In this document: in pieces, positions 1-64,000 of the stretch
Position numbering within the stretch: the first letter of the stretch is position 1
Layout of the letters: each line of letters begins with the position of its first letter
The notes under the pieces: generated by a model
What the model was told of the DNA's origin: nothing
The model's database searches: none
Seen by the model: only the letters and a program-made list of their open reading frames with translations
Program-made: the position numbers and the translations under genes
Source of the DNA: Methanosarcina barkeri 3
GTDB lineage: Archaea > Halobacteriota > Methanosarcinia > Methanosarcinales > Methanosarcinaceae
DNA length: 64,000 bases
Direction: 5' to 3'
Assembly (NCBI RefSeq): GCF_000970305.1
Contig: NZ_CP009517.1
Span: 2,728,001-2,792,000 of the forward strand

Positions 1-390
1 TACACCATCAGCGAATCTAAACCTAAAAATCGTTTTATAGATAATTATGAGTTCACTGATAATCATTAACCTAAAGGAGACCATCCATATAGGTTTTTAC
101 AGGAATTTCCGAGTAAGTTGCTTCGCAGATAGTAACCAGAAATCCCAGGATAACTGGTTAATCTGAGAAAAATAATTTGGGACAACTGGCCTGAGTACAG
201 GTGAACTTTTGGGATAGTTGAACTTAACTTTTGGGATAGTTGAACTTAACTTTCGGGATAGTTGAACTTAACTTTCGGGATAGTTGAACTTAACTTTTGG
301 GATAGTTGAACTTAACTTTTGGGATAGTTGAACTTAACTTTCGGAATAACCGAAGTTTCAGGGTATCTTAGCTTTCAGGAAAGCTGAAGC
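1..390. other. Intergenic stretch, no gene seen
   Basis: No supportable gene lies in the first 390 bases. The left part (1-200) is AT-rich without a clear promoter or RNA. The right part holds a 22-bp tandem array, listed separately, that ends about 40 bp past the stop codon of the LysE-type gene. Confidence 0.6.
203..349. repeat. 22-bp tandem repeat array
   Basis: About 6.5 head-to-tail copies of a 22-bp unit (core GGGATAGTTGAACTTAAC) start at 22-bp steps from position 211. Copies differ mainly at a T/C position before the GGG. There are no spacers, so this is a minisatellite and not CRISPR. On the minus strand it directly follows the 3' end of the LysE-type gene. Confidence 0.9.
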
Positions 391-1047
391 TCAGGATAAG
401 TGAATCGAGTTATTGTAGTTAAGCATGAAGTACAACCCAAAAATTATCAGGAATACCCCACAGGTATAAAGAATATATCTATGCATTTTTTGGGAAAGCA
501 GGGTTTTACCATGGCCGAACGATCCGGATACGACAGTAAACCAGCCCAGGTCTGCAGTCCAGTGTCCGATCATATAAGCCATTGCTATTATGACTCCTAA
601 TTCATACTCCTTAAGTACAAGTGCACCACCAGCAGTCAGCCACCAGATCCAGAAGTATGGGTTAGAAACCGAAGTAACAAGACCAATCAAGCTAGGATTA
701 GAAAAAAGCTTCAAGCCTGGAGATTCCTTAGAAGTTTTCACATACGAAGATGTAGATCTTGCTTCCTTTAAAGTAAGAAGCCCAAATACCAGAAGTGAAA
801 GCCCTCCTAGAAGGAAAATTAAAGAAATCATGTCACTATCGACAAGCGAAGCAGCTCCTAACAGAATCAACACATAGAGCACAGCTTCCACGAGCATATG
901 CCCGAATACCACCTGTGGGCCTGCAAGCCAGCCTTTCTTCAACGAAATCTCTATAGTTGCAAAAAGCATCGGGCCAGGAACGAGTGCGCCTGTAAGCCCT
1001 ACAGAGAAACCTAAAAGAAGAGCTTCCAAAACTTCAATTGTTAGCAT
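391..1047 (-). CDS. LysE/RhtB-family amino acid exporter
   Basis: A 218-residue integral membrane protein of the LysE/RhtB translocator family, which exports amino acids or related small metabolites. The N-terminus carries the family signature region GLTGALVPGPMLFATIEISLK at residues 18-38 (glycine- and proline-rich, followed by a basic loop). About six hydrophobic segments follow, with the conserved NPYFWIWWLTAGG stretch near residue 129-141. Length is normal for the family. The ATG start has only a weak ribosome binding site. It lies 265 bp behind tfb and is probably an independent unit. The substrate cannot be told from sequence. Confidence 0.85.
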   Translation of the reverse strand: MLTIEVLEALLLGFSVGLTGALVPGPMLFATIEISLKKGWLAGPQVVFGHMLVEAVLYVLILLGAASLVDSDMISLIFLLGGLSLLVFGLLTLKEARSTSSYVKTSKESPGLKLFSNPSLIGLVTSVSNPYFWIWWLTAGGALVLKEYELGVIIAMAYMIGHWTADLGWFTVVSGSFGHGKTLLSQKMHRYILYTCGVFLIIFGLYFMLNYNNSIHLS

Positions 1048-1312
1048 TATGGACCAAGAACTTAAAAGTATCTAAGATTCTTTTTTGAAAGTAAATTTCC
1101 GCAAGCAGAAAGATCCAGATAAATTGACTTAAATAAAACAAACCAGTAAAAAAATAGGGCATCTCTATTTTATAGAGAAAACCTACTGGCAAAAAAACAG
1201 GAAATTTAGAGACAATTTCAGTATCTCTTTCGATTAATTTTTTAAAATTTGCATTGCGCAAACTAATCATGCTGCAGCTCGGGTTTTTCAAGCCTTTTGA
1301 AAAAGGTTTGAT

Positions 1313-2326
1313 TTAGAGAATAATCTCAATATCCAGTTCTTCTGCAAGCTCTTTATACCTGTTTCGGATAGTGACTTCCGTAACCCCGGCTACATCCGCA
1401 ACTTCCCGCTGAGTTCTCCGTTCACCACAGAGAATGGACGCAATATAAATTGCAGCAGCAGCAACTCCTGTCGGACCCCTTCCGCTTGTGAGTTCCTTTT
1501 CGGAAGCCTGCCTCAGGATCTCAACACTCTTGGACTGGACTTCTCCTTTAAGGTTAAGGCCTGAACAGAACCTTGGAACGTAGTCGATCGGAGATGTAGG
1601 CATGAGCTTTAGTGCAAGTTCTCTGGAAATAAAGCGGTAAGTTCTTCCGATTTCTTTCCGGCTAACTCTTGACACTTCTTCAATTTCATCAAGAGTTCTT
1701 GGAACGCTGCACTGACGGCAAGCAGCATAAAGAGCTGCTGCGGCAACGCCTTCAATGCTTCTTCCACGGATAAGGTTTTTGTCCACAGCTTTTCTGTAGA
1801 CGACAGCTGCGGTTTCCCTCACAGTTCTTGGAAGACCGAGAGCGGAAGCCATTCTGTCCAGTTCGGATAATGCAAATGCAAGGTTTCTTTCAGTTGCGTT
1901 ACTTACACGGATTCTACGCTGCCATTTTCTTAAACGATAGAGTTGAGCACGATTTTTTGAAGAGATTGACTTTCCATAGGAGTCGCGATTCCTCCAGTCA
2001 ATCATTGTGGAAAGCCCTTTGTCGTGGATTGTGTATGTCATAGGCGCACCCACACGGGAACGCTTCATACGTTGATCATGATCGAAAGCTCGCCATTCAG
2101 GGCCTTCATCCACAAAATCGGCGTCAATGACAAGTCCGCAGTCCCCACACACGAGCTCGGCTCGCTCATAGTCGTGGACGAGGTTTCTGCTGCCGCATTC
2201 TGGACACACGGCCTTTTCGTTCTCAAAACTTTGCTCCTTTTGCTTCTCTTTGCGAGCTTTGATCATGGCACGTATTTTTTCTCTTTCAAGAGTGTCCGAA
2301 TAGCGAACTCTTTCGACTTCTACCAT
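1313..2326 (-). CDS. tfb: Transcription initiation factor IIB (TFB)
   Basis: The archaeal TFIIB homolog, which bridges TBP on the TATA/BRE promoter and RNA polymerase. The 337-residue protein has an N-terminal zinc ribbon (Cys41, Cys44, Cys60, Cys63), the B-finger/B-reader linker (residues about 70-120) and two cyclin-like repeats (about 130-225 and 230-337) ending in a recognition helix-turn-helix ([12 protein letters not shown]). Length is standard for archaeal TFB. The start ATG follows GGTGAT at close spacing. A TATA-like element lies about 35 bp upstream of the start, implying a very short leader. Gar1 lies upstream on the same strand, a pairing common in archaea. Confidence 0.97.
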
Positions 2327-2354
2327 ATCATATCACCTTACAAACTAAAACAAT

Positions 2355-2368
2355 CATATGTTTATATT
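2355..2368 (-). promoter_or_regulatory. TATA box of tfb
   Basis: Read on the minus strand the sequence is TAAATATAAAC, about 35 bp before the tfb start codon. This predicts transcription starting roughly 10 nt before the ATG. Placement is inferred from the usual 25-nt TATA-to-start distance. Confidence 0.5.
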
Positions 2369-2517
2369 TACGGTATTTTTGGCTGCACCACTGAAATCAC
2401 AGTAGACATCTAAAAGGCAGGATAAGAAAAATCACGGCTGTAACTAGCAAAAAATATATAACCTAGTTAATGTTTAACCATAATATAGAATTCAAATGCG
2501 CATTCATGTCAGAGCTT

Positions 2518-2787
2518 TCACCGAATATAGACTCTTTCATTAATAAGAGCTCGAAATTCTGAATCAGAAGTTCGTTTAAAGCCCTTCACTAAAAAATATG
2601 GATGGCCTACAGGTCCGAAAACACTTACGATCGTACCAATCCGATTCAGGGCCTTATCTACAACGACCGAATTCAATTTAGGAAAACCATCTGAGACATT
2701 CTCGGGTTTTACCTCATCCCCTCTAATAATCAGGTTTTTAACACCTGTTCTGTGCAGCACTTTACCGAGTCGTTTCATATCAGCCAC
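2518..2787 (-). CDS. gar1: H/ACA RNP component Gar1
   Basis: A small protein (89 residues from the GTG start at 2787, or 86 from the ATG at 2778) with the Gar1/Naf1 RNA-binding beta-barrel fold. The stretch LNSVVVDKALNRIGTIVSVFGPVGHPYFLV is typical of the family. Gar1 binds Cbf5 in H/ACA guide RNPs that pseudouridylate rRNA. It lacks the glycine/arginine-rich tails of eukaryotic Gar1, as expected for archaea. Its position upstream of tfb on the same strand matches common archaeal gene order; the SRP19 gene often found in front is absent here. Which start is used is uncertain since neither has a strong ribosome binding site. Confidence 0.88.
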   Translation of the reverse strand: MADMKRLGKVLHRTGVKNLIIRGDEVKPENVSDGFPKLNSVVVDKALNRIGTIVSVFGPVGHPYFLVKGFKRTSDSEFRALINERVYIR

Positions 2788-2939
2788 GAATAGTTAATAG
2801 CTATTCTCTCTAGCTCAGGGTATTTTTTTCCAGCTCAGGGCAAAAATCTCCTGGCTTTGAGCATGTTTTTCTGTCAGCCATAAATAAAGTTATATATTAT
2901 AGACTGAAAAGCATATGTAGTCTACGCTCATTTTATATA

Positions 2940-3075
2940 AAGATATCGCAAGAACTATATTATATGTTAGTCCTGACTAATTTAATATAGTAGAGTATAA
3001 GAACTAGAAGAGGGAAACCACAACCTTATATATTAAATGGACATTGTTGGCAGCAATCAGACCATAATTATGGTC
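2940..3075 (+). promoter_or_regulatory. ppdK promoter with two palindromes
   Basis: A TATA-like CCTTATATATTAAA lies at 3024-3037, predicting a start near 3055. A perfect 16-bp palindrome GACCATAATTATGGTC sits at 3060-3075, just past the expected start site. A second inverted repeat TTAGTC-CT-GACTAA sits at 2967-2980, next to another TATA-like stretch at 2954-2964. Such sites are typical of archaeal repressor operators. The regulator is unknown. Confidence 0.55.
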
Positions 3076-3125
3076 ATTACAGTCACTAACTCCGATTAAT
3101 GATCTCATTCTAAGGAGGAGACTCA

Positions 3126-5771
3126 TTGTCCAAGTTCGTATATTTTTTTGGAAAGGATGTAACTGATGGCAAAGGTAGTATGAGAGACTTACTTGGAGGT
3201 AAGGGCGCAGGCCTTGCTGAAATGGCAAACCTTGGAATTCCCGTACCGCCAGGTTTTACGATTACAACTGAAGTTTGTGTACTTTATCTGAAGAACAAGA
3301 AGTATTCTGAAGAAGTACTCAAACAGGTTGAAGAAGCGATCGATAAGCTCGAGACTTTAAACAACAAAAAACTGGGAGACCCAGAAGATCCGCTACTTGT
3401 TTCTGTAAGGTCCGGTGCTAGGGTGTCCATGCCGGGGATGATGGATACTGTCCTTAACCTTGGACTCACGGACAAATCTGTTCTCGGACTCGCAAATAAG
3501 GTCAACGACGAAAGGTTCGCTTACGACTGTTACCGCAGATTCATCTCTATGTTTGGAGATGTGGTTCTGGGAATTGACTTCGACAAGTTCGAGTCCCTTA
3601 TTGAGGACAGGAAAAAAGAACTTAAAGTCGAATCTGACACCGATCTCGATGCAAAAGCACTGAAAGATCTGGCTGAAAGGTTCAAGGGAGTAATTAAACT
3701 CGAAAAAGGATTTGATTTCCCCCAGGATCCGAAAGTCCAGCTTCAGATGGCAATTGATGCTGTTTTTGAGTCTTGGAACAACCCAAGGGCCATCACTTAC
3801 AGAAAGCTTAACGAAATCGATGACAGTTGGGGCACAGCTGTCAATGTACAGACCATGGTTTACGGGAACAGAGGAAATACCTCAGGCACAGGAGTTGCTT
3901 TTACAAGAAACCCGTCTACAGGAGAAAGGAAATTTTTCGGGGAGTACCTTATTAATGCACAGGGCGAAGATGTTGTTGCAGGCATCCGAACTCCAGACTT
4001 TATTGATACTCTTGGAAACAAGATCCCTGAAGCCTACAACCAGCTTGTGGACATCTGTCAGAAGCTCGAAGCCCATTTCAAAGACATGCAGGATATAGAG
4101 TTTACTATTCAGGAAGGAAAACTCTACATGCTGCAGACCAGAACTGGGAAGCGTACAGCTGCTTCAGCTGTAAAATTAGCAACTGACATGGTAGCAGAAG
4201 GGCTGATTGATAAGGAAACTGCAGTTACAAGGGTTAAAGCCGAACATATAGACCTTCTCCTTCACCCGAGAATTGATCCCAATGCAAGACTGGAAGTAAT
4301 CGCAAAAGGACTTCCGGCATCACCCGGAGCTGCTGTAGGAAAGGTTGTATTTACTGCCGAAGCAGCCGAGGAAATGGCTGAAAAAGGAGAAAAGACAATT
4401 CTCGTCCGAACCGAAACTTCCCCTGAAGATATCGGAGGAATGGCTGCTGCCCAGGGTGTCCTTACAGTGCGCGGTGGAATGACCTCTCATGCCGCAGTCG
4501 TTGGAAGAGGCATGGGTAAGCCCTGTGTTGTAGGTTGCGGAGAGATCTCAATCGACATCAAGAGCCGCCTCTTCATGGTAAACGGTCACACTATCAAAGA
4601 ACATGATTATGTTACCATTGACGGAAGCACAGGCAGCGTAATTATCGGGAAAGTAGAGCTGATTGATGCTGAAATTAGTGATGATCTGAAGAAGATTCTT
4701 CTCTGGGCCGACGAGATCAGGACTCTCGGAGTGAGAACAAACGCAGATAATCCGGCAGATGCAGGCCTTGCCCGTGAACTTGGGGCTGAAGGCATAGGAC
4801 TTTGCAGAACTGAACATATGTTCTTCGGGGAAGACAGGATCCCTGCAGTAAGGGAAATGATCATGGCCGAAGACGAAAAGTCCAGGAAGAAAGCCCTCAA
4901 AAGATTACTTCCTATGCAAAAAGAAGACTTCCTTGGAATCTTCCGCAGCATGGAGGGCCTGCCTGTTACTATCAGACTGCTTGACCCTCCTCTCCACGAG
5001 TTCCTTCCTGATAAAGAAGAGCTCGATGCAAAGCTCAGGGAGCTCGAAGCCTCAGGAGACTGCGGAAAGATCGATGAGGTAAAGAATGTCATCAAGAGAG
5101 TTGTTTCCCTCAAGGAACTCAACCCTATGCTCGGCCACAGGGGATGCAGGCTCGGAATAACCTATCCGGAAATCTATGATATGCAGGTACGTGCAATCAT
5201 GGAAGCAGCCTGTGAACTTGCGAACGATGGTATGCAGATCGTTCCTGAAATCATGATCCCGCTCGTGGGCCTTGTAAAAGAGCTTTCCATTACCAGGGAA
5301 GAAGTCTGCAAGATGGCAGAGACAGTCATGGCTGAGAAAGGCGTAAAGATCGACTACAAAGTAGGAACAATGATCGAACTGCCCAGAGCCGCAATTGTCG
5401 CAGACCAGATTGCCCAGGAAGCTGATTTCTTCTCCTTCGGGACAAATGACCTGACTCAGACAACCTTCGGTTTCAGCCGTGATGACGTGTCCAAATTCGT
5501 GCCTATCTACCAGAAAGCAGGAATTCTTGAGCACGATCCGTTTGCAGTCCTGGACCAGGAAGGCGTTGGCGAGATCATGAAAATCGGTATATCAAAAGGT
5601 CGCTCTGTCAAACCCGAACTTAAAATGGGTATCTGCGGAGAACACGGCGGAGAGCCAAAATCCATTCACTTCGCCCATAAAATAGGCCTTAACTATGTAA
5701 GCTGTTCTCCTTACAGAGTTCCGATTGCAAGGCTCGTAGCTGCACAGAGCACAATTGAGTCAAGAAAATAA
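3126..5771 (+). CDS. ppdK: Pyruvate, phosphate dikinase
   Basis: Interconverts pyruvate + ATP + Pi and PEP + AMP + PPi; in a methanogen this most likely supplies PEP for gluconeogenesis from pyruvate. The 881-residue protein has the full three-part layout: N-terminal ATP-grasp domain (about 1-340), swivelling phosphohistidine domain with GGMTSHAAVVGRGMGKP and the catalytic His at residue 455, and C-terminal PEP/pyruvate TIM barrel (about 520-881) with the active-site Cys837 in MGICGEHGGEP. The start is a TTG preceded by a very strong AAGGAGGAG. It is monocistronic: palindrome-bearing promoter in front, hairpin terminator behind. The regulatory protein that phosphorylates bacterial PPDK was not seen nearby. 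Confidence 0.97.
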   Translation: MSKFVYFFGKDVTDGKGSMRDLLGGKGAGLAEMANLGIPVPPGFTITTEVCVLYLKNKKYSEEVLKQVEEAIDKLETLNNKKLGDPEDPLLVSVRSGARVSMPGMMDTVLNLGLTDKSVLGLANKVNDERFAYDCYRRFISMFGDVVLGIDFDKFESLIEDRKKELKVESDTDLDAKALKDLAERFKGVIKLEKGFDFPQDPKVQLQMAIDAVFESWNNPRAITYRKLNEIDDSWGTAVNVQTMVYGNRGNTSGTGVAFTRNPSTGERKFFGEYLINAQGEDVVAGIRTPDFIDTLGNKIPEAYNQLVDICQKLEAHFKDMQDIEFTIQEGKLYMLQTRTGKRTAASAVKLATDMVAEGLIDKETAVTRVKAEHIDLLLHPRIDPNARLEVIAKGLPASPGAAVGKVVFTAEAAEEMAEKGEKTILVRTETSPEDIGGMAAAQGVLTVRGGMTSHAAVVGRGMGKPCVVGCGEISIDIKSRLFMVNGHTIKEHDYVTIDGSTGSVIIGKVELIDAEISDDLKKILLWADEIRTLGVRTNADNPADAGLARELGAEGIGLCRTEHMFFGEDRIPAVREMIMAEDEKSRKKALKRLLPMQKEDFLGIFRSMEGLPVTIRLLDPPLHEFLPDKEELDAKLRELEASGDCGKIDEVKNVIKRVVSLKELNPMLGHRGCRLGITYPEIYDMQVRAIMEAACELANDGMQIVPEIMIPLVGLVKELSITREEVCKMAETVMAEKGVKIDYKVGTMIELPRAAIVADQIAQEADFFSFGTNDLTQTTFGFSRDDVSKFVPIYQKAGILEHDPFAVLDQEGVGEIMKIGISKGRSVKPELKMGICGEHGGEPKSIHFAHKIGLNYVSCSPYRVPIARLVAAQSTIESRK

Positions 5772-5804
5772 AGTCCTTGAAGTTAAAGACTTATTTAAAA
5801 TGAG

Positions 5805-5835
5805 GCAGGATTTATCCTGCTTATCATTACTTTTT
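5805..5835 (+). terminator. ppdK terminator hairpin
   Basis: GCAGGAT-TT-ATCCTGC at 5805-5820 forms a perfect 7-bp stem and is followed by T-rich sequence. It lies 34 bp after the ppdK stop codon. Confidence 0.6.
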
Positions 5836-5960
5836 TGGAAACCTTTTTTGGAAACTTTTTTTGGAAACTTTAACTGCGTTTAATAGTTTTGAAAATTAAT
5901 GATTTAACCCTTTTTCAAGAATTAATGCTGTCATTTTACGTCGGATTTCATGCAGACCCC

Positions 5961-6101
5961 TCATCCGAAAATCATTATTGAATCGAGCCTTGCAGTACCT
6001 ACTTTTGTCCAGTATTTGCAAATACTACAGTACTGGATCTCGCCGTCTGAGCGCAGTTTTAAGTTAGCGTGACATTTTGGACATATTTTTAGATGTTTCA
6101 T
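5961..6101 (-). CDS. Small zinc-ribbon protein (46 aa)
   Basis: A short open frame of 46 residues beginning MKHLKICPKCHANLK and ending TARLDSIMIFG. It contains CPKC near residues 7-10 and CSIC near residues 25-28, separated by a charged turn, which is the pattern of a rubredoxin-like or zinc-ribbon knuckle pair. A clear ribosome binding site AAAGGAG lies 8 nt before the ATG. No partner gene is adjacent; it is convergent with ppdK. Function is unknown; nucleic acid or protein binding through one zinc ion is the simplest guess. It could be a chance frame, but paired CxxC motifs plus a ribosome binding site argue for a real gene. Confidence 0.6.
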   Translation of the reverse strand: MKHLKICPKCHANLKLRSDGEIQYCSICKYWTKVGTARLDSIMIFG

Positions 6102-7519
6102 GAATAAAGCTCCTTTAATTTTATTTCAATTTTGAGCTCATTACAAAACTCAGAACTTGTTCCCTGAGCCTTGAGTTTTGAACGATCAATTAAGTTTTGT
6201 AACGAGCTTAAGCATTTGTTTAAATATTTAGAGATCTTTGGAGGTTGTTTGATATATTGGTTTAAAGTTGTTTGATATGTTGGTTTTAGGTTGTTTGAGA
6301 TTTTTGAAGGTTTATCTGAGGTCTTTAAGGTTGTTTGAAATTTTGGAGGTTATCTAATATGTTGGTAGACTATTGAGAGGTTAGTTTACTCTTTCTGCGT
6401 TTATTCTTCTCCCATTTCTTTTCTAAAACTGATATAATCCCTTTCTACTTCTTCAAGTTCGTATTCCATTTTATACCCCATTTGTGGTTTCTCGATCTTC
6501 AAGTTGATTTTTATTGATGTGCAGATAATTTTCAGGAGGTTGTCAAAAGGTTGTTAGTTAATAAATTTTTAATATGTACCTTTTTTCCAATTTGTTTTTA
6601 AGTTTAGATTAATATTGCATGAATGGCCCCAACATCTTGTGTAAATTTCCTCAGAGGTTAAAAGCATCCCATTCCCAAACAAAGTTCCCTGTGAAATTTG
6701 CTTTGAAAGCTTCTTCTCTGTCATTTTATTCATCTACTGGTTCTCCTTTATTCCAAGTTTTATTTCTTTTTCTTTAAAGGAATACGGATTCCTATTTCCT
6801 CTTTATTGTATAAATAGTTTATGCTTATGGGACAAATAAATTGAATAAAAATCCACATGTTATAAAGACTAACTGCCAAAGTTGTAAAAGTTACATAAAG
6901 ATCCTTTAAAGTAAAATTTTTTGGTAAAAAGGCTGTCTCGAATTTAATCAAGAATCTTTTGAGCACATAATGCAAGAAGAAGCCCAGAGGTGCTGTATCT
7001 ACTGTATCCCCCAATACAGTATCTCCGAATTTATGCTCCCCCAAGCACATTGATTCGAAGAAGAATCAGCAACCCCCAGGAAGTTCTTTTCTTTTTGATG
7101 ATACCCCAAGCTCTATTCCCCAACTCCATCACATAGTAAGGTCATAAATTATATTAAATAAATGATATCAAAAATTAAATTCAAACAAAAAATTGGTTGA
7201 TGTAAAAGATTTCAAGTCTATCATGGATCATTTTTAAGTAAAACTTACATTACTAGAATGGAATCCTTTCTCAGCAAGACTTAGTACTGGAACTGGAAAA
7301 CAGTAATATTAAGTCGTTATATGTCTGAATTGCTTCTTAAAATCCTGCATTTCGAATAGTCAATCAATTTTCGGACTATAAAAGATAATTCTGAAACTTT
7401 ATGATTTTAAACGTGAAATTAGCCCTGTAATGAGCTCGGCAACAAAAAATTATGAAAATAAGGTTATTGCGGCCTCAATTAGCCGCAAACTTCCCTGAAC
7501 TTCTTTTATCCTGGTGATT
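6102..7519. other. AT-rich spacer with imperfect repeats
   Basis: The spacer contains degenerate copies of AGGTTGTTTGATATGTTGG (about 6240-6365), the small gene at 6569-6733, and short frames without ribosome binding sites (minus strand 6401-6481 and 6760-7050) that I cannot defend as genes. The 6401-6481 frame extends upstream without stop to about 6548 and reads like coding sequence rich in Glu and Lys, so it may be a decayed gene end. No tRNA or IS element was recognised. Confidence 0.4.
6569..6733 (-). CDS. Hypothetical small protein (54 aa)
   Basis: A 54-residue frame starting MNKMTEKKLSKQISQGTLFG and ending NWKKGTY. An AAAGGAG ribosome binding site stands about 9 nt before the ATG. The protein is basic, contains two cysteines (RCWGHSC), and has no membrane segment. 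I do not recognise the family. Support rests only on the ribosome binding site and on uninterrupted length within an AT-rich spacer, so a chance frame is possible. Confidence 0.4.
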   Translation of the reverse strand: MNKMTEKKLSKQISQGTLFGNGMLLTSEEIYTRCWGHSCNINLNLKTNWKKGTY

Positions 7520-8485
7520 TCAGTATTTCCTTGAGATCATATAATCGGCAATCTGAAGGAGAAGCTCTTTCTCAGGACAGTCACGCAGAGCGTCCAGTTT
7601 TGCTTTGCCTTCGTTGATATATGAAATTGCAAGGTTCTTTACATAATCAATTGATCCGCATTCGGTTAAAGTCCGGACAGCTTCATCAGTTTCTTCCTGA
7701 GTAGCTTCCCCTTTTCCGAAAATGTCCAATTTCACGTCTTTTTCAAAAGCATCGATTATGATAAGGGTGCGTTTTCCTTCCATAAGGTCACTGCCTCTTA
7801 CCTTACCGAGAACTTCCTGAGGGGTGACCATATCCAGAACGTCGTCATACATCTGGAACCCAATTCCTATAAGGCGCCCGTACTCGGATAAGGCTTCAGC
7901 AGTCTCATCAGAAGCTCCTCCAAGAAGAGCCCCGATCTTGGCTGCAGCTGCATAAAGGACTGATGTCTTTTTCTCCACCATCTCAATATATTCAGCTTTA
8001 CTAACCTTTTCCCTCTTTTCAAAATCCATGTCAAGCCACTGGCCTTCACAGATTTCGGTACAGGTTTTTGAAAGGATATCCATACATTTTAAAATCCTTG
8101 AAGGCTCGTTTTGGACTTTTGACAGAATCGAAAAGGCTTTGGAATAAAGTGTATCACCTGCGAGAATCGCTCCGGCTTCACCCCATATCATATGGACTGC
8201 AGGTCTTCCTCTGCGGACATCATCCTTGTCCATTATGTCATCATGGATCAGAGTGAAATTATGTACAAGCTCCACGGCCACAGCTGCAGGTAAAACCGAT
8301 TTAAGGTCAGAGTCCATTGCTTCGGCTACCAGAATGAGAACGGTAGGACGGAGGCGCTTTCCTCCTGCATCTACCAGGTAGCGAGAGGCTTTATATAATT
8401 CCTCTGGATGAGCTACCGGAAGCAGTTCATCAATTGCGGCGTCAACATGGACACTTCTTTTTTTGATCTCATCAACTAACGTCAT
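7520..8485 (-). CDS. idsA: Geranylgeranyl/farnesyl diphosphate synthase
   Basis: A short-chain trans-prenyl diphosphate synthase that condenses IPP with allylic diphosphates to give FPP/GGPP, the precursors of archaeal ether lipids. The first aspartate-rich motif HDDIMDKDD and the second, YDDVLDM, are both intact, as is GGKRLRP near the N-terminus. I prefer the ATG at 8485 (321 residues) over the GTG at 8494 because a GTGAT element precedes it. It lies 35 bp downstream of the RNase J gene and ends the isoprenoid block. Product chain length cannot be read securely; the small-residue pattern before the first motif is consistent with C15-C20. Confidence 0.93.
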   Translation of the reverse strand: MTLVDEIKKRSVHVDAAIDELLPVAHPEELYKASRYLVDAGGKRLRPTVLILVAEAMDSDLKSVLPAAVAVELVHNFTLIHDDIMDKDDVRRGRPAVHMIWGEAGAILAGDTLYSKAFSILSKVQNEPSRILKCMDILSKTCTEICEGQWLDMDFEKREKVSKAEYIEMVEKKTSVLYAAAAKIGALLGGASDETAEALSEYGRLIGIGFQMYDDVLDMVTPQEVLGKVRGSDLMEGKRTLIIIDAFEKDVKLDIFGKGEATQEETDEAVRTLTECGSIDYVKNLAISYINEGKAKLDALRDCPEKELLLQIADYMISRKY

Positions 8486-8520
8486 AAATATCACGAGGTA
8501 AGGATAGATTTCCTATACGT

Positions 8521-9864
8521 TTATTCTTCTATATATAACACTTCACCGTTTCTGAGGAGGTGTACTGTGTCTCCAAGTACATACCCGGCATCTTCCGCCA
8601 TCTCGATGTAGTGTCCGTGCATCTCCATATCTCCATGGGCAGGGATTACATGCTCAGGATTTACCATACGCAGGAGTTCCCAATGATCTTCCCTGTATGC
8701 GTGCCCTGATACATGCACATTGTCATAAATCCTGGCGCCCCGCATTTTGAGCTTGGTCTCAAGGGCATAGCGGTTGGCCTGAGTCATTGGGCTCGGGATC
8801 ACATTTGCAGAGAAAATAACTCTGTCTCCTGGCTCAATTGTATACGGAGTTTCCCCGTTTGCAATGCGCACAAGTATGGAGCCTGGCTCCCCCTGGTGTC
8901 CGGTGACGATTGGAAGGTACTTGTTCTTTCCTTCCTGGATAATGCGTTTAAGAGCTCTATCTACATCCTTCCTCTGGCCGTGCATCTCGACATTGGAAGG
9001 CAATTCCAGATAGCCAAGGTCTCTAGCAGCCCCGACGTAACGTTCCATTGAGCGTCCCAGGAGCACAGGAATCCTGCCCATTTCCCCAGCCGCTTCAATA
9101 ATTGCTTTTAGTCTGGGAATATGGGAAGCAAAAGTAGTGATAACCATCCCTACTTCGGACTCTTCTGTTCCAAGAAGTACATCCCTGACCATATCCTTTG
9201 CGATTTGTTCCGATGGAGTTTTCCCCGAACGTCCGGCATTCGTGCTCTCTACAATCATTGCGATAACTCCTTCCTTCCCGAGAGTTTTAAGGCGCTCGAA
9301 GTCAGGAGCTTCACCCATTGTCGGAGTGCGGTCCAGCTTAAAGTCGCAGGCATAAAGGACCGCTCCAATTGGAGTGTGAACTGCTGCAAGCACACAGTCA
9401 ATAATACTATGCTGGACATTGATGAACTCAATGGAAATATCTTCCGTAACATGGTAAGTTCCACCCGCATTCAGCGGAATAACCCTGTTACAAACCTCAA
9501 ACTTACGTTCGGCCTCGATCTGCTGCTTGATAAGGGCCGTTGTATAAGGTGTAGAAATGATTGGAGCGTTATACCTATGAGCAAGTTTCGGAATTGCCCC
9601 TATATGGTCAAGGTGCCCGTGAGTACAGACAATTGCCCGGACAGTTCCGTTTATTTCTTTCATGATAGTATCATCAGGAATTGCTCCCATCTCGATAAGT
9701 TCGAGAGAATGCATTTTATCAATTTCAACATCCTCATGGATCTGAACCCTATCTAGACGCAGTCCCATATCCAGAATGATGATATCTTCACCTATAATAA
9801 CTGCAGTCATGTTGCGGCCCATCTCATTGTAACCGCCGACTGCAACAATTCCTATTTCAGTCAT
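8521..9864 (-). CDS. rnj: RNase J-family beta-CASP ribonuclease
   Basis: A metallo-beta-lactamase/beta-CASP nuclease of the archaeal RNase J type, a 5'-3' exonuclease acting in RNA decay. The zinc ligands of motif II, THGHLDH, lie at residues 81-87, and the C-terminal HVSGHAYREDHWEL and PEHVIPAHGDMEMH carry further conserved histidines. I choose the ATG at 9864 (447 residues, MTEIGIVAVGGYNEMG) because AGAGGT stands 7 nt before it; the reading frame stays open 14 codons further upstream. Placement between the IPP isomerase and prenyl transferase genes is conserved in many euryarchaea. It probably has its own promoter, as 1.4 kb separates it from the isomerase gene. Confidence 0.92.
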   Translation of the reverse strand: MTEIGIVAVGGYNEMGRNMTAVIIGEDIIILDMGLRLDRVQIHEDVEIDKMHSLELIEMGAIPDDTIMKEINGTVRAIVCTHGHLDHIGAIPKLAHRYNAPIISTPYTTALIKQQIEAERKFEVCNRVIPLNAGGTYHVTEDISIEFINVQHSIIDCVLAAVHTPIGAVLYACDFKLDRTPTMGEAPDFERLKTLGKEGVIAMIVESTNAGRSGKTPSEQIAKDMVRDVLLGTEESEVGMVITTFASHIPRLKAIIEAAGEMGRIPVLLGRSMERYVGAARDLGYLELPSNVEMHGQRKDVDRALKRIIQEGKNKYLPIVTGHQGEPGSILVRIANGETPYTIEPGDRVIFSANVIPSPMTQANRYALETKLKMRGARIYDNVHVSGHAYREDHWELLRMVNPEHVIPAHGDMEMHGHYIEMAEDAGYVLGDTVHLLRNGEVLYIEE

Positions 9865-10150
9865 ATTTTTACCTCTTATTAATTTTTTAATCCTTGTGAA
9901 CCCCAATCCTCAGAAAATGGATCAGGTGATGACCTTAAAATGATAGCTGCGATATGAATGGTACAGCATAATTAGAGCCCAGGTACAGATAATATAGAGT
10001 CTAGCATAGAATTACCTTAGAGCAGCCATACTCAATCCTGTTAGGAAGAACTCCACCCCCGATGAGACGAACCAGGCTACATCTCTTGCAGAAGAATTCT
10101 ACTTTAATTTCTCTATTTCAGTATAGATTCAAATGGCTGTCAAGCACATC

Positions 10151-10237
10151 CAGAATTACTCCAATTACTCCAGAATTACTCCAATTACTTCAGAATTACT
10201 CCAATTACTTCAGAATTACTCCAATTACTCCAGAATT
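10151..10237. repeat. 20-bp tandem repeat
   Basis: About 4.4 copies of a 20-bp unit (CAGAATTACTCCAATTACTC) start at 10151, 10171, 10191, 10211 and 10231, with C/T variation. Each unit itself contains AATTACT twice, so it arose from a roughly 10-bp precursor. Confidence 0.9.
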
Positions 10238-10520
10238 GCCTTTAGATTCTCTCTTCTATAGATATACGTTTCTTCAAAGGTTCTACCCTTTTAGATCTAA
10301 CGAATTCTATTATTACTTTAGGAACAGGAGAGCCTTTATGAACTCTTTACTTAATGGCTAGTACTTCTTAAGAACCTGGTTTCTGATCAACTCTGTAAAG
10401 TAAGATTTTATACTTTCAAAATGCTTTGAAAACATCCAGTTTTCGATTCTAGCCAATTCTTTTAGAGCTTATCCAGCAACCTGTGTGTTATACTGGGATT
10501 TTTACTCCTGATTTCATTCC

Positions 10521-10675
10521 TGGTTTACTTCCGGCTTATTCTAGCTTATTCTGGTTTACTTCCGGCTTATTCTAGCTTATTCTGGTTTACTTCCGGCTTA
10601 TTCTAGCTTATTCTGGTTTACTTCCGGCTTATTCTAGCTTATTCTGGTTTACTTCCGGCTTATTCTAGCTTATTA
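10521..10675. repeat. 31-bp tandem repeat
   Basis: Five near-perfect copies of a 31-bp unit start at 10521, 10552, 10583, 10614 and 10645. Each holds two GCTTATTCT motifs. The very high identity suggests recent expansion. Confidence 0.92.
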
Positions 10676-11183
10676 TAATTTACTTTCGTTCTATATCCCT
10701 GCTGTTTCTCATTAGTCCGTTCTATATCTGGCTTATTCAAGCGGTAACTTCACCAGATGACTCTAATATCACCAGGCGATTTCTAGTCGACAATTATCGT
10801 AATAATTTCTATTCCAATAATGAAATTCGTTCATACTGAATAACTTTAGTTTAGGTAATTGTGAAATGAACTCTTATATTTAAATGATTTTACGTAATTC
10901 TATGAAAATATCCCTTAACTTAATCGGTTTTAGTAATTTTACGAAATTAATTCCTGAATTTCATTGACTTTACAGTAACTATTTACAGTAACATCTGGTT
11001 ATGAACCTGAAGCAGATCTATAGTGTACTTGTACTAACATTAGAGAACTCAGGTTGAAGTCCAATGCTTACTCATATAATTCGGAATCAGTTTTCCAGGA
11101 TTCGGAACTGCAAGATCACTGTTCATATTAACGATTTATTTCCGAACATTACTTTCATATTATGTATAAATATTGTTATGGAA

Positions 11184-11239
11184 TGAATCTTCTAATTAAC
11201 ATATCTGCTATTGAATCTTCTAATTAACATATCTGCTAT
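11184..11239. repeat. 28-bp direct duplication
   Basis: Two identical 28-bp copies (beginning TGAATCTTCTAATTAAC) lie side by side, at 11184-11211 and 11212-11239. Confidence 0.9.
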
Positions 11240-11337
11240 TATATCTTACCGGTATAAAACGAATTTTAACACAGATTGAATTTTAATACAGCTTACAGGT
11301 AAAGTTAACCGAACTCTATGCCAGAAAGAATCTCGAT

Positions 11338-12435
11338 TCAGAAAGAGTCTCCTGCTATGGCATAGTCTTTTACGTTAAAGCCACGCTGGCCCAGGTATTC
11401 AAGGGTCCGGCCAGTAACAACTACAGGTGCGTTACGCAGATCCTGTATGTTTGCACAGCCGCAGAGAAACATCGCAATCCTGAGTTCATCAAGCATGCGG
11501 GAAAGGACTTTGACAACAGATTCTTTTCCTTCAAGAGCAGGACCTACAAAAGGCAGGGCCGCACTTGCCGCACTGGCTCCGAGAGCAATAGATTTTGCGA
11601 TATCTATTCCTGTCCTGATCCCACCGGTTGCAATGATTGGAAGAGAAACCCTGGACTCAATAATGCTGGCAACTGTTGGAATTCCAAAGTCCCAGAGCAG
11701 TTCCCCAAGGTATTCGGAAGCAGAATCTCCACTTTTCCTTGCTCGGTATACCTCGACGCCTGCCCAACTTGTGCCTCCCGCACCTCCGACATCAATTGCA
11801 GACACACCTGCCTTCTGAAGGAGGAGGGCATCTTCTCTTGAGATCCCAGCTCCTGTTTCTTTAACAATTACTGGCGTGTTCAGTACTGAGCAGATCTCTT
11901 TTATCATATCAAGGCAACCAGTGGCATCCCTATCCCCTTCTGGCTGGATGGCTTCCTGTAAGAAGTTAAGGTGGATGGCAAGGGCATCGGCATCGATCAT
12001 ATCTATAAGTTTCTCAACACCATCGACCCCATACTGACGAATTTGGGCAGCACCCACATTTGCGTATACAAAAGCACTCGGGGCTTTTTCTCTAACAATC
12101 CTGAAAGATTCTTCCTGAGCAGGATCATCAAATGCAGCTCTCTGGCTTCCAACTCCGATTCCTAGTCCCAGCTCTTCAGCCGCAGCGGCAAGTGCAGCAT
12201 TTACAGGAGTAGTGTCAGGGTGACCTCCAGTAATCGAAGCGATCAAAAAGGGAGCTTGCAGGCGTTTCCCAAGAAGGTCTATAGACAGGTCCAGTTTATC
12301 CATATTGAGTTCCGGAAGCGCCCTGTGGATCAAGGTCACGTCCTCAAAGCCAGCACTGACTTTTCGGGACTCAACCGGGCTTTCAGCACATAATTTCAAA
12401 TGTTCGATCTTTCGCTTTGAGGTCGTGTTAATCAT
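11338..12435 (-). CDS. fni: Isopentenyl-diphosphate isomerase, type 2
   Basis: FMN- and NADPH-dependent interconversion of IPP and DMAPP. The 365-residue TIM-barrel protein shows RKVSAGFEDVTLIHRALPELN at the N-terminus, the substrate/FMN regions SITGGHPDTTPVN and VGSQRAAFDDP, NLNFLQEAIQPEGDRD-type sequence (here HLNFLQEAIQPEGD), VKETGAGISRE, and the phosphate-binding ATGGIRTGIDIAKSIALGA. Only 3 bp separate it from the isopentenyl phosphate kinase gene upstream, so the two are co-transcribed. This makes the allylic starter for IdsA. Confident call. Confidence 0.96.
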   Translation of the reverse strand: MINTTSKRKIEHLKLCAESPVESRKVSAGFEDVTLIHRALPELNMDKLDLSIDLLGKRLQAPFLIASITGGHPDTTPVNAALAAAAEELGLGIGVGSQRAAFDDPAQEESFRIVREKAPSAFVYANVGAAQIRQYGVDGVEKLIDMIDADALAIHLNFLQEAIQPEGDRDATGCLDMIKEICSVLNTPVIVKETGAGISREDALLLQKAGVSAIDVGGAGGTSWAGVEVYRARKSGDSASEYLGELLWDFGIPTVASIIESRVSLPIIATGGIRTGIDIAKSIALGASAASAALPFVGPALEGKESVVKVLSRMLDELRIAMFLCGCANIQDLRNAPVVVTGRTLEYLGQRGFNVKDYAIAGDSF

Positions 12436-12438
12436 ATT

Positions 12439-13221
12439 TCATACCCTTTTGTCTGGACTGATTGTGGTTCCCATAGGCTCCCCATTTAAGAACCGATATA
12501 TATTATCATCTTTTCCGGCATTGAATATATACGATGTGATACAAGATGTTTTGCTGAGTTCCAGAAGTTCCTGAACCTTTCCTAGCATACCGCCGGTAAC
12601 ATCAGTACTTCCTGACCCTCTTATGTAATGCTTGAAATCTTCAAAAGTTTTTGGGGTGATTTCAGGTACGGTTTTTCCGTCATTATCAAGCACTCCATCC
12701 TCAGCCGAGCCTAACCCCAGACGGGTAATTTTGAGTTCTTTTGCAAGATAGGGGACTATCTGGTCTCCTGAGAGCACGCACGCTCTGAGTTCAAGATCCA
12801 TAACAACATCTCCGTGCAAAACCGGAACAAGCCCGTTCTCAAGCATGAGCTTTATGTTGTCAAGGTACATGCTCTCGATTCGCCCGTTTCTGCAAATCGT
12901 ACAGCACATCGGATGTACGGCTATAGCCCTGACTCCATACTCATTTAGAGTGTCTACCACTCTGGATGCAAGTTTCTTGACAGACTCATGTGTTACAATT
13001 GCTCCTTCAGGATCAAAAACTTTGCCAAGCTGATATTTTTTAGCGTAGGTGTGCCCAAAAGAACCTGCACCGTGTACAATAATCATTTTTCCCCGGTATT
13101 CGGAAACTTCCTTTGCAATTCTCCGAAGAGAATCCTCTCTTACAACCCCTTGATCTGCGGCTTTGTCAGTAATGACACTGCCCCCAAGTTTCAGGATAAC
13201 AGGTTCGGTTGAGACATTCAT
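12439..13221 (-). CDS. ipk: Isopentenyl phosphate kinase
   Basis: Phosphorylates isopentenyl phosphate to IPP in the archaeal variant of the mevalonate pathway. The 260-residue amino-acid-kinase-fold protein has the N-terminal KLGGSVITDK and the catalytic GAGSFGH at residues 51-57, whose histidine separates this family from other members of the fold. The C-terminal GSTDVTGGMLGKVQ contacts ATP. It lies between the mevalonate kinase and isomerase genes, the classical archaeal arrangement. The start ATG is near the end of a 97-bp gap after mevalonate kinase. Confidence 0.95.
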   Translation of the reverse strand: MNVSTEPVILKLGGSVITDKAADQGVVREDSLRRIAKEVSEYRGKMIIVHGAGSFGHTYAKKYQLGKVFDPEGAIVTHESVKKLASRVVDTLNEYGVRAIAVHPMCCTICRNGRIESMYLDNIKLMLENGLVPVLHGDVVMDLELRACVLSGDQIVPYLAKELKITRLGLGSAEDGVLDNDGKTVPEITPKTFEDFKHYIRGSGSTDVTGGMLGKVQELLELSKTSCITSYIFNAGKDDNIYRFLNGEPMGTTISPDKRV

Positions 13222-13318
13222 GCAATATCACTCAATACCTTTTTTAAAATTTCCAGCTTCCTTTATGAATAGCACGAAATTAAGAAATAAAACTCTAAAG
13301 AGCTCAGGTTTAAATTAC

Positions 13319-14224
13319 TCATTCTAACCTTAAACCCTGTTCAGTGGGCTTTGTTATGATTGCTTTACCCCCTGCATCTATAATGGCTTCAGCTACTTGT
13401 GTACATTTATCAGGTGCTGTAAGGGCAACCATACATCCCCCACCTCCACCTCCTGTACTCTTTGCTCCGAAAGCTCCAGCTCCCCGAGAGGAGTATATTA
13501 ATTTAGAGAGCTCAAAAGTATTTACACCAAGTGCATCCAGAAGGCCCTGGTTCACATTCATAAGTTTGCCAATTGAAGAGTAATCTCCTGCAAGGAAAAA
13601 GGGCTCTGCGGTCTTGGAAATTCTTCCAATGACGACCATTAAAGGCTCTATAAGATGTGGATAACTTTCACGGAGTTTTCTCACATTTATTACAAGCTCT
13701 TTTGTAGAAGCGAAAACTCCTGTATCCCCGATAACTATTCCGCAGTCAGGCGTCTTCAGCTTCTTCCTATCGGGAACGGTCACGATTCCTCCGAATGTAG
13801 AGACATAAGTGTCAGTAGGACTCGCGGCCCCTTGTACCTGAATTTCGATTTCATGTCCCATTTTAGCAATTTCTTCGAGAGAGAGGCCACAGCCAAACAT
13901 TTCATTAAGTGCACCTATACTTGCAATCGTAACAGCAGCAGATGAACTAAGTCCCGAGCCCACAGGGATCTCAGAATCAACTTTCAGATGGACGCCGTTT
14001 ATTGGCACCATTTCCCTCATTTTCTGAATGACTGCGGAGATATAAGGGTGTTTTTCAAAATCAATTCCGGTTCGGCCAATTTCCGACTGAATTATTATAG
14101 AATCGCATAATTCCACCCGTACATGGGTTCTTAATTCAATTGCACATCCTATTGCAGGTTCTCCGTAGACAACCGCATGTTCTCCGAAAAGATATATTTT
14201 CCCGGGGGCGGAACACGAAATCAT
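13319..14224 (-). CDS. mvk: Mevalonate kinase
   Basis: GHMP-family kinase making phosphomevalonate from mevalonate and ATP. The 301-residue protein begins with SAPGKIYLFGEHAVVYGEPA, has the ATP loop IPVGSGLSSSAAV at residues 86-98, and the C-terminal GAKSTGGGGGGCMVAL loop. All three family motifs are intact and length is normal. A TATA-like TTTATAAAAA lies about 100 bp upstream on the minus strand, so the isoprenoid genes may be expressed separately from the MEMO/ribosomal genes in front. HMG-CoA reductase and the later decarboxylation steps are not in the window. Confidence 0.96.
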   Translation of the reverse strand: MISCSAPGKIYLFGEHAVVYGEPAIGCAIELRTHVRVELCDSIIIQSEIGRTGIDFEKHPYISAVIQKMREMVPINGVHLKVDSEIPVGSGLSSSAAVTIASIGALNEMFGCGLSLEEIAKMGHEIEIQVQGAASPTDTYVSTFGGIVTVPDRKKLKTPDCGIVIGDTGVFASTKELVINVRKLRESYPHLIEPLMVVIGRISKTAEPFFLAGDYSSIGKLMNVNQGLLDALGVNTFELSKLIYSSRGAGAFGAKSTGGGGGGCMVALTAPDKCTQVAEAIIDAGGKAIITKPTEQGLRLE

Positions 14225-14637
14225 ATTACTCCTCTGAAAGTTACAAATTTGATTGAAGCAGGTAAGAAATGCATTTACTCTTGAAGATGGAATGTTAATT
14301 TATTTGGATGAATAGTAAATTTTTATAAACACATCATCACTTTGTTTCCAAATGCTAAAAATACTTTGTTTTGATGTTTAATCTGTTTTACAAACCTATA
14401 ATAAGTAGATAACGGTAAAAACCATAAAAAATTTACTTGGAGATTCGTAACTCTCCCTATACCTTTTAATTAAAAACGAGTATACTTCGTTTTCCGCAGA
14501 GTTTTTTCTACTACCATAATGTCTTGGCAGTTTAACTGAGCATAATTCTGGAGTTTCTCATCAGAATACAACGATTTTGAACTTATAAGACTATCAATAA
14601 CTGAGTTTTCGTGACACTGGTAACTGCGGGATTTCTC
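14225..14637. other. Spacer between MEMO and mevalonate kinase genes
   Basis: A 413-bp AT-rich spacer. On the minus strand it holds a TATA-like element at about 14322-14332, suitable for driving mvk. No other structure was seen. Confidence 0.4.
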
Positions 14638-15435
14638 TTACTCCACAACAATTGCAGCATATCCTACAACTGCATTCATATCTCCGGAAACCTCCCCACT
14701 ATTTGAGTATTTAAGCAGTTCAGCCCGAGTTGCACCAAGCTTCTTTGAGGCTGTTAGCATCGCAGAAATAGGGCCGTATCCGCATACGGATGCATTTCTT
14801 CTATATAAACTTTCATAGATCCCCGAAACATCCAGATTAAGGATAGCTTCTATAATTTCTTCATCCGTTTTCCTTGCAAGGTTTGCAGGCTGATAATGAG
14901 TAAAATCGCTGGATGCAATGAAGGTCACTTTCTTCCCACTTTTTGAAACAAGGTTAGCAATAAGGGATCCCACTTCAGTTGCGGTCTCTTCATCCTGCAT
15001 ACCCAGGCAAATAGGAAGAATCCTGAAATCATGATCGAAGCGGTATTGAAGGAAAGGAAGCTGAACTTCGATCGAATGCTCGTATCGGTGCCCAAGCTCA
15101 TCCATATCAATAATACTTCCGGATAACCCTTCTGCAAGTTCTCGATCAACCTCGAGAGATCCCAGAGGAGTTTTCCAGGTATCTATGGATACTGATACCG
15201 GAGAACCATATCCCGTATGATTGGGACCAAAAAGGACATATGTGTCGGCTTTGGAAAGAGCTGCATAAACGTATGCAGCAACTCTCCCTGAATAGACATA
15301 TCCTGCATGCGGGCAAACTGCTCCCAGGATATCCCTTTCCCGGATCTCCAGACCCTCAAAACATTGCTTAAGTTCTTTCTCCAGATTTTCAGGACGCAGG
15401 GGATAGAACTGCCCTGCAACTGCTGGCTGTCTCAT
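14638..15435 (-). CDS. MEMO1 family protein
   Basis: A 265-residue member of the MEMO family (AmmeMemoRadiSam system protein B), related in fold to class III extradiol dioxygenases. Visible features are AVAGQFYP near the N-terminus, the metal/ligand-site histidine in CPHAGYVYSGRVAA, FGPNHTGYG, the EHSIEVQLPFLQY stretch and SSDFTHYQP. In archaea it is regularly found with the mevalonate genes, as here. Its biochemical role is not established, so none is assigned. It lies 70 bp after rpsB on the same strand. Confidence 0.93.
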   Translation of the reverse strand: MRQPAVAGQFYPLRPENLEKELKQCFEGLEIRERDILGAVCPHAGYVYSGRVAAYVYAALSKADTYVLFGPNHTGYGSPVSVSIDTWKTPLGSLEVDRELAEGLSGSIIDMDELGHRYEHSIEVQLPFLQYRFDHDFRILPICLGMQDEETATEVGSLIANLVSKSGKKVTFIASSDFTHYQPANLARKTDEEIIEAILNLDVSGIYESLYRRNASVCGYGPISAMLTASKKLGATRAELLKYSNSGEVSGDMNAVVGYAAIVVE

Positions 15436-15505
15436 TTATGATCACCCATATAAGATACGGGCTATTTTTATAAATCCTTGCAGTCTGCAGGGTCGCCTTT
15501 CGGAA

Positions 15506-16258
<753 letters not shown>

Positions 16259-16319
16259 TCATAATATAGAATCAACAATAAAACACATTCAGTATCTGAA
16301 AATGTATCCCACTGCGTTT

Positions 16320-16502
16320 TTAACTGGTTTTACGTTTGACCGTTATAGGAATAACTCCGGCCTTCAACTCTTCAATAGCAAGATTAAGAGGATCCAACCG
16401 CCCGTCATCTTCAACAAGGACAGGAGCTCCCATTGCAATTTGCAATGCTCTTGCACCTATGATCCGTGCACGCTCGAACCGGGTATACTTTTCCTTGACC
16501 AA
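16320..16502 (-). CDS. rpoK: RNA polymerase subunit K (Rpo6)
   Basis: The 60-residue archaeal homolog of eukaryotic Rpb6 and bacterial omega, which clamps the largest subunit. [24 protein letters not shown] is the typical core. The start is a TTG preceded by GGGTGAT. It lies between a tRNA gene and rpsB in the order rpl18e-rplM-rpsI-rpoN-rpoK-rpsB common in euryarchaea. The enolase gene often found after rpoK is missing here. AT-rich sequence at about 16560-16580 could provide an internal promoter. Confidence 0.95.
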
Positions 16503-16616
16503 CTGATCACCCTGAAATTTAAAAACGCTCCGATGAATTCCGATAATTGAGAACCATGATAATTTTTAATATTTTACATTACATGCCTTAAAACCAGCAC
16601 CCTGGAAATAGGGAAA

Positions 16617-16691
16617 TGGGACCGCTGAGATTCGAACTCAGGTTCCGGCGTCCCGAACGCCGAAGGATGGACCAAGCTACCCTACGGTCCC
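16617..16691 (-). tRNA. tRNA-Pro (CGG)
   Basis: Read on the minus strand this folds as a full cloverleaf: acceptor GGGACCG/CGGTCCC, D arm with A14, G18G19 and A21, anticodon stem CGGCG/CGCCG around loop TTCGGGA (anticodon CGG, reading CCG), and T stem CTGAG/CTCAG with loop TTCGAAT. The discriminator is A and no CCA is encoded. There is no intron. The 5' end directly abuts the rpoN stop codon, so it must be cut out of the ribosomal/polymerase transcript by RNase P. Confidence 0.96.
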
Positions 16692-16880
16692 TTACTGGTA
16701 TGGCGAAAGCACATCAACGAGTTCAACATGACTTAACAGCATTCTGCGACAGCAGTAACGGGTGATCCCAAGATCATCCAGCACTGCGGCAGCGTTTTCG
16801 CCATCACTGACACGTCTTTTGTACTCATCCCAATAGTTTGAGATTACTTTTCCACATGAGAAACATCGGACTGGGATCAT
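16692..16880 (-). CDS. rpoN: RNA polymerase subunit N (Rpo10)
   Basis: The 62-residue zinc-binding subunit homologous to Rpb10. Cys6 and Cys9 (RCFSCGK) plus the adjacent pair Cys43-Cys44 (RYCCRRM) form the atypical zinc site of the family. The reading frame runs further upstream into rpsI, but the ATG at 16880 ([11 protein letters not shown]) is the family start and lies 4 bp after the rpsI stop, with AGGT in front. The stop codon is the last base triplet before the tRNA-Pro. Confidence 0.96.
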
Positions 16881-16884
16881 AGTC

Positions 16885-17295
<411 letters not shown>

Positions 17296-17302
17296 TCACC
17301 CT

Positions 17303-17734
17303 TTAAAATTTTGAACCCATTTTCTGGCTCACTTCACCAAGTTCAATATATTTACTGGAGCTTAGAAGCCTCATATCGGCATCTGCAATTGTGATTGTTT
17401 CAGTGCCCTTGAGTTCAGAGGGAACACCTACATAGACCTTGAGTCTGGACATTGCATCCCTACCTCTTGCTCTTTTATAGGGCAGCATGCCACGGATAGT
17501 CCTCTTAAGGATGCGATCCGGACGCTTCGGGAAGTAAGGCCCGAATTCGGTAGCACCTCTCTCCCGGGTTTCCCGGTATTCTTTGAGGGTGGTCGCCCTT
17601 GAGCCAGAAATTACGGCTTTTTCAGCATTTACAATATATATCTCTTCGTCTCCTGAAAGCAACTGTTTTGCAACTGTACTTGCAAGACGTCCTAGAATAA
17701 GCCCATTTGCATCGATAACCGTCATCTTCGACAC
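17303..17734 (-). CDS. rplM: 50S ribosomal protein L13 (uL13)
   Basis: 143-residue large-subunit protein. [21 protein letters not shown], the NAEKAVISG stretch and [26 protein letters not shown] are characteristic of archaeal/eukaryotic L13. The ATG follows GAGGTGT, and only 1 bp separates it from the L18e stop. Part of the minus-strand ribosomal block. Confidence 0.97.
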
Positions 17735-17735
17735 C

Positions 17736-18676
<941 letters not shown>

Positions 18677-20305
18677 ATGCCGACAGTTATTCAATACCTT
18701 CTGGACAGATTAAAGCAACTGGGAATAAGGGATATTTTCGGCGTGCCAGGAGACTTTGCATTTCCTATCAACAACGCCATATGTGACGATAAAGAGCTCC
18801 GCTGGATAGGCTGTTGCAATGAACTGAATGCTGCTTATGCCGCTGATGGGTATGCTCGTATTAAAGGTATGTCAGCACTATCTACTACTTTTGGCGTAGG
18901 TGAACTTTCCACGCTATGCGGTATAGCAGGCTCTTACGCGGAGTACGATCTGGTATTCCATATTGTCGGAATGCCTAAAATGCAGGCACAGAAGAGACAC
19001 GATATATTACATCACTCGCTTGGCGACGGAGAATCCACCGTATTTATGGAGATGGCTGCGCCAGTAGTATGTGCGAGTACGGTGCTTACTCCGGAAAACT
19101 GTGTTCAAGAAGTAGAGCGTGTTATCGAAACCGCCCTGGAGAACCGCCGTCCAGTTTACATTGCAGTACCTAATGACTATGTAAACGCAGATATTTCATC
19201 CTTCACGGCACCAAAAGAAACACCTGTAAAAAGCGACCCTGCAACTCTTGAAGAAGTAGTCTCAATTATTGAAGGTAAACTCTCGAATGCAAAACAAGCC
19301 TGTATTATGCCTGGTTTTCTTGTTGACCGTTTTGGCCTCAAGGACCTGACTATGGCTGTTATTAATGCTTCGGGCTTGCCTTATGTTACTATGGCGCTGG
19401 ATAAGTCCGTGCTTGACGAGACTAACCCTTCCTACCTTGGATTATACATGGGACAACTTATCAATCCTGAAATTCGGGAATTTGTAGAATCCTGCGACTG
19501 TATACTTGCCATAGGTACTATTCCCTCTGATGTTAACATGGGAATGTTCACGGCAAAGCTGGATAAATCTCGAATTATCAATATCATGCCTTCCAGTGTT
19601 CATATCGGGCGTACTGATTACATCAATGTGAAAATGCTTGATGTACTGGAGGAACTTACCAGAAGGCTTAACAAGCGTACCGATATCAGGGGACCTGTGG
19701 CCAGACGTCCCGCAATTCCACGGGTAAATGCTAAGGATCCAATAACAGCTGACTATTTATACTCTAAATACGCTGAGTTTTTTAAGCCCGATGACATAAT
19801 CATGGCTGACTCAACCTCATCCTTTTACGGGTTACTGCCTCTACCTTTACCGAAAGGAGCTAAGTTCCAAAACCAGATTCTCTGGGGAGCGATTGGCTGG
19901 GCTACCCCGGCTTCCTTCGGTACTGCACTTGCTGTACCTGATCGACGAGTAATTCTTATCACTGGCGAAGGGTCACACCAGATGACCGTTCAGGAAATCA
20001 GCCAATTTTATCGCTACGGTTTGAAACCTATTATTTTCGTATTGAATAATCATGGCTACCTGATAGAAAAAATGCTGTCTAAAAAACTAGATTACTGTTA
20101 TAATGACATTGCACAGTGGGAATATTATAAACTACCTGAAGTTCTCGGTTGCAACGATTGGATTACGAGAAAGGTTACCACCTGCGAGGACCTTGATAAG
20201 GTTATGAGAGAACTGAATAATGCTAAAAAGGGTGCATACATAGAAGTAGTTACACCGAAATTATCGGCTCCTCCGCTTATGGAAACGATCCACAAAAATT
20301 TATAA
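18677..20305 (+). CDS. ThDP-dependent 2-keto acid (indolepyruvate/pyruvate) decarboxylase
   Basis: A 542-residue thiamine diphosphate enzyme of the pyruvate/indolepyruvate decarboxylase group, releasing CO2 and an aldehyde from a 2-keto acid. The catalytic glutamate (Glu49 in CCNELNAAYAADGYAR), the adjacent active-site histidines (His112-His113 in DILHHSLGDGE) and the ThDP/Mg motif starting GEGSHQ near residue 430 and ending LNNHGY are all present. The ATG follows AGGTGAT. It stands alone, bordered by repeats, and has no obvious partner; methanogens usually handle keto acids with ferredoxin oxidoreductases, so lateral gain from bacteria is plausible. Substrate (pyruvate, indolepyruvate, branched-chain) cannot be decided. 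Confidence 0.88.
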   Translation: MPTVIQYLLDRLKQLGIRDIFGVPGDFAFPINNAICDDKELRWIGCCNELNAAYAADGYARIKGMSALSTTFGVGELSTLCGIAGSYAEYDLVFHIVGMPKMQAQKRHDILHHSLGDGESTVFMEMAAPVVCASTVLTPENCVQEVERVIETALENRRPVYIAVPNDYVNADISSFTAPKETPVKSDPATLEEVVSIIEGKLSNAKQACIMPGFLVDRFGLKDLTMAVINASGLPYVTMALDKSVLDETNPSYLGLYMGQLINPEIREFVESCDCILAIGTIPSDVNMGMFTAKLDKSRIINIMPSSVHIGRTDYINVKMLDVLEELTRRLNKRTDIRGPVARRPAIPRVNAKDPITADYLYSKYAEFFKPDDIIMADSTSSFYGLLPLPLPKGAKFQNQILWGAIGWATPASFGTALAVPDRRVILITGEGSHQMTVQEISQFYRYGLKPIIFVLNNHGYLIEKMLSKKLDYCYNDIAQWEYYKLPEVLGCNDWITRKVTTCEDLDKVMRELNNAKKGAYIEVVTPKLSAPPLMETIHKNL

Positions 20306-20425
20306 AAAAATACAATTTAATTTTATCCAAAAGTTATAGGAAGTTGTTCTCTCAGGTAACTCTTCTCCGATATGTTTGAATAAAATAGAACTTCTTGAAA
20401 GAACTGCGGCTTCTCTTTTGTTTAA

Positions 20426-20578
20426 GTAGTTGCAGATATCTATTCTTCTATACGTAGTTGCAGATATCTATTCTTCTATACGTAGTTGCAGATATCTATT
20501 CTTCTATACGTAGTTGCAGATATCTGTTCTTCTATAAGTGGTTGCAGATATATATTCTTCCATAAGTAGTTGTGGAAA
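20426..20578. repeat. 28-bp tandem repeat
   Basis: About 5.4 copies of a 28-bp unit (starts GTAGTTGCAGATATC) begin at 20426, 20454, 20482, 20510, 20538 and 20566. The last copies diverge. The array ends at the 3' end of the DUF2240-like gene. Confidence 0.9.
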
Positions 20579-20582
20579 TCCA

Positions 20583-21086
20583 TTAGTAAGATATACCAAG
20601 TACCGACCTCGAAACCCTGTCATAAATTACCGAAATATCGCATCCGAATTTTTTTGCTACAATTAGTGCCACAACTCTAATGTCCACAAGGTAGGAAAGA
20701 CGGTCCTGCATGAAATTAATCTCAGAAACCAATTTTTGCCGGTTTATCCCATTATCTGCAGAGATAAATTCCAGAACCTGCTCAAAGGAAATTTCTTCTT
20801 TTATCGGCGCTTTTTCTCCAGAACTGCCCGGATTTTCAAGAAAATTCTCCGACGGCTTGAAAGCATGCGGAAGCCGAATACTTTCCACATCAAAAGCAGG
20901 CACAAGACCACCGTCTCTAAACACGAGAAGACCTGCTTCAAGGGCTTTTTCCTTTACTTTTGAGGCAATTTTCGGGGGAAACCATTTCAGGTCAAAAGCT
21001 AGAGAATACTCAAAATCCTTCTCCGAGAGAGAAGCTGCAAGAGTTTTTTTAAAAGGAACGGAGACTACGCGTTTAAGTTCTTCCAT
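20583..21086 (-). CDS. Conserved archaeal protein, DUF2240-like
   Basis: A soluble protein of 167 residues (from the ATG at 21086) or 177 (from a TTG at 21116). I think it belongs to the uncharacterised archaeal DUF2240 family; the LSEKDFEYSLAFDLKWFPPKIASKVKEKALEAGLL region looks like a small winged-helix-type domain, and the C-terminal helix region INFMQDRLSYLVDIRVVALIVAKKFGCDI is also family-like. Neither start has a convincing ribosome binding site. It is monocistronic. No function is known to me. Confidence 0.65.
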   Translation of the reverse strand: MEELKRVVSVPFKKTLAASLSEKDFEYSLAFDLKWFPPKIASKVKEKALEAGLLVFRDGGLVPAFDVESIRLPHAFKPSENFLENPGSSGEKAPIKEEISFEQVLEFISADNGINRQKLVSEINFMQDRLSYLVDIRVVALIVAKKFGCDISVIYDRVSRSVLGISY

Positions 21087-21116
21087 TAACTGCACCCATA
21101 AAAATTGATCTGGCAA

Positions 21117-21411
21117 GGAGAGTGTAATAATATTGAGAGTATGATATTTTAAGTGTATAATATTGTTGAAGGTATACTGTCATTGAGAGTATATTGTTGA
21201 AAAATACAATACTGTTAAAGCTATAATCTTATACTGTTATTGAGAGTATAATGTTGGAAATATAATATTATTGTGAATGTAATGAAAAGTTTAATATAAA
21301 GAGGTATAGAATCAAGAAATTTAAGACAAGGATTCAAAAATTTAAAATCTCCGGCCTGGAATTTTTTATCCTGAACTTCTGCCGGAGTAAAGTTTTCCTG
21401 AAAAGGAAAAT
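21117..21411. other. AT-rich spacer with degenerate repeats
   Basis: The spacer holds three loose copies of ATTGAGAGTAT (about 21132, 21183, 21240) in very AT-rich sequence with several TATA-like stretches. No gene seen. Confidence 0.4.
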
Positions 21412-22983
21412 TTAAAGTGTCACAAGTTTGGCATCAAGGATTCCATCGACTTTCCGGACTTCCTCAAGGATTGGATCAGAAACATCGGAGTCTATATTAA
21501 GAACCATCATGGTAACGCCTCCGATTTCTGCTCTTCCAACCTGCATGCCTGAAATATTGATATTGTTTTTGCCGAGCACCATGCAGCACGGTCCGATAAC
21601 ATTAGGCCTGTTAATATGTTTGGCAAAAATCATGCGGCCTGCAGGGAAGATATCTACTCTGTCGTCATCAATTGCAACAATCTTTGGCTCGTCTCCGACA
21701 ACAGTACCTGCAACCAGTTTTGTCTGCCCATTGCTACTGAGTTTTATACTGATAGTTGAAGAGTATTCCTCAGAAGATTCGGATTTGCTTTCTACAACTG
21801 CAATCTGTCTTGACTTTGCAAGGGTAGGAGCATTGACATAGTTTACTCCGGAACCGAGAGCCATCTCAAGCAGCCCTTTAAGAGCAGAGACTGTAAGAGG
21901 CCTTGTATCCTTTCCGGAAATCTCCCCATTGTACCCGATTTCTACCTTTTCGTAATTTCCGTCTACGAGTTGCCCTGCAATCTTACCCATAATTTCAGAA
22001 AGCCTGATGTAAGGAGCAAGAACTGCCATAGCTTCTGGCTTTACCGAGGGAATATTGATTGCGTTCTTTGCAGTTCCACCTGTAAGAACAGACACTACTT
22101 CATTTGCAATTTCAACTGCCACATTGACCTGAGCTTCCTGCGTGGAGGCACCAAGATGAGGAGTTACTACAACATTATCAAAATTCAGGAGGGGGCTATT
22201 AAAAGGAGGTTCCTCAACGAAAACATCTATTGCTGCACCGGCTATTTTTCCGCTTTCAAGAGCTTTTGCCAGAGCTTCTTCATTGATAATTCCGCCACGG
22301 GCACAGTTGAGAATTCTGGTTGTGGGCTTCATCATGGCAAACTGCTCTTCATCAAGAATGTTTCTGGTTTCTTTAATAAGAGGCGTATGCACGGTGATAT
22401 AGTCGGCTGCCTTTGCAATTTCATTAACTGTTGCCAGCTTGATTCCAAGCTCGACAGCCCGCTTTTCGGAAACGAATGGATCATATCCCATAAGGTTCAT
22501 TTGAAGCCCTGAAGCCCTTTTTGCGACTTCAGAACCGATTCTTCCGAGACCTATGACTCCCAGGGTCTTGCCTTTAACCTCAACACCTGTGAATTTATTA
22601 CGCTTCCATTCCCTGTTTTTCAGGGAAGCATTTGCCTGGGGGATGTTCCTGGACATTGCCATCATCATGGCAATTGTGTGCTCTGCCGCCGAAATCATAT
22701 TGCCTTCGGGAGAGTTAGTCACAATAATGCCTTTCTTTGTAGCTGCATCCACATCAATATTGTCAACTCCGACCCCGGCTCTCCCGATAACTTTCAGGTT
22801 GTCGGCAGCTTCGATAATTTTCTGGGTAACCTGGGTGCCGCTGCGTATTACAAGAGCATCGTAATCTTTAATTTTTTTCACCAGCTCCTCTTCGGAAAGC
22901 CCGGTGGAAACATCAACCGTAAAGTGTTCTTTTAGAATCTCCAAACCTTCACTGGAGAGTGAGTCGCTGACTAATACTTTCAT
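21412..22983 (-). CDS. serA: D-3-phosphoglycerate dehydrogenase
   Basis: First step of serine synthesis: 3-phosphoglycerate to 3-phosphohydroxypyruvate with NAD. The 523-residue protein is the long form: catalytic/NAD-binding domain (about 1-310; Rossmann motif GLGRIG at 144-149, TPLIKETRNILDEE, HLGASTQEAQ with the catalytic His), an intervening domain (about 320-450) and a C-terminal ACT domain (about 452-523, MMVLNIDSDVSDPILEEVRKVDGI) for serine feedback. It is monocistronic with about 250 bp of AT-rich upstream sequence. Confidence 0.97.
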   Translation of the reverse strand: MKVLVSDSLSSEGLEILKEHFTVDVSTGLSEEELVKKIKDYDALVIRSGTQVTQKIIEAADNLKVIGRAGVGVDNIDVDAATKKGIIVTNSPEGNMISAAEHTIAMMMAMSRNIPQANASLKNREWKRNKFTGVEVKGKTLGVIGLGRIGSEVAKRASGLQMNLMGYDPFVSEKRAVELGIKLATVNEIAKAADYITVHTPLIKETRNILDEEQFAMMKPTTRILNCARGGIINEEALAKALESGKIAGAAIDVFVEEPPFNSPLLNFDNVVVTPHLGASTQEAQVNVAVEIANEVVSVLTGGTAKNAINIPSVKPEAMAVLAPYIRLSEIMGKIAGQLVDGNYEKVEIGYNGEISGKDTRPLTVSALKGLLEMALGSGVNYVNAPTLAKSRQIAVVESKSESSEEYSSTISIKLSSNGQTKLVAGTVVGDEPKIVAIDDDRVDIFPAGRMIFAKHINRPNVIGPCCMVLGKNNINISGMQVGRAEIGGVTMMVLNIDSDVSDPILEEVRKVDGILDAKLVTL

Positions 22984-23131
22984 GTCAATTTCTCCAATTA
23001 ATACAATAAATGTGAGATATTAAGTTTTAACAGAGAATACCAATTAACCTAATTACACTTAAGCATTATCACACATATATAAGAGCTAATCCCTTCTAAT
23101 TTTATTTTTACCGCAGGTTTTCTTCCCTGCA

Positions 23132-23263
23132 ATATTTCCTACAAGCCTTATTATTTTTGATCTTTGGTTACCTTACAAATCTTATTATTCCGATGTTAAA
23201 TTACCCTACCAGTTTTATTATTCCGATCTTGAATTACCCTACCAGTCTTATTATTCCGATCTT
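23132..23263. repeat. 33-bp tandem repeat spanning a stop codon
   Basis: Four 33-bp units. The first (23231-23263) encodes the last residues and stop codon of the RPA-associated gene; the next (23198-23230) is nearly identical and the following two (23165-23197, 23132-23164) are increasingly decayed. Read in the same frame they repeat the ending IGII(R/K)LVG-stop. This is therefore a tandem duplication of a gene's 3' end that includes the stop codon. Confidence 0.88.
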
Positions 23264-24103
23264 AGGTTCGTAACACTGCCCGCCTGCAAGCAGGAAGCGA
23301 ATAACCTCTTCTACAACCTGCTCAGAAATTCCCCGGGAGGCTGCAGCATCCATAAAAGCTGCGTAATCGACTCCTTTGGTTCCACCCATTTCCCTGAGCA
23401 ATTCGAGCACGAATTCTTTCTGGTCGGCTTTAGCATCAGCATTATCTTCTGAGTCCAAATCCAGAGTTTTGAGGCCTTCCCTGATGGAAGACTTAAGTAG
23501 TTTTGCAAACTCATCAGGAGAGCGTTCCCGTTCAAGCGCAATTACAATTCCTTCCGTAAGCTCGGAAGAAATGCCTTTCTCCAGAAGGTATTCCCGAAGT
23601 TTTTCTCCACGATATTCGCTGGTCAGAGCATCCGAGAAGACCTCAAGTCTCTCGACAGTCTGTTCTGCGGTATCTACGACCCATCTGTTACGAGTTTCCT
23701 CATCCACTATATTTACTTCTTCAGCCCGAATAGAAACAAAAATAGATCCTTGTTCGGGTTCGTAGGTCCTGGCTTTTCCTGTAAGGGCAATGAAAGCAGG
23801 AACCTGTATCGTTGAGAAGAAGATCGAAGCTTCAGGCTGATACTGCCCTGCGTAGACCGTAAAAGCACCAGTAGGATCAACTATTCTTGCCTTCCACATC
23901 TCACTCTGTGTTCCGATATTATCAAGTTCTGTGACCACTCCAACTACAAAAACACGATTGAGAATAAGTCCCAGAGGGCTAATAAGCAGGTTCGGAGTTT
24001 TTGAATCTGCAGCTTCCGAGTCCGAATGCTCGAGTTTTTCAAATTCTCTGCAGGCTTCGAATTCTCTTGCAAAAACTCTTTTTGCAACCTCTCGTTTAAG
24101 CAA
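23234..24103 (-). CDS. RPA-associated protein (COG3390-like)
   Basis: A partner protein encoded next to single-strand DNA-binding RPA in euryarchaea. It has an OB-fold-like segment (LGLILNRVFVVGVVTELDN to FIALTGKARTYEPE) in the first half, a helical region rich in Glu/Lys, and a C-terminal helix-turn-helix-like end. The open frame reaches 24184, but I prefer the TTG at 24103 (289 residues): GGGGGAGG stands 8 nt before it and the start overlaps the RPA stop by 8 nt, implying translational coupling. Function is probably in DNA replication/repair with RPA. Confidence 0.82.
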   Translation of the reverse strand: MLKREVAKRVFAREFEACREFEKLEHSDSEAADSKTPNLLISPLGLILNRVFVVGVVTELDNIGTQSEMWKARIVDPTGAFTVYAGQYQPEASIFFSTIQVPAFIALTGKARTYEPEQGSIFVSIRAEEVNIVDEETRNRWVVDTAEQTVERLEVFSDALTSEYRGEKLREYLLEKGISSELTEGIVIALERERSPDEFAKLLKSSIREGLKTLDLDSEDNADAKADQKEFVLELLREMGGTKGVDYAAFMDAAASRGISEQVVEEVIRFLLAGGQCYEPKIGIIRLVG

Positions 24104-25466
24104 GTTCAATTCCTCCCCCGGAAACCTGTGGACTTTTATCCTGCCCGTCCTCTTCATCCGGCTCGAGCCTGCGAAGGAGTTCAACTACCCTCACAGCAAG
24201 GTCCTCTTCAGGCACCCAGGCATTTTCAGCTACGAAAGAAATCCCAAATTCACTTCTTGAAGAGTTCCCGCGTACTGCAAGATAGCGGCCCGTAAGAAAG
24301 CGCCTTAAGTCTTCATAGACTGCATCTTTTGAGACGTCAGAAAACATTAGCTGCTCAGCTTCTTCAAGAGTTTTTCCATAGATAATTTCCGCAAGTTCCC
24401 TTGGAAACATAACTGATACGGAACCTGTTCCGTCATCCATTACGGCTTTGATCCGCATGTCCCATATACCTTCGACCTTTCCGTGCACCCTGCAGTTTCC
24501 TTTTTGGATTACACGACTGCATTCAGGGCAACGGGAGACAATACCTGAACCAGGCCTGACTGAAACCAGGTTGCCTGCTATGGACACATCAAACATGCTG
24601 TCTCTTGAATTTATCTCCTGGATTTTGAGAGGGACAGGATCTTTTGCTGCGGATTCGAAAGTAAATGAAAGTTTTCCGGTTTCGTCGGATCCTATCGAAG
24701 AGACTTTTGTGCTGCTCAGAATATTTATTGATGGCATTCCTCGGAATATCCGCACCTGAGCTCCTTCAATTCGAATAATGCTTCCGATATCAATGCCAGG
24801 CAGTTCAATCCAGGCCGTAAAAGGTAGCCTGCCGGTCTCGTCCGCAAGCACGCCAGAAATCACTCTGGACTTGCGCCCCTTTACAAGAATTTCCCTGTAT
24901 GAAAGCTTAAGCACGCAGGCTATTGTATCTACGGAAAAGTCCGCAGCTCCTATGTCAATTAACTTCTTCTTCTGGCTTGCTGAAAGTTCGGACAATGGAG
25001 GAAGCGAAGAGCCCGAGATTTTCGACACCGGAGACTGTTCCCCTATAGAAAGCCTGATCCGGTTCTGCCAGATCCGAACATAGGCGTTTTTGATGTTGAT
25101 CACATCCCCAATCGAACCTGGTAGCTCTCTCCAGGAAGAAAACAGGACAGAACCGGTTTCGTCTGCAAGAACTCCGGTATAAAGCCTGGAAGGTTTTTCC
25201 TGAGTCCCTGCCTGCTGGCGGATTGATTTTTCTCCAAGGTCCAGAATCCTGCCAGTAAGTTCAAAGTTCTTAATATTAGCAGACAGATCCTTTACTTTCA
25301 AAGTTTTTCTTTTTCCTCCGAACTTGCGGAGGATACTCTCTTTTGCGACATCAGGCGGGACACGAAAAGCAATGAGTTTCTCAAACTCTGCCCTTATGCC
25401 AGTTTTTTCAAGGTCTCCAAGCGCCCTGGTTAACTCTTCAAGATGGGGCGCAATCTTATCATCCAT
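24096..25466 (-). CDS. Replication protein A (OB folds plus zinc finger)
   Basis: Single-strand DNA-binding protein of 456 residues. Two OB folds are clear (about 75-165, GRILDLGEKSIRQQ onward, and about 175-265, VKGRKSRVISGVLADETG onward), followed by a third region with a zinc finger C-x2-C-x8-C-x2-H (CPECSRVIQKGNCRVHG, about 315-332) and a C-terminal OB-like part. This corresponds to the RPA2/RPA3-type proteins described from Methanosarcina, not the four-OB RPA1. It is transcribed with its RPA-associated partner directly downstream. Which paralog it is cannot be said. Confidence 0.9.
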   Translation of the reverse strand: MDDKIAPHLEELTRALGDLEKTGIRAEFEKLIAFRVPPDVAKESILRKFGGKRKTLKVKDLSANIKNFELTGRILDLGEKSIRQQAGTQEKPSRLYTGVLADETGSVLFSSWRELPGSIGDVINIKNAYVRIWQNRIRLSIGEQSPVSKISGSSLPPLSELSASQKKKLIDIGAADFSVDTIACVLKLSYREILVKGRKSRVISGVLADETGRLPFTAWIELPGIDIGSIIRIEGAQVRIFRGMPSINILSSTKVSSIGSDETGKLSFTFESAAKDPVPLKIQEINSRDSMFDVSIAGNLVSVRPGSGIVSRCPECSRVIQKGNCRVHGKVEGIWDMRIKAVMDDGTGSVSVMFPRELAEIIYGKTLEEAEQLMFSDVSKDAVYEDLRRFLTGRYLAVRGNSSRSEFGISFVAENAWVPEEDLAVRVVELLRRLEPDEEDGQDKSPQVSGGGIELA

Positions 25467-25804
25467 TTTTAGGCCTCCGTTCGAGACAATAATAAAACAA
25501 TAAAATTTCAGTGTAATATCGGGTTCTACAGTATTTAAGGCTTTAACTGAAGATAAGGCTTTGACTGAAGATTAATTTCCTTTATCGTAGAGGATATTGA
25601 ACTATTATTTAAGGATAGCTGTTTATAATTTTTGATTTCCAAAGGTATATTAATTTCAGGATAAAATTACTTTCCTGGCTATTATTGAGAAAATTTTTAC
25701 TAAAAACCAGTAAAAAACCTAAAAAAGGAAGGTTTTCCTTTTTCTAAAGAGTTGAACCCTGACTAAAGAAAACGGAAGCTTCAAAATGTAAAGGAAGAAC
25801 CAGT
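25467..25804. other. Divergent spacer
   Basis: A 338-bp AT-rich spacer between divergent genes. It contains a short imperfect duplication, AAGGCTTTAACTGAAGAT and AAGGCTTTGACTGAAGAT, at about 25538-25572. No gene or RNA recognised. Confidence 0.4.
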
Positions 25805-26932
25805 ATGAGAAGAATAAACAGACAGAATTTCAGAGCTTTTAAGCTGACGGCACTTGCGATTACTCTGGCAGTTCTCTGTACCTGCTCTACCTCCTCGGCC
25901 TCGACTTTAAGAGTAAGTTCGACAAATGAAGGAGACTATATTTATATACAAGCCGCAATTGATGAAGCAGAAGTCGGAGACAGTATTTATGTAAGCCCTG
26001 GAACCTATGTTGAAAATCTCAAAATAAAGAAGCAAGTCCAGATCTGGTCGGAGTCAAGAAAGCCAGAAGATACAGTGATAAGGGCAGCTGATCCTGCGAA
26101 AAACACTATTGAAATCAGCGTAGATAGGGCATCTTTTAGCGGGTTTGCCATTGAGGGTTCGGAAAAAGCAGGGATCTTGCTTACAGGAGTTAAAAGCTGC
26201 TATATTAACAACAATAGAGTCCAGGGAGCCAAAGACGGCATTCTTCTCAAAGGTTCTGACAGCAACACCATAAGTAATAATCTCGTTACCCTTGACGAGA
26301 AAGGAATAAGGCTCGAAAGCTCAAACTCAAATGATATTGTCGACAATATAATTGCCTATAATTATGGTCCGGGAATCGCTCTTGAGTTAAGCAGCAAGAA
26401 CCATATATACAACAATTACTTCAAAAACGACGAAAATGTCAAAGAAAAAACCGCAAATGCGGAAAATATCTGGCAAAGCCCCCTCAAAAAAAGAGAGAAT
26501 ATCATCCGGGGTCCTTACATAGGAGGAAATTTCTGGGCCAACCTTGAAGGTAAAGGTTATAGCGAAACTGGTGTGGACGAAAATAGCAACGGAATTTGCG
26601 ATACCTCATATAATATCACAGGTGGAGGAACCGATAACTACCCGCTATTCCCAAAAGTCCCAAAGGCCGTTAAATCCATTGAAAGCAATCTGAATGCCAG
26701 TGCTTATGAGCAGGGCCTGGCCGACAGGGAGAAAGCAACCAGTTCAGAAATTACTGTAAATAAAACCGAAGAAGCTACAGAAACTTCAGTCGAAAATACT
26801 ACTTATGGAAACACTACTGATGAAAATGCTACCAATAAAGGGGATTCAGAGGAAAAAGAATCACCCGGACCTGGACCTGGTGTTTTGGGACCGGCTATAG
26901 GAGCAGCCTATTTCCTGAAGCGAACCAGATGA
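25805..26932 (+). CDS. Secreted NosD-type beta-helix protein with C-terminal anchor
   Basis: A 375-residue exported protein. A signal peptide (residues about 12-34, ALAITLAVLCTCSTSSAS) precedes a right-handed parallel beta-helix of NosD/CASH type (about 40-215) with repeated IxxNxI turns such as SNTISNNLVTL and SNDIVDNIIAY, then the conserved GPYIGGNFWANLEG module. A Thr/Glu-rich linker leads to a short hydrophobic end, PGPGVLGPAIGAAYFLKRTR, resembling an archaeal PGF-CTERM sorting tail. It is probably a cell-surface protein binding polysaccharide or other surface ligands. An inverted repeat GAACCTTC/GAAGGTTC after the gene may act in termination. Confidence 0.85.
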   Translation: MRRINRQNFRAFKLTALAITLAVLCTCSTSSASTLRVSSTNEGDYIYIQAAIDEAEVGDSIYVSPGTYVENLKIKKQVQIWSESRKPEDTVIRAADPAKNTIEISVDRASFSGFAIEGSEKAGILLTGVKSCYINNNRVQGAKDGILLKGSDSNTISNNLVTLDEKGIRLESSNSNDIVDNIIAYNYGPGIALELSSKNHIYNNYFKNDENVKEKTANAENIWQSPLKKRENIIRGPYIGGNFWANLEGKGYSETGVDENSNGICDTSYNITGGGTDNYPLFPKVPKAVKSIESNLNASAYEQGLADREKATSSEITVNKTEEATETSVENTTYGNTTDENATNKGDSEEKESPGPGPGVLGPAIGAAYFLKRTR

Positions 26933-26989
26933 GGAAAGAAAGATAAGATACAAAATAGAGAGAAGAAAATAAGAACAAAGAAAAAAACT

Positions 26990-27035
26990 GAACCTTCAAC
27001 AGTTTACGCGTTAGATTCAGCGGGTTAGAAGGTTC
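26990..27035 (+). terminator. Possible terminator hairpin
   Basis: GAACCTTC (26990-26997) and GAAGGTTC (27028-27035) can form an 8-bp stem with a 30-nt loop between the convergent beta-helix and YVTN genes. The loop is large, so this is tentative. Confidence 0.3.
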
Positions 27036-27048
27036 GTTTACAAAACTC

Positions 27049-27110
27049 TATTTTCACTTAGTTTGAGTTCCTGTACTCTTGTCAATAAAAATGACATTTA
27101 TTAGTGTTTT
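27049..27110 (-). pseudogene. Remnant of a third PKD domain
   Basis: Directly behind the stop codon of the YVTN/PKD gene, the same frame reads KTLINVIFIDKSTGTQTK then stop-K-stop. This aligns with the intact PKD sequence [22 protein letters not shown]: both Trp codons have become stops (TGA, TAG), and a Gly codon has become the present stop (TAA). The rest of the domain is gone. Confidence 0.75.
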
Positions 27111-28646
27111 TTATGAGGTAGATTTCGTAGAGATTGCAGCAGTCGGTCTTTCTATTATTTTTATATAGTTTGTTTTTGTTACCGCGCTACTGCCTGCAGC
27201 ATTGGTTACTGTTAAGTTTACAGTATATGTTCCTGCCTTTGAATACTTATGGATGGGATTCTGCTGAGTTGACGTAGCTCCGTCTCCAAAATTCCATTTC
27301 CATTTGGTAGGTGTCCCTGTGCTCGTATCAGTGAAGGCGACATTTATTGGTGCTTTTCCTGATGTAACACTACTGGTGAAGTCTGCAACAGGTTTTGTTA
27401 CAATTTTTATATAGTTCGTTTTTGTTACAGTGTTACTACCCACCGAATTCGTTACTGTTAACTTAATAGTATATGTTCCTGCCTTTGAATACTTATGAAT
27501 GGGATTCTGCTGGGTTGAGGTTGTTCCGTCTCCAAAATTCCATTTCCATTTGGTAGGTGCTCCTGTGCTTGTGTCAGTGAAAGCGATATTTATTGGTGTT
27601 TTTCCTGATGTAGCACTACTGGTGAAACTTGCAACAGGGAGTACTGGGACAGAACCTACAAACTGCCCGAAAGCAACAGGATCTTTTCCTACTCCTACTA
27701 TATTTGTAACCTTGTTTGTGGCTGTGTTAATTACGGAAACAGCACCACTTGCTTCTTTCGCCACATATACGTTATTTCCGTCTGGGCTGAAAGCAATTCC
27801 TAAAGGATAACTTCCTACATTCACTGTTGCTGTAACCTTGTTTGTGACTGTATCAATCACAGAAAAAGTACCGTCTCCATAGTTTGTCACATATGCTTTT
27901 GTTCCTGCTGGATTTACTGCAACTCCCCATGGATATTTTCCTACAGTCACCGTGGCAGCAACCTTATTTTTTGCGGTATCAATTACAGAGACGTCGCGTT
28001 CATTTGTCACATATACCTTTGTTCCTGCCGGATTAACCGCAACTCCGGTAGGGAGATTTCCTACAGTTATCGTGGCTGTGACCTTGTTTGTAGCTGCGTC
28101 AATTACAGAAACAGTGTTATCGAGAGTGTTCGCCACATATACTTTTGTTCCAGCCGGATTTACTGCAACTCCACAAGAATAATTTCCTACTTTTACTGTA
28201 GCTGTAACCTTGTTGCTTGCAGTGTCAATTACCGAGACACTTCTACTACCTTCGTTTGCCACATACACCTTTGTTCCAGCCGGGTTAACTGCAACTCCCC
28301 AGGGACGCTTCCCTACCTTTATTGTGGCTGTAACCTTGTTTGTTTTGGTGTCAATTACCGAGATAACGCCGCTTACTTCTTTTGACACATACACTTTTGT
28401 TCCGGCAGGATTGATTGCAACTCCGTAAGGATATTTTCCTACACTTACCGTAGCTGTAACCTTGTTTATTGCAAGGTCAATTACAGAGACAGTGGTGCTG
28501 CCACTATTTGTAACATAGGCGTATCCAGCCGTGTTAGAAGTAATTTGTGCAGTAGCTGCCGATGTAGTAGATAATGTTAAAATTAAAAATAAAACAATAG
28601 TTGTTGAAGCTAAAGCTACTGAACACAGTTTTTTGTTCATTTTCAT
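27111..28646 (-). CDS. YVTN beta-propeller surface protein with two PKD domains
   Basis: An exported surface-layer-type protein of 511 residues from the ATG at 28646, chosen because AAGGAG precedes it by 8 nt and the signal peptide [20 protein letters not shown] follows. After the signal come about seven 43-residue YVTN repeats (pattern [21 protein letters not shown]...[15 protein letters not shown]) forming a seven-bladed propeller (about 35-345), then two PKD domains (about 355-430 and 440-510; [12 protein letters not shown]). It probably takes part in cell-cell contact or the envelope. The protein stops early in a third, decayed PKD domain. Confidence 0.93.
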
Positions 28647-29124
28647 TGTCTTACTCCTTGTGTTTGATCCTACATCCAGCAGGTAAATTGTTTTGCAAGT
28701 TTTCTCATGAATAGCATTTTTGTGGAAATTTGCATTCAATTTCATCCAAAAGACTGCAAAAGTGGCCGGCCAGTCCTTTTTATTGTGATGATTGGGCAAT
28801 GTGTTAACACATGTTAAATACAGGACGAACTAATAGAGGCGTTTGAAAAACACTATCCTGACATCCTCTTAATTTAAGGGAAAATATTCTAACCAAAAAC
28901 CTAGAATAATTTTTCACATATTTTGAAAGTTAAATTGATTCTTAATGTATTTTTAGTCTTAATGCATTTTTATACTCTAGTAAATTTTTAAACTTTCAAT
29001 AAATATATGAGATCTACTTTTTCCCTTACAGTTTGAGTAGGATACCTATCCTGAAAAATACCCAAATATTAGTGTTGACCTGCCGAATACAGGTTTATAT
29101 TGCTCTAAAACTCAGTTCCAAAAT

Positions 29125-29212
29125 CTAGTGCCGAGTCAATCGTCAAGAATTCAACGATTCCGAAGAATTCTCATCGTTTTTATATGACATTTTACGGTTG
29201 ACGCGGCACTAG
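29125..29212. mobile_element. 88-bp inverted-repeat element, possible MITE
   Basis: Terminal 19-bp inverted repeats, 29125-29143 and 29194-29212, match at 17 of 19 positions and begin with CTAGTGCCG. The 50-bp interior has no coding capacity. Such a short element with long terminal repeats resembles a miniature inverted-repeat transposable element or a strong stem-loop RNA/terminator. No target-site duplication beyond the CTAG at the ends could be identified. Confidence 0.45.
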
Positions 29213-29881
29213 TAGTTTCTTCATTTTTGGTTTTGTAGAAGACCTATCTAAATAAGTTTCAATAGGTTCTGAAATAAATATATAAAAGTATGTCAGCTAG
29301 TTCAGTTTAAACAACTGGAAATTCTTAATTTCAGAAGATTTCTACATAACTACATTTTTAATTAACAGATTGAACTGGAGTTCATAAACTCATGAAAATC
29401 GGAATGTAGCTACAGGTAATTTGCAGATTTAGTATAAAATTTCTTAAACGACAAATCTCTTTAGTTCAATTTTAATATCATTCTGTCTTAGTTAGTCAAC
29501 GGTCGGTACTTATATCGTTTCCACATTCTCTATACAAAAGAAACATTATAGGGATTCTTGTTATATCGATTGTAGGTTAGATCCTGCATAGTAGGAGCTT
29601 AGTTATTTTGTTCTACAATTATAAATTCATTCTATATTTAGATTTTTTATATTAAAAAGTTTCCAATTCTTGTCCAAAAACTTCTTTTTTGGTTACAATT
29701 TTTGTTTGATGTTTTATGACGTAGTTTTATACCATAAAATTAAAAATCCGGCTTAATTTGCAAGAAAAACCTTATTTTTGATCCACTCAACTAATTGTAA
29801 ATCAAGTGTAACTTTAATAGGGTCCTTTTAAGTTCATTAAAGAAGAAAAATGAAATAGAGAAATTTTTAGCTGGATAGAGC

Positions 29882-29998
29882 CATGTAAGAAAGACATGTA
29901 AGAAAGACATGTAAGAAAGACATGTAAGAAAGACATGTAAGAAAGACACGTAAGAAAGACATGTAAGAAAGACATGTAAGAAAGACATGTAAGAAAGC
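29882..29998. repeat. 13-bp tandem repeat
   Basis: About nine copies of CATGTAAGAAAGA in a row, one with CACG in place of CATG. Units are identical otherwise, indicating recent expansion by slippage. Confidence 0.93.
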
Positions 29999-30255
29999 AT
30001 TTTCAAGATGTGAGATAAAAAAATATCTTAACGGAGTTGTAATCTTAGCAGCAATAATGAGGTTAAGTGAAGTTTTAGGAGAGCCTCTATAATAAACTCA
30101 GTATCTTTATTTTTTTTAACTCGACTATTTCGGGAATATTAAATAAAGAATTTTAAGAAATATAGCAACACTTCAACTAGTTCGTGAGTTTACTATGTTT
30201 CCTCAATTGATTCATAAGTTTACTATATTATTTACACAATATATTCAGAAATAAT

Positions 30256-30475
30256 CGTTTTAATATTATTTCCCTTAGCATTCTTTACTGTTAAGCTGAC
30301 AGTAATTTTCTTGCTTCACTGTATTTATGTGCAGGACTCTTAGATGTTGAATAGGTTCCGTACCCAAAACTCCAGTTTCATGAAGTTGGACTATTGCTGC
30401 TTTTGTCAATAAACTATAAGTTCAGTAGAGCTTTTCCTGAGAGTGGGAAACCAGGAAATATGTAACAGGAACCTG
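30256..30475 (-). pseudogene. Decayed fifth PKD domain
   Basis: Behind the stop of the four-PKD beta-helix gene, the minus strand still encodes a recognisable PKD domain: SGKALLN, then FIDKSS, NWSFGYGTYSTSKSPAHKYS and ITVSLTVKNAKGNN, interrupted by at least two in-frame stops and a one-base shift near SGK. The intact fifth PKD domain of the neighbouring paralog (ends at 33122) has the same FGDGTYST...SPVHTYS pattern. So the gene once extended about 75 codons further. Confidence 0.8.
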
Positions 30476-32389
30476 TTAAGTTCCTGTCACTGTGATATAA
30501 CTTGATTTTGTTGCCGTGTTACTGCCTGCTGCGTTACTTGCTGTCAGTGTTACCGTGTATTTTCCTGCAGCTGAATACTTATGTGTTGGGTTCGGCAAGG
30601 TTGAAGTTGTTCCGTCTCCAAAACTCCATTTCCATTTAACTGGTGTTCCTGTGCTTGTGTCAGTGAATTTAACGTTTAATGGAACTTTTCCTGAGGTAGG
30701 AGATGCAGAAAATGCAGCAACCGGTTTTGTTACAACTTTTATATACTCAGTTTTTGTTACTGTACTGCTGCCTGTAGCACCGCTTACCGTAAGTACCACC
30801 GTATAACTTCCTGCGGCTGAATACTTATGAGTCGGGGTCTGTTGGGTTGAACTTGTTCCGTCTCCAAAACTCCATTTCCATTTGGTCGGTGCTCCTGTAC
30901 TTGTGTCAGTAAATTTAACGTTTAACGGAACTTTTCCTGAGGTAGGAGATGCAGAAAATGCAGCAACTGGTTTTACTATGACTTTTATATATTCAGTCTT
31001 TGTTACCATGTTACTACCTGCTGAGTTAGTTACTGTAAGTGCAACCGTATAAATTCCGGCTTTAGAATACTTATGCGTTATATTCTGCATGGTTGAAGTT
31101 GTTCCGTCTCCAAAACTCCATTTCCACTTAGTGGGTGCTCCTGTGCTTGTGTCAGTAAAAGTAACCGTTAATGGTGCTTTTCCTGAGATGGGTTTCGCAG
31201 AGAAGTTTGCAACCGGTTTTGTTACCACTTTTATATAATCTGGTTTTGTTAATGTATTACTACCTGCTGAATTAGTTACTATAAGTACAACTGCATAATT
31301 TCCGGCTTTGGAATACTTATGCGTTGGATTCTGCAAGGTTGAGGAGGCCCCATCTCCAAAACTCCATTTCCATTTAGTTGGTGTTCCTGTGCTTGTGTCA
31401 TTAAATCTGACATTCAAAGGTGCATTTCCTGAAGTTGGAGATGCAGAAAAAGCAGCAACAGGCTCTATTGATCCGGGTTTATAGACAACTAGAGGAAGGT
31501 CGTCAGAATAGATACTGCCTGTTATGCTTTTATACGCTGAATCCGAAATTCCGTCCCTGTTTACATCTGTTGCGGTATTGGAAAATCCTGTACCATCAGG
31601 TTTTCCCCAGAAGTTGCCTCCGATATATGGTCCGCCTACAATATTAGTACCTGCGGTTTTTTTGGTATTATAGACATTTCCGATTCCGTTTTTAATAGTC
31701 ATATTGGTGTCATTGAAGTAGTTATTGTAAATCTGGTTTGCGTCACTTTTGCCACAGATATAAAACCCATAAACACTATTATCTTCAATAGTATTGCCTG
31801 AGAATGTGTTGCCGTCAGAATTGCCAATATGAGTACCGCGGCCGTTACCAAAAGCCTTATTTCCTGAAAGGATATTGTCCGTTGCAGTTCCAAGCACAAT
31901 TCCAAAATCTGTGTTGCTTATAGCCATATTCTTTGAAAACTTATTCCCTGTGGAACGAAGGAAATAGATGCCATAACAGTTGTTCATAAGTTTGTTGTTC
32001 TCAATTATGCAGTTGCTGCATGAAGACAGACGGATTCCTGCATAACCGGATCTTGCTCCCATAATCTTAAGTCCAGTTACTTTTATGTTGCTTCCCTGCA
32101 GGAGGAACACATCGACCCCTGAACGTTTAACCATAATAGTTGTATCATCAGGGTTTCCGGATTCTGACCGGATTGTAAGATTACTTTTATTTACGTTGAT
32201 ATTTTCGGTATAGGTTCCGGGTTTTACAGTAATTATATCGCCTGAGGACGAATTATTTACAGCTTTTTGAATAGAATCTCCTGGCTGCACTATAATCTCA
32301 GCTGCAGCTCCGAGACCGGATATAAACAGTAAAATTAAAAAAGTTACTACCAGAGAGGTTAATGTTTTTATTCCAATTCCTCCGTTCAT
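30476..32389 (-). CDS. Surface protein: beta-helix plus four PKD domains
   Basis: 637-residue exported protein. A signal peptide (about 8-29) is followed by a NosD-type parallel beta-helix (about 30-235; SGYAGIRLSSCSNCIIENNKLMNNCYGIYFL-like turns), the GPYIGGNFWGKPDGTGF module (about 260-276), and four PKD domains of about 82 residues (from about 310 to the end; WKWSFGDGTSSTxQNPTHKYS). There is no membrane anchor, so it may be held non-covalently. The ATG lies in a sequence also conserved at the paralog's start. It is a close tandem paralog of the gene ending at 33122; its fifth PKD domain has decayed. Confidence 0.92.
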   Translation of the reverse strand: MNGGIGIKTLTSLVVTFLILLFISGLGAAAEIIVQPGDSIQKAVNNSSSGDIITVKPGTYTENINVNKSNLTIRSESGNPDDTTIMVKRSGVDVFLLQGSNIKVTGLKIMGARSGYAGIRLSSCSNCIIENNKLMNNCYGIYFLRSTGNKFSKNMAISNTDFGIVLGTATDNILSGNKAFGNGRGTHIGNSDGNTFSGNTIEDNSVYGFYICGKSDANQIYNNYFNDTNMTIKNGIGNVYNTKKTAGTNIVGGPYIGGNFWGKPDGTGFSNTATDVNRDGISDSAYKSITGSIYSDDLPLVVYKPGSIEPVAAFSASPTSGNAPLNVRFNDTSTGTPTKWKWSFGDGASSTLQNPTHKYSKAGNYAVVLIVTNSAGSNTLTKPDYIKVVTKPVANFSAKPISGKAPLTVTFTDTSTGAPTKWKWSFGDGTTSTMQNITHKYSKAGIYTVALTVTNSAGSNMVTKTEYIKVIVKPVAAFSASPTSGKVPLNVKFTDTSTGAPTKWKWSFGDGTSSTQQTPTHKYSAAGSYTVVLTVSGATGSSTVTKTEYIKVVTKPVAAFSASPTSGKVPLNVKFTDTSTGTPVKWKWSFGDGTTSTLPNPTHKYSAAGKYTVTLTASNAAGSNTATKSSYITVTGT

Positions 32390-33121
32390 TAAAAGAAGTT
32401 TAAATAAAATTTGTACTGTAGTTAAGTAAATGTTTACAATGAACGCTCATTTGAATACACAAGTGTAGGGGGTATGTTTTTATTCAGAAACTTGATCTAC
32501 CATGTGCAAAATAATCCAGATGAAATCACTTTAGTTTGAAGAAAATGAACATAGATTAATATAAATATTCTCATTATCTTTTATTTTTTAGATAAGTCGT
32601 GGACAATAAAAAACCTTCTCAGTATTAAATTATTTTTAAGATCTTATTTCAGTTATTATACTACAATTAAACATTCAATTTTAGTTTAATTCATGCATTT
32701 TTTGTATCAATTCCAGCTTAATTTACAAGATAGGTGGTAAATTAATCTCAAATAATCTCAGAAGCAAGTATTAATTTCAAAGTACAGTTCAAAATTAGGA
32801 GTAAAAATAAGTTAAGAAAAATTGGATATAAGAATTTAATTAAAGAAATAAAATATTTAACAACTGTTTTCAGCATAAAATCCGACAGAATAAAAATGGA
32901 AATAAAAAAGCAATAACTAGCCAGTGATTAACGGAAACCAATTCAGAAAATTTATTTCAGTAATCAGATTAAAGATGGCTAGTTATTTATTTCCCAGGTT
33001 GAGCAGTTCTTTTTATTCATTTTTTAAATGGTTAACATTTCAGAACTTTATGAACATGTTAACCAGATGAACATACTATTAAGTCAGTAAAACTGATTTT
33101 TATAGCGCGTTCAGTCTTTTG
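32390..33121. other. AT-rich spacer between paralogous surface genes
   Basis: About 730 bp with very low GC content, no frame above noise, no clear hairpin and no RNA. Promoter elements for the left gene should lie at 32400-32600; TATA-like stretches are too many to pick one. Confidence 0.5.
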
Positions 33122-35308
33122 TTATTTTGTCACTTTTATATAGTTTGATTTTGTTTTTGTATTACTTCCTGCTGCGTTTGTTGCTGTGAGTTTAACAGTA
33201 TAAGTTCCTGCAGCTGAATATGTGTGTACTGGACTTTTTTGTGTTGAGTATGTCCCATCTCCGAAATCCCATCTCCACTTCGTTGGAGAGCCTTTGCTTG
33301 CCTCTGTAAATGTAACCTTTAGTGGAGCTTTTCCTGAGAGTGTAGAGCCCCAGAATTCCGCAACTGGAGCTTGTGAAGTTGATGTCACTATGATATACTT
33401 TGATTTTGTTGCAGTGTTACTACCTGCAGCATTCGTTACTGTAAGTTTAACAGTATATTTTCCTGCTTTGGAATACTTATGTGTTGGGTTCTGGGATGTT
33501 GACGATGTTCCGTCTCCGAAATCCCATTTCCATTTAGTGGGTTTTCCTGTACTTTTGTCAGTAAACTCAACGTTTAGAGATGCATTTCCTGATTTTGGAG
33601 ATGCATAAAATACAGCAGCTGGAGTTTGAGAAGTTGTTGTAACGGTTACATAATTTGATTTTGTTACCGTGTTGCTGCCTGCTGCGTTACTTGCTGTCAG
33701 TGTTACCGTGTATTTTCCTGCAGCTGAATACTTATGTGTTGGGTTCTGCAAGGTTGAGGAGGTTCCGTCTCCAAAGCTCCATTTCCACTTAGTGGGTGCT
33801 CCTGTGCTTGTGTCAGTAAATTTAACGTTTAACGGAACTTTTCCTGAGGTAGGAGACGCAGAAAATGCAGTAACTGGCTTTGATGTAGCTACTGTCACGG
33901 TGATATAATTAGACTTTGTTACCGTGTTACTGCCGGCTGCATTGGTTATTGTAAGGGTTACTGTGTATTTTCCTGCTTTGGAGTACTTGTGCGTTGGACT
34001 CTGGGATGTTGAAGTTGTTCCGTCTCCAAAGCTCCATTTCCACTTAGTGGGTGTTCCTATGCTTGTGTCAGTGAATTTAACGTTTAATGGAGCTTTTCCT
34101 GAGGTTGGAGACGCAGAAAAGGCAGCAACAGGCTTTGTTACCACTTTTATATAATTTGCTTTTGTTAGTGTATTACTGCCTGCTGAGTTGGTTGCTGTAA
34201 GTGCAACCGTATAATTTCCTGCTTTGGAATACTTATGCGTTGGATTCTGGGCTGTTGAACTTGTTCCGTCTCCAAAGCTCCATTTCCACTTCGTTGGTGA
34301 TCCTGTGCTTGTGTCAGTAAATTTTACATTCAGTGGAGCGTTTCCTGAGGTTGGAGATGCAGAAAAAGCAACAATCGGTTTTGTAGGCCCTGATTTATAG
34401 ACAACTAGAGGAAGGTTGTCAGAATAGATGCTGCCTGTTATGCTTTTATATGCAGAATCGGAAATTCCATCCCTATTTTTATCTGCTGCGGTATTGGAAA
34501 ATCCTGTACCATCAGGTTTTCCCCAGAAGTTGCCTCCGATATATGGTCCGCCTACAATATTAGTACCTGCAGTCTTTTTGGTATTATAGACGTTTCCGAT
34601 TCCGTTTTTAATAGTCATATTGGTGTCATTGAAGTAGTTATTGTAAATCTGGTTTGCGTCACTTTTGCCACAGATATAAAACCCATAAACATTGCTGTTT
34701 TGAATGGTGTTGCCTGAGAGTGTATTGCCATCTGAATTACCAATATGAATCCCACGACCGTTATTAAGGGCCGTGTTTCCTGAAAGGGTATTGTCTGTAG
34801 CAGTCCCAAGTACAATTCCATATTCCCTGTTGTTAGTAGCTGTATTCTTTGACAGTTTGTCCCCTTTAGAACGCAGGACATAAGTTCCATAACAGTTGTT
34901 CATAAGTTTGTTGTTCTCAATTATGCAGTTACTGCATGAGGACAGATAGATTCCTGCATTACCGGACCGGGTTGCTCCTACGGCCTTAAATCCAGTTATT
35001 TTTATGTTGTCTCCCTGCAGGAGGAACACACTGGCTCCTGAGCTTTTGGCTTTAATCATGGTATTATCAGGGTTTCCGGACTCTGAACGGATTGTAAGAT
35101 CATCTTTAGTTACATTGATATTTTCAGTATAGGTCCCGGATTTTACAGTAATTACATCGCCGGAAGAAGAACTATCCACAGCTTTTTGAATAGAACTTCC
35201 TGGCTGCACTATAATCTCGGCTGCAGCCCCAAGATTTGATATTAATACTAATATGAAAATAGCTACTAACAAAGTGGTTAATTTTTTAATTTTAATTCCT
35301 CCGTCCAC
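33122..35308 (-). CDS. Surface protein: beta-helix plus five PKD domains
   Basis: 728 residues if started at the GTG at 35308, which aligns exactly with the ATG of the downstream paralog; an upstream in-frame start at 35326 is less likely. Signal peptide (LTTLLVAIFILVLISNLGAAA), NosD-type beta-helix (about 30-240), GPYIGGNFWGKPDGTGF module, then five PKD domains, each with WKWxFGDGTxST and HKYSxAGxYTV. The last domain ends in SNYIKVTK. Domain four and five sequences are more diverged than one to three. A surface/adhesion role is inferred from architecture; no catalytic site is seen. Confidence 0.92.
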   Translation of the reverse strand: MDGGIKIKKLTTLLVAIFILVLISNLGAAAEIIVQPGSSIQKAVDSSSSGDVITVKSGTYTENINVTKDDLTIRSESGNPDNTMIKAKSSGASVFLLQGDNIKITGFKAVGATRSGNAGIYLSSCSNCIIENNKLMNNCYGTYVLRSKGDKLSKNTATNNREYGIVLGTATDNTLSGNTALNNGRGIHIGNSDGNTLSGNTIQNSNVYGFYICGKSDANQIYNNYFNDTNMTIKNGIGNVYNTKKTAGTNIVGGPYIGGNFWGKPDGTGFSNTAADKNRDGISDSAYKSITGSIYSDNLPLVVYKSGPTKPIVAFSASPTSGNAPLNVKFTDTSTGSPTKWKWSFGDGTSSTAQNPTHKYSKAGNYTVALTATNSAGSNTLTKANYIKVVTKPVAAFSASPTSGKAPLNVKFTDTSIGTPTKWKWSFGDGTTSTSQSPTHKYSKAGKYTVTLTITNAAGSNTVTKSNYITVTVATSKPVTAFSASPTSGKVPLNVKFTDTSTGAPTKWKWSFGDGTSSTLQNPTHKYSAAGKYTVTLTASNAAGSNTVTKSNYVTVTTTSQTPAAVFYASPKSGNASLNVEFTDKSTGKPTKWKWDFGDGTSSTSQNPTHKYSKAGKYTVKLTVTNAAGSNTATKSKYIIVTSTSQAPVAEFWGSTLSGKAPLKVTFTEASKGSPTKWRWDFGDGTYSTQKSPVHTYSAAGTYTVKLTATNAAGSNTKTKSNYIKVTK

Positions 35309-35868
35309 TAAAAGAAGTTTTGGCAAGACTTTAATTGTAACTAAAGAGAGTTTACAGTGAATACCTACATAAACTCACGAGTGCAAAATTATTCTCTTAC
35401 TCAAAGAATTTGTTTATCTTTTGTAAGATGCCTCAAGTAAATTCCATTAATTAAGCTGGAATTCAAATAATAGAATATAAATATACTGAAATTATGTTAA
35501 ATTGAATAAATTAGTATTTAAAAATATTCTTTATGTAATTTATATATAGTAGGATAACCCAGGTTATTTAACTTAATAGAATATCTTACTATAGGTTATT
35601 GTCTTATTTTAATTAGTCAACTATTTATTAATTTCAAAATAGGGAAGATTTAAACTTGAATTACCCAGATAAAAGAACAATAGCCTTCAGGACGATAAAA
35701 GTAAGTTCGTCTTCTCAAATTAGAACTGTATTTGAACCTGTAGGTTCAGAGTTACTCAAATATGATTAAATCCAAAATTAATGTATTCAAAACTAGATTA
35801 AAAATGAGAAAATAGGAAATCTTTATCATCACCATATAAGAAATAATATATAAAAAGGGGATGAAAAG
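35309..35868. other. Divergent AT-rich spacer
   Basis: About 560 bp between the minus-strand surface gene and the plus-strand gerW-like gene. Several TATA-like runs occur (for example TTTATATATAG at 35539-35549). No gene or hairpin of note. Confidence 0.45.
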
Positions 35869-36336
35869 TTGGGTGTAGAAGCCACTATTAAAGAAATTGC
35901 AGGTGAACTTGAGAGGATTGCAACTACAAAAACCGTAGTTGGGGACCCGATTACTGCTGCTGGGAAAACAATAATTCCAATTTCAAGGATTTCAATGGGA
36001 TTTGGAGCAGGTGGAGGAGAAGGCAAGAAAGACACCGAGTCTGGATACGGAGGAGGTGGAGGAGCAGGTGCAAAGATAGAGCCTGTGGCATTTATTATGC
36101 TTTCAGAAGAAGAAGCCAGAATTTTCCGGCTCTCTGAACGAAGCGACGCCGGATCAATCCTCAGCTCAATTCCCGATCTTGTGCCTGAGATTATGGACAA
36201 GCTCAAAGGCATGAGAGGCAAAAACAAAAAAGAAGAGGAATTTAAGGAACAGGAAGTTAAAGGAAAAGAAACCCTGAAAAAGGAAACTGTAAAAGAAACC
36301 GAAGTCAATATAGAAGAAGGGGGATGTTTCCACTAA
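35869..36336 (+). CDS. GerW/YtfJ-family protein
   Basis: 155 residues, homologous to the Firmicutes spore protein GerW (YtfJ). The core (about 1-105) has the typical TTKTVVGDPITAAGKTIIPISRISMGFGAGGG, the glycine-rich SGYGGGGGAGAKIEPVAFI and a hydrophobic middle; a Lys/Glu-rich tail of about 45 residues ends in GGCFH, with a cysteine near the end. The start is a TTG preceded by GGGGAT. No sporulation occurs in methanosarcinas, so the role must differ. It is followed 111 bp later by a DUF2953-like gene, the same neighbour seen in spore-formers, which suggests the two act together. Confidence 0.87.
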   Translation: MGVEATIKEIAGELERIATTKTVVGDPITAAGKTIIPISRISMGFGAGGGEGKKDTESGYGGGGGAGAKIEPVAFIMLSEEEARIFRLSERSDAGSILSSIPDLVPEIMDKLKGMRGKNKKEEEFKEQEVKGKETLKKETVKETEVNIEEGGCFH

Positions 36337-36447
36337 TTTTCCACCCAATTTCTGGAACTAATCTATCTAGGGGATTCTTAGCAAAAATTTAGAAAGTGGG
36401 GGTTTTCAGGATAGTTAGGACTATCCTCTTCTCCCGAACCTGTTAAT

Positions 36448-37320
36448 ATGCTTGTAATAACTCTTCTTCTACTGGTTTTTCTATTGGTCTTATTCATATT
36501 ATTTACAGCAATAGGCCTCACTTTCAAACTCAATATCCTGAGCCTGGAAGAAAAGAAAGAACTTAAAGGCATATTCACTGTAAAATGGCTGCTCTTTTCC
36601 CATACCTTTTCCATAGAGGAACCAGAGGACAGCGAAAGCCTTCCTGAAGAATCGGAACAATTAAAAAAAGACAAAGCAATCGAAGGGGAACAAAGTGAAA
36701 TTGATCTGAAGAAAACAGAAAAGGTACGAGTTACTACAGAACCACAGGATAAAACTGAAGTGAAGAAAAAAAGGGATATTGAGGAAAGAGAGGTCGAAAA
36801 GGAAAGAGAGGTCGAAAAGGAAATAATAGAAGAAAATGAGAAGAAAGAAAAAAGGAGTATAATTGAAAAGATAAGAGGAAAAAAGAAGCCCGAAATTGAA
36901 AAAGCTCCAGAATCAGGAATGACCCCCAGAGAAAAACTTCACTGGGCCATGGAGGCATTCAGATCTCTCAGAAGACCTCTGTTTCGTCTATTTTCCGATT
37001 TACTAAACGGAATAAAAATTAAACGTTTGGAGTCTTACATAATGTTTGGCCTTTCCGATCCTGCAGACACAGGCATGCTCTGTGGATTTATACATGCTGT
37101 TACAGGATTGGCATACAGCCGGTGCAAGAACTGCAGTTTTTCCATTAACCCTGTATTCATGAATCCGATGGTGGATTTCAAAAGTGATGTGGAAATTCGT
37201 GTAAGGATATATTCTCTGATTTATCCGATGCTTAAATTCATGTTTAACAGGAAAACTTTATCTTTTACTTATTCGATTATTAAGGAAAAACTCTGGGGGA
37301 AACAGAAGCTTAATTCCTGA
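36448..37320 (+). CDS. DUF2953-like membrane protein
   Basis: 290 residues. An N-terminal membrane helix (about 1-24, LVITLLLLVFLLVLFILFTAIG) is followed by a beta-type segment (TFKLNILSLEEKKELKGIFTVKWLLFSHTF), a long highly charged Glu/Lys coil (about 55-155), and a C-terminal region with FGLSDPADTGMLCGFIHAVTG and VFMNPMVDFKSDVEIRVRIYSLIYPMLK. That layout fits the DUF2953 family, which sits beside YtfJ/GerW in Firmicutes. The charged insert is longer than I would expect. Function unknown; probable membrane partner of the GerW-like protein. Confidence 0.68.
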   Translation: MLVITLLLLVFLLVLFILFTAIGLTFKLNILSLEEKKELKGIFTVKWLLFSHTFSIEEPEDSESLPEESEQLKKDKAIEGEQSEIDLKKTEKVRVTTEPQDKTEVKKKRDIEEREVEKEREVEKEIIEENEKKEKRSIIEKIRGKKKPEIEKAPESGMTPREKLHWAMEAFRSLRRPLFRLFSDLLNGIKIKRLESYIMFGLSDPADTGMLCGFIHAVTGLAYSRCKNCSFSINPVFMNPMVDFKSDVEIRVRIYSLIYPMLKFMFNRKTLSFTYSIIKEKLWGKQKLNS

Positions 37321-37376
37321 GCTAAAGGAAGTGTAATTCCTAAGCTTTATGAATAGGTAATGAGGTACAGATATAC

Positions 37377-38342
37377 ATGATTAAAGTAGTGACTCCATCC
37401 AGACTCCATCTTACCCTGATAGACCTCAATGCAGAGATAGGCAGGGTCGATGGAGGAGCGGGAATCACCCTTGAATATCCCGGCCTGGAAATTTCTGCAA
37501 CTGAAGCTGATAATATAGAGATCATCGGCAATTCTCTTCTCGCAGACAAAATAAAAAAAGCTGTACAGGCACTTCTTCCAACAGGAAAAGGGATAAAACT
37601 GCATATTAAAGATAGTCTTCCTGATCATGTAGGACTAGGTTCAGGGACTCAGGCTGCATTATCGGCAGCAGTAGCCGTAAATCGGATTTATGGACTGGAA
37701 AAAAGTATTAGGGAACTTGCAGTTGCGGTTGGCAGGGGAGGCACATCCGGAATAGGAGTTGCTGCTTTTGAGGATGGTGGTTTTATTCTGGACGGAGGAC
37801 ATAAGTTCAAGGATAAAGGTGCATTTTCTCCTTCTTCAGCTAGCCACGTACCTCCTGGCCCTGTCCTTTTCAGAAGAAACTTTCCTGAATGGCCTATTGT
37901 CCTTGTAATTCCTCAAGGAAAAGGAGCTCACGATACGGAAGAAGTTGACATTTTCAAGAAATATTGTCCGATTCCCCTTGCCGAAGTTCAGGAAATTTCC
38001 CATGTAATTCTCATGCAGATGCTTCCTGCACTTATCGAGGAAGACCTGGAAAGTTTTGGCAAAGCAATTAATCACATCCAGACTGTAGGTTTTAAGAAAA
38101 GGGAAGTTGAACTTCAGTCACAGCCTGTTCTGGATATCATGAATTACATGCGTGACAACGGTGCGCATGGAGCAGGTATCAGTTCTTTCGGGCCGGTAGT
38201 TTACGGCATTGTCGGAAGCATTGAGGAAGGCAAAAGACTCCAGCAAGAAACCCAGCGTATGCTTGACGAATCTCTTGGTGGAAGAGTCCTGCTCACAAAG
38301 GGAAGGAATCAGGGTGCGGATATTTCTGGAGGTCCGGATTGA
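37377..38342 (+). CDS. Beta-ribofuranosylaminobenzene 5'-phosphate synthase
   Basis: Joins PRPP and 4-hydroxybenzoate (or 4-aminobenzoate) with loss of CO2 and PPi, the first committed step of tetrahydromethanopterin/sarcinapterin synthesis. The 321-residue GHMP-superfamily protein begins VVTPSRLHLTLIDLN, has the loop LPDHVGLGSGTQAALSAAVA (about 81-100), GRGGTSGIGVAAFEDGGFILDGGH and a late SSFGPVVYG motif. The ATG at 37377 has no strong ribosome binding site. Its stop overlaps the next gene's TTG start, so it is translated together with Nop5-fibrillarin. Confidence 0.93.
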   Translation: MIKVVTPSRLHLTLIDLNAEIGRVDGGAGITLEYPGLEISATEADNIEIIGNSLLADKIKKAVQALLPTGKGIKLHIKDSLPDHVGLGSGTQAALSAAVAVNRIYGLEKSIRELAVAVGRGGTSGIGVAAFEDGGFILDGGHKFKDKGAFSPSSASHVPPGPVLFRRNFPEWPIVLVIPQGKGAHDTEEVDIFKKYCPIPLAEVQEISHVILMQMLPALIEEDLESFGKAINHIQTVGFKKREVELQSQPVLDIMNYMRDNGAHGAGISSFGPVVYGIVGSIEEGKRLQQETQRMLDESLGGRVLLTKGRNQGADISGGPD

Positions 38343-39349
38343 AGATTAATACCTGGTTTGGAACTCTTGAAACCGACATAGTCGGAGAAATTCTGGAATC
38401 CAGACTTCTTTCAAAAGACATCAGGAAGCTTGCACTTCATTCTCTTTCCCTAAGGGAAAGCAGATTGAATTTACCCCCTGAAGGTTTTGACCTAAAGGCA
38501 GCAGCTATCAAAGCCGGATTTGCGGAGTCACCTGCCGAATATTACTTTCTTTTACACGAAGTTACTCTGGAGGCTGCAAAACTCCAGGTTTCAAGCGCCA
38601 TCACTCCTGACCAGCGAATTATTCAGGCTGTAGAAGCCCTGGACGATATCAATGAAACTACAAACGCCCTGTCTGAAAGACTTTCTGAATGGTACGGAGG
38701 CTATTTCCCGGAAAGCGGATTAGGTGGGGAAGACCTGGCACTTTTTATTGTAAAGTACGGCTCCCGTGAAAACATCAGCTCTGAAGATCCTCTTTACTTG
38801 AAAGCCAGAAGCTCAATGGGTGCAAAACTTGAACCTGCCGATGAAGCACTTCTTAAAGGTTTTGCGGAAAGTGTACTTAGCCTGTATGAACGGAGACGAC
38901 AGATCGAGGCTTATATTGAGAATAGCATGGAACAGGTTGCACCCAACCTGAAACATATTGCGGGCCCAATGCTTGGAGCAAGGTTAATAAGTCTTGCAGG
39001 AAGCCTCGAAAAACTTGCTGAGTTTCCTTCCAGCACAATTCAGGTTATAGGAGCCAGCAAGGCTCTTTTCAAGCATCTTCGGGCTCGGGCTCCATCTCCA
39101 AAGCATGGGATTATCTACAGCCATCCTTTAGTAAACACAGCGCCGTGGTGGTTAAGGGGAAAAGTAGCAAGGGCTGTTGCGTCAAAGCTTTCCCTTGCTG
39201 CACGCATTGACTTTTATTCTGGGGAAAAAGATCCCTCCCTTATGGAAAAACTTGAAGCGAAAGTCCTGCAGATAAGAACTCTGAACCCCAGGCCTCCTCA
39301 AAAAAAGCAGGAAAGCGGAGCAAAGCTAAAGAAAAGGAGGAGGAAGTAA
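38339..39349 (+). CDS. C/D box RNP core protein Nop5 (Nop56/58)
   Basis: Scaffold of archaeal C/D guide RNPs; binds L7Ae-box RNA and fibrillarin for 2'-O-methylation of rRNA and tRNA. In the 336-residue protein the N-terminal domain (about 1-120) contacts fibrillarin, a coiled-coil follows, and the Nop domain (about 190-300) contains the typical APNLKHIAGPMLGARLISLAGSLEKLAEFPSSTIQVIGASKALFKHL and KHGIIYSHPLV. The tail is Lys/Arg-rich. The TTG start overlaps the previous stop (TTGA) with GGAGGT just before it. The next gene starts at the base after this stop. Confidence 0.95.
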   Translation: MKINTWFGTLETDIVGEILESRLLSKDIRKLALHSLSLRESRLNLPPEGFDLKAAAIKAGFAESPAEYYFLLHEVTLEAAKLQVSSAITPDQRIIQAVEALDDINETTNALSERLSEWYGGYFPESGLGGEDLALFIVKYGSRENISSEDPLYLKARSSMGAKLEPADEALLKGFAESVLSLYERRRQIEAYIENSMEQVAPNLKHIAGPMLGARLISLAGSLEKLAEFPSSTIQVIGASKALFKHLRARAPSPKHGIIYSHPLVNTAPWWLRGKVARAVASKLSLAARIDFYSGEKDPSLMEKLEAKVLQIRTLNPRPPQKKQESGAKLKKRRRK

Positions 39350-40030
39350 ATGCCTGAAGTCAAAAAGCTATCGGATGGGATCTTTGAAGTTATAAAAGAC
39401 AAAAAACAGCTTGCTACAAAGAACCTTGACCCTGGAAAAGCCGTTTATGGAGAAAAACTGATCCCGGTTCAAGAGACTGAGTATCGGACCTGGGACCCTC
39501 GCAGGAGCAAACTTGGAGCCATGGTCTTGAAAAAATTCAATATTAGCCTTAAGGAAAATTCAAAAGTGCTCTACCTGGGAGCAGCTTCAGGCACAACAGT
39601 AAGCCATGTCTCGGATATTGTTTCGGAAGGTGCGGTTTATGCCGTTGAGTTTGCTCCGAGAAGCATGAGAGATCTGATAAGACTTGCATCAAGGCGAAAA
39701 AATATCCACCCAATTCTGGCTGATGCCGGTAAACCGGACAGTTACTCCCATCTCGTTGAGCCTGTCGATCTTATTTTCCAGGACGTTGCGCAACCCAACC
39801 AGGCCGAGATTGCTGCAAGGAACGCAATCCGTTTTTTAAAAAGAGATGGATATCTCCTGCTTTCCATTAAAGCGCGGAGTATTGATACTGCAGCAAACCC
39901 AAAAGAAGTTTTTAAGGCAGAGGTGAAGAAACTCGAACAGGCTTTTGAGCCCGGATTTGAGATTCTTAATGCAAAGGACCTGAAACCCTATCATGAAGAC
40001 CATCTTGGAGTCCTGGCGAAGTTGAGGTGA
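39350..40030 (+). CDS. flpA: Fibrillarin, rRNA/tRNA 2'-O-methyltransferase
   Basis: SAM-dependent 2'-O-methyltransferase of C/D box RNPs. At 226 residues it has the archaeal length without the glycine/arginine-rich eukaryotic domain. SAM-binding motif VLYLGAASGTTVSHVSDIV (about 67-85), then AVEFAPRSMRDLI, NIHPILADAG and DLIFQDVAQPNQAEI. The ATG directly follows the nop5 stop, with GGAGGAGG in front, so both proteins are made from one message. Confidence 0.97.
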   Translation: MPEVKKLSDGIFEVIKDKKQLATKNLDPGKAVYGEKLIPVQETEYRTWDPRRSKLGAMVLKKFNISLKENSKVLYLGAASGTTVSHVSDIVSEGAVYAVEFAPRSMRDLIRLASRRKNIHPILADAGKPDSYSHLVEPVDLIFQDVAQPNQAEIAARNAIRFLKRDGYLLLSIKARSIDTAANPKEVFKAEVKKLEQAFEPGFEILNAKDLKPYHEDHLGVLAKLR

Positions 40031-40224
40031 CATACCTGTTTTTCGTAATTATCTGATTTTTCAGGGGAAACATTTCATTTTCAGCAGACTCATGAAATCC
40101 TTTAAAAAATCCGTGAATAAACACTTTAAAGGTTCTAAGAGTAAACATTTTAAGGGTTCCATAAGTGGACAACTGAAAAGCTCCAGAGATGAGCCCCTCT
40201 AAATGGTTCGGCATCGTGGGTTTT

Positions 40225-40770
40225 TTACCGCCTGATGCTTACCAGTAATCTTTTTTTCGTTATGGGCACTAATTTTTTCCATTCTACTACGGCATCTTCG
40301 TGAAACTCATATTCGTCTACAGTCTTATCAGAAAACTTGCCATCTACTTCATATATATAAAATCCCTCTTCCCCATCCGTAGAGACGACCTTGACTCTGT
40401 TCCCCATTTTCTTAACTTCTACGGCAGCCACATTTTTCAGGGCTTCAAGCAGCGTCGTACCCTGTTCAACCTCAAGCCTCCTGTTTTCTGCAAAGTGGTC
40501 CAGAAAAGAATAGACATTGTTCAGTTTGATACCTATCATATGTGTATTTCCAAACTTTTTTCTTTCCACAAGTTCGGCTTTTTCCAATATTTTTATATGT
40601 CTGGCAGCTACAGGCACGGAAATTCCTATTTCTCTTGCCAGACCGGATATATGTTTATCTCCTTCACTCAGGTGTTCAAGAATTGAAAGGCGCGTATCGC
40701 TTGAAATCGCCTTGAAAAGGTTTTCTCTGCCACCATTCATTCCAGAACTCCGCACAACATTTACTACCAT
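40225..40770 (-). CDS. ArsR-type regulator with transcobalamin-like (DUF4430-like) C-terminus
   Basis: 181 residues from the ATG at 40770, or 171 from MNGGREN at 40740, which has GGAG in front. Residues about 18-90 form an ArsR-type winged helix (FKAISSDTRLSILEHLSEGDKHISGLAREIGISVPVAARHIKILEKAELV). The C-terminal part (about 110-181), GFYIYEVDGKFSDKTVDEYEF followed by VEWKKLVP, resembles the small beta domain DUF4430 of cobalamin-binding transcobalamin-like proteins; this match is by eye only. The gene faces away from the DUF2162-ExbB-DUF2149 operon and is its likely regulator. TATA-like TTATAA lies 26 bp before the upstream ATG, so transcription may start at or near it. Confidence 0.75.
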   Translation of the reverse strand: MVVNVVRSSGMNGGRENLFKAISSDTRLSILEHLSEGDKHISGLAREIGISVPVAARHIKILEKAELVERKKFGNTHMIGIKLNNVYSFLDHFAENRRLEVEQGTTLLEALKNVAAVEVKKMGNRVKVVSTDGEEGFYIYEVDGKFSDKTVDEYEFHEDAVVEWKKLVPITKKRLLVSIRR

Positions 40771-41223
40771 GATGAGCTCTATTTTATCTCAAATACTTAT
40801 AATTATTGCTTTATTCAGAACAAGTAAAGTAAACTATTAGATCTTTTCATTGCTTTTTTATTTTTTAGTTTTAACAAATTTACTTTAATTACAGGTTTTT
40901 GTTTTCTTCTGTTTCCAATCATTACCTGATAAATAGAATTAATTCTTGCATAATACTTGTTAAATTAGAAATTTATTTTATTATCGCTGTCAATTGATAT
41001 CGTTTTAAAAGAGTATTATTTTACTATCTTACTAATTTAACGTCTAAACATGCCCTGAATTTAACTCATTAAGTTATTTCTCCATCTCTAACAGAAAACG
41101 GGGTGGAAATAAATTTTTAGTCTAAAAAATGCACTCTGTGAGCCCTTGTTACCTTAAAAGATAACAAGTATTACCCAAAAGCCAGGGTTTATTTAATTCT
41201 ACTATAGATGCTCAGAAGGTAAT
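40771..41223. promoter_or_regulatory. Divergent control region of the ExbB/CobN-type locus
   Basis: A 453-bp AT-rich region between the ArsR gene and the DUF2162-like gene. It should contain both promoters and the operator of the ArsR protein. For the right gene TATTTAATTCTAC at about 41189-41201 may be the TATA box, giving a start close to the ATG at 41224. I could not find a convincing palindrome. Confidence 0.4.
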
Positions 41224-41916
41224 ATGGACTCTACTGCATTAACTGTTATTGGTATTTTGATAGGTATCCTTGTCTTTGGAATTAAATCTGGAATAGGATG
41301 TGGGTTTTCAAACATAAGTAAAAGAGAAATTTTTGCAATTGGAGGTAGTTATTTTCTCCTGGCTCTTTTATTCGGAAGTGTTGCTGATCACATAAGCCTT
41401 GAAGCCTTTGAGAAGTTTTCTTCAATGGGCATGGGAATCCATGTACTTGTTTCCCTGCTTCTCATAGTGACCGGAATTTACACCCAGAAAAAATGGAACT
41501 CAGGAAAAGATGTTTCCAGGCACACTTTTCTCGCTATATCCGTACCATGTCCAGTATGTATGGCAGCCCTTGCATTATCTTGCATGCTGCTTTCACAGAG
41601 CCTTAATCTTTCCGGAATAAAAGTCGGGCTCCTTGTAGGGGTTGCTTTTTTTATAGCAGTTGTGGCTTCTTCTTTTCTTTTCAGGTTTGGAAAGATTCGA
41701 CTTGGAAAGACTCCTGAAACTATGGGCAGTGCAATGATGCTGATAGGAATCTATTATCTATTAGGAGCTCTTCTTATCCCTGCATATATACAGACAAAAA
41801 AGATGAATCTTATTTCAACCGGAGGAGGAGAAACAGGAATAATACCTCTTATGGCTTTTGGAGTCATTGTCCTTGCAGGTTTTTTCCTGGACCGTATAAG
41901 GAGGCATGATCTATGA
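41224..41916 (+). CDS. Polytopic membrane protein, DUF2162-like
   Basis: 230 residues with about six to seven hydrophobic segments (about 5-25, 35-55, 75-92, 100-125, 135-155, 175-192, 207-225). The third region holds a cysteine pair in VPCPVCMAALALSCMLL, a possible metal or redox site inside the membrane. I place it in the DUF2162 group of putative transporters that accompany ExbB-like and DUF2149 genes in methanogens. The stop overlaps the ExbB-like start as ATGA, so the two are translationally coupled. Substrate is unknown; a role in moving a cofactor or metal is inferred from context. Confidence 0.72.
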   Translation: MDSTALTVIGILIGILVFGIKSGIGCGFSNISKREIFAIGGSYFLLALLFGSVADHISLEAFEKFSSMGMGIHVLVSLLLIVTGIYTQKKWNSGKDVSRHTFLAISVPCPVCMAALALSCMLLSQSLNLSGIKVGLLVGVAFFIAVVASSFLFRFGKIRLGKTPETMGSAMMLIGIYYLLGALLIPAYIQTKKMNLISTGGGETGIIPLMAFGVIVLAGFFLDRIRRHDL

Positions 41917-42536
41917 GCCTGATGAATTTATTATCCGACATGATGAATGTCTTCTCAACGGCTTTGCTAATTCCTGTGATGTTTCTTCTCACCATTCTCG
42001 TGTTTATTTCCTTAATTCAATTAGGAGAATTCCTTTCCGAGTATACAAAAAGACATAGGGACTGGAATAATCTGGAAACTAACTGCAAAAAAATTGAGCT
42101 CAATCTTCAGAATTCGGATTTTTCGGAAGCCTCCATAGCTCTTGAGAATATCAAACAAAATTATATGGTCACTTCTTTTGCACGAGACGCTGCGAAATAC
42201 CTGAAAGAGCGGCATTTTCCTGCAATTGAGAGGCTTTCGCAGGAATATGAAATCAAGATGGCAAAACGCCTTGAACATACAAAGATAACTTCAACTATCG
42301 GTCCCATGCTTGGCCTTATGGGGACGCTTATTCCGTTAGGCCCTGCTCTGATAGGGCTTTCGAAAGGAGACCTCGAGACCCTTGCACAAAACCTGATGAT
42401 TGCTTTTGCGACAACCGTTGTAGGGCTTTTTGCTGCCGGAATAGGCTATGTGCTTACACAGGTCAGACGGCGCTGGTACTGGGAAGATATGTCGGACATA
42501 GATTATATCCTGGATACCATTGAGGAAAAGAATTGA
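41913..42536 (+). CDS. MotA/TolQ/ExbB-type proton channel protein
   Basis: 207 residues. An N-terminal membrane helix (about 18-36), a cytoplasmic helical domain (about 40-125) and two closing helices (about 125-150 and 160-185) match the ExbB/TolQ layout. The signature TKITSTIGPMLGLMGTLIPLGPAL (about 124-147) and LMIAFATTVVGLFAAGIGYVLT (about 160-181) are characteristic of the proton-channel part. In bacteria such proteins use the proton gradient to drive TonB or Tol. Here it sits between a DUF2162-like protein and an ExbD-like DUF2149 protein, and no TonB is visible. It starts within the stop of the upstream gene. Confidence 0.92.
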   Translation: MSLMNLLSDMMNVFSTALLIPVMFLLTILVFISLIQLGEFLSEYTKRHRDWNNLETNCKKIELNLQNSDFSEASIALENIKQNYMVTSFARDAAKYLKERHFPAIERLSQEYEIKMAKRLEHTKITSTIGPMLGLMGTLIPLGPALIGLSKGDLETLAQNLMIAFATTVVGLFAAGIGYVLTQVRRRWYWEDMSDIDYILDTIEEKN

Positions 42537-42569
42537 AATTTATCATCTCTTAATAGCGAGGAAGAATTC

Positions 42570-43007
42570 ATGAGAAAGTCCAGAAGATACAGGCGGACAG
42601 GGCTTTTAAAAGATGAGGATGAGCAAAGCCCTATGATAAACGTTGCCAATGTTTTTGATGTTGCAATGGTCTTTTCTGTAGCTCTATTAGTTGCACTTGT
42701 TATGTCATATCACCTCCCAGAACTTCTGAGCTCCAATGAGGATTTTACCATTGTCAAAAATCCGGGAGCTCAGGATATGAAGATCGTCATCAAAGAAGAA
42801 GGTAAACCCATTGAAGTCATGAATATGACCGATAATATAGGAGGAGGAACCGGAGAAGCTCTTGGAACAGCTTACAGGCTCGCCGACGGCAAGGTAATTT
42901 ACGTACCTGATAATGGTACATCTTCAGGTACATCTTCAGGTACATCTTCTTCGTCAGGTACGTCTGCTCCAACTAAAGTAATTTCACTCAAATCTAACTC
43001 AGATTGA
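42570..43007 (+). CDS. ExbD-like DUF2149 protein
   Basis: 145 residues: a short basic N-terminus, one membrane helix (about 25-46) with an aspartate in NVFDVAMVFSVALLVALVM, and an outer domain ending in YRLADGKVIYVPDNG. The membrane aspartate corresponds in position to the proton-carrying Asp of ExbD/TolR (PLVDVMLVLLIF-type motif). The end is low complexity, with GTSS repeats coded by a 12-bp direct repeat (GGTACATCTTCA). It lies 33 bp behind the ExbB-like gene with GAGGAAG before the ATG. It is probably the stator partner of the ExbB-like channel. Confidence 0.85.
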   Translation: MRKSRRYRRTGLLKDEDEQSPMINVANVFDVAMVFSVALLVALVMSYHLPELLSSNEDFTIVKNPGAQDMKIVIKEEGKPIEVMNMTDNIGGGTGEALGTAYRLADGKVIYVPDNGTSSGTSSGTSSSSGTSAPTKVISLKSNSD

Positions 43008-43364
43008 TTAGCCTGAAAGTCCTGTTTACTTCAGGTATTTTCATTTATTTGCACATGTTATTCCTAAGATATTCATTTTCGTAATAATTCATCCGAGATA
43101 AAACAATATCAATATCAGTCGTTACTAAGACTCAATGTACCAAATTTTCAATATATTTTCTTACTGTTGGTGTTAATTATGTTTATTCTTACGGTTCGTT
43201 GGTTACTTGTCGAAGTTCCTGTTTTTATTAAAATGATATTGCCAACTTATTTTGGTAGGTTGAACAATTACTAACTTTCCAGGAAAGTTAGTTTATTTTG
43301 GTTTTTCCACTTTAAGTATAATTTTTAATTTATTCTCTGAAAACTTTATCGAATTGGCTCCTTT
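43008..43364. other. Spacer behind the ExbD-like gene
   Basis: About 360 bp without a gene. It contains the near-perfect palindrome at 43271-43291, listed separately, which may end the upstream operon. Confidence 0.45.
43271..43291. terminator. 21-bp palindrome, terminator or operator
   Basis: CTAACTTTCC-A-GGAAAGTTAG is a perfect 10-bp inverted repeat with a 1-bp centre, followed by T-rich sequence. It lies 260 bp after the DUF2149 gene and about 90 bp before the duplicated leader. Either a terminator of the ExbB-type operon or a protein-binding site. Confidence 0.45.
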
Positions 43365-43672
43365 ACCCTAAAAGCTAATAATTGTGAGCTAAACACTTTA
43401 TTTTATATATTATATCCATATATTCTAAGCGTTAAAAACATATTACAAAATCAGCCATTTATTAGCTTCAGAAATTTCCGGTTTTAAAATTAATATCCAG
43501 AATCTAGAATTTTCGATTTCACTTTTAAAACTTAATGGCTGTTTCCTGTAGGTTTTTGAGAAATTCCTAAATCAGAACTTTTAGACTGACAATAGTCTGG
43601 TGAGCTAGACATCCTGAATATTTTTTCACCTGGGATGTTCCGTGGTTCATTATCGATTATCTGGGGATAAAA
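43365..43672 (+). promoter_or_regulatory. Duplicated leader, copy A
   Basis: About 305 bp homologous to the region before cobN (46195-46504). Shared landmarks in the same order: TTTACCC...AGCTAATAAT, TTATTTTATATATT (TATA box, about 43398-43411), CGATTTCACTTTTAAAACTTAA, a small hairpin (43583-43598), TGAGC, a second hairpin (43609-43638) and CTGGGGATAAA before an ATG. The predicted start near 43432 gives a leader of about 240 nt. Both hairpins differ in sequence from copy B but still pair. Confidence 0.65.
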
Positions 43673-43783
43673 ATGCAAGAAAAACTTATAATGATAGCGG
43701 TTTTAGTTCTACTGGTATTGACATCATTATCAACTATTCTATACTGGTGGAATCTACCACTGGCTAAGAAAAAAATGTTTTGA
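43673..43783 (+). CDS. Small single-span membrane peptide (36 aa)
   Basis: A 36-residue frame starting MQEKLIMIAVLVLLVLTS and ending PLAKKKMF: a short basic start, one hydrophobic helix, and a Trp pair near its end. The ATG occupies the same place, behind CTGGGGATAAA, as the cobN start in the second copy of the leader. It is therefore either a real tiny membrane protein under the same control as cobN, or the remaining signal-peptide end of a lost cobN paralog. The two possibilities cannot be separated from one sequence. Confidence 0.45.
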   Translation: MQEKLIMIAVLVLLVLTSLSTILYWWNLPLAKKKMF

Positions 43784-44029
43784 ATTTGTATTGGAAAATC
43801 GGTGCAAAACATGACAGCCAAGTTTTTTCGGGCAAATAGTCCATTTTTACGGAAACTTTGCTTATTTTATATTTTTGAAGTCTCTTCGAATTAAGAAGAA
43901 CTTCATGGTACTTCCGGAAAAGGAAACATTGCAAATGCGGTACCAGATAAGTATATTTGTTTTCTGCTAAGAGTTATTAGCTTTTCCGTTAAGGATATTA
44001 TTTAATAGCCGGAGACCAAACTTATAACT
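43784..44029. promoter_or_regulatory. Promoter of the DUF1638 gene
   Basis: ATTATTTAATAG at about 43996-44007 is TATA-like and lies about 25 nt before the ATG at 44030, so the message may begin at the start codon (leaderless). No ribosome binding site is seen before the ATG, in agreement. Confidence 0.4.
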
Positions 44030-44824
44030 ATGACAGCTCTGGGTATAGTTGGGTGTAGAGTATTTGAGGATGAAATTACCCATGTGCTTGCAAACGGTCC
44101 TGATATAGACAGGATCTACATCATAGAAAACGAAGAAAACGACGGCCTTCTATACAAGCTTGAATCCGAAGGATTTGAACCAGTTGTCCTGCCCTTTTAC
44201 AAAATAAAAACAGACCTGAAACGTAGTAATGAGTTCAGCATTATTGTTCAGCTTCAGGGAATGGGACTCCATATAGACCCTGCCCTGCTTAAAAGTAAAA
44301 CGTATACAAACGTTGACCTCATGTCCAGGCTTGTGGACGGAATTCTACTTTTTTACGGCTCCTGCGGACAGGCATTTTCCAGGATACAAAGAGATTTTGC
44401 TCATAAGGGATGCCCTATAAAGCCACTTCAGGACAGGAGCACAGGCGAATCAATCAAACCCGTTGAAGACTGCATTGCAGCAGCTCTCGGAGGCAACTCT
44501 AATTATCGGAAAATCCTGAAAAATCACAGTGACACCTTTTTCTTAACTCCTATGTGGGCTGTAAACTGGAAGACTGTCTTCAGAGTTGGCGATAAACCGC
44601 CTCTGGGTTTTGAATTCACTCCTGAATATATGAGAGAACTCGGTTACCGAAAAGTTGCCGGAATTAACACGAAACTATCCTATGAATCTGATTTTGAGAA
44701 AAAAATTGAAGAATTTGCACATAACTTCGGTTTCGAGATCATAGAACTGGAAGGAAGCACTGAAATAGTGAAAAAATCGTATAACCAGATGCGAACCATG
44801 CTTCGCAGGCCACTTAAAGTCTAA
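44030..44824 (+). CDS. DUF1638 domain protein
   Basis: 264 residues, soluble. The family stretch begins ALGIVGCRVFEDEITHVL and includes LLFYGSCGQAFSRIQ, PLQDRSTGESIKPVEDCIAAALGG and FLTPMWAVNWKTVF. Cys10 and the cysteine in YGSCGQ, together with the one at GCPIKPLQD, are candidate ligand residues. DUF1638 proteins occur in methanogens near methyltransferase and corrinoid genes; a link to corrinoid metabolism is family context plus the neighbouring cobN-like gene. The reaction is unknown. It lacks a ribosome binding site and may be translated from a leaderless message. Confidence 0.85.
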   Translation: MTALGIVGCRVFEDEITHVLANGPDIDRIYIIENEENDGLLYKLESEGFEPVVLPFYKIKTDLKRSNEFSIIVQLQGMGLHIDPALLKSKTYTNVDLMSRLVDGILLFYGSCGQAFSRIQRDFAHKGCPIKPLQDRSTGESIKPVEDCIAAALGGNSNYRKILKNHSDTFFLTPMWAVNWKTVFRVGDKPPLGFEFTPEYMRELGYRKVAGINTKLSYESDFEKKIEEFAHNFGFEIIELEGSTEIVKKSYNQMRTMLRRPLKV

Positions 44825-45089
44825 ATATGTTTTTTTCTTAACAGCGCTCTAAATTACTGAAATATTCCCTTGTTATGTCAATTTCAAGATGAATAGCTTT
44901 AATTCAGAAGCTGTATATAATTCTTGATACCTTCCCAGCACTGAGAGCTTCTTCATCTTCAGTTACAGGACTATTTTTCATGAAGCAAATCATGTCTACA
45001 AAATATTAAAAAGTAGTTATTTTTTAGCTTACGTGACATTATCAGGTAAACCTTCAGCTTATGCAAATCAGTACATTGATTTTATCCCG

Positions 45090-45164
45090 ATGTAATTGAT
45101 ACTGATCTCAATATAATTGATACTGATTTCAATGTAACTGATACTGATTTCAATATAGTTGATA
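45090..45164. repeat. 21-bp tandem repeat
   Basis: About 3.5 copies of a 21-bp unit (AATTGATACTGATTTCAATGT-like) at steps 45094, 45115, 45136 and 45157. Confidence 0.85.
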
Positions 45165-45427
45165 AGTGCAAGTACGAACCGGTGGAAAAAAGAGATCAAT
45201 TCCAGCAATTAAAGAAGTCAGTTTAGAAATATTTCCATATTGGACTTTAACAATAAATGCCCATAGCCGGAAGTTAAAGTATTGAGTTCATCATTTTGGT
45301 GTTGAGATAATTGACCATAAACGTACGACAGAATTAATCATAAAAGTAAGACATAATTGACATAAAAATAAAACAAGTTGACCATAAAAATGCGATGAAA
45401 GAGAGAAAAAATAATAGAAACTTTAAA

Positions 45428-45600
45428 GCAAATTACTCCCGGAAGACTGCAGTCTTAAGGATATAAAAATGGCAAACTAATCCTTAGACTGCAGTTTAAA
45501 AAAGTGTTAAATAGCAAATTATTCCCGGAAGACTGCAGTTTTTAGGAGAATAAAATGGCAAATTACTCCTGGGAAACTACAGATTTACGGAGGTTTAACT
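45428..45600. repeat. Interspersed repeat with inverted arms
   Basis: GCAAATTACTCCCGGAAGACTGCAG occurs in related form at 45428, 45514 and 45558. Between the first two, GACTGCAGTCTTAAGGA is followed by its inverse TCCTTAGACTGCAGT about 30 bp later, so a hairpin is possible. Function unknown. Confidence 0.7.
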
Positions 45601-46194
45601 GGCACCTCAGGTGACAAATCAAGTAAATTTGATTTGCATATAAGTAAACTTACATTTAAATATATAAATATTTCGTAGTCTTAAGACACCACCAATAAAA
45701 GAGATAGATCGCAAAACAAGTTAAAGTGAAGAATTGAATTATATAAAAATGTTAGAATATAAAAAGGAAGAAATAATAAAAAGAAATAAGCACTAATAAA
45801 ATAAATAGACATTAATAATATAAATAGACGTTAATAATATAAATAGTTACCAATAAAGATAAATGAATATTTTAAGCAAGTAGATGATTTTAAATAAACA
45901 AGTTATTTTCTTTGCTATTAGGTTAGCCAGTATGTAGTGTTTCATAGTTATCAAAGAATTTCGTTGATTTATGAATGAAAGAAAAATGCACTTTACTATT
46001 TCAAACAGGTAACTTATAGTTACTTTTTGAATTTGATCTGACAAAGATAATGTTTTGAAAGTTTAGTGGTGAAATAATATTCAAAAGATATAATTCTCTA
46101 TTTTTGTACTTATTCTTTAATTGAGTAATAATCGTTCTCGAGTTCTGCAAAACAATGAAGAGTCATAATATGCACTATACAAAAAATGCTATTT

Positions 46195-46504
46195 ATTGAC
46201 CTTTTTACCCAAATAGCTAATAATCGTAATCCAAAAACCTCATTTTATATATTTTATTTCTTAATGCTCCAAATGTTAAATCTGTAATACAGAATCGGCT
46301 GCCCATTAATTTTTGGAAGTTCTTGACTTGAATTGTAAGCAAAATCGAAAGCATCCAATTTCACTTTTAGAACTTAACGACTGTTCCGAACAAGTTTCTA
46401 AAATTCGCAAAATTTTAACATAAAATCAACCAGTGAGCAAAGCATTCCGGTTATCTTTCTTCCGGGGTGCTCTACGGTTCATGAGACATTATTCTGGGGA
46501 TAAA
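46195..46504 (+). promoter_or_regulatory. cobN promoter and structured leader (copy B)
   Basis: Homologous to copy A at 43365-43672. TATA box CATTTTATATATTTTA at about 46241-46256; predicted start near 46275, giving a leader of about 230 nt. Late in the leader are two hairpins: ATTTTA-ACA-TAAAAT (46412-46426) and AGCATTCCGG paired with CCGGGGTGCT (46441-46450 with 46462-46471, two G-U pairs). CTGGGGATAAA then leads into the ATG. The arrangement looks like a regulatory RNA. I found no match to the conserved core of cobalamin riboswitches. Confidence 0.65.
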
Positions 46505-49500
46505 ATGCGTACGGCACAAAGTAGATTATTGGTATTATGTGCAGTAATCCTTTTAATGCTAGCACAGAATGTATCGGCTGATGAAAACCATGTGAATATT
46601 ACTTTTATCTGTTATGATGGAAGTGCTCTTGCGACAGCAGAGCAGTCCAATCCATACAACTCAAGTATTAATGTAACGTATATTTCTGGGTATTCTGATT
46701 TTAGCAATGTTACTTTTGAAAACCAGGATGTAATATTCACTTATATGCTCTGGTCTCAGTTCAAAGATATCGGGGACGATCTCGAAAGTGCCCACAAAAA
46801 CGGGACTGCACTTATAGATATTTCTTCTGCAATAGATACAACATATATCAACACTTCAAGTTATGATCATATTTTTACCGGGACCAAACCATACAATTCT
46901 ACAGAAGAGAAATTCTTCTACAATATGGGCTCCAGAGGAATCCTGAAGAAAAACACTGAAAATTTCATTACATATCTAGCAAAAACATATGGAGATAAAC
47001 CTGAACTTACGAAAAACTGGGTTTATGAAGACCCTGTAGAATTCCCCGAAGCAGCAATTTACCATCCGGATGCCCGTTCTTCAACTAACGAATCTCAACC
47101 CGACTGGTTTGAAAACACAACTGACTACCTTGAATGGTACTCTAACTCAACTAACTCAAATGAATCACGACATATTTACGACAAAAGCAAGCCAACTATA
47201 GGGATATGGTTCCATGCTTCGGATTATACAGGTGACAACCTTGAGGTCATAGATGCACTCATCCGTGATCTGGAAGGAAAAGGCTGCAACGTAATTGCAG
47301 GTTTTGATACTTTCAATGATATTCATAAGTTTTACTTTGATGAGAATGGAGAGCCTCTTGTCCAGTGCGTAATTTCTCTTAAAAGCTTCCGTTTGAATTA
47401 TGATGATCCTGATAAAGGTGTACAGGAGCTTAAAGACCTTGATGTTCCCGTGCTTACCGGACTGGTTGTTACAAATCCTGCAAACTCTACCGACATAGCT
47501 GACGGTAATAGAGGTATCCCAAGTGAGGAGGTTGTATACAAGACTCTACTTCCGAGCATTGATGGAATTTTCGAGTATATTGTTGTCGGAATTGATAATT
47601 ACGATTCCGAAATCGGTGAAAGCAACTATGAACCTCTTCCCTCCCAGATTGACTGGATGGCAAACAGGTCAATTAACTGGGCGAACCTGAAGTTAGAGAA
47701 TAATAAGGATAAGAAAGTCGCTGTCATCTATTACAATTACCCTTCAGGGAAAGACAACATCGTAGCAAATTATCTTAATTCCACCCAGAGCATGTTTGAA
47801 CTCCTCAATGCAATGAATAAAAGTGGCTATGAGGTCTCCGGAATTCCGGAAAACAGCAGTAAGCTCATGGAAATGCTTCAGGCACAGGGTATAAACGTAG
47901 GTTCCTGGGCTCCCGGTGTTCTGAATGGAATGGTAGAAAACAGGACTGAGTGGGGACTGCAACTCATACCTATGGATACCTATAAAGAATGGTTTGAATC
48001 CGAAATTCCGGAAAATCTGAGATCCAATGTAACCTCTGAATGGGGAGAACCCTGGTCCGAAGACCTGCCTCAAAATAAGAGTGTTATGATCTATGAAAAT
48101 GAAACCGGAAAATATATTGTAATTCCTACGGTACGCTTCGGAAATGTCTGGCTCATGCCCCAGCCTGCCAGAGGAACAGGACAAAACAATGACACTCTTT
48201 ACCACAGCAACGTTGTACCTCCCACACACCAGTACATAGCTTTCTATCTCTGGCTACACCACGAGTTCCAGCCTGATGCACTTATTAATATGGGTACTCA
48301 CGGTACGCACGAGTGGCTTCCGGGTTCTACTTACGGCATGAACCGGACTTCAGACTGGTCTCCTCTCTTGTTGCAGGATACTCCGAATATCTATCCTTAC
48401 ATCGTTGCCAACGTGGGAGAAGGAATAACTGCGGAGTACAGGGGTAATGCCCTGATTATTGACCATCTGACTCCAACCCTTGAGCGTGGTGGGCTTTATG
48501 GAGATTTGCAAAACCTTTCAACTAATGTGGAAGGGTATTATGATCCAGGAATTTCTTCTCAGACAAAAGCAGGATACCAAAAAGCCATAGTAAACGAAAT
48601 AATAGCACTCAACCTAAGTGTTGATCTGGGAATAGATAACGTAACTACTCTTCAAAATTATAATGAAACAGAGTTTGGGAATTTTGTTAAAAATTCACTT
48701 CATGAGTATTTGGAAGATATAGGAAATGAAAATATCCCATACGGTATGCATATTCTCAGCCATGTTCCTACGACAAATAAGACAGATCCTGAAAGTGACG
48801 AACTTACCGGAATGGTAAGAGCTATGCTTGGAGGAAATTTTGAGGAAAATGTCACTGCTGCCTTCTATCCTGAATCTGCTTATCCTCTCGGAATTCCACT
48901 GAATGATACAAAAGTTACTAAACTTGTCTGGGAGGTCGTAACCAATAATACAAGCATTTCCAAGGCGCAAACTGCAGTTTATGGGAAAACTAACAGTACA
49001 GTTACACTTGATCTTGAACAGGGGCTGGATTATAAGAACAGGCTTCTTAACTGCGACGTGGAGATTGACAGAATTCTTTCAGCCCTGAGTGGAGGCTTTA
49101 TCCCACCAGGTTCGGGACTGGACCCAATTATGAACCCTGATGCAGTACCTACAGGGCGCAACTATTACAGCATAAACTCGAAGCTTTATCCTTCAGAGGC
49201 AACATGGGAAGTAGGTAAATCTCTTGCAGTCCAGTTGATTGAGGATTACTATAAAGAACATGGGGAATATCCTAAAAAAGTTTCATTTTCAAGATTCGGG
49301 GTGGAGTTCATTGCGGATCACGGGACTCTGGAAGCTGAAGTGCTTTATCTGCTCGGAGTAAAACCTGTCTGGGATGAGAACGGATATGTAACCGGAGTTG
49401 AAGCTATCCCTGAAGAAGAACTATTGCCAAATTATGATACTTCAAAGCCTGGGAGACCACGTATTGATGTTGTCTACTCAACAGCAGGAATGAGGGATGC

Positions 49501-50815
49501 TTTCCCGGATAAGATCAAAATGATAGACAGTGCCGTGAAACTTGCAAGTTCTCTTCCTGGCGTAAACTATCCCAACTACGTTAATCAAAGTTCCCTTACA
49601 CTCTATGACTCTCTGATTGCTGCAGGGTATGACAACGAGACTGCAACAAAACTCTCTACAATGCGCTGTTTTGCAGTAATGGACGGTACTTATGAGATAG
49701 GGGTCTCAGACGCTATCAGTGCAAGCGGGACATGGGAGAATGAAGAAGCTATTGCGAACGTATACCTGAACAAGATGGGATACGCTTACGGAGAAGATTT
49801 CTGGGGCATCCAGTGCAGACAACTCCTTGAGGGAAACCTCAAAAGCGTTGAAGCATCAGTACATTCGTCTTCTTCAAACCTTTACGACTCCCTTGACAAC
49901 GATGACCTTTTCCAGTACTTCGGCGGCATGAACCTGGCAACGAGGTATCTTAGCGGCAAGACTCCGGAGATGTATATTTCGGACACAAGTGACCTGGACA
50001 GAGCTCAGATGGTGGGAATGCAAGAGTACCTCAGCAAGGATCTGCGAGCCAGATATTTCAATGACAAATGGATAGAAGGAATGCAGAACTCCGGATATTC
50101 AGGCGGCAGCATGATGTCCGATTTTGTGAACAACCTTTTCGGCTGGGAGGTAAGTGATCCTGAACTTGTGGACGATACTGTCTGGCAAGATGTGTATGAA
50201 ACATATGTAAATGATCCTTCTATGAAAGAATGGTTCAAGAAGAATAACCCTAATGCTTACCAATCCGTGACAGCGAGAATGCTTGAGGCAGTCAGGCACG
50301 ACTACTGGAAACCTTCAGAGGATGTTGTCGAAAATCTTGCAAAGGAATATGAAGAATCCGTGGCAGAGAATGGAGTTTCGTGCTGTCACCATACCTGTGG
50401 AAATCCCCTGCTTCATGAGTTCGTAAGTGGAACAGTATCTGTTCCAGGCTACGCTGAGCAAATAGAAACTGCAACTAAAGCTAAAAATCTGGAGACTACA
50501 GAGGAGACCCAGAGCAGTAGTGGTAGTCATCATGACCATAATACCGGAAATGCTACCGTAGTACCGAAAACCAGCTCATCCAGCAACCAGACGTCTCAGG
50601 ATTCAAGTGGAGGATATGGTACAGATACTTCCAAACCTGAACCTGAAGTCAAGAAATCCGCAGATACTGATTATGTTGAAGGGTATGAGATGCAGAAGGA
50701 TTCTGCCGAAAAACCTGAGAATAATGGGGTCTCATTTTCAGGCTCCGATATCTTCGGAATTCTCTTTGTGGTGGTAGCCGCCGGTGGAATTTACCTGGGT
50801 ATTCGGAAGAAATAA
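46505..50815 (+). CDS. Secreted, membrane-anchored CobN-like chelatase subunit
   Basis: 1436 residues from the ATG at 46505, chosen because a signal peptide follows at once (RTAQSRLLVLCAVILLMLAQNVSA) and the frame upstream is part of the leader. The body is homologous to CobN/BchH, the large tetrapyrrole-binding subunit of metal chelatases: YLWLHHEFQPDALINMGTHGTHEWLPG (about residue 580-607), PYIVANVGEGITAEYRGNALIIDHLTPTL, and CCHHTCGNPLLHEFVSG near 1292. A linker with SGSHHDHN and many Ser/Thr leads to a C-terminal membrane helix (about 1409-1433) and RKK. So the chelatase-like body lies outside the cell, away from ATP and from CobS/CobT-type partners. Binding and delivery of corrinoids, other tetrapyrroles or cobalt is a better guess than metal insertion. 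It ends in a strong terminator. Confidence 0.88.
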   Translation: MRTAQSRLLVLCAVILLMLAQNVSADENHVNITFICYDGSALATAEQSNPYNSSINVTYISGYSDFSNVTFENQDVIFTYMLWSQFKDIGDDLESAHKNGTALIDISSAIDTTYINTSSYDHIFTGTKPYNSTEEKFFYNMGSRGILKKNTENFITYLAKTYGDKPELTKNWVYEDPVEFPEAAIYHPDARSSTNESQPDWFENTTDYLEWYSNSTNSNESRHIYDKSKPTIGIWFHASDYTGDNLEVIDALIRDLEGKGCNVIAGFDTFNDIHKFYFDENGEPLVQCVISLKSFRLNYDDPDKGVQELKDLDVPVLTGLVVTNPANSTDIADGNRGIPSEEVVYKTLLPSIDGIFEYIVVGIDNYDSEIGESNYEPLPSQIDWMANRSINWANLKLENNKDKKVAVIYYNYPSGKDNIVANYLNSTQSMFELLNAMNKSGYEVSGIPENSSKLMEMLQAQGINVGSWAPGVLNGMVENRTEWGLQLIPMDTYKEWFESEIPENLRSNVTSEWGEPWSEDLPQNKSVMIYENETGKYIVIPTVRFGNVWLMPQPARGTGQNNDTLYHSNVVPPTHQYIAFYLWLHHEFQPDALINMGTHGTHEWLPGSTYGMNRTSDWSPLLLQDTPNIYPYIVANVGEGITAEYRGNALIIDHLTPTLERGGLYGDLQNLSTNVEGYYDPGISSQTKAGYQKAIVNEIIALNLSVDLGIDNVTTLQNYNETEFGNFVKNSLHEYLEDIGNENIPYGMHILSHVPTTNKTDPESDELTGMVRAMLGGNFEENVTAAFYPESAYPLGIPLNDTKVTKLVWEVVTNNTSISKAQTAVYGKTNSTVTLDLEQGLDYKNRLLNCDVEIDRILSALSGGFIPPGSGLDPIMNPDAVPTGRNYYSINSKLYPSEATWEVGKSLAVQLIEDYYKEHGEYPKKVSFSRFGVEFIADHGTLEAEVLYLLGVKPVWDENGYVTGVEAIPEEELLPNYDTSKPGRPRIDVVYSTAGMRDAFPDKIKMIDSAVKLASSLPGVNYPNYVNQSSLTLYDSLIAAGYDNETATKLSTMRCFAVMDGTYEIGVSDAISASGTWENEEAIANVYLNKMGYAYGEDFWGIQCRQLLEGNLKSVEASVHSSSSNLYDSLDNDDLFQYFGGMNLATRYLSGKTPEMYISDTSDLDRAQMVGMQEYLSKDLRARYFNDKWIEGMQNSGYSGGSMMSDFVNNLFGWEVSDPELVDDTVWQDVYETYVNDPSMKEWFKKNNPNAYQSVTARMLEAVRHDYWKPSEDVVENLAKEYEESVAENGVSCCHHTCGNPLLHEFVSGTVSVPGYAEQIETATKAKNLETTEETQSSSGSHHDHNTGNATVVPKTSSSSNQTSQDSSGGYGTDTSKPEPEVKKSADTDYVEGYEMQKDSAEKPENNGVSFSGSDIFGILFVVVAAGGIYLGIRKK

Positions 50816-50860
50816 ATGGAAAAAAGTAACCAAATAAACAGAAGAAAGTAATAAAATTCG

Positions 50861-50892
50861 AAAAGGGTTAAACCCTTTTTCTTTTTTCTTAA
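50861..50892 (+). terminator. cobN terminator
   Basis: AAAAGGGTT-A-AACCCTTTT at 50861-50879 is a perfect 9-bp inverted repeat followed by TTTCTTTTTTCTT. It lies 46 bp after the cobN stop, between convergent genes, and may serve both. Confidence 0.7.
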
Positions 50893-50942
50893 AAAGGGTT
50901 TTCACTTTTTGATTTTGACTTCAGCACTAATTCTGTTCTTTT

Positions 50943-51377
50943 TCAGTCCGTTGTTTCATTGTCAACTTGTTCAGTCTCTTTTATGTAAGGTTTAATATCA
51001 AGCACGGGTGTTCCATTAATTGCATCAAGCCCTCTTACATGAAGCACATTATCCTCCACGTTAAGCAGCTCTACAATGGTAAGCCCTATCCCGTTAGGGC
51101 GGTAAGGGCTTCGGCTGGCAAAGATTCCGGAAATTTCTCCGTCATAACGACGGCGGTGGATGAGCTTGTATCCTTTCGATTTGCTGAAGTAAAACAGGAT
51201 GTACAGTTTTTCAAAGTCTTCAATTCTGTAAAGCCCATCGGTAAACTCCTGCATGAGGACTATTTTTGAAACTTTACTATATACTTCTTCATTATATACC
51301 GGCTCAAGATAGTCATTTTCAACGTAGCCTACAGGAACCATTTCAATTCTTTCGGAAACCTCAGGATTTTCATTCAT
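50943..51377 (-). CDS. TrmO-family tRNA (N6-threonylcarbamoyladenosine) methyltransferase
   Basis: SAM-dependent enzyme of the TrmO/YaeB/VirR family, which methylates t6A37 of tRNA-Thr in bacteria. 144 residues from the ATG at 51377; the single-domain archaeal form lacks the C-terminal extension of the E. coli enzyme. Motifs: VPVGYVENDY at the start, FASRSPYRPNGIGLTIVELL (about 90-109) and LDAINGTPVLDIKPYI (about 119-134). Its start overlaps the stop of the FmdE-type gene by 8 nt, so both are translated together. Confidence 0.92.
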   Translation of the reverse strand: MNENPEVSERIEMVPVGYVENDYLEPVYNEEVYSKVSKIVLMQEFTDGLYRIEDFEKLYILFYFSKSKGYKLIHRRRYDGEISGIFASRSPYRPNGIGLTIVELLNVEDNVLHVRGLDAINGTPVLDIKPYIKETEQVDNETTD

Positions 51378-51954
51378 CTTCTGCCTCAAAACACGGAATG
51401 CAAACCATCTTTCCGTTTTTAATCCTACCCAGAGGTTCCATGAAACCTTCCCCGCATTTGCTGCAGACCAGGGTAGGATAAATTATGGCTTTTTCCGGCG
51501 GCTCGGCTTCAACTTCCCTTACCCAAAAAAGCTCTTCTTCGGGCATTTCCAGTATTCTTTGGCTTTTTGCGTCATGGGAAGCCTGAAATTCTTTCTTCTC
51601 TTCAAGGCTTGCAGTGCCTGCCCTTAATTTTGCGAAGAGTGCAGTATGCTTTTCGTCAGGGGGGAGAGCATTGGGTTTCAGGGAAATCCTCAGAGCTTTG
51701 TTATCGCCTCTTTTGAAGTACGTGTAAACATGTTTTCCGTGGTCCTTGAAAATTAGATTCCCTTTCCCACAGGTGCATCCGTTTATTGCCTGAATGGCAT
51801 CTACGGCACAGGACCTGTTTTCTGCAATTGCGACCAGTTCTTCATCTTTGCTGCGATCTTTGAAGCGGTTGGCAGCAAGCGTTGCTACTCTATAGCCGAT
51901 AGAAAGTCCTGGACATACGTGCCCATGAAACTGTACTGCAGTATCGAAATCCAA
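51370..51954 (-). CDS. FmdE-family protein
   Basis: 194 residues of the FmdE type (named for formylmethanofuran dehydrogenase subunit E, though most members are not proven subunits). The N-terminal domain has FHGHVCPGLSIGYRV (His/Cys metal-binding site) and AINGCTCGKGNLIF; a C-terminal zinc ribbon follows with CSKCGEGF and CIPC. The start is a TTG preceded by AGGAGT at 8 nt. It is likely a metal-binding protein, possibly linked to molybdenum/tungsten or formylmethanofuran metabolism; no fmd/fwd operon is nearby. Confidence 0.88.
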   Translation of the reverse strand: MDFDTAVQFHGHVCPGLSIGYRVATLAANRFKDRSKDEELVAIAENRSCAVDAIQAINGCTCGKGNLIFKDHGKHVYTYFKRGDNKALRISLKPNALPPDEKHTALFAKLRAGTASLEEKKEFQASHDAKSQRILEMPEEELFWVREVEAEPPEKAIIYPTLVCSKCGEGFMEPLGRIKNGKMVCIPCFEAEDE

Positions 51955-53281
51955 GTTTTTGACTCCTGGTTTTTTAGCTCCTAATTATACCAATTTTTAC
52001 ATTGGGCCTTCATGTTAGAAATGATTAACTTTAATGAAATAATTCCATATTATTTAGGTGTTATTTATAGATTTTTTATTGATAAATATTACAGAAAAAG
52101 TATCTCGTAATAAGAGCAGGTGTGCTTTCGAGATTTAAGAAATAAGAATGTTCGCTTTTTACACTATTTCTGAGGTTTTACTCTTGAAATAACAAAAACA
52201 CTGAACCCTGGTTTAAGCATTGATGTTTGATATTTATTTAAATCTGTATGAAAAATAAAGATCAGGTTTAAGGCAACTAACTAAGATTTATAAACAGGAC
52301 TCCGCTCACTTTATATAACATGAATTTAGAGTAGTCAACCTCATCCAGAGCATGCCATGAAAAATGGTTTAGGTAAAATCTGTTCTACATAACTCCAGAA
52401 ATAACCATTATAATTGGGAGCCTTATTTGCCACCTCTGATAGGCTCCCAATTGCGTGATTCAACCCCTACGATTAAGAGAAAAACCCCTTAACTCTTAAT
52501 CGTTGACTTTCTCTTTATGTTATAGAGGTATATAACCTATACGACTTTGAAATTTGCGTCGCGTTAAATTATTTAGCCGCCTCAAAATCATAACCATGAG
52601 ACTTAATGGCTGGCTCAAAGATTAGACATATTTTTAACATGTTGGAGATTATAAAAGTGATTAAATTGCTTTAAAAGTAAAAAATAGATCATATTTGTTT
52701 ATTTGATTAAATAATTATATATAACGTATATAGAATAGTATTTTCAGGTGAAAATAGATACGAAGTCTGGTTACAGGCACTAATTCATGATATATATATT
52801 TTATAACTTAACATTCAATACAATTTTTTTCTCCATATTGCATATATTATAAATAATAATTATATGTTGAAAATTTATAGCGACTTTTCACTAGACCAGA
52901 TTACAATACTAATTTCTCTTAGAAAACTAATAGTCTAGTACTGCGATTCTCAAATATATTTGGAAAACTTAACTTTAGAATTAATTCGCATATCACGAAT
53001 ATTCTAAGAAATAAGGAATTGATTTTGGAATTGATTTTAGAATTAACGTTGTAATTAATTTTAGAATTGACGTTGTAATTGATTTTGGAATTGAAGCACT
53101 AGGGACGAATAAACATTTATTTTCATATTAGACTTTGAGTGTCAGATTTTGAGTGTCAGGTTCCTTTAACAATTGAGGTTTTCAGGAGATGCGCAGTTGA
53201 AAAGTGAGAACGTTTAAAAAATGAAGAACACTTGAAAAATGGGGAAGATATTTATCAAATATCTGTATATACAATAAAAAC
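51955..53281. other. Intergenic region with a putative small RNA
   Basis: 1.3 kb without a protein gene. It contains the double-hairpin element at about 52340-52522, listed separately. At 53025-53095, TTGATTTTAGAATTGACGTTGTAA-like copies form a loose direct repeat. The remainder is AT-rich. Confidence 0.5.
52340..52522 (+). ncRNA. Putative structured small RNA
   Basis: Two perfect 11-bp hairpins follow each other: ATTGGGAGCCT/AGGCTCCCAAT (52413-52423 with 52441-52451) and ACGATTAAGAG/CTCTTAATCGT (52469-52479 with 52493-52503), then a T-rich run. A TATA box TTATATAAC at 52311-52319 predicts a start near 52340. The loop of the second hairpin holds ACCCCTTA, which could pair with purine-rich ribosome binding sites. 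No open frame is present. Boundaries and strand are inferred from the TATA box; I cannot name it as a known archaeal sRNA. Confidence 0.5.
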
Positions 53282-54073
53282 ATGAACAGCCCACTTCTCG
53301 AATTGATATTCCTTTCCGAAAAAAGGAAAGAACTCCTTTTATTTTTGAAGGATGGGCCCAAAACAATTTCAGAGATTAAAGAAAAACTGAATGTAGGTCT
53401 GGTGGCTATTCTCCCTCAACTAAAAAAGCTGAGAGAAAACTCCTTGATTTTAAAGACAGGTGATACCTACAGTCTGGCTCCTCTTGGGATAGCAATAACT
53501 AGTAGAATGAAACCAATGATAGATGTATTAAATGTATTCGGAAGCAAATATGAGTATTGGGCAACCCACGCAGTTGAATCCATACCCGATCCTTTGCGTG
53601 AAAGGATAGGAGAGCTGGCTAGCTGCACCTTTTCCGAACCTCCTGACAGGACACATCTCTTTGAACCTCATAGAGAATTTGTGGAAAACCTTATGAAATC
53701 AAAAAAAATAAGTGGTATTGCCTCGATATTTCATCCTCTTTACCCATCTCTTTTCCTTTCCTTTGCAAAAAATGGAGTTGATGTTTCTCTTCTTGTAACC
53801 CGTCCGATTTATGAAAGATTGAATAAAGAGTACAGAGCAGAAATGAATGAGTTTCTTAAGTTCAAGAACGCCAGTTTCTACGTTTACGATAAGAAAATAG
53901 AACTCGCCTATGCAGTTACTGATATATTCCTTTCCCTTACCCTACCTTTTTCGGACGGCACCTACGACCATAAAGAAGATGTCCTGTGCTTTGACTCGCA
54001 GGCTATTAAGTGGGGAGAAGATCTTTTTGCTTATTATAGAAAGATCTCGGACAAAATAACCGAAATGAACTGA
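53282..54073 (+). CDS. Winged-helix regulator, FilR1/Msr type
   Basis: 263 residues. N-terminal winged helix (about 10-75; KELLLFLKDGPKTISEIKEKLNVGLVAILPQLKKLRENSLI), then the FilR1 (formerly DUF1724) sensor domain (about 85-260), as in the Msr regulators of methyltransferase genes in Methanosarcina. The ATG follows a TATA-like TGTATATACAAT by only about 8-20 bp, so the leader is very short or the true TATA is just upstream. No methyltransferase gene is in the window, so the target is unknown; the effector may be a methylated compound. Confidence 0.85.
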   Translation: MNSPLLELIFLSEKRKELLLFLKDGPKTISEIKEKLNVGLVAILPQLKKLRENSLILKTGDTYSLAPLGIAITSRMKPMIDVLNVFGSKYEYWATHAVESIPDPLRERIGELASCTFSEPPDRTHLFEPHREFVENLMKSKKISGIASIFHPLYPSLFLSFAKNGVDVSLLVTRPIYERLNKEYRAEMNEFLKFKNASFYVYDKKIELAYAVTDIFLSLTLPFSDGTYDHKEDVLCFDSQAIKWGEDLFAYYRKISDKITEMN

Positions 54074-54151
54074 AATCTAAACTCCGTCAAGAACAGCTCC
54101 TGTAACAGCCGGAAGATAATTATAAATTGAACCCTCGCCATCCCATATACT

Positions 54152-55075
54152 ATGCAAAAAGTTCAGGAAACCGCAGAAAAAATACGGAATATGGAAATTC
54201 GGGGAGCAGGCAGGATTGCAAAAGCTGCTGCTGAAGCTATAAGGGACTATGCAGCAGGACTGGACGTAGCTTCAATGGAAGAATTTAGTGCCAGAATAAG
54301 GGAAGTCTCGAATTTTCTCATAAGTACCCGCCCAACAGCCGTTTCCCTCCCAAATGCCGTAAAACTCTCATCAAAATATTCTTCAGCAAACGTGGAGGAA
54401 GCAAGGCAGGAGATCATTGAAAACGCAAACCTCTTTATCGAGAGAGCGGACAAGGCTCTGGAAAAAATAGGAAAAATCGGGTCAAGAAGAATCCAGGACG
54501 GAGATGTTATTATGACCCATTGCAATTCCCATGCTGCTCTTTCTATCATCACCACAGCCTTTGAAAACGGAAAGGATATCTCCATAATTTCTACCGAAAG
54601 CCGCCCAAGGTGTCAGGGCTTATTGACAATCCGTCACCTTAATAATTTTGGAATTCCCACAACCCTGATTGTAGATTCTGCGGTGCGCTACTACATGAAA
54701 GATGTGGATAAGGTTATTGTTGGAGCTGATGCTATAGCAGCTAACGGTGCGCTGGTAAACAAAATCGGAACCTCACAGCTTGCACTTGCCGCCCATGAGG
54801 CCAGAAAAAGCTTTATGGTCGCAGCTGAAACTTTCAAATTTAGCCCGAGCACGATTGTCGGAAATCCGATAGAAATCGAAGAAAGAGCTGTAGATGAAAT
54901 AGTGGATCTGGCAGTTATTTCAGAGCTTTCTCACGTGCAGGTAAGAAATCCGGCTTTTGACTTCACTCCTGCCGAATATATAGATATGATTGTAACCGAT
55001 ATAGGAATCATCCCGCCTGCAATGGCTTACACCGTTATAAAAGAACATCTTGGATGGGAACTTGGTGAAATCTAG
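54152..55075 (+). CDS. Ribose-1,5-bisphosphate isomerase
   Basis: Converts ribose 1,5-bisphosphate to ribulose 1,5-bisphosphate in the archaeal AMP degradation pathway that feeds type III RuBisCO. The 307-residue protein has the eIF2B-alpha/MtnA-like fold: N-terminal helices with MEIRGAGRIAKAAAEA, then DVIMTHCNSHAAL, STESRPRCQGLLTIRHL, VDSAVRYYMKDVDKVIVGADAIAANGALVNKIGTSQLALAAHEA and VAAETFKFSP, including the conserved Cys and Asp of the active site. A TATA box ATTATAAAT lies about 24 bp before the ATG and no ribosome binding site is visible, so the message is probably leaderless. It resembles eIF2B/MtnA but the motifs favour the isomerase. Confidence 0.92.
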   Translation: MQKVQETAEKIRNMEIRGAGRIAKAAAEAIRDYAAGLDVASMEEFSARIREVSNFLISTRPTAVSLPNAVKLSSKYSSANVEEARQEIIENANLFIERADKALEKIGKIGSRRIQDGDVIMTHCNSHAALSIITTAFENGKDISIISTESRPRCQGLLTIRHLNNFGIPTTLIVDSAVRYYMKDVDKVIVGADAIAANGALVNKIGTSQLALAAHEARKSFMVAAETFKFSPSTIVGNPIEIEERAVDEIVDLAVISELSHVQVRNPAFDFTPAEYIDMIVTDIGIIPPAMAYTVIKEHLGWELGEI

Positions 55076-55308
55076 GACGTATGAAGGTTAGTTATATAAA
55101 TAAATGGGAGGAAAATGATAATTAAATGGGAGAGAAAATGATTATCAGGCTTTACTTTTTAATCTAATCCTTTTTTTAGTTTTTAATCTAATCCTTCTTC
55201 TATTTTTGTTTTATCTGATTATAAAATCAAAATTGTATATATGAATACAAATTCAAGTCAAAATCCATGCAAGTTGAGTACTACACTAAACAACAAGAAG
55301 GAAAAAAC

Positions 55309-55776
55309 ATGATTAATGTTGAGTATATAGAAGGTTCACAAGAGATATTGTATTTAATACAACCTCTGTGGGAGAGACTTAAAGATTATCATCAAAATAA
55401 ATCGAGATATTTTGCAGATAATTATGCGAATAAAAGATTTCAAGATAGAATTAACGAATTAACAGGTGATTCAAAAGTTGGTATGAAAGTTAACTTAGTA
55501 AAAGACAAAGACACAGGACAATATATTGGATACTGCATTAGCACAATTAACAAAGAAATGATAGGGGAAATAGACTCACTGTATGTGGAAAAAGAATATC
55601 GCAAACAAGGGATTGGAAACCAATTGATGGAAAGAGCCCTTGAGTGGCTGGATAAAAATAAGGTAAAATCAAAAATAATCGCCGTAGGAGATGGAAACGA
55701 AAACGTAATCGATTTTTATAATCATTACGGTTTCCATATAAGAAAAATAATTTTAGGACAAGTTTCGAACGCTTAA
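55309..55776 (+). CDS. GNAT-family N-acetyltransferase
   Basis: 155 residues from the ATG at 55309 (MINVEYIEGSQEILYL), which has AAGGA in front; the frame stays open 14 codons upstream. The acetyl-CoA site EYRKQGIGNQLMERAL (R-x2-G-x-G) and the late GDGNENVIDFYNHYGF are typical. The substrate is unknown. Codons are more A/T-rich than in neighbouring genes, suggesting recent gain, perhaps from Firmicutes. Its last residues and stop codon lie in a perfect 20-bp tandem duplication. Confidence 0.88.
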   Translation: MINVEYIEGSQEILYLIQPLWERLKDYHQNKSRYFADNYANKRFQDRINELTGDSKVGMKVNLVKDKDTGQYIGYCISTINKEMIGEIDSLYVEKEYRKQGIGNQLMERALEWLDKNKVKSKIIAVGDGNENVIDFYNHYGFHIRKIILGQVSNA

Positions 55777-55798
55777 TGCAAGTTTCGAACGCTTAATG
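55759..55798. repeat. 20-bp duplication spanning a stop codon
   Basis: CAAGTTTCGAACGCTTAATG occurs twice back to back (55759-55778 and 55779-55798). The first copy codes the end of the acetyltransferase, QVSNA-stop; the second is untranslated. Confidence 0.95.
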
Positions 55799-55804
55799 AT
55801 CTTT

Positions 55805-55895
55805 AGAGGACTTCGATAAACCTCTGATTTCAACATATTACTTATATATTCATTATAAGCAACTAGCCAAAAAGCTGGGTTTATCGAAGTCCTCT
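55805..55895. terminator. Inverted repeat between convergent genes
   Basis: AGAGGACTTCGATAAACC at 55805-55822 is exactly repeated in inverse at 55878-55895. The right arm is the coding 3' end of the ABC ATPase gene, so the left arm is an inverted copy of that gene end placed after the acetyltransferase. The 18-bp stem could fold in both transcripts with a 55-nt loop and act in termination or antisense pairing. Confidence 0.55.
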
Positions 55896-56650
55896 TTAGT
55901 TGTTCCATCCTTAATCCGAACCACTCTCGAACACTCCTTTGCGACTTCGGGGTCGTGCGTCACAACAAGAATTGTCTGCCCTTTTTCACTCAATTCTTTA
56001 AAAACTCGTACAATCGAGTCTCTGGTTTTACTGTCCACCTCACCTGTAGGTTCGTCAGCCAGGATAACAGCAGGCTTATTCGCAAGTGCCCTGGCAATAG
56101 AGACTCTCTGCTGTTCGCCTCCGGATAATTCCGAAGGCTTATGGGAAAGCCGGTCTCCAAGTCCAAGTTCTTCTAGCAGTGCCTTTGCCCTTTCTTCCCT
56201 TTCTTTTTTAGGCACCCTGGAAAAACGCATGGAAAGCTCCACATTTTCAAGCGCAGAAAGGGTCGGAATCAGATTATAGTGCTGGAAGATAAAACCGATT
56301 TTTTCTCTTCTCACACGAGGAAGCAGTTTTTCAGGCACAGATGTGAGATCCGTCCCGTCAAGAATGATTTTTCCGTCAGTCGCTTTTTCAAGTGTACCTA
56401 TAAGGGCGAGAAGAGTTGATTTCCCGGAACCTGAGGGCCCCATTATCGCAAGAAGTTCACCTTTTCTTACGGTTATGCAGGCACAGCGAAGGGCGTGAAC
56501 AGGAATTTTGCCCTGAAAATAAGTTTTGGAAAGGTTTTCGACCTGCATTATGATTTTCTGGCCTTTGTTTTCCAAATTGAGAGTAGATTCATCTTTTTCC
56601 AGCTTTCCAGGAGTTTCAAACACCTCCTCTTCAACTCTCATTTCAGGCAT
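55853..56650 (-). CDS. MacB/LolD-type ABC transporter ATPase
   Basis: 265 residues. Walker A GPSGSGKST, Q-loop FQHYNLIPTL, signature LSGGEQQRVSIARAL, Walker B VILADEPTGEVDS and H-loop VVTHD are intact. It belongs to the MacB/LolD class that works with FtsX-type permeases. An N-terminal extension of about 30 acidic residues precedes the ATPase core; with the ATG at 56650 the gene overlaps the permease stop by 8 nt (ATGCCTGA). The last codons form one arm of the inverted repeat. Its role is probably release or export of lipids, lipoproteins or peptides at the outer face; the substrate is unknown. Confidence 0.94.
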   Translation of the reverse strand: MPEMRVEEEVFETPGKLEKDESTLNLENKGQKIIMQVENLSKTYFQGKIPVHALRCACITVRKGELLAIMGPSGSGKSTLLALIGTLEKATDGKIILDGTDLTSVPEKLLPRVRREKIGFIFQHYNLIPTLSALENVELSMRFSRVPKKEREERAKALLEELGLGDRLSHKPSELSGGEQQRVSIARALANKPAVILADEPTGEVDSKTRDSIVRVFKELSEKGQTILVVTHDPEVAKECSRVVRIKDGTTKEDFDKPSFLASCL

Positions 56651-57758
56651 GTTTTAAAGCCTCCATAGGGCTCATCTTCGAAGCCCTGTAAGCAGGATAA
56701 AGCCCGGAAAGAGCCCCTATCAATAAGGCGAAGAGCATGGCAATTACAAGAAGCCTGGGCGTTATCAGGAAAAGCATTATCCTCGTGTTCGCAAGCCACG
56801 CATTCATAATATAGACGGCAACGGAACCTACCAGAATTCCGAGGATTCCGCCGAAAAGGCCCATAAATGAAGCTTCTCCAAGCGTGAGGAGTAAAATATC
56901 CCTCGTTTCGGCCCCAATTGCTTTTAAAATTCCGAACTCTCTTGTCCTTTCGGCAACTGACATGAGCATGGTATTCATCACGCAGAGCCCGCCTATGATT
57001 GCTGCAAGAAGTCCTGAACTGATGGTGATTACGCTGAAAATCATAAAGGACTGCCTTGCCTGCACCTCAAGTTCCCCCGGAGAAAGGGTGCTTGTACCTT
57101 TAACGCTTAACTCTATGCGTTTGGAGAGCATTTCGGCATCTATTCGCTCATCAGGCACTGCAAAGATATAGGAAACCGAATTGCCCACATCGTATAGATC
57201 CTGCGCAGTTTCGAGAGGTATAATTACCGCATTGTCAAAAATAGAGCCTGTGTAGTCCAGAATTCCTGCAACGGTAAAATACTTGTCATGGATCTCAAAC
57301 TTGCTTCCTATCTGAAGTTTATATTCCCTCTGTATGTTGCTTCCGACAACAACATCATAGGAATCACCCGGATTGAGAAAACGGCCTGCTTTCAGGTCCA
57401 CGGGATAAAGAGCAACGCTGGATTTTTCCGGGGGAACGCCAAGGATCTGCTTCCCGGTCATTCCCATTTTGTCCTCATCAAAAGTGGTCATTAAGAGCCC
57501 ATACGCATCTTTCACCCCTGCTACTCGGAGGACGTCACTTACCTTATCTTCCGTGAGTCCCCCTCCAAAGACTCCGCTTTCGGAAAAGACACGGATTTTA
57601 TCGCTGGTTACACTCATGGAGCGCTCAAAGGTCTGGTGGAAGTTTTCTGACATCGCACCCATAACTATAACTGCAAAGATTCCAAGTGCAATTCCACAGA
57701 CTGTCAGTGCACTTCTGACCTTCCGGTTCATTATATTTCGGATGATGAGGTCAAACAT
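56643..57758 (-). CDS. FtsX/MacB-type ABC permease
   Basis: 371 residues with the four-helix FtsX/MacB layout: one helix at the N-terminus (about 15-40), a large outer domain of the MacB periplasmic-core type (about 45-245), and three helices at the end (about 250-275, 295-325, 335-360). The helix-connecting sequence VAERTREFGILKAIGAETRDILLLTLGEASFMGLFGG and the ending GLYPAYRASKMSPMEALKHA are diagnostic. It is coupled with the ATPase gene by an 8-nt overlap, with a surface protein gene 72 bp upstream in the same operon. Confidence 0.94.
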   Translation of the reverse strand: MFDLIIRNIMNRKVRSALTVCGIALGIFAVIVMGAMSENFHQTFERSMSVTSDKIRVFSESGVFGGGLTEDKVSDVLRVAGVKDAYGLLMTTFDEDKMGMTGKQILGVPPEKSSVALYPVDLKAGRFLNPGDSYDVVVGSNIQREYKLQIGSKFEIHDKYFTVAGILDYTGSIFDNAVIIPLETAQDLYDVGNSVSYIFAVPDERIDAEMLSKRIELSVKGTSTLSPGELEVQARQSFMIFSVITISSGLLAAIIGGLCVMNTMLMSVAERTREFGILKAIGAETRDILLLTLGEASFMGLFGGILGILVGSVAVYIMNAWLANTRIMLFLITPRLLVIAMLFALLIGALSGLYPAYRASKMSPMEALKHA

Positions 57759-57830
57759 AATGATCCTGTATTTGAACTCTATACGGTTTTAAGCTGTCAC
57801 GTCAAGAAAGATTTCAAGATTTCAAGGTGT

Positions 57831-59018
57831 TCAAGAACTTTTTTCTCCCTTACTTACAAATAAGATTCCGGCACAGAGAAAGATCTCCAGAACTGTGAGA
57901 AAACTAGATGCTGGGGATTCTTCGGTCGGACTTGCTTCTGCTACCGGTTCAAAGACCCTGAGAACCGTTTCATGGCTATCCAGAGTTTCTCCTTCGGAAT
58001 TCAGCACATAAATCTTTACATTATAATCTCCCTTCGGGACTCCCTGCCAGATTATACCTACCGTGTCTTCTTTTCCCGAAGTCAGGAGATCTGCGGTTTC
58101 CTCAAAAACCTGAACTTTCCCATCTTCAGGCATCAGCACAACCCTCACAATCCCGTCAAAAGGTACCTGGGATTTTCCGACAACAGTAACACTTGCTCCG
58201 TATTCATCCACATCGATATCCCGATCAATAATTTCCACCTTTTCTTTGGCTCTAAAATTCGAGATATAGGCTGCAGTAATATCAGGAGAGTGGGAATGGA
58301 CCTTCAAAAATGCAGTGTAGTTTTTATCTTTCTCGAGCAGTAAAGGCCAGTAGCTTACATTATAATAAGTGCTTGTAATAGGGATGTTTTTCTGCTTTTC
58401 AGAATACAAGATTTCCGTGCCCGATAGAAGTTTCAGGTCAAGATCGATCATACCGGGCTCAGGAGCCTGTATAGTTCTTAAATTAGCAGAGCTTGTAAGA
58501 CTCATTAAAACTGAAGCTTTCTCAGAATCTGCAGAAAAGTCAACAAGTTTAAGTTTTGAAAGGATGGGATTTCGGGAAGAAAACGAAAGTTCTCTCGAGC
58601 TAATGCTTTGACTCCCGTTTTTCACAAGAACCTGCGCTTTATAAGAGTTCCTATCTTTTCCAAAATTGTCCTCAATTTTCCAGAACAGGACTTTTGTAAT
58701 TTCCTGCCCTTCGTTAACAGGCCCTAGAAGAAGAGTTTCGGATTTCAGCAGTTTTTTCTCTGAACTCAAAGTAAAAACGAGAGAGACATTTTCAAGAGGT
58801 TGCTCAAACCTGACTGTAACATCCGAGAGTTCGCAGTCTGAGAAAAAATCCGTGATAACGGCATCTTCCTGTCTTTCCGTCTCAGGGCCTGTCCCATTTA
58901 CTGCTGCGAAAACAGGACTAAGCTCAACACAGAAGATGATCAGGAATAAAAGAACGAAAAAAAAGCAGAAAATAAACTCTCTATGTCTAAAAGAACTTAT
59001 TTCTTCAGGCAAGCTCAA
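57831..59018 (-). CDS. Exported beta-sandwich surface protein with C-terminal membrane helix
   Basis: 395 residues. A membrane helix or signal (about 14-38, FIFCFFFVLLFLIIFCVELSPVFA) precedes three or four repeated domains of about 100 residues rich in beta strands (for example VTVRFEQPLENVSLVFTL, ASVLMSLTSSANLRTI, ASVTVVGKSQVPFDGIVRVVL), and ends with a helix (about 372-390) and KGEKSS. I do not recognise a named family. It is first in the operon with the MacB-type ATPase and permease, so it is likely the extracellular partner or substrate-binding part of that exporter. Confidence 0.75.
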   Translation of the reverse strand: MSLPEEISSFRHREFIFCFFFVLLFLIIFCVELSPVFAAVNGTGPETERQEDAVITDFFSDCELSDVTVRFEQPLENVSLVFTLSSEKKLLKSETLLLGPVNEGQEITKVLFWKIEDNFGKDRNSYKAQVLVKNGSQSISSRELSFSSRNPILSKLKLVDFSADSEKASVLMSLTSSANLRTIQAPEPGMIDLDLKLLSGTEILYSEKQKNIPITSTYYNVSYWPLLLEKDKNYTAFLKVHSHSPDITAAYISNFRAKEKVEIIDRDIDVDEYGASVTVVGKSQVPFDGIVRVVLMPEDGKVQVFEETADLLTSGKEDTVGIIWQGVPKGDYNVKIYVLNSEGETLDSHETVLRVFEPVAEASPTEESPASSFLTVLEIFLCAGILFVSKGEKSS

Positions 59019-59404
59019 GCCCGGCTCCTCCTCCCTTTCAGAAATTTCAGGATAGAAACTTAAGGAACCCGGCTATTCAGGAGTTCTAAACTCTAAACCA
59101 GCCCTTCAGGAGTTCTAAACTCTAAACCAGCCCTTCAGGAGTTCTAAACTCTAAACCAGCCCTTCAGGAGTTCTAAACTCTAAACCAGCCCTTCAGGAGT
59201 TCTAAACTCTAAACCAGCCCTTCAGGAGTTCTAAACTCTAAACCGGCATTCCAGTCTTTTTCTATTATTGGGATATATGTTGGAACCTGTATGTTTAAGT
59301 TTTCATTTTTCTGTAAAAATAAAGGTTTTAAATCCAGTTTTTTTCTGACTTTGCTTTACCTGGTTATTAAAGCTGTCCGAGCCTGATCTCAGTTGATTTG
59401 AGCC
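59019..59404. other. Spacer with minisatellite
   Basis: Contains the 29-bp array (59076-59249) and AT-rich sequence with TATA-like stretches serving the leftward exporter operon. No gene seen. Confidence 0.5.
59076..59249. repeat. 29-bp tandem repeat
   Basis: Six almost identical copies of a 29-bp unit start at 59076, 59105, 59134, 59163, 59192 and 59221. Each contains GAGTTCTAAACTC, an inverted repeat GAGTT/AACTC, so a transcript would carry a row of small hairpins. It lies about 60 bp upstream of the exporter operon. There are no spacers, so it is not CRISPR. Confidence 0.93.
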
Positions 59405-60106
59405 TTAGATCTTTGTCGTAACCCAGGTTCCGCAGGATATGGGAGACTTTTTAATTGCTTCTCCATCGAGAACTTCTTCAAGCATGGCAGGGTTTCGGGC
59501 ATCCATGACAAGAGCGTCGAGTTTACAGCGCTCGATAATTTTTGCGGCTACAGGGTCAACAGGAGATTTGGAGCCTGCTTTCATCTCTATTGCCATGACT
59601 ATGTTTATAAGTTTCTCAGGAGAGATTTTATCGTATTTTACTGCCGAAGGGTCACAGTTAGGGTCCGAGGAGTAAACTCCATCAATAGATGTTGCAATTG
59701 CTAGCAGGTCCGCACGCAGGAACTCCGCAAGAATTGCAGCAACGGCATCCGTTGTCTGGCCAGGAGTAACTCCTCCCATAACAACTACCTTTCCTGGACG
59801 GATAGCCTTTGAGGCCTCAAGATAATTTGCAGGAATTTCCGGACAAGAATCGGGCCCAAGGGCTGCAGCAAGAAGGCGTGCATTCAGGCGAGTAATTTCG
59901 ATACCTATGTAGTCGCAGGTCACTTCATCGGCGCCAACTGCCCTTGCAGTGTCAATGTAGTTCCTTGCCGCTTCCCCTCCTCCGGCTACCACAAGCAGAG
60001 TATGCTTTTTCGAGAGCTTACGGAGAACATCCGCGTATTTTAAAAAACGTTCAGGATCAAGATTTTTTGCGAGAATTGAACCGCCTAATGAGAGTACTAT
60101 GAGCAT
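59405..60106 (-). CDS. pyrH: UMP kinase
   Basis: UMP + ATP to UDP + ADP in pyrimidine nucleotide synthesis. At 233 residues it is the archaeal, shorter form of the amino-acid-kinase fold. Motifs: LSLGGSILAKN at the start, VVAGGGEAARNYIDTARAVGAD, VVMGGVTPGQTTDAVAAILAE and IATSIDGVYSSDPNCDPSAVKYDKIS. A TATA-like CATTTAAAAA about 40 bp upstream gives a short leader. Monocistronic. Confidence 0.95.
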   Translation of the reverse strand: MLIVLSLGGSILAKNLDPERFLKYADVLRKLSKKHTLLVVAGGGEAARNYIDTARAVGADEVTCDYIGIEITRLNARLLAAALGPDSCPEIPANYLEASKAIRPGKVVVMGGVTPGQTTDAVAAILAEFLRADLLAIATSIDGVYSSDPNCDPSAVKYDKISPEKLINIVMAIEMKAGSKSPVDPVAAKIIERCKLDALVMDARNPAMLEEVLDGEAIKKSPISCGTWVTTKI

Positions 60107-60231
60107 GATGATCTCTACACATTAACAATTCGGATTTTTAAATGTATCGCTGAACATTTTTTCATTAAGTTACCAAATAATCTTTTCTGTACTGCAATAC
60201 CAATAAGAATCAAGAATAAATTGCCATAAAG

Positions 60232-60274
60232 TATTTATAATACGTAATATTCAACATAACTGACTAATCAGTCA
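60232..60274 (+). promoter_or_regulatory. tetR promoter and operator
   Basis: TATTTATAATAC at 60232-60243 is a TATA box; the expected start, about 25 bp later, lies inside TGACT-AATC-AGTCA (60261-60274). This is closely related to the perfect palindrome before the aldo-keto reductase gene, so the TetR-type protein probably represses its own gene here. Confidence 0.6.
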
Positions 60275-60290
60275 ATCGTAGAGATAATAC

Positions 60291-60869
60291 ATGAAAGAAC
60301 AAGTAAAAGATAAAAGAGCAGCCATTCTGGAAGCAGCCCTGAAACTCTTCACAGAAAGAGGCTTCCACGGTACATCCACTGCCCAAATTTCAAAAGAAGC
60401 AGGTGTAGCCACAGGTACGCTTTTTAACTATTTTCCTACAAAGGAAGATCTTATCAACAGCCTGTATTTTGAGGTAAAGGGAGAGTTAAGCCGCAATATG
60501 GGAAGAGAAATTAAGGCACAGAGTACCTTCAAAGATAAATTAAAAAAAATATGGTCAAATTTAGTCAAATGGGGAGTAGAAAATCAGGAAGAATTCCTTT
60601 TTGTCGGGCAGTTCTGCTCATCTCCCTATATCACAAAATTTACACGTGATGAAGTGATGAAAGAGTATGTCTTCCTCCATAATCTAGTGGACGAAGGAAT
60701 AAAAAAGGGAGAGATCAGAGATTATTCTGCGGAACTTGCCATTGCAATGTTTTATCAGGGTAGCAGGACGGTAGTGAATCTCATCCTTGATTCAGACTCG
60801 TCACTGGATAAAAATAAGGCTTTAGAAGAGGGATTTGAAATTATTTGGAGGGGGCTGGCCGATAAATAA
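60291..60869 (+). CDS. TetR/AcrR-family repressor
   Basis: 192 residues. The N-terminal helix-turn-helix (about 8-55; RAAILEAALKLFTERGFHGTSTAQISKEAGVATGTLFNYFPTKEDLINSLYFE) is of full TetR type; the C-terminal ligand domain (about 60-190) is helical with two tryptophan-rich segments. The ATG has no strong ribosome binding site, so the message may have a very short leader. Related palindromes lie before this gene and before the aldo-keto reductase gene, so it likely controls both. The ligand is unknown; TetR proteins are far more common in bacteria, which hints at acquisition. Confidence 0.93.
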   Translation: MKEQVKDKRAAILEAALKLFTERGFHGTSTAQISKEAGVATGTLFNYFPTKEDLINSLYFEVKGELSRNMGREIKAQSTFKDKLKKIWSNLVKWGVENQEEFLFVGQFCSSPYITKFTRDEVMKEYVFLHNLVDEGIKKGEIRDYSAELAIAMFYQGSRTVVNLILDSDSSLDKNKALEEGFEIIWRGLADK

Positions 60870-60917
60870 TTTTTTCATCCTACTTATGAGTAAGTAATCA
60901 ATCAGATATTGAGCAAA

Positions 60918-60959
60918 TAGTTATATAATATTAACAGTATTGATTGACTGATCAGTCAA
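60918..60959 (+). promoter_or_regulatory. Aldo-keto reductase promoter and TetR operator
   Basis: TTATATAATATT at about 60921-60932 is TATA-like; TTGACTGATCAGTCAA at 60944-60959 is a perfect 16-bp palindrome lying over the expected start. A weaker related site, GTGG-CCAGTCAATCAC, occurs at 61036-61051. The leader to the reductase gene would be about 210 nt. Confidence 0.6.
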
Positions 60960-61062
60960 AAACGGAATTCCATTATATGATGAGATTACCCATATTATGA
61001 TCTCATTTTGCAATCAGCATTTCACTCCACATGTGAGTGGCCAGTCAATCACATACAAAAAT

Positions 61063-61094
61063 TAACGACTTATTTGTCTAACGACTTATTTGTC
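61063..61094. repeat. 16-bp direct duplication in reductase leader
   Basis: TAACGACTTATTTGTC occurs twice in tandem, 61063-61078 and 61079-61094, and the second copy is followed by GTAAAATTA. It may be part of a control site or simple slippage. Confidence 0.8.
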
Positions 61095-61164
61095 GTAAAA
61101 TTAGGCGTTAACCAAAAGTCAATCAGAAGCAAATAAAATAACTCAAAATTTAGGAGAGAGAAAA

Positions 61165-62364
61165 ATGCTGTATAGAAAGGTTCCGAAGAATGGAGATGAA
61201 CTTTCGATACTTGGATTCGGATGCATGCGCCTTCCAATGAAAGAAGACGGTAGTATAGATGAAGAAAGAGCCACTAAGCAGGTACGCTATGCAATCGATC
61301 ACGGAGTAAACTATATTGATACAGCATGGCCCTATCACATGGAACAGAGCGAACCTTTTTTAGGTCGTGCTCTTACTGACGGGTATAGAGAAAAGGTTAA
61401 ACTCGCAACAAAGTTACCTTCCTGGCTTATAGAGAGCCGGGAGGATATGGATAAGTTCTTAAATGCTCAATTGGAGAAACTTAAAACAGACCATATAGAC
61501 TATTACCTTATCCATGCTCTAGTTGGTGAACTGTGGGACAATGTTAGAAAGCTGGGTGTAGCTGATTTCCTTGACAAAGCCAAAGCTGACGGCCGCATAA
61601 TTAATGCAGGTTTTTCTTTCCATGGTTCGGGAGAGGACTTCAATCGGATAGTGGATGCCTATGACTGGGACTTTTGTCAGATCCAGTACAACTTCCTGGA
61701 CGAAAAGAACCAGGCGGGTACCAGAGGTTTGGAATATGCAGCTTCAAAAGGCCTTGGAGTAATTATTATGGAGCCCCTGCGTGGAGGAAACCTCACAAAC
61801 CCTGTGCCTCCTGCTGTGAAAGAGATATGGGATGGAGCCCCTGCAAAGAGAACCGCTGCAGAATGGGCTCTTCGATGGGTATGGAACCATCCAGAAGTCA
61901 CGGTTGTCCTTTCCGGGATGAATGAGGAAACACATATTGAAGAGAACCTGAAGGTGGCAGATGAAGCTTACCCGAACTCTCTGACTGAAACCGAACTACA
62001 GCTAATAAAGAAAGTAGAGCAGAAGTACCGTGAACTTATGAAAGTAGGCTGTACGGGATGTAGATATTGTATGCCCTGTCCATCAGGAGTGGATATTCCA
62101 TTATGTTTCGAAATGTACAACAACGTGTACATGTCCGGCAACGCAGACGAGACAAAGTTCTTTTATGCTGCAAGGCTGGGTGGTATTTTAGGTGGAGATC
62201 CCGGATTTGCATCGCAGTGCGTACAATGTGGGGAGTGCCTTGAGAAATGCCCCCAGCACCTTGATATCCCAACGGTTCTCGAATCCGTTATAGAAGAACT
62301 TGAAGGCTCTGACCTGGAAGAAAGAGTTGTCATGGTAAAGCAACTGTTCAAGAAGCAAACTTAA
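61165..62364 (+). CDS. Aldo/keto reductase with 4Fe-4S ferredoxin domain
   Basis: 399 residues. The N-terminal (beta/alpha)8 aldo-keto reductase domain (about 1-285) keeps the catalytic set: Asp in YIDTAWPYH, Tyr in the same segment, Lys in LATKLPSW and His in YYLIHAL. The C-terminal domain (about 290-370) has two cysteine clusters, CTGCRYCMPCPSGVDIP (about 294) and CVQCGECLEKCPQHLDIP (about 351), for Fe-S clusters. Electron flow between ferredoxin and a carbonyl substrate is likely. The ATG follows AGGAGAGAG. It is probably repressed by the upstream TetR protein. Confidence 0.95.
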   Translation: MLYRKVPKNGDELSILGFGCMRLPMKEDGSIDEERATKQVRYAIDHGVNYIDTAWPYHMEQSEPFLGRALTDGYREKVKLATKLPSWLIESREDMDKFLNAQLEKLKTDHIDYYLIHALVGELWDNVRKLGVADFLDKAKADGRIINAGFSFHGSGEDFNRIVDAYDWDFCQIQYNFLDEKNQAGTRGLEYAASKGLGVIIMEPLRGGNLTNPVPPAVKEIWDGAPAKRTAAEWALRWVWNHPEVTVVLSGMNEETHIEENLKVADEAYPNSLTETELQLIKKVEQKYRELMKVGCTGCRYCMPCPSGVDIPLCFEMYNNVYMSGNADETKFFYAARLGGILGGDPGFASQCVQCGECLEKCPQHLDIPTVLESVIEELEGSDLEERVVMVKQLFKKQT

Positions 62365-62674
62365 AAGTGAAGCGAAAACAACTCTAAGTGCCAAAAAACG
62401 AGGATATTGTTTAAGCCGACTTTATAGGAAAACTAAACAATATTTCCATTTTTCGATGCTATCTTCATGTTTGAATTATATTCATTCAGCCGTAGAATTT
62501 TAAAATAATTACCTCAATTGCAAAACAACAATCGGATAACTCTGAGAATCAAGTTTGTGTGAGTATAGCTCGAAACTCTAAAGAGTTCCCAGAAGAATAA
62601 ATTGTTATCCAAAAACTTGATATTTAAATTGTTTACTCCTAAATCATTTAATTCTTTTAAGCAAAGGTTAATAC
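62365..62674. other. Spacer before larB
   Basis: A 310-bp AT-rich spacer. GATATTTAAATTG at about 62618-62630 may be the larB TATA box. AACTC-TAAA-GAGTT at 62573-62586 is a small hairpin. No gene seen. Confidence 0.4.
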
Positions 62675-63481
62675 ATGGATCTTATTGACATACTTAAGGC
62701 TGTTAAGGAAGGAAAAATGGATCTTGAGACTGCGGAGAAGCAGGCTCAAGGCCTGGGTTTTGTCTCCTATATGGATATAGCAAAGCTTGATTCCCACAGG
62801 AAAAGCAGAACAGGAGTAATCGAAGCTATTCTTGCTGATTGTAAAGATCCTGATGATGTAGTAGAAATTGCAAGAGTCATGGTTTTAGAGAGCAAAAGAG
62901 CCCTTATCACACGGGTTCTACCAGGGCATCTGGAAGCCTTAAAGCAGGCCTTTGGTCAGGATAAACTTGAATGGAACAGCAGGGCCCGCACAGTTGTTGT
63001 CCATGACGGGACGCCTGCACCCAGAACCGGTGGGGTCGTAGGATTCGTTTCAGCAGGTACGGCAGATATTCCGGCTGCGGAAGAAGCAAGGGTTGTAGCT
63101 TCAGAAATGGGTTGTGAGACAGTTGCAGTTTATGATGTGGGAGTTGCAGGAATTCACAGGCTTATCCCGGCACTGGATAAACTAAAAGCCAGGATGCCAG
63201 GAGCAATTGTCGTTGCAGCCGGAAGGGAAGGAACGCTTCCAACAGTAGTTTCGGGATTAGTTGATGTACCTGTAATCGGGCTTCCGGTTTCGACAGGCTA
63301 CGGAGCAGGTGGAAGAGGAGAAGCTGCCCTGCTGGCAATGCTCCAATCCTGTTCTACACTTGCAGTTGTGAATATTGATGCAGGCTTTGTTGCAGGAGCA
63401 TATGCAGCCAGAATTGCAAACATGATTGCAGCTGCCTACACACATGGCAAAGAAGGCGAGACAGAGCAGACAAGAGAGTGA
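62675..63481 (+). CDS. larB: LarB, nicotinic acid adenine dinucleotide carboxylase/hydrolase
   Basis: Carboxylates the pyridinium ring of nicotinic acid adenine dinucleotide and cleaves it, giving P2CMN, the first step toward the nickel-pincer nucleotide cofactor of lactate racemase-type enzymes. The 268-residue protein has a helical N-terminus (about 1-60; LDSHRKSRTGVIEAIL) and a PurE-like domain (about 115-255) with FVSAGTADIPAAEEARVVASEMG, YDVGVAGIHRL and GLPVSTGYGAGGRGEAALLAMLQSC. larC follows on the same strand 219 bp later. Its last seven codons are the start of a 55-bp tandem repeat. Confidence 0.93.
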   Translation: MDLIDILKAVKEGKMDLETAEKQAQGLGFVSYMDIAKLDSHRKSRTGVIEAILADCKDPDDVVEIARVMVLESKRALITRVLPGHLEALKQAFGQDKLEWNSRARTVVVHDGTPAPRTGGVVGFVSAGTADIPAAEEARVVASEMGCETVAVYDVGVAGIHRLIPALDKLKARMPGAIVVAAGREGTLPTVVSGLVDVPVIGLPVSTGYGAGGRGEAALLAMLQSCSTLAVVNIDAGFVAGAYAARIANMIAAAYTHGKEGETEQTRE

Positions 63482-63660
63482 TAAGGGAATAAAAAGGAAT
63501 AAGAAACGGAATAAGACAGAGCAGACAAGAGAGTAATAAGGGAATAAAAAGGAATAAGAAACGGAATAAGACAGAGCAGACAAGAGAGTGATAAGGGAAT
63601 AAAAAGGAATAAGAAACGGAATGAAAAAGAATAAGAAACGGAATAAAAAGGAATAAAAAA
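63460..63660. repeat. 55-bp tandem repeat spanning the larB stop
   Basis: Three 55-bp units start at 63460, 63515 and 63570. The first includes the end of larB (ETEQTRE-stop), so the coding end and stop codon have been duplicated downstream; the stop reads TGA, TAA and TGA in the three copies. The array trails off into shorter GGAATAAAAAG-type repeats to about 63660, just before larC. Confidence 0.93.
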
Positions 63661-63700
63661 GGGAATAAAGTAAAGAAATCGAAACTCAGGAAAGAACTTT

Positions 63701-64000
63701 ATGAAAGCACTTGTATTCAACCCTTTTTCAGGGGCAGCAGGAGATATGATCCTTGGATGTACTCTCGATCTTGGGGCTGACCGAAAAATGGTTAAAGAGC
63801 TGATAGAAGCTTCTGTCGACGTATCCGTAGATATAAGAGAAGTCGTGAAAAAGGGAATAAAAGCCCTGGATGTCCGAATTAATGTGCCTGAAAAAGAGCC
63901 AGTCCGCAAATATCCGGAAATCCTGGACATGGTAAAGGCTGCAAAACTGCCCCCCAATGTGGAAGCAAGTGCTCTTGATATCTTTTCGAGGATGGCTGAG
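63701..64000 (+). CDS. larC: LarC, nickel insertion protein (partial, runs off window)
   Basis: The first 100 codons of a frame open to the window edge. MKALVFNPFSGAAGDMILGCTLDLGAD is the typical N-terminus of LarC, the CTP-dependent cyclometallase that puts nickel into the pincer nucleotide. GGAAAG precedes the ATG. It forms an operon with larB. The nickel-binding histidine-rich region and the C-terminal domain lie outside the window, so integrity cannot be judged. Confidence 0.88.
   Translation, partial: MKALVFNPFSGAAGDMILGCTLDLGADRKMVKELIEASVDVSVDIREVVKKGIKALDVRINVPEKEPVRKYPEILDMVKAAKLPPNVEASALDIFSRMAE

Follow-up and report, generated by a model that had tools for sequence, protein, structure and literature searches.

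A predicted surface CobN-family chelatase and an ExbB/DUF2149 motor operon in Methanosarcina barkeri 3 suggest cobalt or corrinoid acquisition without TonB

What work could an ExbB-type proton channel perform in an archaeon with no match to TonB, and is it connected with a CobN-family protein that is predicted to lie outside the cell? These questions are raised by a locus in a 64,000-nucleotide stretch of the Methanosarcina barkeri 3 genome (the whole stretch analysed, hereafter the window), for which a sequence-only reading had proposed a Ton-like system for corrinoids or tetrapyrroles. We put at roughly 60% the probability that the locus serves surface acquisition of cobalt or corrinoids, with a class I chelatase that draws its energy from a proton motor of its own, without an AAA+ ATPase and without TonB.

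Gene content and layout

All six genes of the locus gave Pfam matches over cut-off, upholding the ArsR, DUF2162, ExbB-type, DUF2149, DUF1638 and CobN identities first read from their translations (Table 1). The DUF2162, ExbB-type and DUF2149 genes form one operon, from which the ArsR-type gene is divergent, and across the genome we found one match each to DUF2149, DUF2162 and MotA_ExbB and three to CobN. The CobN gene was correctly placed on the same strand as the motor operon but, lying 3.4 kb 3' of DUF2149 behind its own conserved leader of ~320 nt, is probably outside the motor transcription unit. This gap is not general, because the orthologous CobN lies directly 3' of DUF2149 in two relatives (L074 and L200); a different CobN paralogue occupies that position in four others (L043, L045, L075 and L078). 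In M. barkeri 3 the interval holds what is probably a scar, perhaps of a deleted CobN paralogue, in which the leader match covers 43362-43543 and the similarity of the tail-like scrap to CobN is not significant (E 2.8-3.4). The CobN start is probably ATG 46505 and not GTG 46433 (from which the ORF counts 1460 aa), because the proteins of relatives begin at the corresponding Met and the leader reaches this ATG. DUF1638 is likewise on the same strand, but it proved to be an optional neighbour and not part of the core: among 11 named loci tested (one of which, L073, has a sequence that stops soon past DUF2149), two carry the gene (L076 and L082) and one a piece of it (L081), and it also adjoins CobN in L042.

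Table 1 Features of the locus (positions in the window)
Feature	Position	Strand	Evidence or remark
ArsR-type regulator	40225-40770	-	Pfam HTH_5 40.5 bits
Direct-repeat operator TTACCTTAAA-n12-TTACCCAAAA	41149-41180	+	75 bp 5' of DUF2162 start
DUF2162 polytopic membrane protein, T position	41224-41916	+	Pfam PF09930 235.5 bits
ExbB/MotA/TolQ-type proton channel, U position	41913-42536	+	Pfam PF01618 (MotA_ExbB) 43.4 bits (cut-off 22.9)
DUF2149, V position	42570-43007	+	Pfam PF09919 113 bits
Probable scar: decayed CobN leader copy and tail-like scrap	43362-43781	+	leader match 67%
DUF1638 protein, optional neighbour	44030-44824	+	Pfam PF07796 126.7 bits
CobN leader, conserved	46182-46504	+	operator copy within, 46205-46236
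CobN-family (BtuS-type) chelatase, predicted secreted and C-terminally anchored	46505-50815	+	CobN-Mg_chel 1022.3 bits (cut-off 24.5)

Motor proteins and DUF2162

The ExbB-type protein matched the solved ExbB 5sv0 (E 7.5e-4) and scored far under the exbB equivalog cut-off. DUF2149 has one membrane helix and an Asp30 that is invariant in two alignments (31/31 and 22/22). Its profile showed no detectable kinship with the one canonical ExbD sequence compared (probability 0.4%), and its predicted structure was too poor for a structure search. A statement in PMC10100974 describes HmuV, which is of the DUF2149 type, as akin to ExbD; we call DUF2149 ExbD-like on the basis of this statement and of architecture only. 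The supposed absence of TonB was borne out, with no match to TonB (PF03544), the TonB-dependent receptor (PF00593) or canonical ExbD (PF02472) across the M. barkeri 3 genome.

The AlphaFold2 model of DUF2162 (mean pLDDT 85.1) has eight helical elements. An alignment shows a conserved Cys26 and CPxC motif (109-112), which gave the idea of a DsbD/CcdA-like electron carrier; a Foldseek search for such a fold match gave none at E ≤ 0.001. The best Z scores of the model in VIA were 8.0 (a transporter half) and 7.5 (ZIP), a range common for helical proteins. Weak DsbD_2, NicO or Mntp matches were confined to the T-position protein of Runella and the L053 neighbour.

Co-occurrence across genomes

Chance-level co-occurrence of these families had been named beforehand as evidence against a joint system; among 196 genomes of the phylum they co-occur far beyond chance. 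DUF2149 is present in 63 genomes, 62 with ExbB over cut-off and all 63 with a CobN gene, and no genome among the 196 has ExbB over cut-off without DUF2149 (G005 and G178, with ExbB only below cut-off, were excluded from the counts). ExbB lies just upstream at 77 of 88 DUF2149 places (one of them under cut-off), DUF2149 just downstream at 77 of 83 ExbB places over cut-off, and DUF2162 joins the pair at 57/63 places (63 of 64 were used, omitting one overlapping over-cut-off fragment); these adjacency counts were built without CobN places. Fisher tests of association gave 8e-51 and 1e-17, values to be read with the related genomes not being independent. On recount, the CobN body was found in 28/36 sources, single-linkage ORF clusters (ORFs <90 aa left out) having overcounted CobN by linking 10 ORFs without it, in part degenerate CobN-like rows. 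One such linked ORF, at 33122-35326 of the window, looks like a repeat-rich surface protein.

The motor could instead serve DUF2162 or another surface process, with CobN merely co-regulated. The distance of CobN from the motor genes in M. barkeri 3 and its separate leader fit this, as does L046: no CobN lies within 20 kb of its three motor genes, and the CobN genes among the matches listed for this genome are far off. We consider it unlikely: nine genomes have DUF2149 without a DUF2162 match over cut-off, and all of them still have a CobN gene somewhere.

Location and active site of the CobN-family protein

Plain hydropathy, as distinct from a signal-peptide program, places hydrophobic segments at both ends of the protein, and it contains 37 N-glycosylation sequons versus 15.6 ± 3.5 in shuffles; a cytosolic CobN paralogue has 2 versus 5.3 in shuffles. 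These features support the predicted extracellular location and suggest that the protein may be glycosylated. A chelatase on the surface would be out of reach for AAA+ partners such as ChlI/ChlD, because there is no ATP outside. A ChlI/D-like AAA+/VWA gene accompanies canonical CobN in 4 of 6 stretches (one being the query itself); among 35 fetched archaeal neighbourhoods only L068 has one, and none was found in 8 bacterial module loci or in the 10 scanned ORFs of the window.

Against the NCBIfam CobN equivalogs the protein falls short (best 1212.2 bits, cut-off 1619), and its best match among solved structures is HmuS 9d26 (471.7 bits, versus 397.4 for CobN 7c6o). HmuS, from the Bacteroidota hmuYRSTUV operon, is reported in the relevant parts of PMC12583661, PMC10100974 and PMC10434189 as a de-chelatase that strips iron from heme, and an archaeal heme-iron system in which the chelatase works as HmuS would agree with this match, with the shared T-U-V gene order and with a passage of PMC10846266 in which two BtuS proteins of M. 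barkeri change with the iron/sulfur source, a response its authors read as heme-related. The active-site letters point elsewhere. The catalytic residue of the His538 type is present in M. barkeri 3 and 29 of 33 archaeal rows, but His254 (the heme ligand of the head/neck site) is Ser, His1209 and Glu1212 (LSLDHxxEFMGG) are Asp and Gln, and Gln1198 and Trp1202 are also absent; the HmuS motif HFG(T/A)HG reads NMGTHG, and a CCHHTC motif precedes the C-terminal helix. At the His1209 column, Asp occurs in 25 of 27 archaeal rows with CCHHTC and in 4/6 canonical CobN, versus His in 3/3 HmuS and 2/2 BchH. A tree made by a quick method sets the three HmuS rows on one side of a branch (value 100) and M. 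barkeri 3 CobN in a separate 33-row set (value 98). Judged by this clade and its CobN-like letters, the archaeal protein is not HmuS. Homology of DUF2162 to HmuT was rejected after none was detected with one HmuT sequence or with three, and some relatives have cobalt/corrinoid operons, so that heme-iron acquisition appears very unlikely.

The module is not uniform among archaea. L050 and L052 keep it with a CobN without the catalytic-type His, in L054 and L067 the CobN-like protein is degenerate and falls outside the 33-row clade, and in L060 and L068 ExbB/DUF2149 adjoin a CobN without export segments.

Regulation

The ArsR-type protein, with an NCBIfam HTH_metalloreg score slightly under cut-off (51.7 versus 55 bits), is a candidate regulator that would bind the operator; homologues occur in 5/36 sources, all of the same genus or family as M. 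barkeri 3. The direct-repeat operator is common to the motor operon and CobN in several Methanosarcina genomes. In 12 Methanosarcina genomes we counted 28 operator-like sites versus 15 for a reversed control; 11 of the 28 (in 7 genomes) stand immediately 5' of DUF2162 (7) or CobN (4), as do 6 of the 8 sites with ≤2 mismatches, and three lie in G125, a genome without the module. We did not detect the operator in L045 (same genus), L038, L040, L042, L065 or L072, nor at threshold in a third leader copy (L171). We took the shared leader to comprise a promoter and the operator; the CobN leader had no Rfam match at E ≤ 0.1, and the idea of a riboswitch in the archaeal loci found no support in Rfam, neither the window stretch nor seven loci giving a match. 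A copy of the leader in the M. barkeri 3 genome is flanked by a truncated CobN head on one side and divergent cbiM-cbiN on the other. Only through this copy is the exported CobN linked to B12 or cobalt genes in M. barkeri 3; in some relatives the link is found as well.

Cobalt and corrinoid context

The genes that share operons with the module in other archaea, and in the bacterium Trichlorobacter, suggest a cobalt/corrinoid role, as originally proposed. In order of transcription, L063 reads cbiM-cbiQ-cbiO-DUF2162-ExbB-DUF2149-CobN-cbiT and L057 reads DUF71-DUF2162-ExbB-DUF2149-CobN-cbiM-cbiQ-cbiO-cbiT-cbiL-cbiF (DUF71 assigned by cluster only), and the module also stands with cobalt/corrinoid genes in L053, L055, L062 and L067 (CbiM of L053 and L063 and CobD of L055 score slightly under the NCBIfam equivalog cut-off). 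Such genes accompany it in 7/80 named loci, five of them ANME-1, and lie in the same run in 6 of 24 fetched neighbourhoods outside Methanosarcinaceae (5 from one family) and 0 of 11 within (L042 has genes for a FecCD permease and an ABC ATPase roughly 6 kb off).

Two further explanations bear on the ligand. The secreted CobN might act as a corrinoid-binding receptor that passes intact corrinoids, metal kept, to an importer, which overlaps with our preferred explanation. This is possible, if doubtful: in L062 and L067 FecCD/ABC or binding-protein genes accompany the module (joined in L067 by CbiZ, CobS and CbiB), and L050 and L052 do without the catalytic-type His; against this, most archaeal rows retain that residue, and the CbiMQO partners import free cobalt. 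Alternatively, the system might scavenge nickel or metal chelates in general (for example, F430 or metallophores) with no corrinoid preference. Methanogens need nickel, the Runella module sits inside a nickel cluster (hypA-hypB-hypF..hypC-hypD-hypE) and has a weakly DsbD_2/NicO-like protein at the T position, that of Azospirillum lies near nikR and has His at the 1209 column, and the L053 diamide synthase also has a good score for the F430 enzyme CfbB (464.2 bits, cut-off 560). However, the Runella and Azospirillum proteins fall on other branches, and in archaea corrin-ring methyltransferases, and not cobalt transporters alone, are among the operon partners, making this quite unlikely. A UreJ-like Runella protein was rejected as a DUF2162, no similarity being detected.

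Proposed mechanism and implications

In our preferred explanation of cobalt or corrinoid acquisition, the BtuS-type chelatase would be exported, glycosylated and held by its ends on the outside of the cell's one membrane, where the ExbB/DUF2149 pair would energise it in place of an AAA+ partner. Proton entry through ExbB would move DUF2149, whose outer part would open or reset the chelatase. Its ligands would be cobalt tetrapyrroles (corrinoids or their fragments), which the chelatase would either strip of cobalt or hand on; either DUF2162 or separate CbiMNQO/BtuCDF importers might then admit the cobalt or ligand, which would feed corrinoid synthesis. The narrower proposition that a class I chelatase driven by the proton gradient, with ExbB/DUF2149 replacing ATP, strips corrinoids of their cobalt on the extracellular side is rather doubtful and is advanced tentatively; if true, it would represent a system for the de-cobaltation of corrinoids and give the Ton/Tol/Mot motor superfamily a new task and, by extension, it would be HmuS, and not the outer-membrane receptor, that HmuU-HmuV powers in gut Bacteroides.

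The sections of the 2025 HmuS paper bearing on this point assign the ExbB/ExbD-like pair to the TonB receptor and leave open the role of archaeal CobN/HmuS homologues. In M. barkeri 3 the receptor, TonB and canonical ExbD have no match, yet the motor pair is kept with the chelatase, which suggests that chelatase plus motor is the conserved core of the module; Trichlorobacter, where a single gene run holds both kinds of ExbB, points the same way. The power source of an exported class I chelatase and the cobalt supply for corrinoid enzymes of methanogens and ANME archaea are thereby made testable, and module genes in methanogen genomes or proteomes should not be taken for heme or B12-synthesis genes.

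Comparison with known systems

The archaeal module is real, but the sequence-only reading missed its closest relative: it is the counterpart of bacterial HmuS-T-U-V/BtuS and therefore not unique. A description of the module in archaea was not found in the literature searched, the closest being PMC10846266.

As in ExbB-ExbD-TonB, an ExbB homologue is paired with a one-helix protein bearing a membrane Asp; unlike there, TonB, receptor and canonical ExbD have no match in M. barkeri 3. The class I chelatases CobN-CobST and ChlH-ChlID share its family and the His538-type residue but have no two hydrophobic end segments, and several lie beside AAA+/VWA genes; the M. barkeri 3 chelatase is, by prediction, exported and accompanied by proton-motor genes.

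BtuS, an exported 'third type' of CobN, was predicted to serve metalloporphyrin salvage (Rodionov 2003, as cited in a passage of PMC6460266). The M. barkeri 3 protein is also exported by prediction; the published reports, in the portions consulted, concern outer-membrane bacteria and propose no motor role in chelation. PMC10100974 notes, in one passage, riboswitch-led hmu-like operons, likely the bacterial counterpart. Among plasmid records, 11 have a DUF2149 match, and 8 of the 10 fetched (all except H50) have an annotated CobN in the stretch; H49 has no annotation there and H51 a partial DUF2149 match without CobN. The CobN of Trichlorobacter (Geobacter) lovleyi ranked first of 159 plasmid records for M. 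barkeri 3 CobN. Its cluster, headed by two Cobalamin riboswitches (107.3 and 65.5 bits), reads TBDR-DUF2162-ExbB-DUF2149-CobN-exbB-exbD-tonB: the order DUF2162-ExbB-DUF2149-CobN is shared, the T protein is clearly DUF2162 and the motif is CCDHTC (CCHHTC in M. barkeri 3), but receptors and a separate exbB-exbD-tonB are added. A passage on this cluster in PMC3403914 suggests transport and calls the exact role of CobN unknown.

With hmuYRSTUV the archaeal module shares an anchored extracytoplasmic CobN-family protein, a polytopic protein, an ExbB homologue and DUF2149, in the same T-U-V order. It differs in having no receptor or TonB in M. barkeri 3, in T proteins without detectable homology, in the clade and active-site letters of its chelatase and in an archaeal context of cobalt and corrinoids.

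A conserved motor-chelatase module

The sequence-only reading had proposed an ExbB/ExbD-like motor acting on an extracellular CobN-like protein for corrinoids or cobalt, and the families it named are all present with scores over the Pfam cut-offs; downstream of the motor genes, on the same strand, lie DUF1638 and then CobN. The genome (4.56 Mb in one contig) gave one profile match each for DUF2149, DUF2162 and MotA_ExbB, every one inside the window, and three for CobN: the window's own protein, an orphan secreted protein and a cytosolic-type paralogue with a ChlI/VWA gene, an ABC ATPase and CbiQ within the same stretch. The nearest named relatives place the genome in Methanosarcina: a CobN from a Methanosarcina sp. 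(L081) is 97.5% identical to the window protein over its first piece.

Coordinates of the module and related features (window positions unless a locus is named)
Feature	Position	Strand	Remark
Operator-like direct repeat	207-326	-	two copies (TATCCCAAAA, 22-bp period) at window edge
DUF2162-ExbB-DUF2149	41224-43007	+	overlapping or nearly touching genes
Decayed leader copy	43362-43543		sequence match to CobN leader
DUF1638 gene	44030-44824	+	adjoins secreted CobN
DUF1638 gene, second genus	L042:3986-4825		adjoins secreted CobN
CobN leader	46182-46504		conserved, about 320 nt
CobN start	46505	+	likely ATG
Orphan secreted CobN	L004:9722-14464		Ser/Asn/Gln-rich repeat near N-terminus
Third leader copy (L171)	G000:C1:2017795 region		window's genome

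Of 196 genomes drawn evenly across the phylum, 121 had CobN and 63 had DUF2149. MotA_ExbB exceeded its cut-off in 62 genomes (64 matched at E ≤ 0.001), and DUF2162 did so in 54. DUF2149, MotA_ExbB and DUF2162 were almost perfectly nested across genomes and their genes adjacent, with ExbB just upstream at 77 of 88 DUF2149 places and DUF2162 as well at 57. The survey bore out the proposed association: none of the 63 DUF2149 genomes was without a CobN gene. Another 58 genomes had CobN without DUF2149, and 24 of 25 genomes in the window's family had DUF2149. Because the genomes are related, the co-occurrence P values overstate independence. Of 36 neighbourhoods (the window plus 35 chosen, two being continuations or extra CobN places and some stopping at a contig end), 33 showed ExbB, 31 DUF2149, 28 a CobN body and 27 DUF2162, and 8 of 10 plasmid stretches examined for their DUF2149 match carried CobN. 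We put the probability that the module is real and well conserved at about 0.95; this and the gradings below are our own estimates.

In L039, L040 and L065-L066 one motor operon is followed by a tandem of two or three giant genes for secreted CobN, with open frames of about 1,700-2,350 aa. The arrangement in L060 and L068 (family f9) does not fit a simple module model: ExbB/DUF2149 adjoin CobN proteins that lack export segments, together with radical-SAM proteins and a binding-protein-like gene of 543 aa, and L068 also carries a ChlI/D gene.

A shared operator and leader

Ahead of DUF2162, 75 bp from its start, TTACCCAAAA occurs as a direct repeat with a period of 22 bp, and the CobN leader holds a second copy of this repeat. 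Searching 12 Methanosarcina genomes with up to three mismatches returned 28 operator-like sites, versus 15 for the pattern read backwards; 11 of the 28, in seven genomes, lay directly before DUF2162 (7) or CobN (4), as did 6 of the 8 sites with at most two mismatches. No operator pair reached the threshold in L045 or in six loci from other genera or later stretches, and one genome without the module (G125) has three sites nonetheless. The repeat would tie CobN to the motor even where the genes lie apart, as in the window; in L074 and L200 the orthologous CobN comes immediately after DUF2149.

The leader is common to paralogous CobN genes. Its decayed copy may be the trace of a lost CobN paralogue, because L043, L045, L075 and L078 carry another CobN at that place. 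The third copy (a 73% match along 173 nt, its operator pair falling under the threshold) precedes a truncated CobN head that shares 75% identity with the N-terminus of the L043 protein; on the copy's other side lie the divergent cbiM-cbiN genes of the cobalt ECF transporter.

Predicted export and active site of the chelatase

By plain hydropathy, a hydrophobic segment lies close to either end of the window CobN, which also has a short, basic tail; both segments occur in 27 of 33 archaeal rows. Predicted export is independently supported by enrichment of N-glycosylation sequons (37 versus 15.6 ± 3.5 expected), found likewise in the orphan secreted paralogue and four relatives and absent from the cytosolic paralogue (2 versus 5.3), Halorussus CobN and Bacteroides HmuS.

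Of 33 archaeal rows, 29 keep the catalytic His shown to be essential in the heme de-chelatase HmuS (PMC12583661). This residue is missing from secreted proteins of L050 and L052, which have the CCHHTC motif and are possibly binding-only. Among the 33 archaeal rows, 27 carry this motif immediately ahead of the C-terminal anchor. Trichlorobacter has it as CCDHTC, and neither HmuS, BchH and canonical CobN nor the remaining four exported bacterial rows show it. The second axial His column holds Asp in 25 of the 27 archaeal rows with CCHHTC (His 3, Ile 2 and Gly 1 in the six without), in 4 of 6 canonical CobN and in four of five exported bacterial proteins (His in Azospirillum), versus His in HmuS (3/3) and BchH (2/2), which act on a porphyrin ring. 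We infer that Asp versus His may mark corrin versus porphyrin.

Cobalt or corrinoids as the probable substrate

Outside the window's family, 6 of the 24 neighbourhoods place the module in one run with cobalt/corrinoid genes; five of these six come from a single family, and the CobN of L067 is degenerate. Partners across the six are CbiM, CbiQ, CbiO, CbiT, CbiL, CbiF, CobD, CbiA, CbiZ, CobS, CbiB, a FecCD permease, an ABC ATPase, a binding protein and a DUF71-type protein, a kind that occurs in B12 salvage clusters. Several cobalt/corrinoid genes also occur at 7 of 80 named loci (ANME-1/Methanophagales L127, L135, L140, L144 and L150, Methanomicrobiales L138 and Methanosarcinales L133), of which L133, judged by length, is the contig of L055; further named loci may likewise repeat unnamed ones. 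In Trichlorobacter lovleyi, two cobalamin riboswitches precede the module, and cobT, bzaF and cobyric acid synthase adjoin. Riboswitch-led hmu-like operons were noted earlier, with cobalamin suspected (PMC10100974, in part).

Against a narrow cobalt reading, neighbourhoods of the window's family have no cobalt gene in the module run, BtuS levels in M. barkeri vary with the source of iron/sulfur (PMC10846266, in part), and the module lies inside a hyp hydrogenase-maturation nickel cluster on a Runella plasmid (L157) and near nikR on an Azospirillum plasmid (L158), where a cobalamin riboswitch separates module and importer. We read these two as putative nickel or cobalt versions in bacteria. Cobalt or corrinoids remain the likely substrate, rather than heme.

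Comparison with known systems

HmuS is the best solved-structure match of the window CobN. The Bacteroides operon order is hmuY-R-S-T-U-V, U being ExbB-type and V DUF2149 (PMC10434189, in part), and annotated bacterial records show the same order, so the proposed assembly reads, on gene content, as the archaeal form of a module already known in bacteria. Its chelatase, judged by sequence, is not HmuS. In a quick, midpoint-drawn tree of 49 rows of differing composition, the window protein falls in a 33-row set (98*) with most secreted archaeal proteins and those of Trichlorobacter, Runella, Azospirillum, Diaphorobacter and a comamonad; HmuS (three rows, 100*) and an 11-row set (100*) of canonical CobN, BchH and three cytosolic-type archaeal rows lie apart, and degenerate rows L054 and L067 fall outside on a long branch.

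Four of the 6 stretches around canonical CobN contain a ChlI/D-like AAA+/VWA gene (one being the query's own). Of 35 archaeal neighbourhoods one has such a gene (L068, whose CobN is of cytosolic type), and the 8 bacterial module loci have none. DUF2149 has a single membrane helix with an invariant Asp in alignments, as ExbD, TolR and MotB likewise have; sequence and structure tests of its ExbD kinship yielded nothing. TonB, TonB-dependent receptors and canonical ExbD had no match anywhere in the window's genome, and Trichlorobacter encodes an ExbB/DUF2149 pair plus a separate ExbB/ExbD/TonB set in one gene run; we therefore think that the pair works with the chelatase (or DUF2162), not TonB. 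We lean towards a motor acting on the chelatase, and regard removal of cobalt from corrinoids by the chelatase as doubtful. The module is a variant of the Hmu/BtuS kind, probably for cobalt or corrinoids and operating without TonB, and its chelatase (or DUF2162) as motor partner departs from the published HmuU/HmuV assignment.

Follow-up and report, generated by a model that had tools for sequence, protein, structure and literature searches.

We propose that P0001, a CobN/ChlH-type protein encoded in a 64,000-nucleotide stretch of the Methanosarcina barkeri 3 genome (hereinafter the window), serves as S subunit in a surface complex by which archaea salvage corrinoids and/or their cobalt, a reading to which we give somewhat better than even credence; the complex probably draws its power from ion-motive force, and not from CobST and ATP. 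Sequence comparisons provide the foundation for this proposal: they place P0001 in an extracytoplasmic branch of the CobN-like proteins, associate it with a three-gene membrane module (T-U-V), with which it shares an operator, and point to a corrinoid/cobalt gene context. The features of the window are collected in Table 1.

Table 1. Features of the window bearing on S and its predicted partners (positions within the window).
Feature	Position	Strand	Basis or remark
Divergent ArsR-type regulator (candidate) with DUF4430-like domain	40225..40770	-	domain match below threshold
Palindromic operator before T-U-V	41159..41180	+	
T, DUF2162 membrane protein, in the place of HmuT	41224..41916	+	invariant PCPxC
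U, MotA/TolQ/ExbB-family ion channel, HmuU homologue	41913..42536	+	PF01618
V, DUF2149, HmuV homologue	42570..43007	+	single span, invariant Asp30
Diverged copy of operator and TATA region, in the V-S gap	43365..43411	+	
DUF1638 protein between V and S	44030..44824	+	membership uncertain
Palindromic operator before S	46215..46236	+	
S (P0001), 1436 aa, CobN/ChlH-type, predicted exported and membrane-anchored	46505..50815	+	
Predicted Sec signal peptide, residues 1-25	46505..46579	+	hydropathy, AxA-like end
His599, equivalent of HmuS His538	48299..48301	+	within GTHGTHEWLPG
HSSSSNLYDSLDNDDLFQ motif	49862..49915	+	Asp1134 and Gln1137 at the HmuS His1209/Glu1212 positions
CCHHTC motif, residues 1293-1298	50381..50398	+	putative metal site
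SGSHHDHN linker	50519..50542	+	not conserved
Predicted C-terminal membrane helix of S	50741..50800	+	hydropathy

The CobN-Mg_chel domain (PF02514) occupies residues 148-1273 of P0001 with a score of 1022 bits and is full-length (profile positions 9-1088 of 1090), in keeping with the first-pass annotation, which had recognized CobN motifs in the middle of the protein. The N-terminus (MRTAQSRLLVLCAVILLMLAQNVSA/DE) is Sec-like with a hydrophobic 19-mer peak of 2.02, the C-terminus bears a single helix with a peak of 2.16 followed by a basic tail, and the hydropathy of all other stretches is at most 1.25; an in-frame GTG at 46433 is an alternative start that would add 24 residues. The N- and C-terminal segments are both present in 25/25 archaeal S proteins and absent from 10/10 cytosolic archaeal CobNs, which takes the prediction of export and anchoring beyond chance. 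Further, P0001 contains 37 N-glycosylation sequons (N-x-S/T) against 16.1 expected, with the median observed/expected ratio being 2.3 in the archaeal S clade versus 0.33 in the cytosolic archaeal CobNs (Mann-Whitney p 5e-6), and it is probably glycosylated. Taken together, hydropathy and sequon counts argue strongly for export, with the body of P0001 very probably lying outside the cell, anchored by the C-terminal helix. Thus, as predictions, the signal peptide, the terminal helix and the outward-facing body of about 150 kDa, all anticipated by the first reading of the sequence, hold up across the clade.

The closest solved structure to P0001 is HmuS (E 3.6e-140), behind which CobN and ChlH rank; HmuS (PDB 9d26) is the periplasmic heme de-chelatase of Bacteroides (PMC12583661). 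A quick tree of 58 sequences (SH-aLRT support, no bootstrap), including archaeal S (25), bacterial B12-type S (3), HmuS (14) and cytosolic CobNs, splits the first three groups from the cytosolic archaeal and bacterial CobNs with a support of 100. Archaeal S, with P0001 within it, bacterial B12-type S and HmuS are each set off by a single branch (98, 100 and 100), and one long-branch Cupriavidus protein is placed on the exported S/HmuS side. By this placement P0001 belongs by descent to an extracytoplasmic branch of the CobN-like proteins, and is not the one displaced chelatase subunit that it had initially been taken for.

Comparison of the active-site residues, numbered after HmuS (PMC12583661), refines this picture. 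P0001 and its archaeal relatives resemble HmuS and the hmuYRSTUV system of Bacteroidota in the CobN-like fold, the export and membrane anchor predicted from hydropathy, the ExbB-type U and DUF2149 V partners, and the residues His538, Ser1199 and Asn1200. However, in P0001 H1209 is replaced by Asp, E1212 by Gln, H254 by Ser and M79 by Leu, and the Met-rich insertion is absent; with H1209, E1212, H254 and the insertion all wanting, P0001 is by its sequence HmuS-like in build, yet falls outside HmuS proper. Asn1200 is found in 24/25 archaeal S, 3/3 bacterial S and 14/14 HmuS proteins and in 0/16 members of the two CobN groups, while archaeal S (23/25) and B12-type bacterial S (3/3) are distinguished by having His at position 1195. 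The catalytic His and Asp are retained in 23 of the 25 archaeal S proteins; two T-U-V-linked S proteins (L099 and L103) are without the catalytic His and are still in the operon. Asn595 of P0001, a preceding residue of the motif, is a His in congeners. The CCHHTC motif is invariant in 25/25 archaeal S and absent from cytosolic CobN and HmuS; this motif is the conserved Cys/His feature, whereas the His-rich SGSHHDHN linker singled out earlier is present but not conserved. With the CobN of CobNST (PDB 7c6o, 9uk9), P0001 shares the fold, the His of HG..EWLPG and the Asp and Gln at the H1209/E1212 positions, but that CobN is cytosolic, is driven by ATP through CobST, and is without the signal peptide, anchor, sequon excess and CCHHTC.

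The predicted partners of S come from the T-U-V module (41224-43007), which sits 3.5 kb upstream of S. Among 247 genomes of the phylum, a DUF2162 gene is upstream of, and on the same strand as, 71 of the 78 well-matched DUF2149 genes, at a median gap of ~700 bp, the size of an ExbB gene. The exported S gene comes directly after V in most of the fetched loci, and the T-U-V-S order recurs across Halobacteriota; in one congener (L070) the next gene after V is an 87% orthologue of P0001. Profiles of the archaeal U and V respectively recover HmuU (77 matches, E down to 4e-59) and HmuV (76 matches, E down to 1e-42) in Bacteroidota loci. The Asp30 of the V helix is invariant in 59/59 sequences, and a membrane-helix Asp is also typical of ExbD-type proton carriers. 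Hence, in sequence U and V have the makeup of an ExbB/ExbD-type motor, namely an ExbB-family channel with a single-span Asp-bearing partner. DUF2162 was considered as an HmuT homologue and rejected, the two being unrelated by profile comparison; no DUF2162 protein scores above the cut-off in 296 Bacteroidota genomes, and the AlphaFold model of DUF2162, while good (84), finds no match in the PDB with Foldseek at E <= 0.001. The archaeal system further differs from hmuYRSTUV in having neither HmuY nor an outer-membrane receptor, and in its gene order, which is S-T-U-V in Bacteroidota. Our first-pass annotation had held that no ATP or CobST partner could act on an external S. Indeed neither would be available there, and no CobST-type ATPase gene is found among the inspected neighbors of S, but S is not partnerless: its conserved Halobacteriota neighbor, T-U-V, could supply ion-motive force in place of ATP. 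We have fair confidence that the U-V motor is coupled to S.

Although separated in the window, T-U-V and S are probably co-regulated, since a common operator stands before both. These palindromes (e.g., GCTAATAATTATTAGC and GGTAACnnnnGTTACC) immediately precede the TATA-like box in the T operon and in the majority of Methanosarcina S genes. The strict pattern gives five sites in the 4.56-Mb genome, and a reversed control pattern gives none; the sites are before T, before P0001, at a locus with a truncated S head gene and CbiM, and at two places without an evident link. The ArsR-type protein is a candidate regulator of T-U-V and S, possibly via this operator. Its DUF4430-like match is full-length in all nine orthologues and below threshold in every one, and its AlphaFold model is unusable (pLDDT 42); DUF4430 also forms the C-terminal domain of transcobalamins (PMC4350170), a further pointer to a corrinoid/cobalt cargo. 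Between V and S, the window has a DUF1638 gene, also found beside S in two other loci (L069 and L073), and non-coding DNA. A copy of the S leader spans about 43.36-43.78 kb, with a short signal-like ORF at 43673-43783. A coding remnant of S in the 43.0-46.4 kb gap was sought with tblastn and discarded, as only leader-like DNA and the short ORF emerged. Given the diverged leader copy, a first S gene probably once lay in this gap and has since been lost.

The likely cargo emerges from genomic context in relatives and at another locus of the same genome: within the window there is no corrinoid gene and no Rfam element, riboswitches included, and no cbi gene adjoins S. One archaeal S operon runs on into CbiM-CbiQ-CbiO (L084), with CbiM found in L102 too; another continues with CobB/CbiA and CbiP (L083), and a third with CbiT-CbiL-CbiF (L079). 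In a congener (L069), a secreted B12-binding protein (PF02310) is encoded between two S genes; its M. barkeri 3 orthologue is close to the third strong operator site, on one side of which lies CbiM and on the other the truncated S head gene. Among bacteria, a plasmid of Trichlorobacter lovleyi has two cobalamin riboswitches followed by genes in the order TonB receptor-DUF2162-ExbB-DUF2149-S, with bzaF and cobT as neighbors. This pSZ77 operon of the BtuS family matches the archaeal one in the DUF2162-ExbB-DUF2149-S order, the DNDD, HSRSSN and CC(H/D)HTC motifs, and export and anchor; an exported S with the DNDD/HSRSSN motif and DUF2162-ExbB-DUF2149 partners is likewise what is predicted for P0001. 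The plasmid operon differs in adding TonB-dependent receptors and the riboswitches, and the archaeal S proteins are longer, sequon-rich and form their own clade. The T. lovleyi S, which carries the archaeal motif, and two mutually related bacterial S genes that share this motif (L224 and L255) make up 3/3 such genes after a cobalamin riboswitch, as against 4/27 HmuS-type loci (Fisher p 0.009; 0.037 when two lineages are counted instead), in a survey that left Desulfobacterota loci unsampled. These four HmuS-type loci led us to drop the notion that the riboswitch goes only with the DNDD motif: the link is one of enrichment, not exclusivity, and motif class and cargo are not one-to-one. Thus, the earlier suggestion of a tetrapyrrole or metal receptor pointed in the right direction but was unspecific; the context narrows it, with fair confidence, to a corrinoid/cobalt cargo.

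Briefly, we advance the following mechanism. A corrinoid from outside the cell, or another cobalt tetrapyrrole, would bind in the CobN-type cleft of S, in the vicinity of His599 and the DNDD..Q motif. U, which is ExbB-like, together with V and its membrane Asp would then exploit the ion gradient across the membrane to drive S, standing in for the ATP-driven CobST/ChlID of the cytosolic relatives. The product, either cobalt or the corrinoid, might pass the CCHHTC region to T and/or to the CbiMQO cobalt importer. Cobalt is held very tightly by corrins; hence, we lean only slightly toward removal of cobalt over capture alone.

This leads to the question of what S does to its ligand. An extracellular chelatase-type enzyme, in which the U-V motor replaces the AAA+ ATPase and the cobalt removed from corrinoids goes to DUF2162 or CbiMQO, is, taken as a specific claim, rather doubtful. 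Alternatively, S could be a surface corrinoid receptor without metal chemistry, which captures intact cobamides or their precursors while T-U-V only transports them across the membrane; we regard this as a serious if tentative possibility. The chemical inertness of the Co-corrin bond would favor it, as would the associated TonB receptors, cobalamin riboswitches and secreted B12-binding protein, and the retention in the operon of S proteins that have lost the catalytic His; yet the catalytic His and Asp persist in nearly all archaeal S proteins, and the conserved CCHHTC and CbiM neighbors suggest the handling of free metal.

It is unlikely that S is an archaeal counterpart of the heme de-chelatase HmuS that releases iron from heme, whether external or recycled, with U and V acting as HmuU-HmuV. 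HmuS is the nearest solved relative, U and V are common to the hmu operon, His538 is retained, and the M. barkeri BtuS proteins vary with the iron/sulfur source (PMC10846266). Against this are ranged the absence of H254, H1209, E1212 and the Met-rich insertion, the absence of HmuT, the distinctness of the archaeal S clade from HmuS, and operons with cobalt and corrin genes where hmuYRSTUV has a heme context. Finally, that P0001 is a cytosolic cobaltochelatase subunit wrongly predicted as exported is highly improbable. The database annotation is CobN and the PF02514 score is high, but the signal peptide, anchor and sequon excess are conserved clade-wide, P0001 reaches none of the NCBIfam equivalog cut-offs for CobN and ChlH, and it lies outside cytosolic CobN. 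Moreover, the genome has three full-length PF02514 genes, namely P0001, the exported L005 and a separate cytosolic CobN, which adjoins an ECF-type transporter.

HmuS, the BtuS family and the T. lovleyi pSZ77 locus were already known (PMC12583661, PMC6460266, PMC3403914), and a corrinoid role of the T. lovleyi operon had been suspected (PMC3403914), while the archaeal function was called unclear (PMC12583661). Two M. barkeri BtuS proteins have been reported from proteomics without the operon, with iron as the frame of discussion (PMC10846266). The open-licence literature searched contained no mention of the T-U-V partnership in archaea, of the operator, of the CCHHTC motif or of the cbi-gene context. 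Against this backdrop, the U and V partners, the replacement by DUF2162, the common operator and the cbi neighbors offer a testable answer to the question of archaeal S function. Corrinoid salvage would account for a widely misannotated family, and its S would probably parallel the handling of heme by gut bacteria, with B12-type (cobalt) compounds being collected or stripped from the surroundings. If true, decobaltation by S would be the first biological removal of cobalt from a corrin. As cobamides are central to methyl-compound methanogenesis, such a surface salvage route would be important for methanogen nutrition and cross-feeding.

In Bacteroidales (L257, L258, L259 and L261), S proteins, the CobN/ChlH-type family of P0001, keep intact HmuS-type heme motifs, and their genes stand under cobalamin riboswitches; therefore, the HmuS motif alone is no proof of a heme substrate. 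P0001 itself has Asn595 (codon 48287-48289) at the first position of the HFGTHG motif; orthologues from Methanosarcina, like almost all of its relatives, have His there. Judging from the sequence, this could alter its site or be a species-specific change.

In three S paralogues (L099, L103 and L088), the altered motifs read AIFSIFS... and EHPMVAAYFGG. They look like pseudo-enzymes at the sequence level and are perhaps pure binding subunits; in L099 and L103, T-U-V (DUF2162 protein, ExbB-type channel and DUF2149 protein) still precedes them. The cytosolic CobN of M. barkeri 3 reads CCC where the cleft Asp would stand; its gene is flanked by beta-propeller-like lipoproteins and an ECF-type transporter, with no obvious CobS/ChlI partner.

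Elsewhere in this genome, the gene for a secreted 191-aa protein similar only to the S head domain comes before two others, which encode a NosD-like beta-helix protein and a B12-binding protein that is likewise secreted; the CbiM gene is divergent from them. In the congener L069, the same genes sit within the T-U-V-S cluster. The DUF1638 gene adjoins S in the window, L069 and L073; its product is possibly a member of the corrinoid cluster.

Coordinates of the features discussed
Feature	Position	Remark
Cytosolic CobN locus	L004:4488-17058	Own genome
S-head locus	G000:C1:2018229-2021817 = L267:6230-9818	
S paralogue, predicted exported	L099:3235-7965	Catalytic His and DNDD motif lost
S paralogue, predicted exported	L103:788-5551	Catalytic His and DNDD motif lost
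S paralogue, predicted exported	L088:6188-10000	Catalytic His and DNDD motif lost
DUF1638 protein	44030-44824	Window
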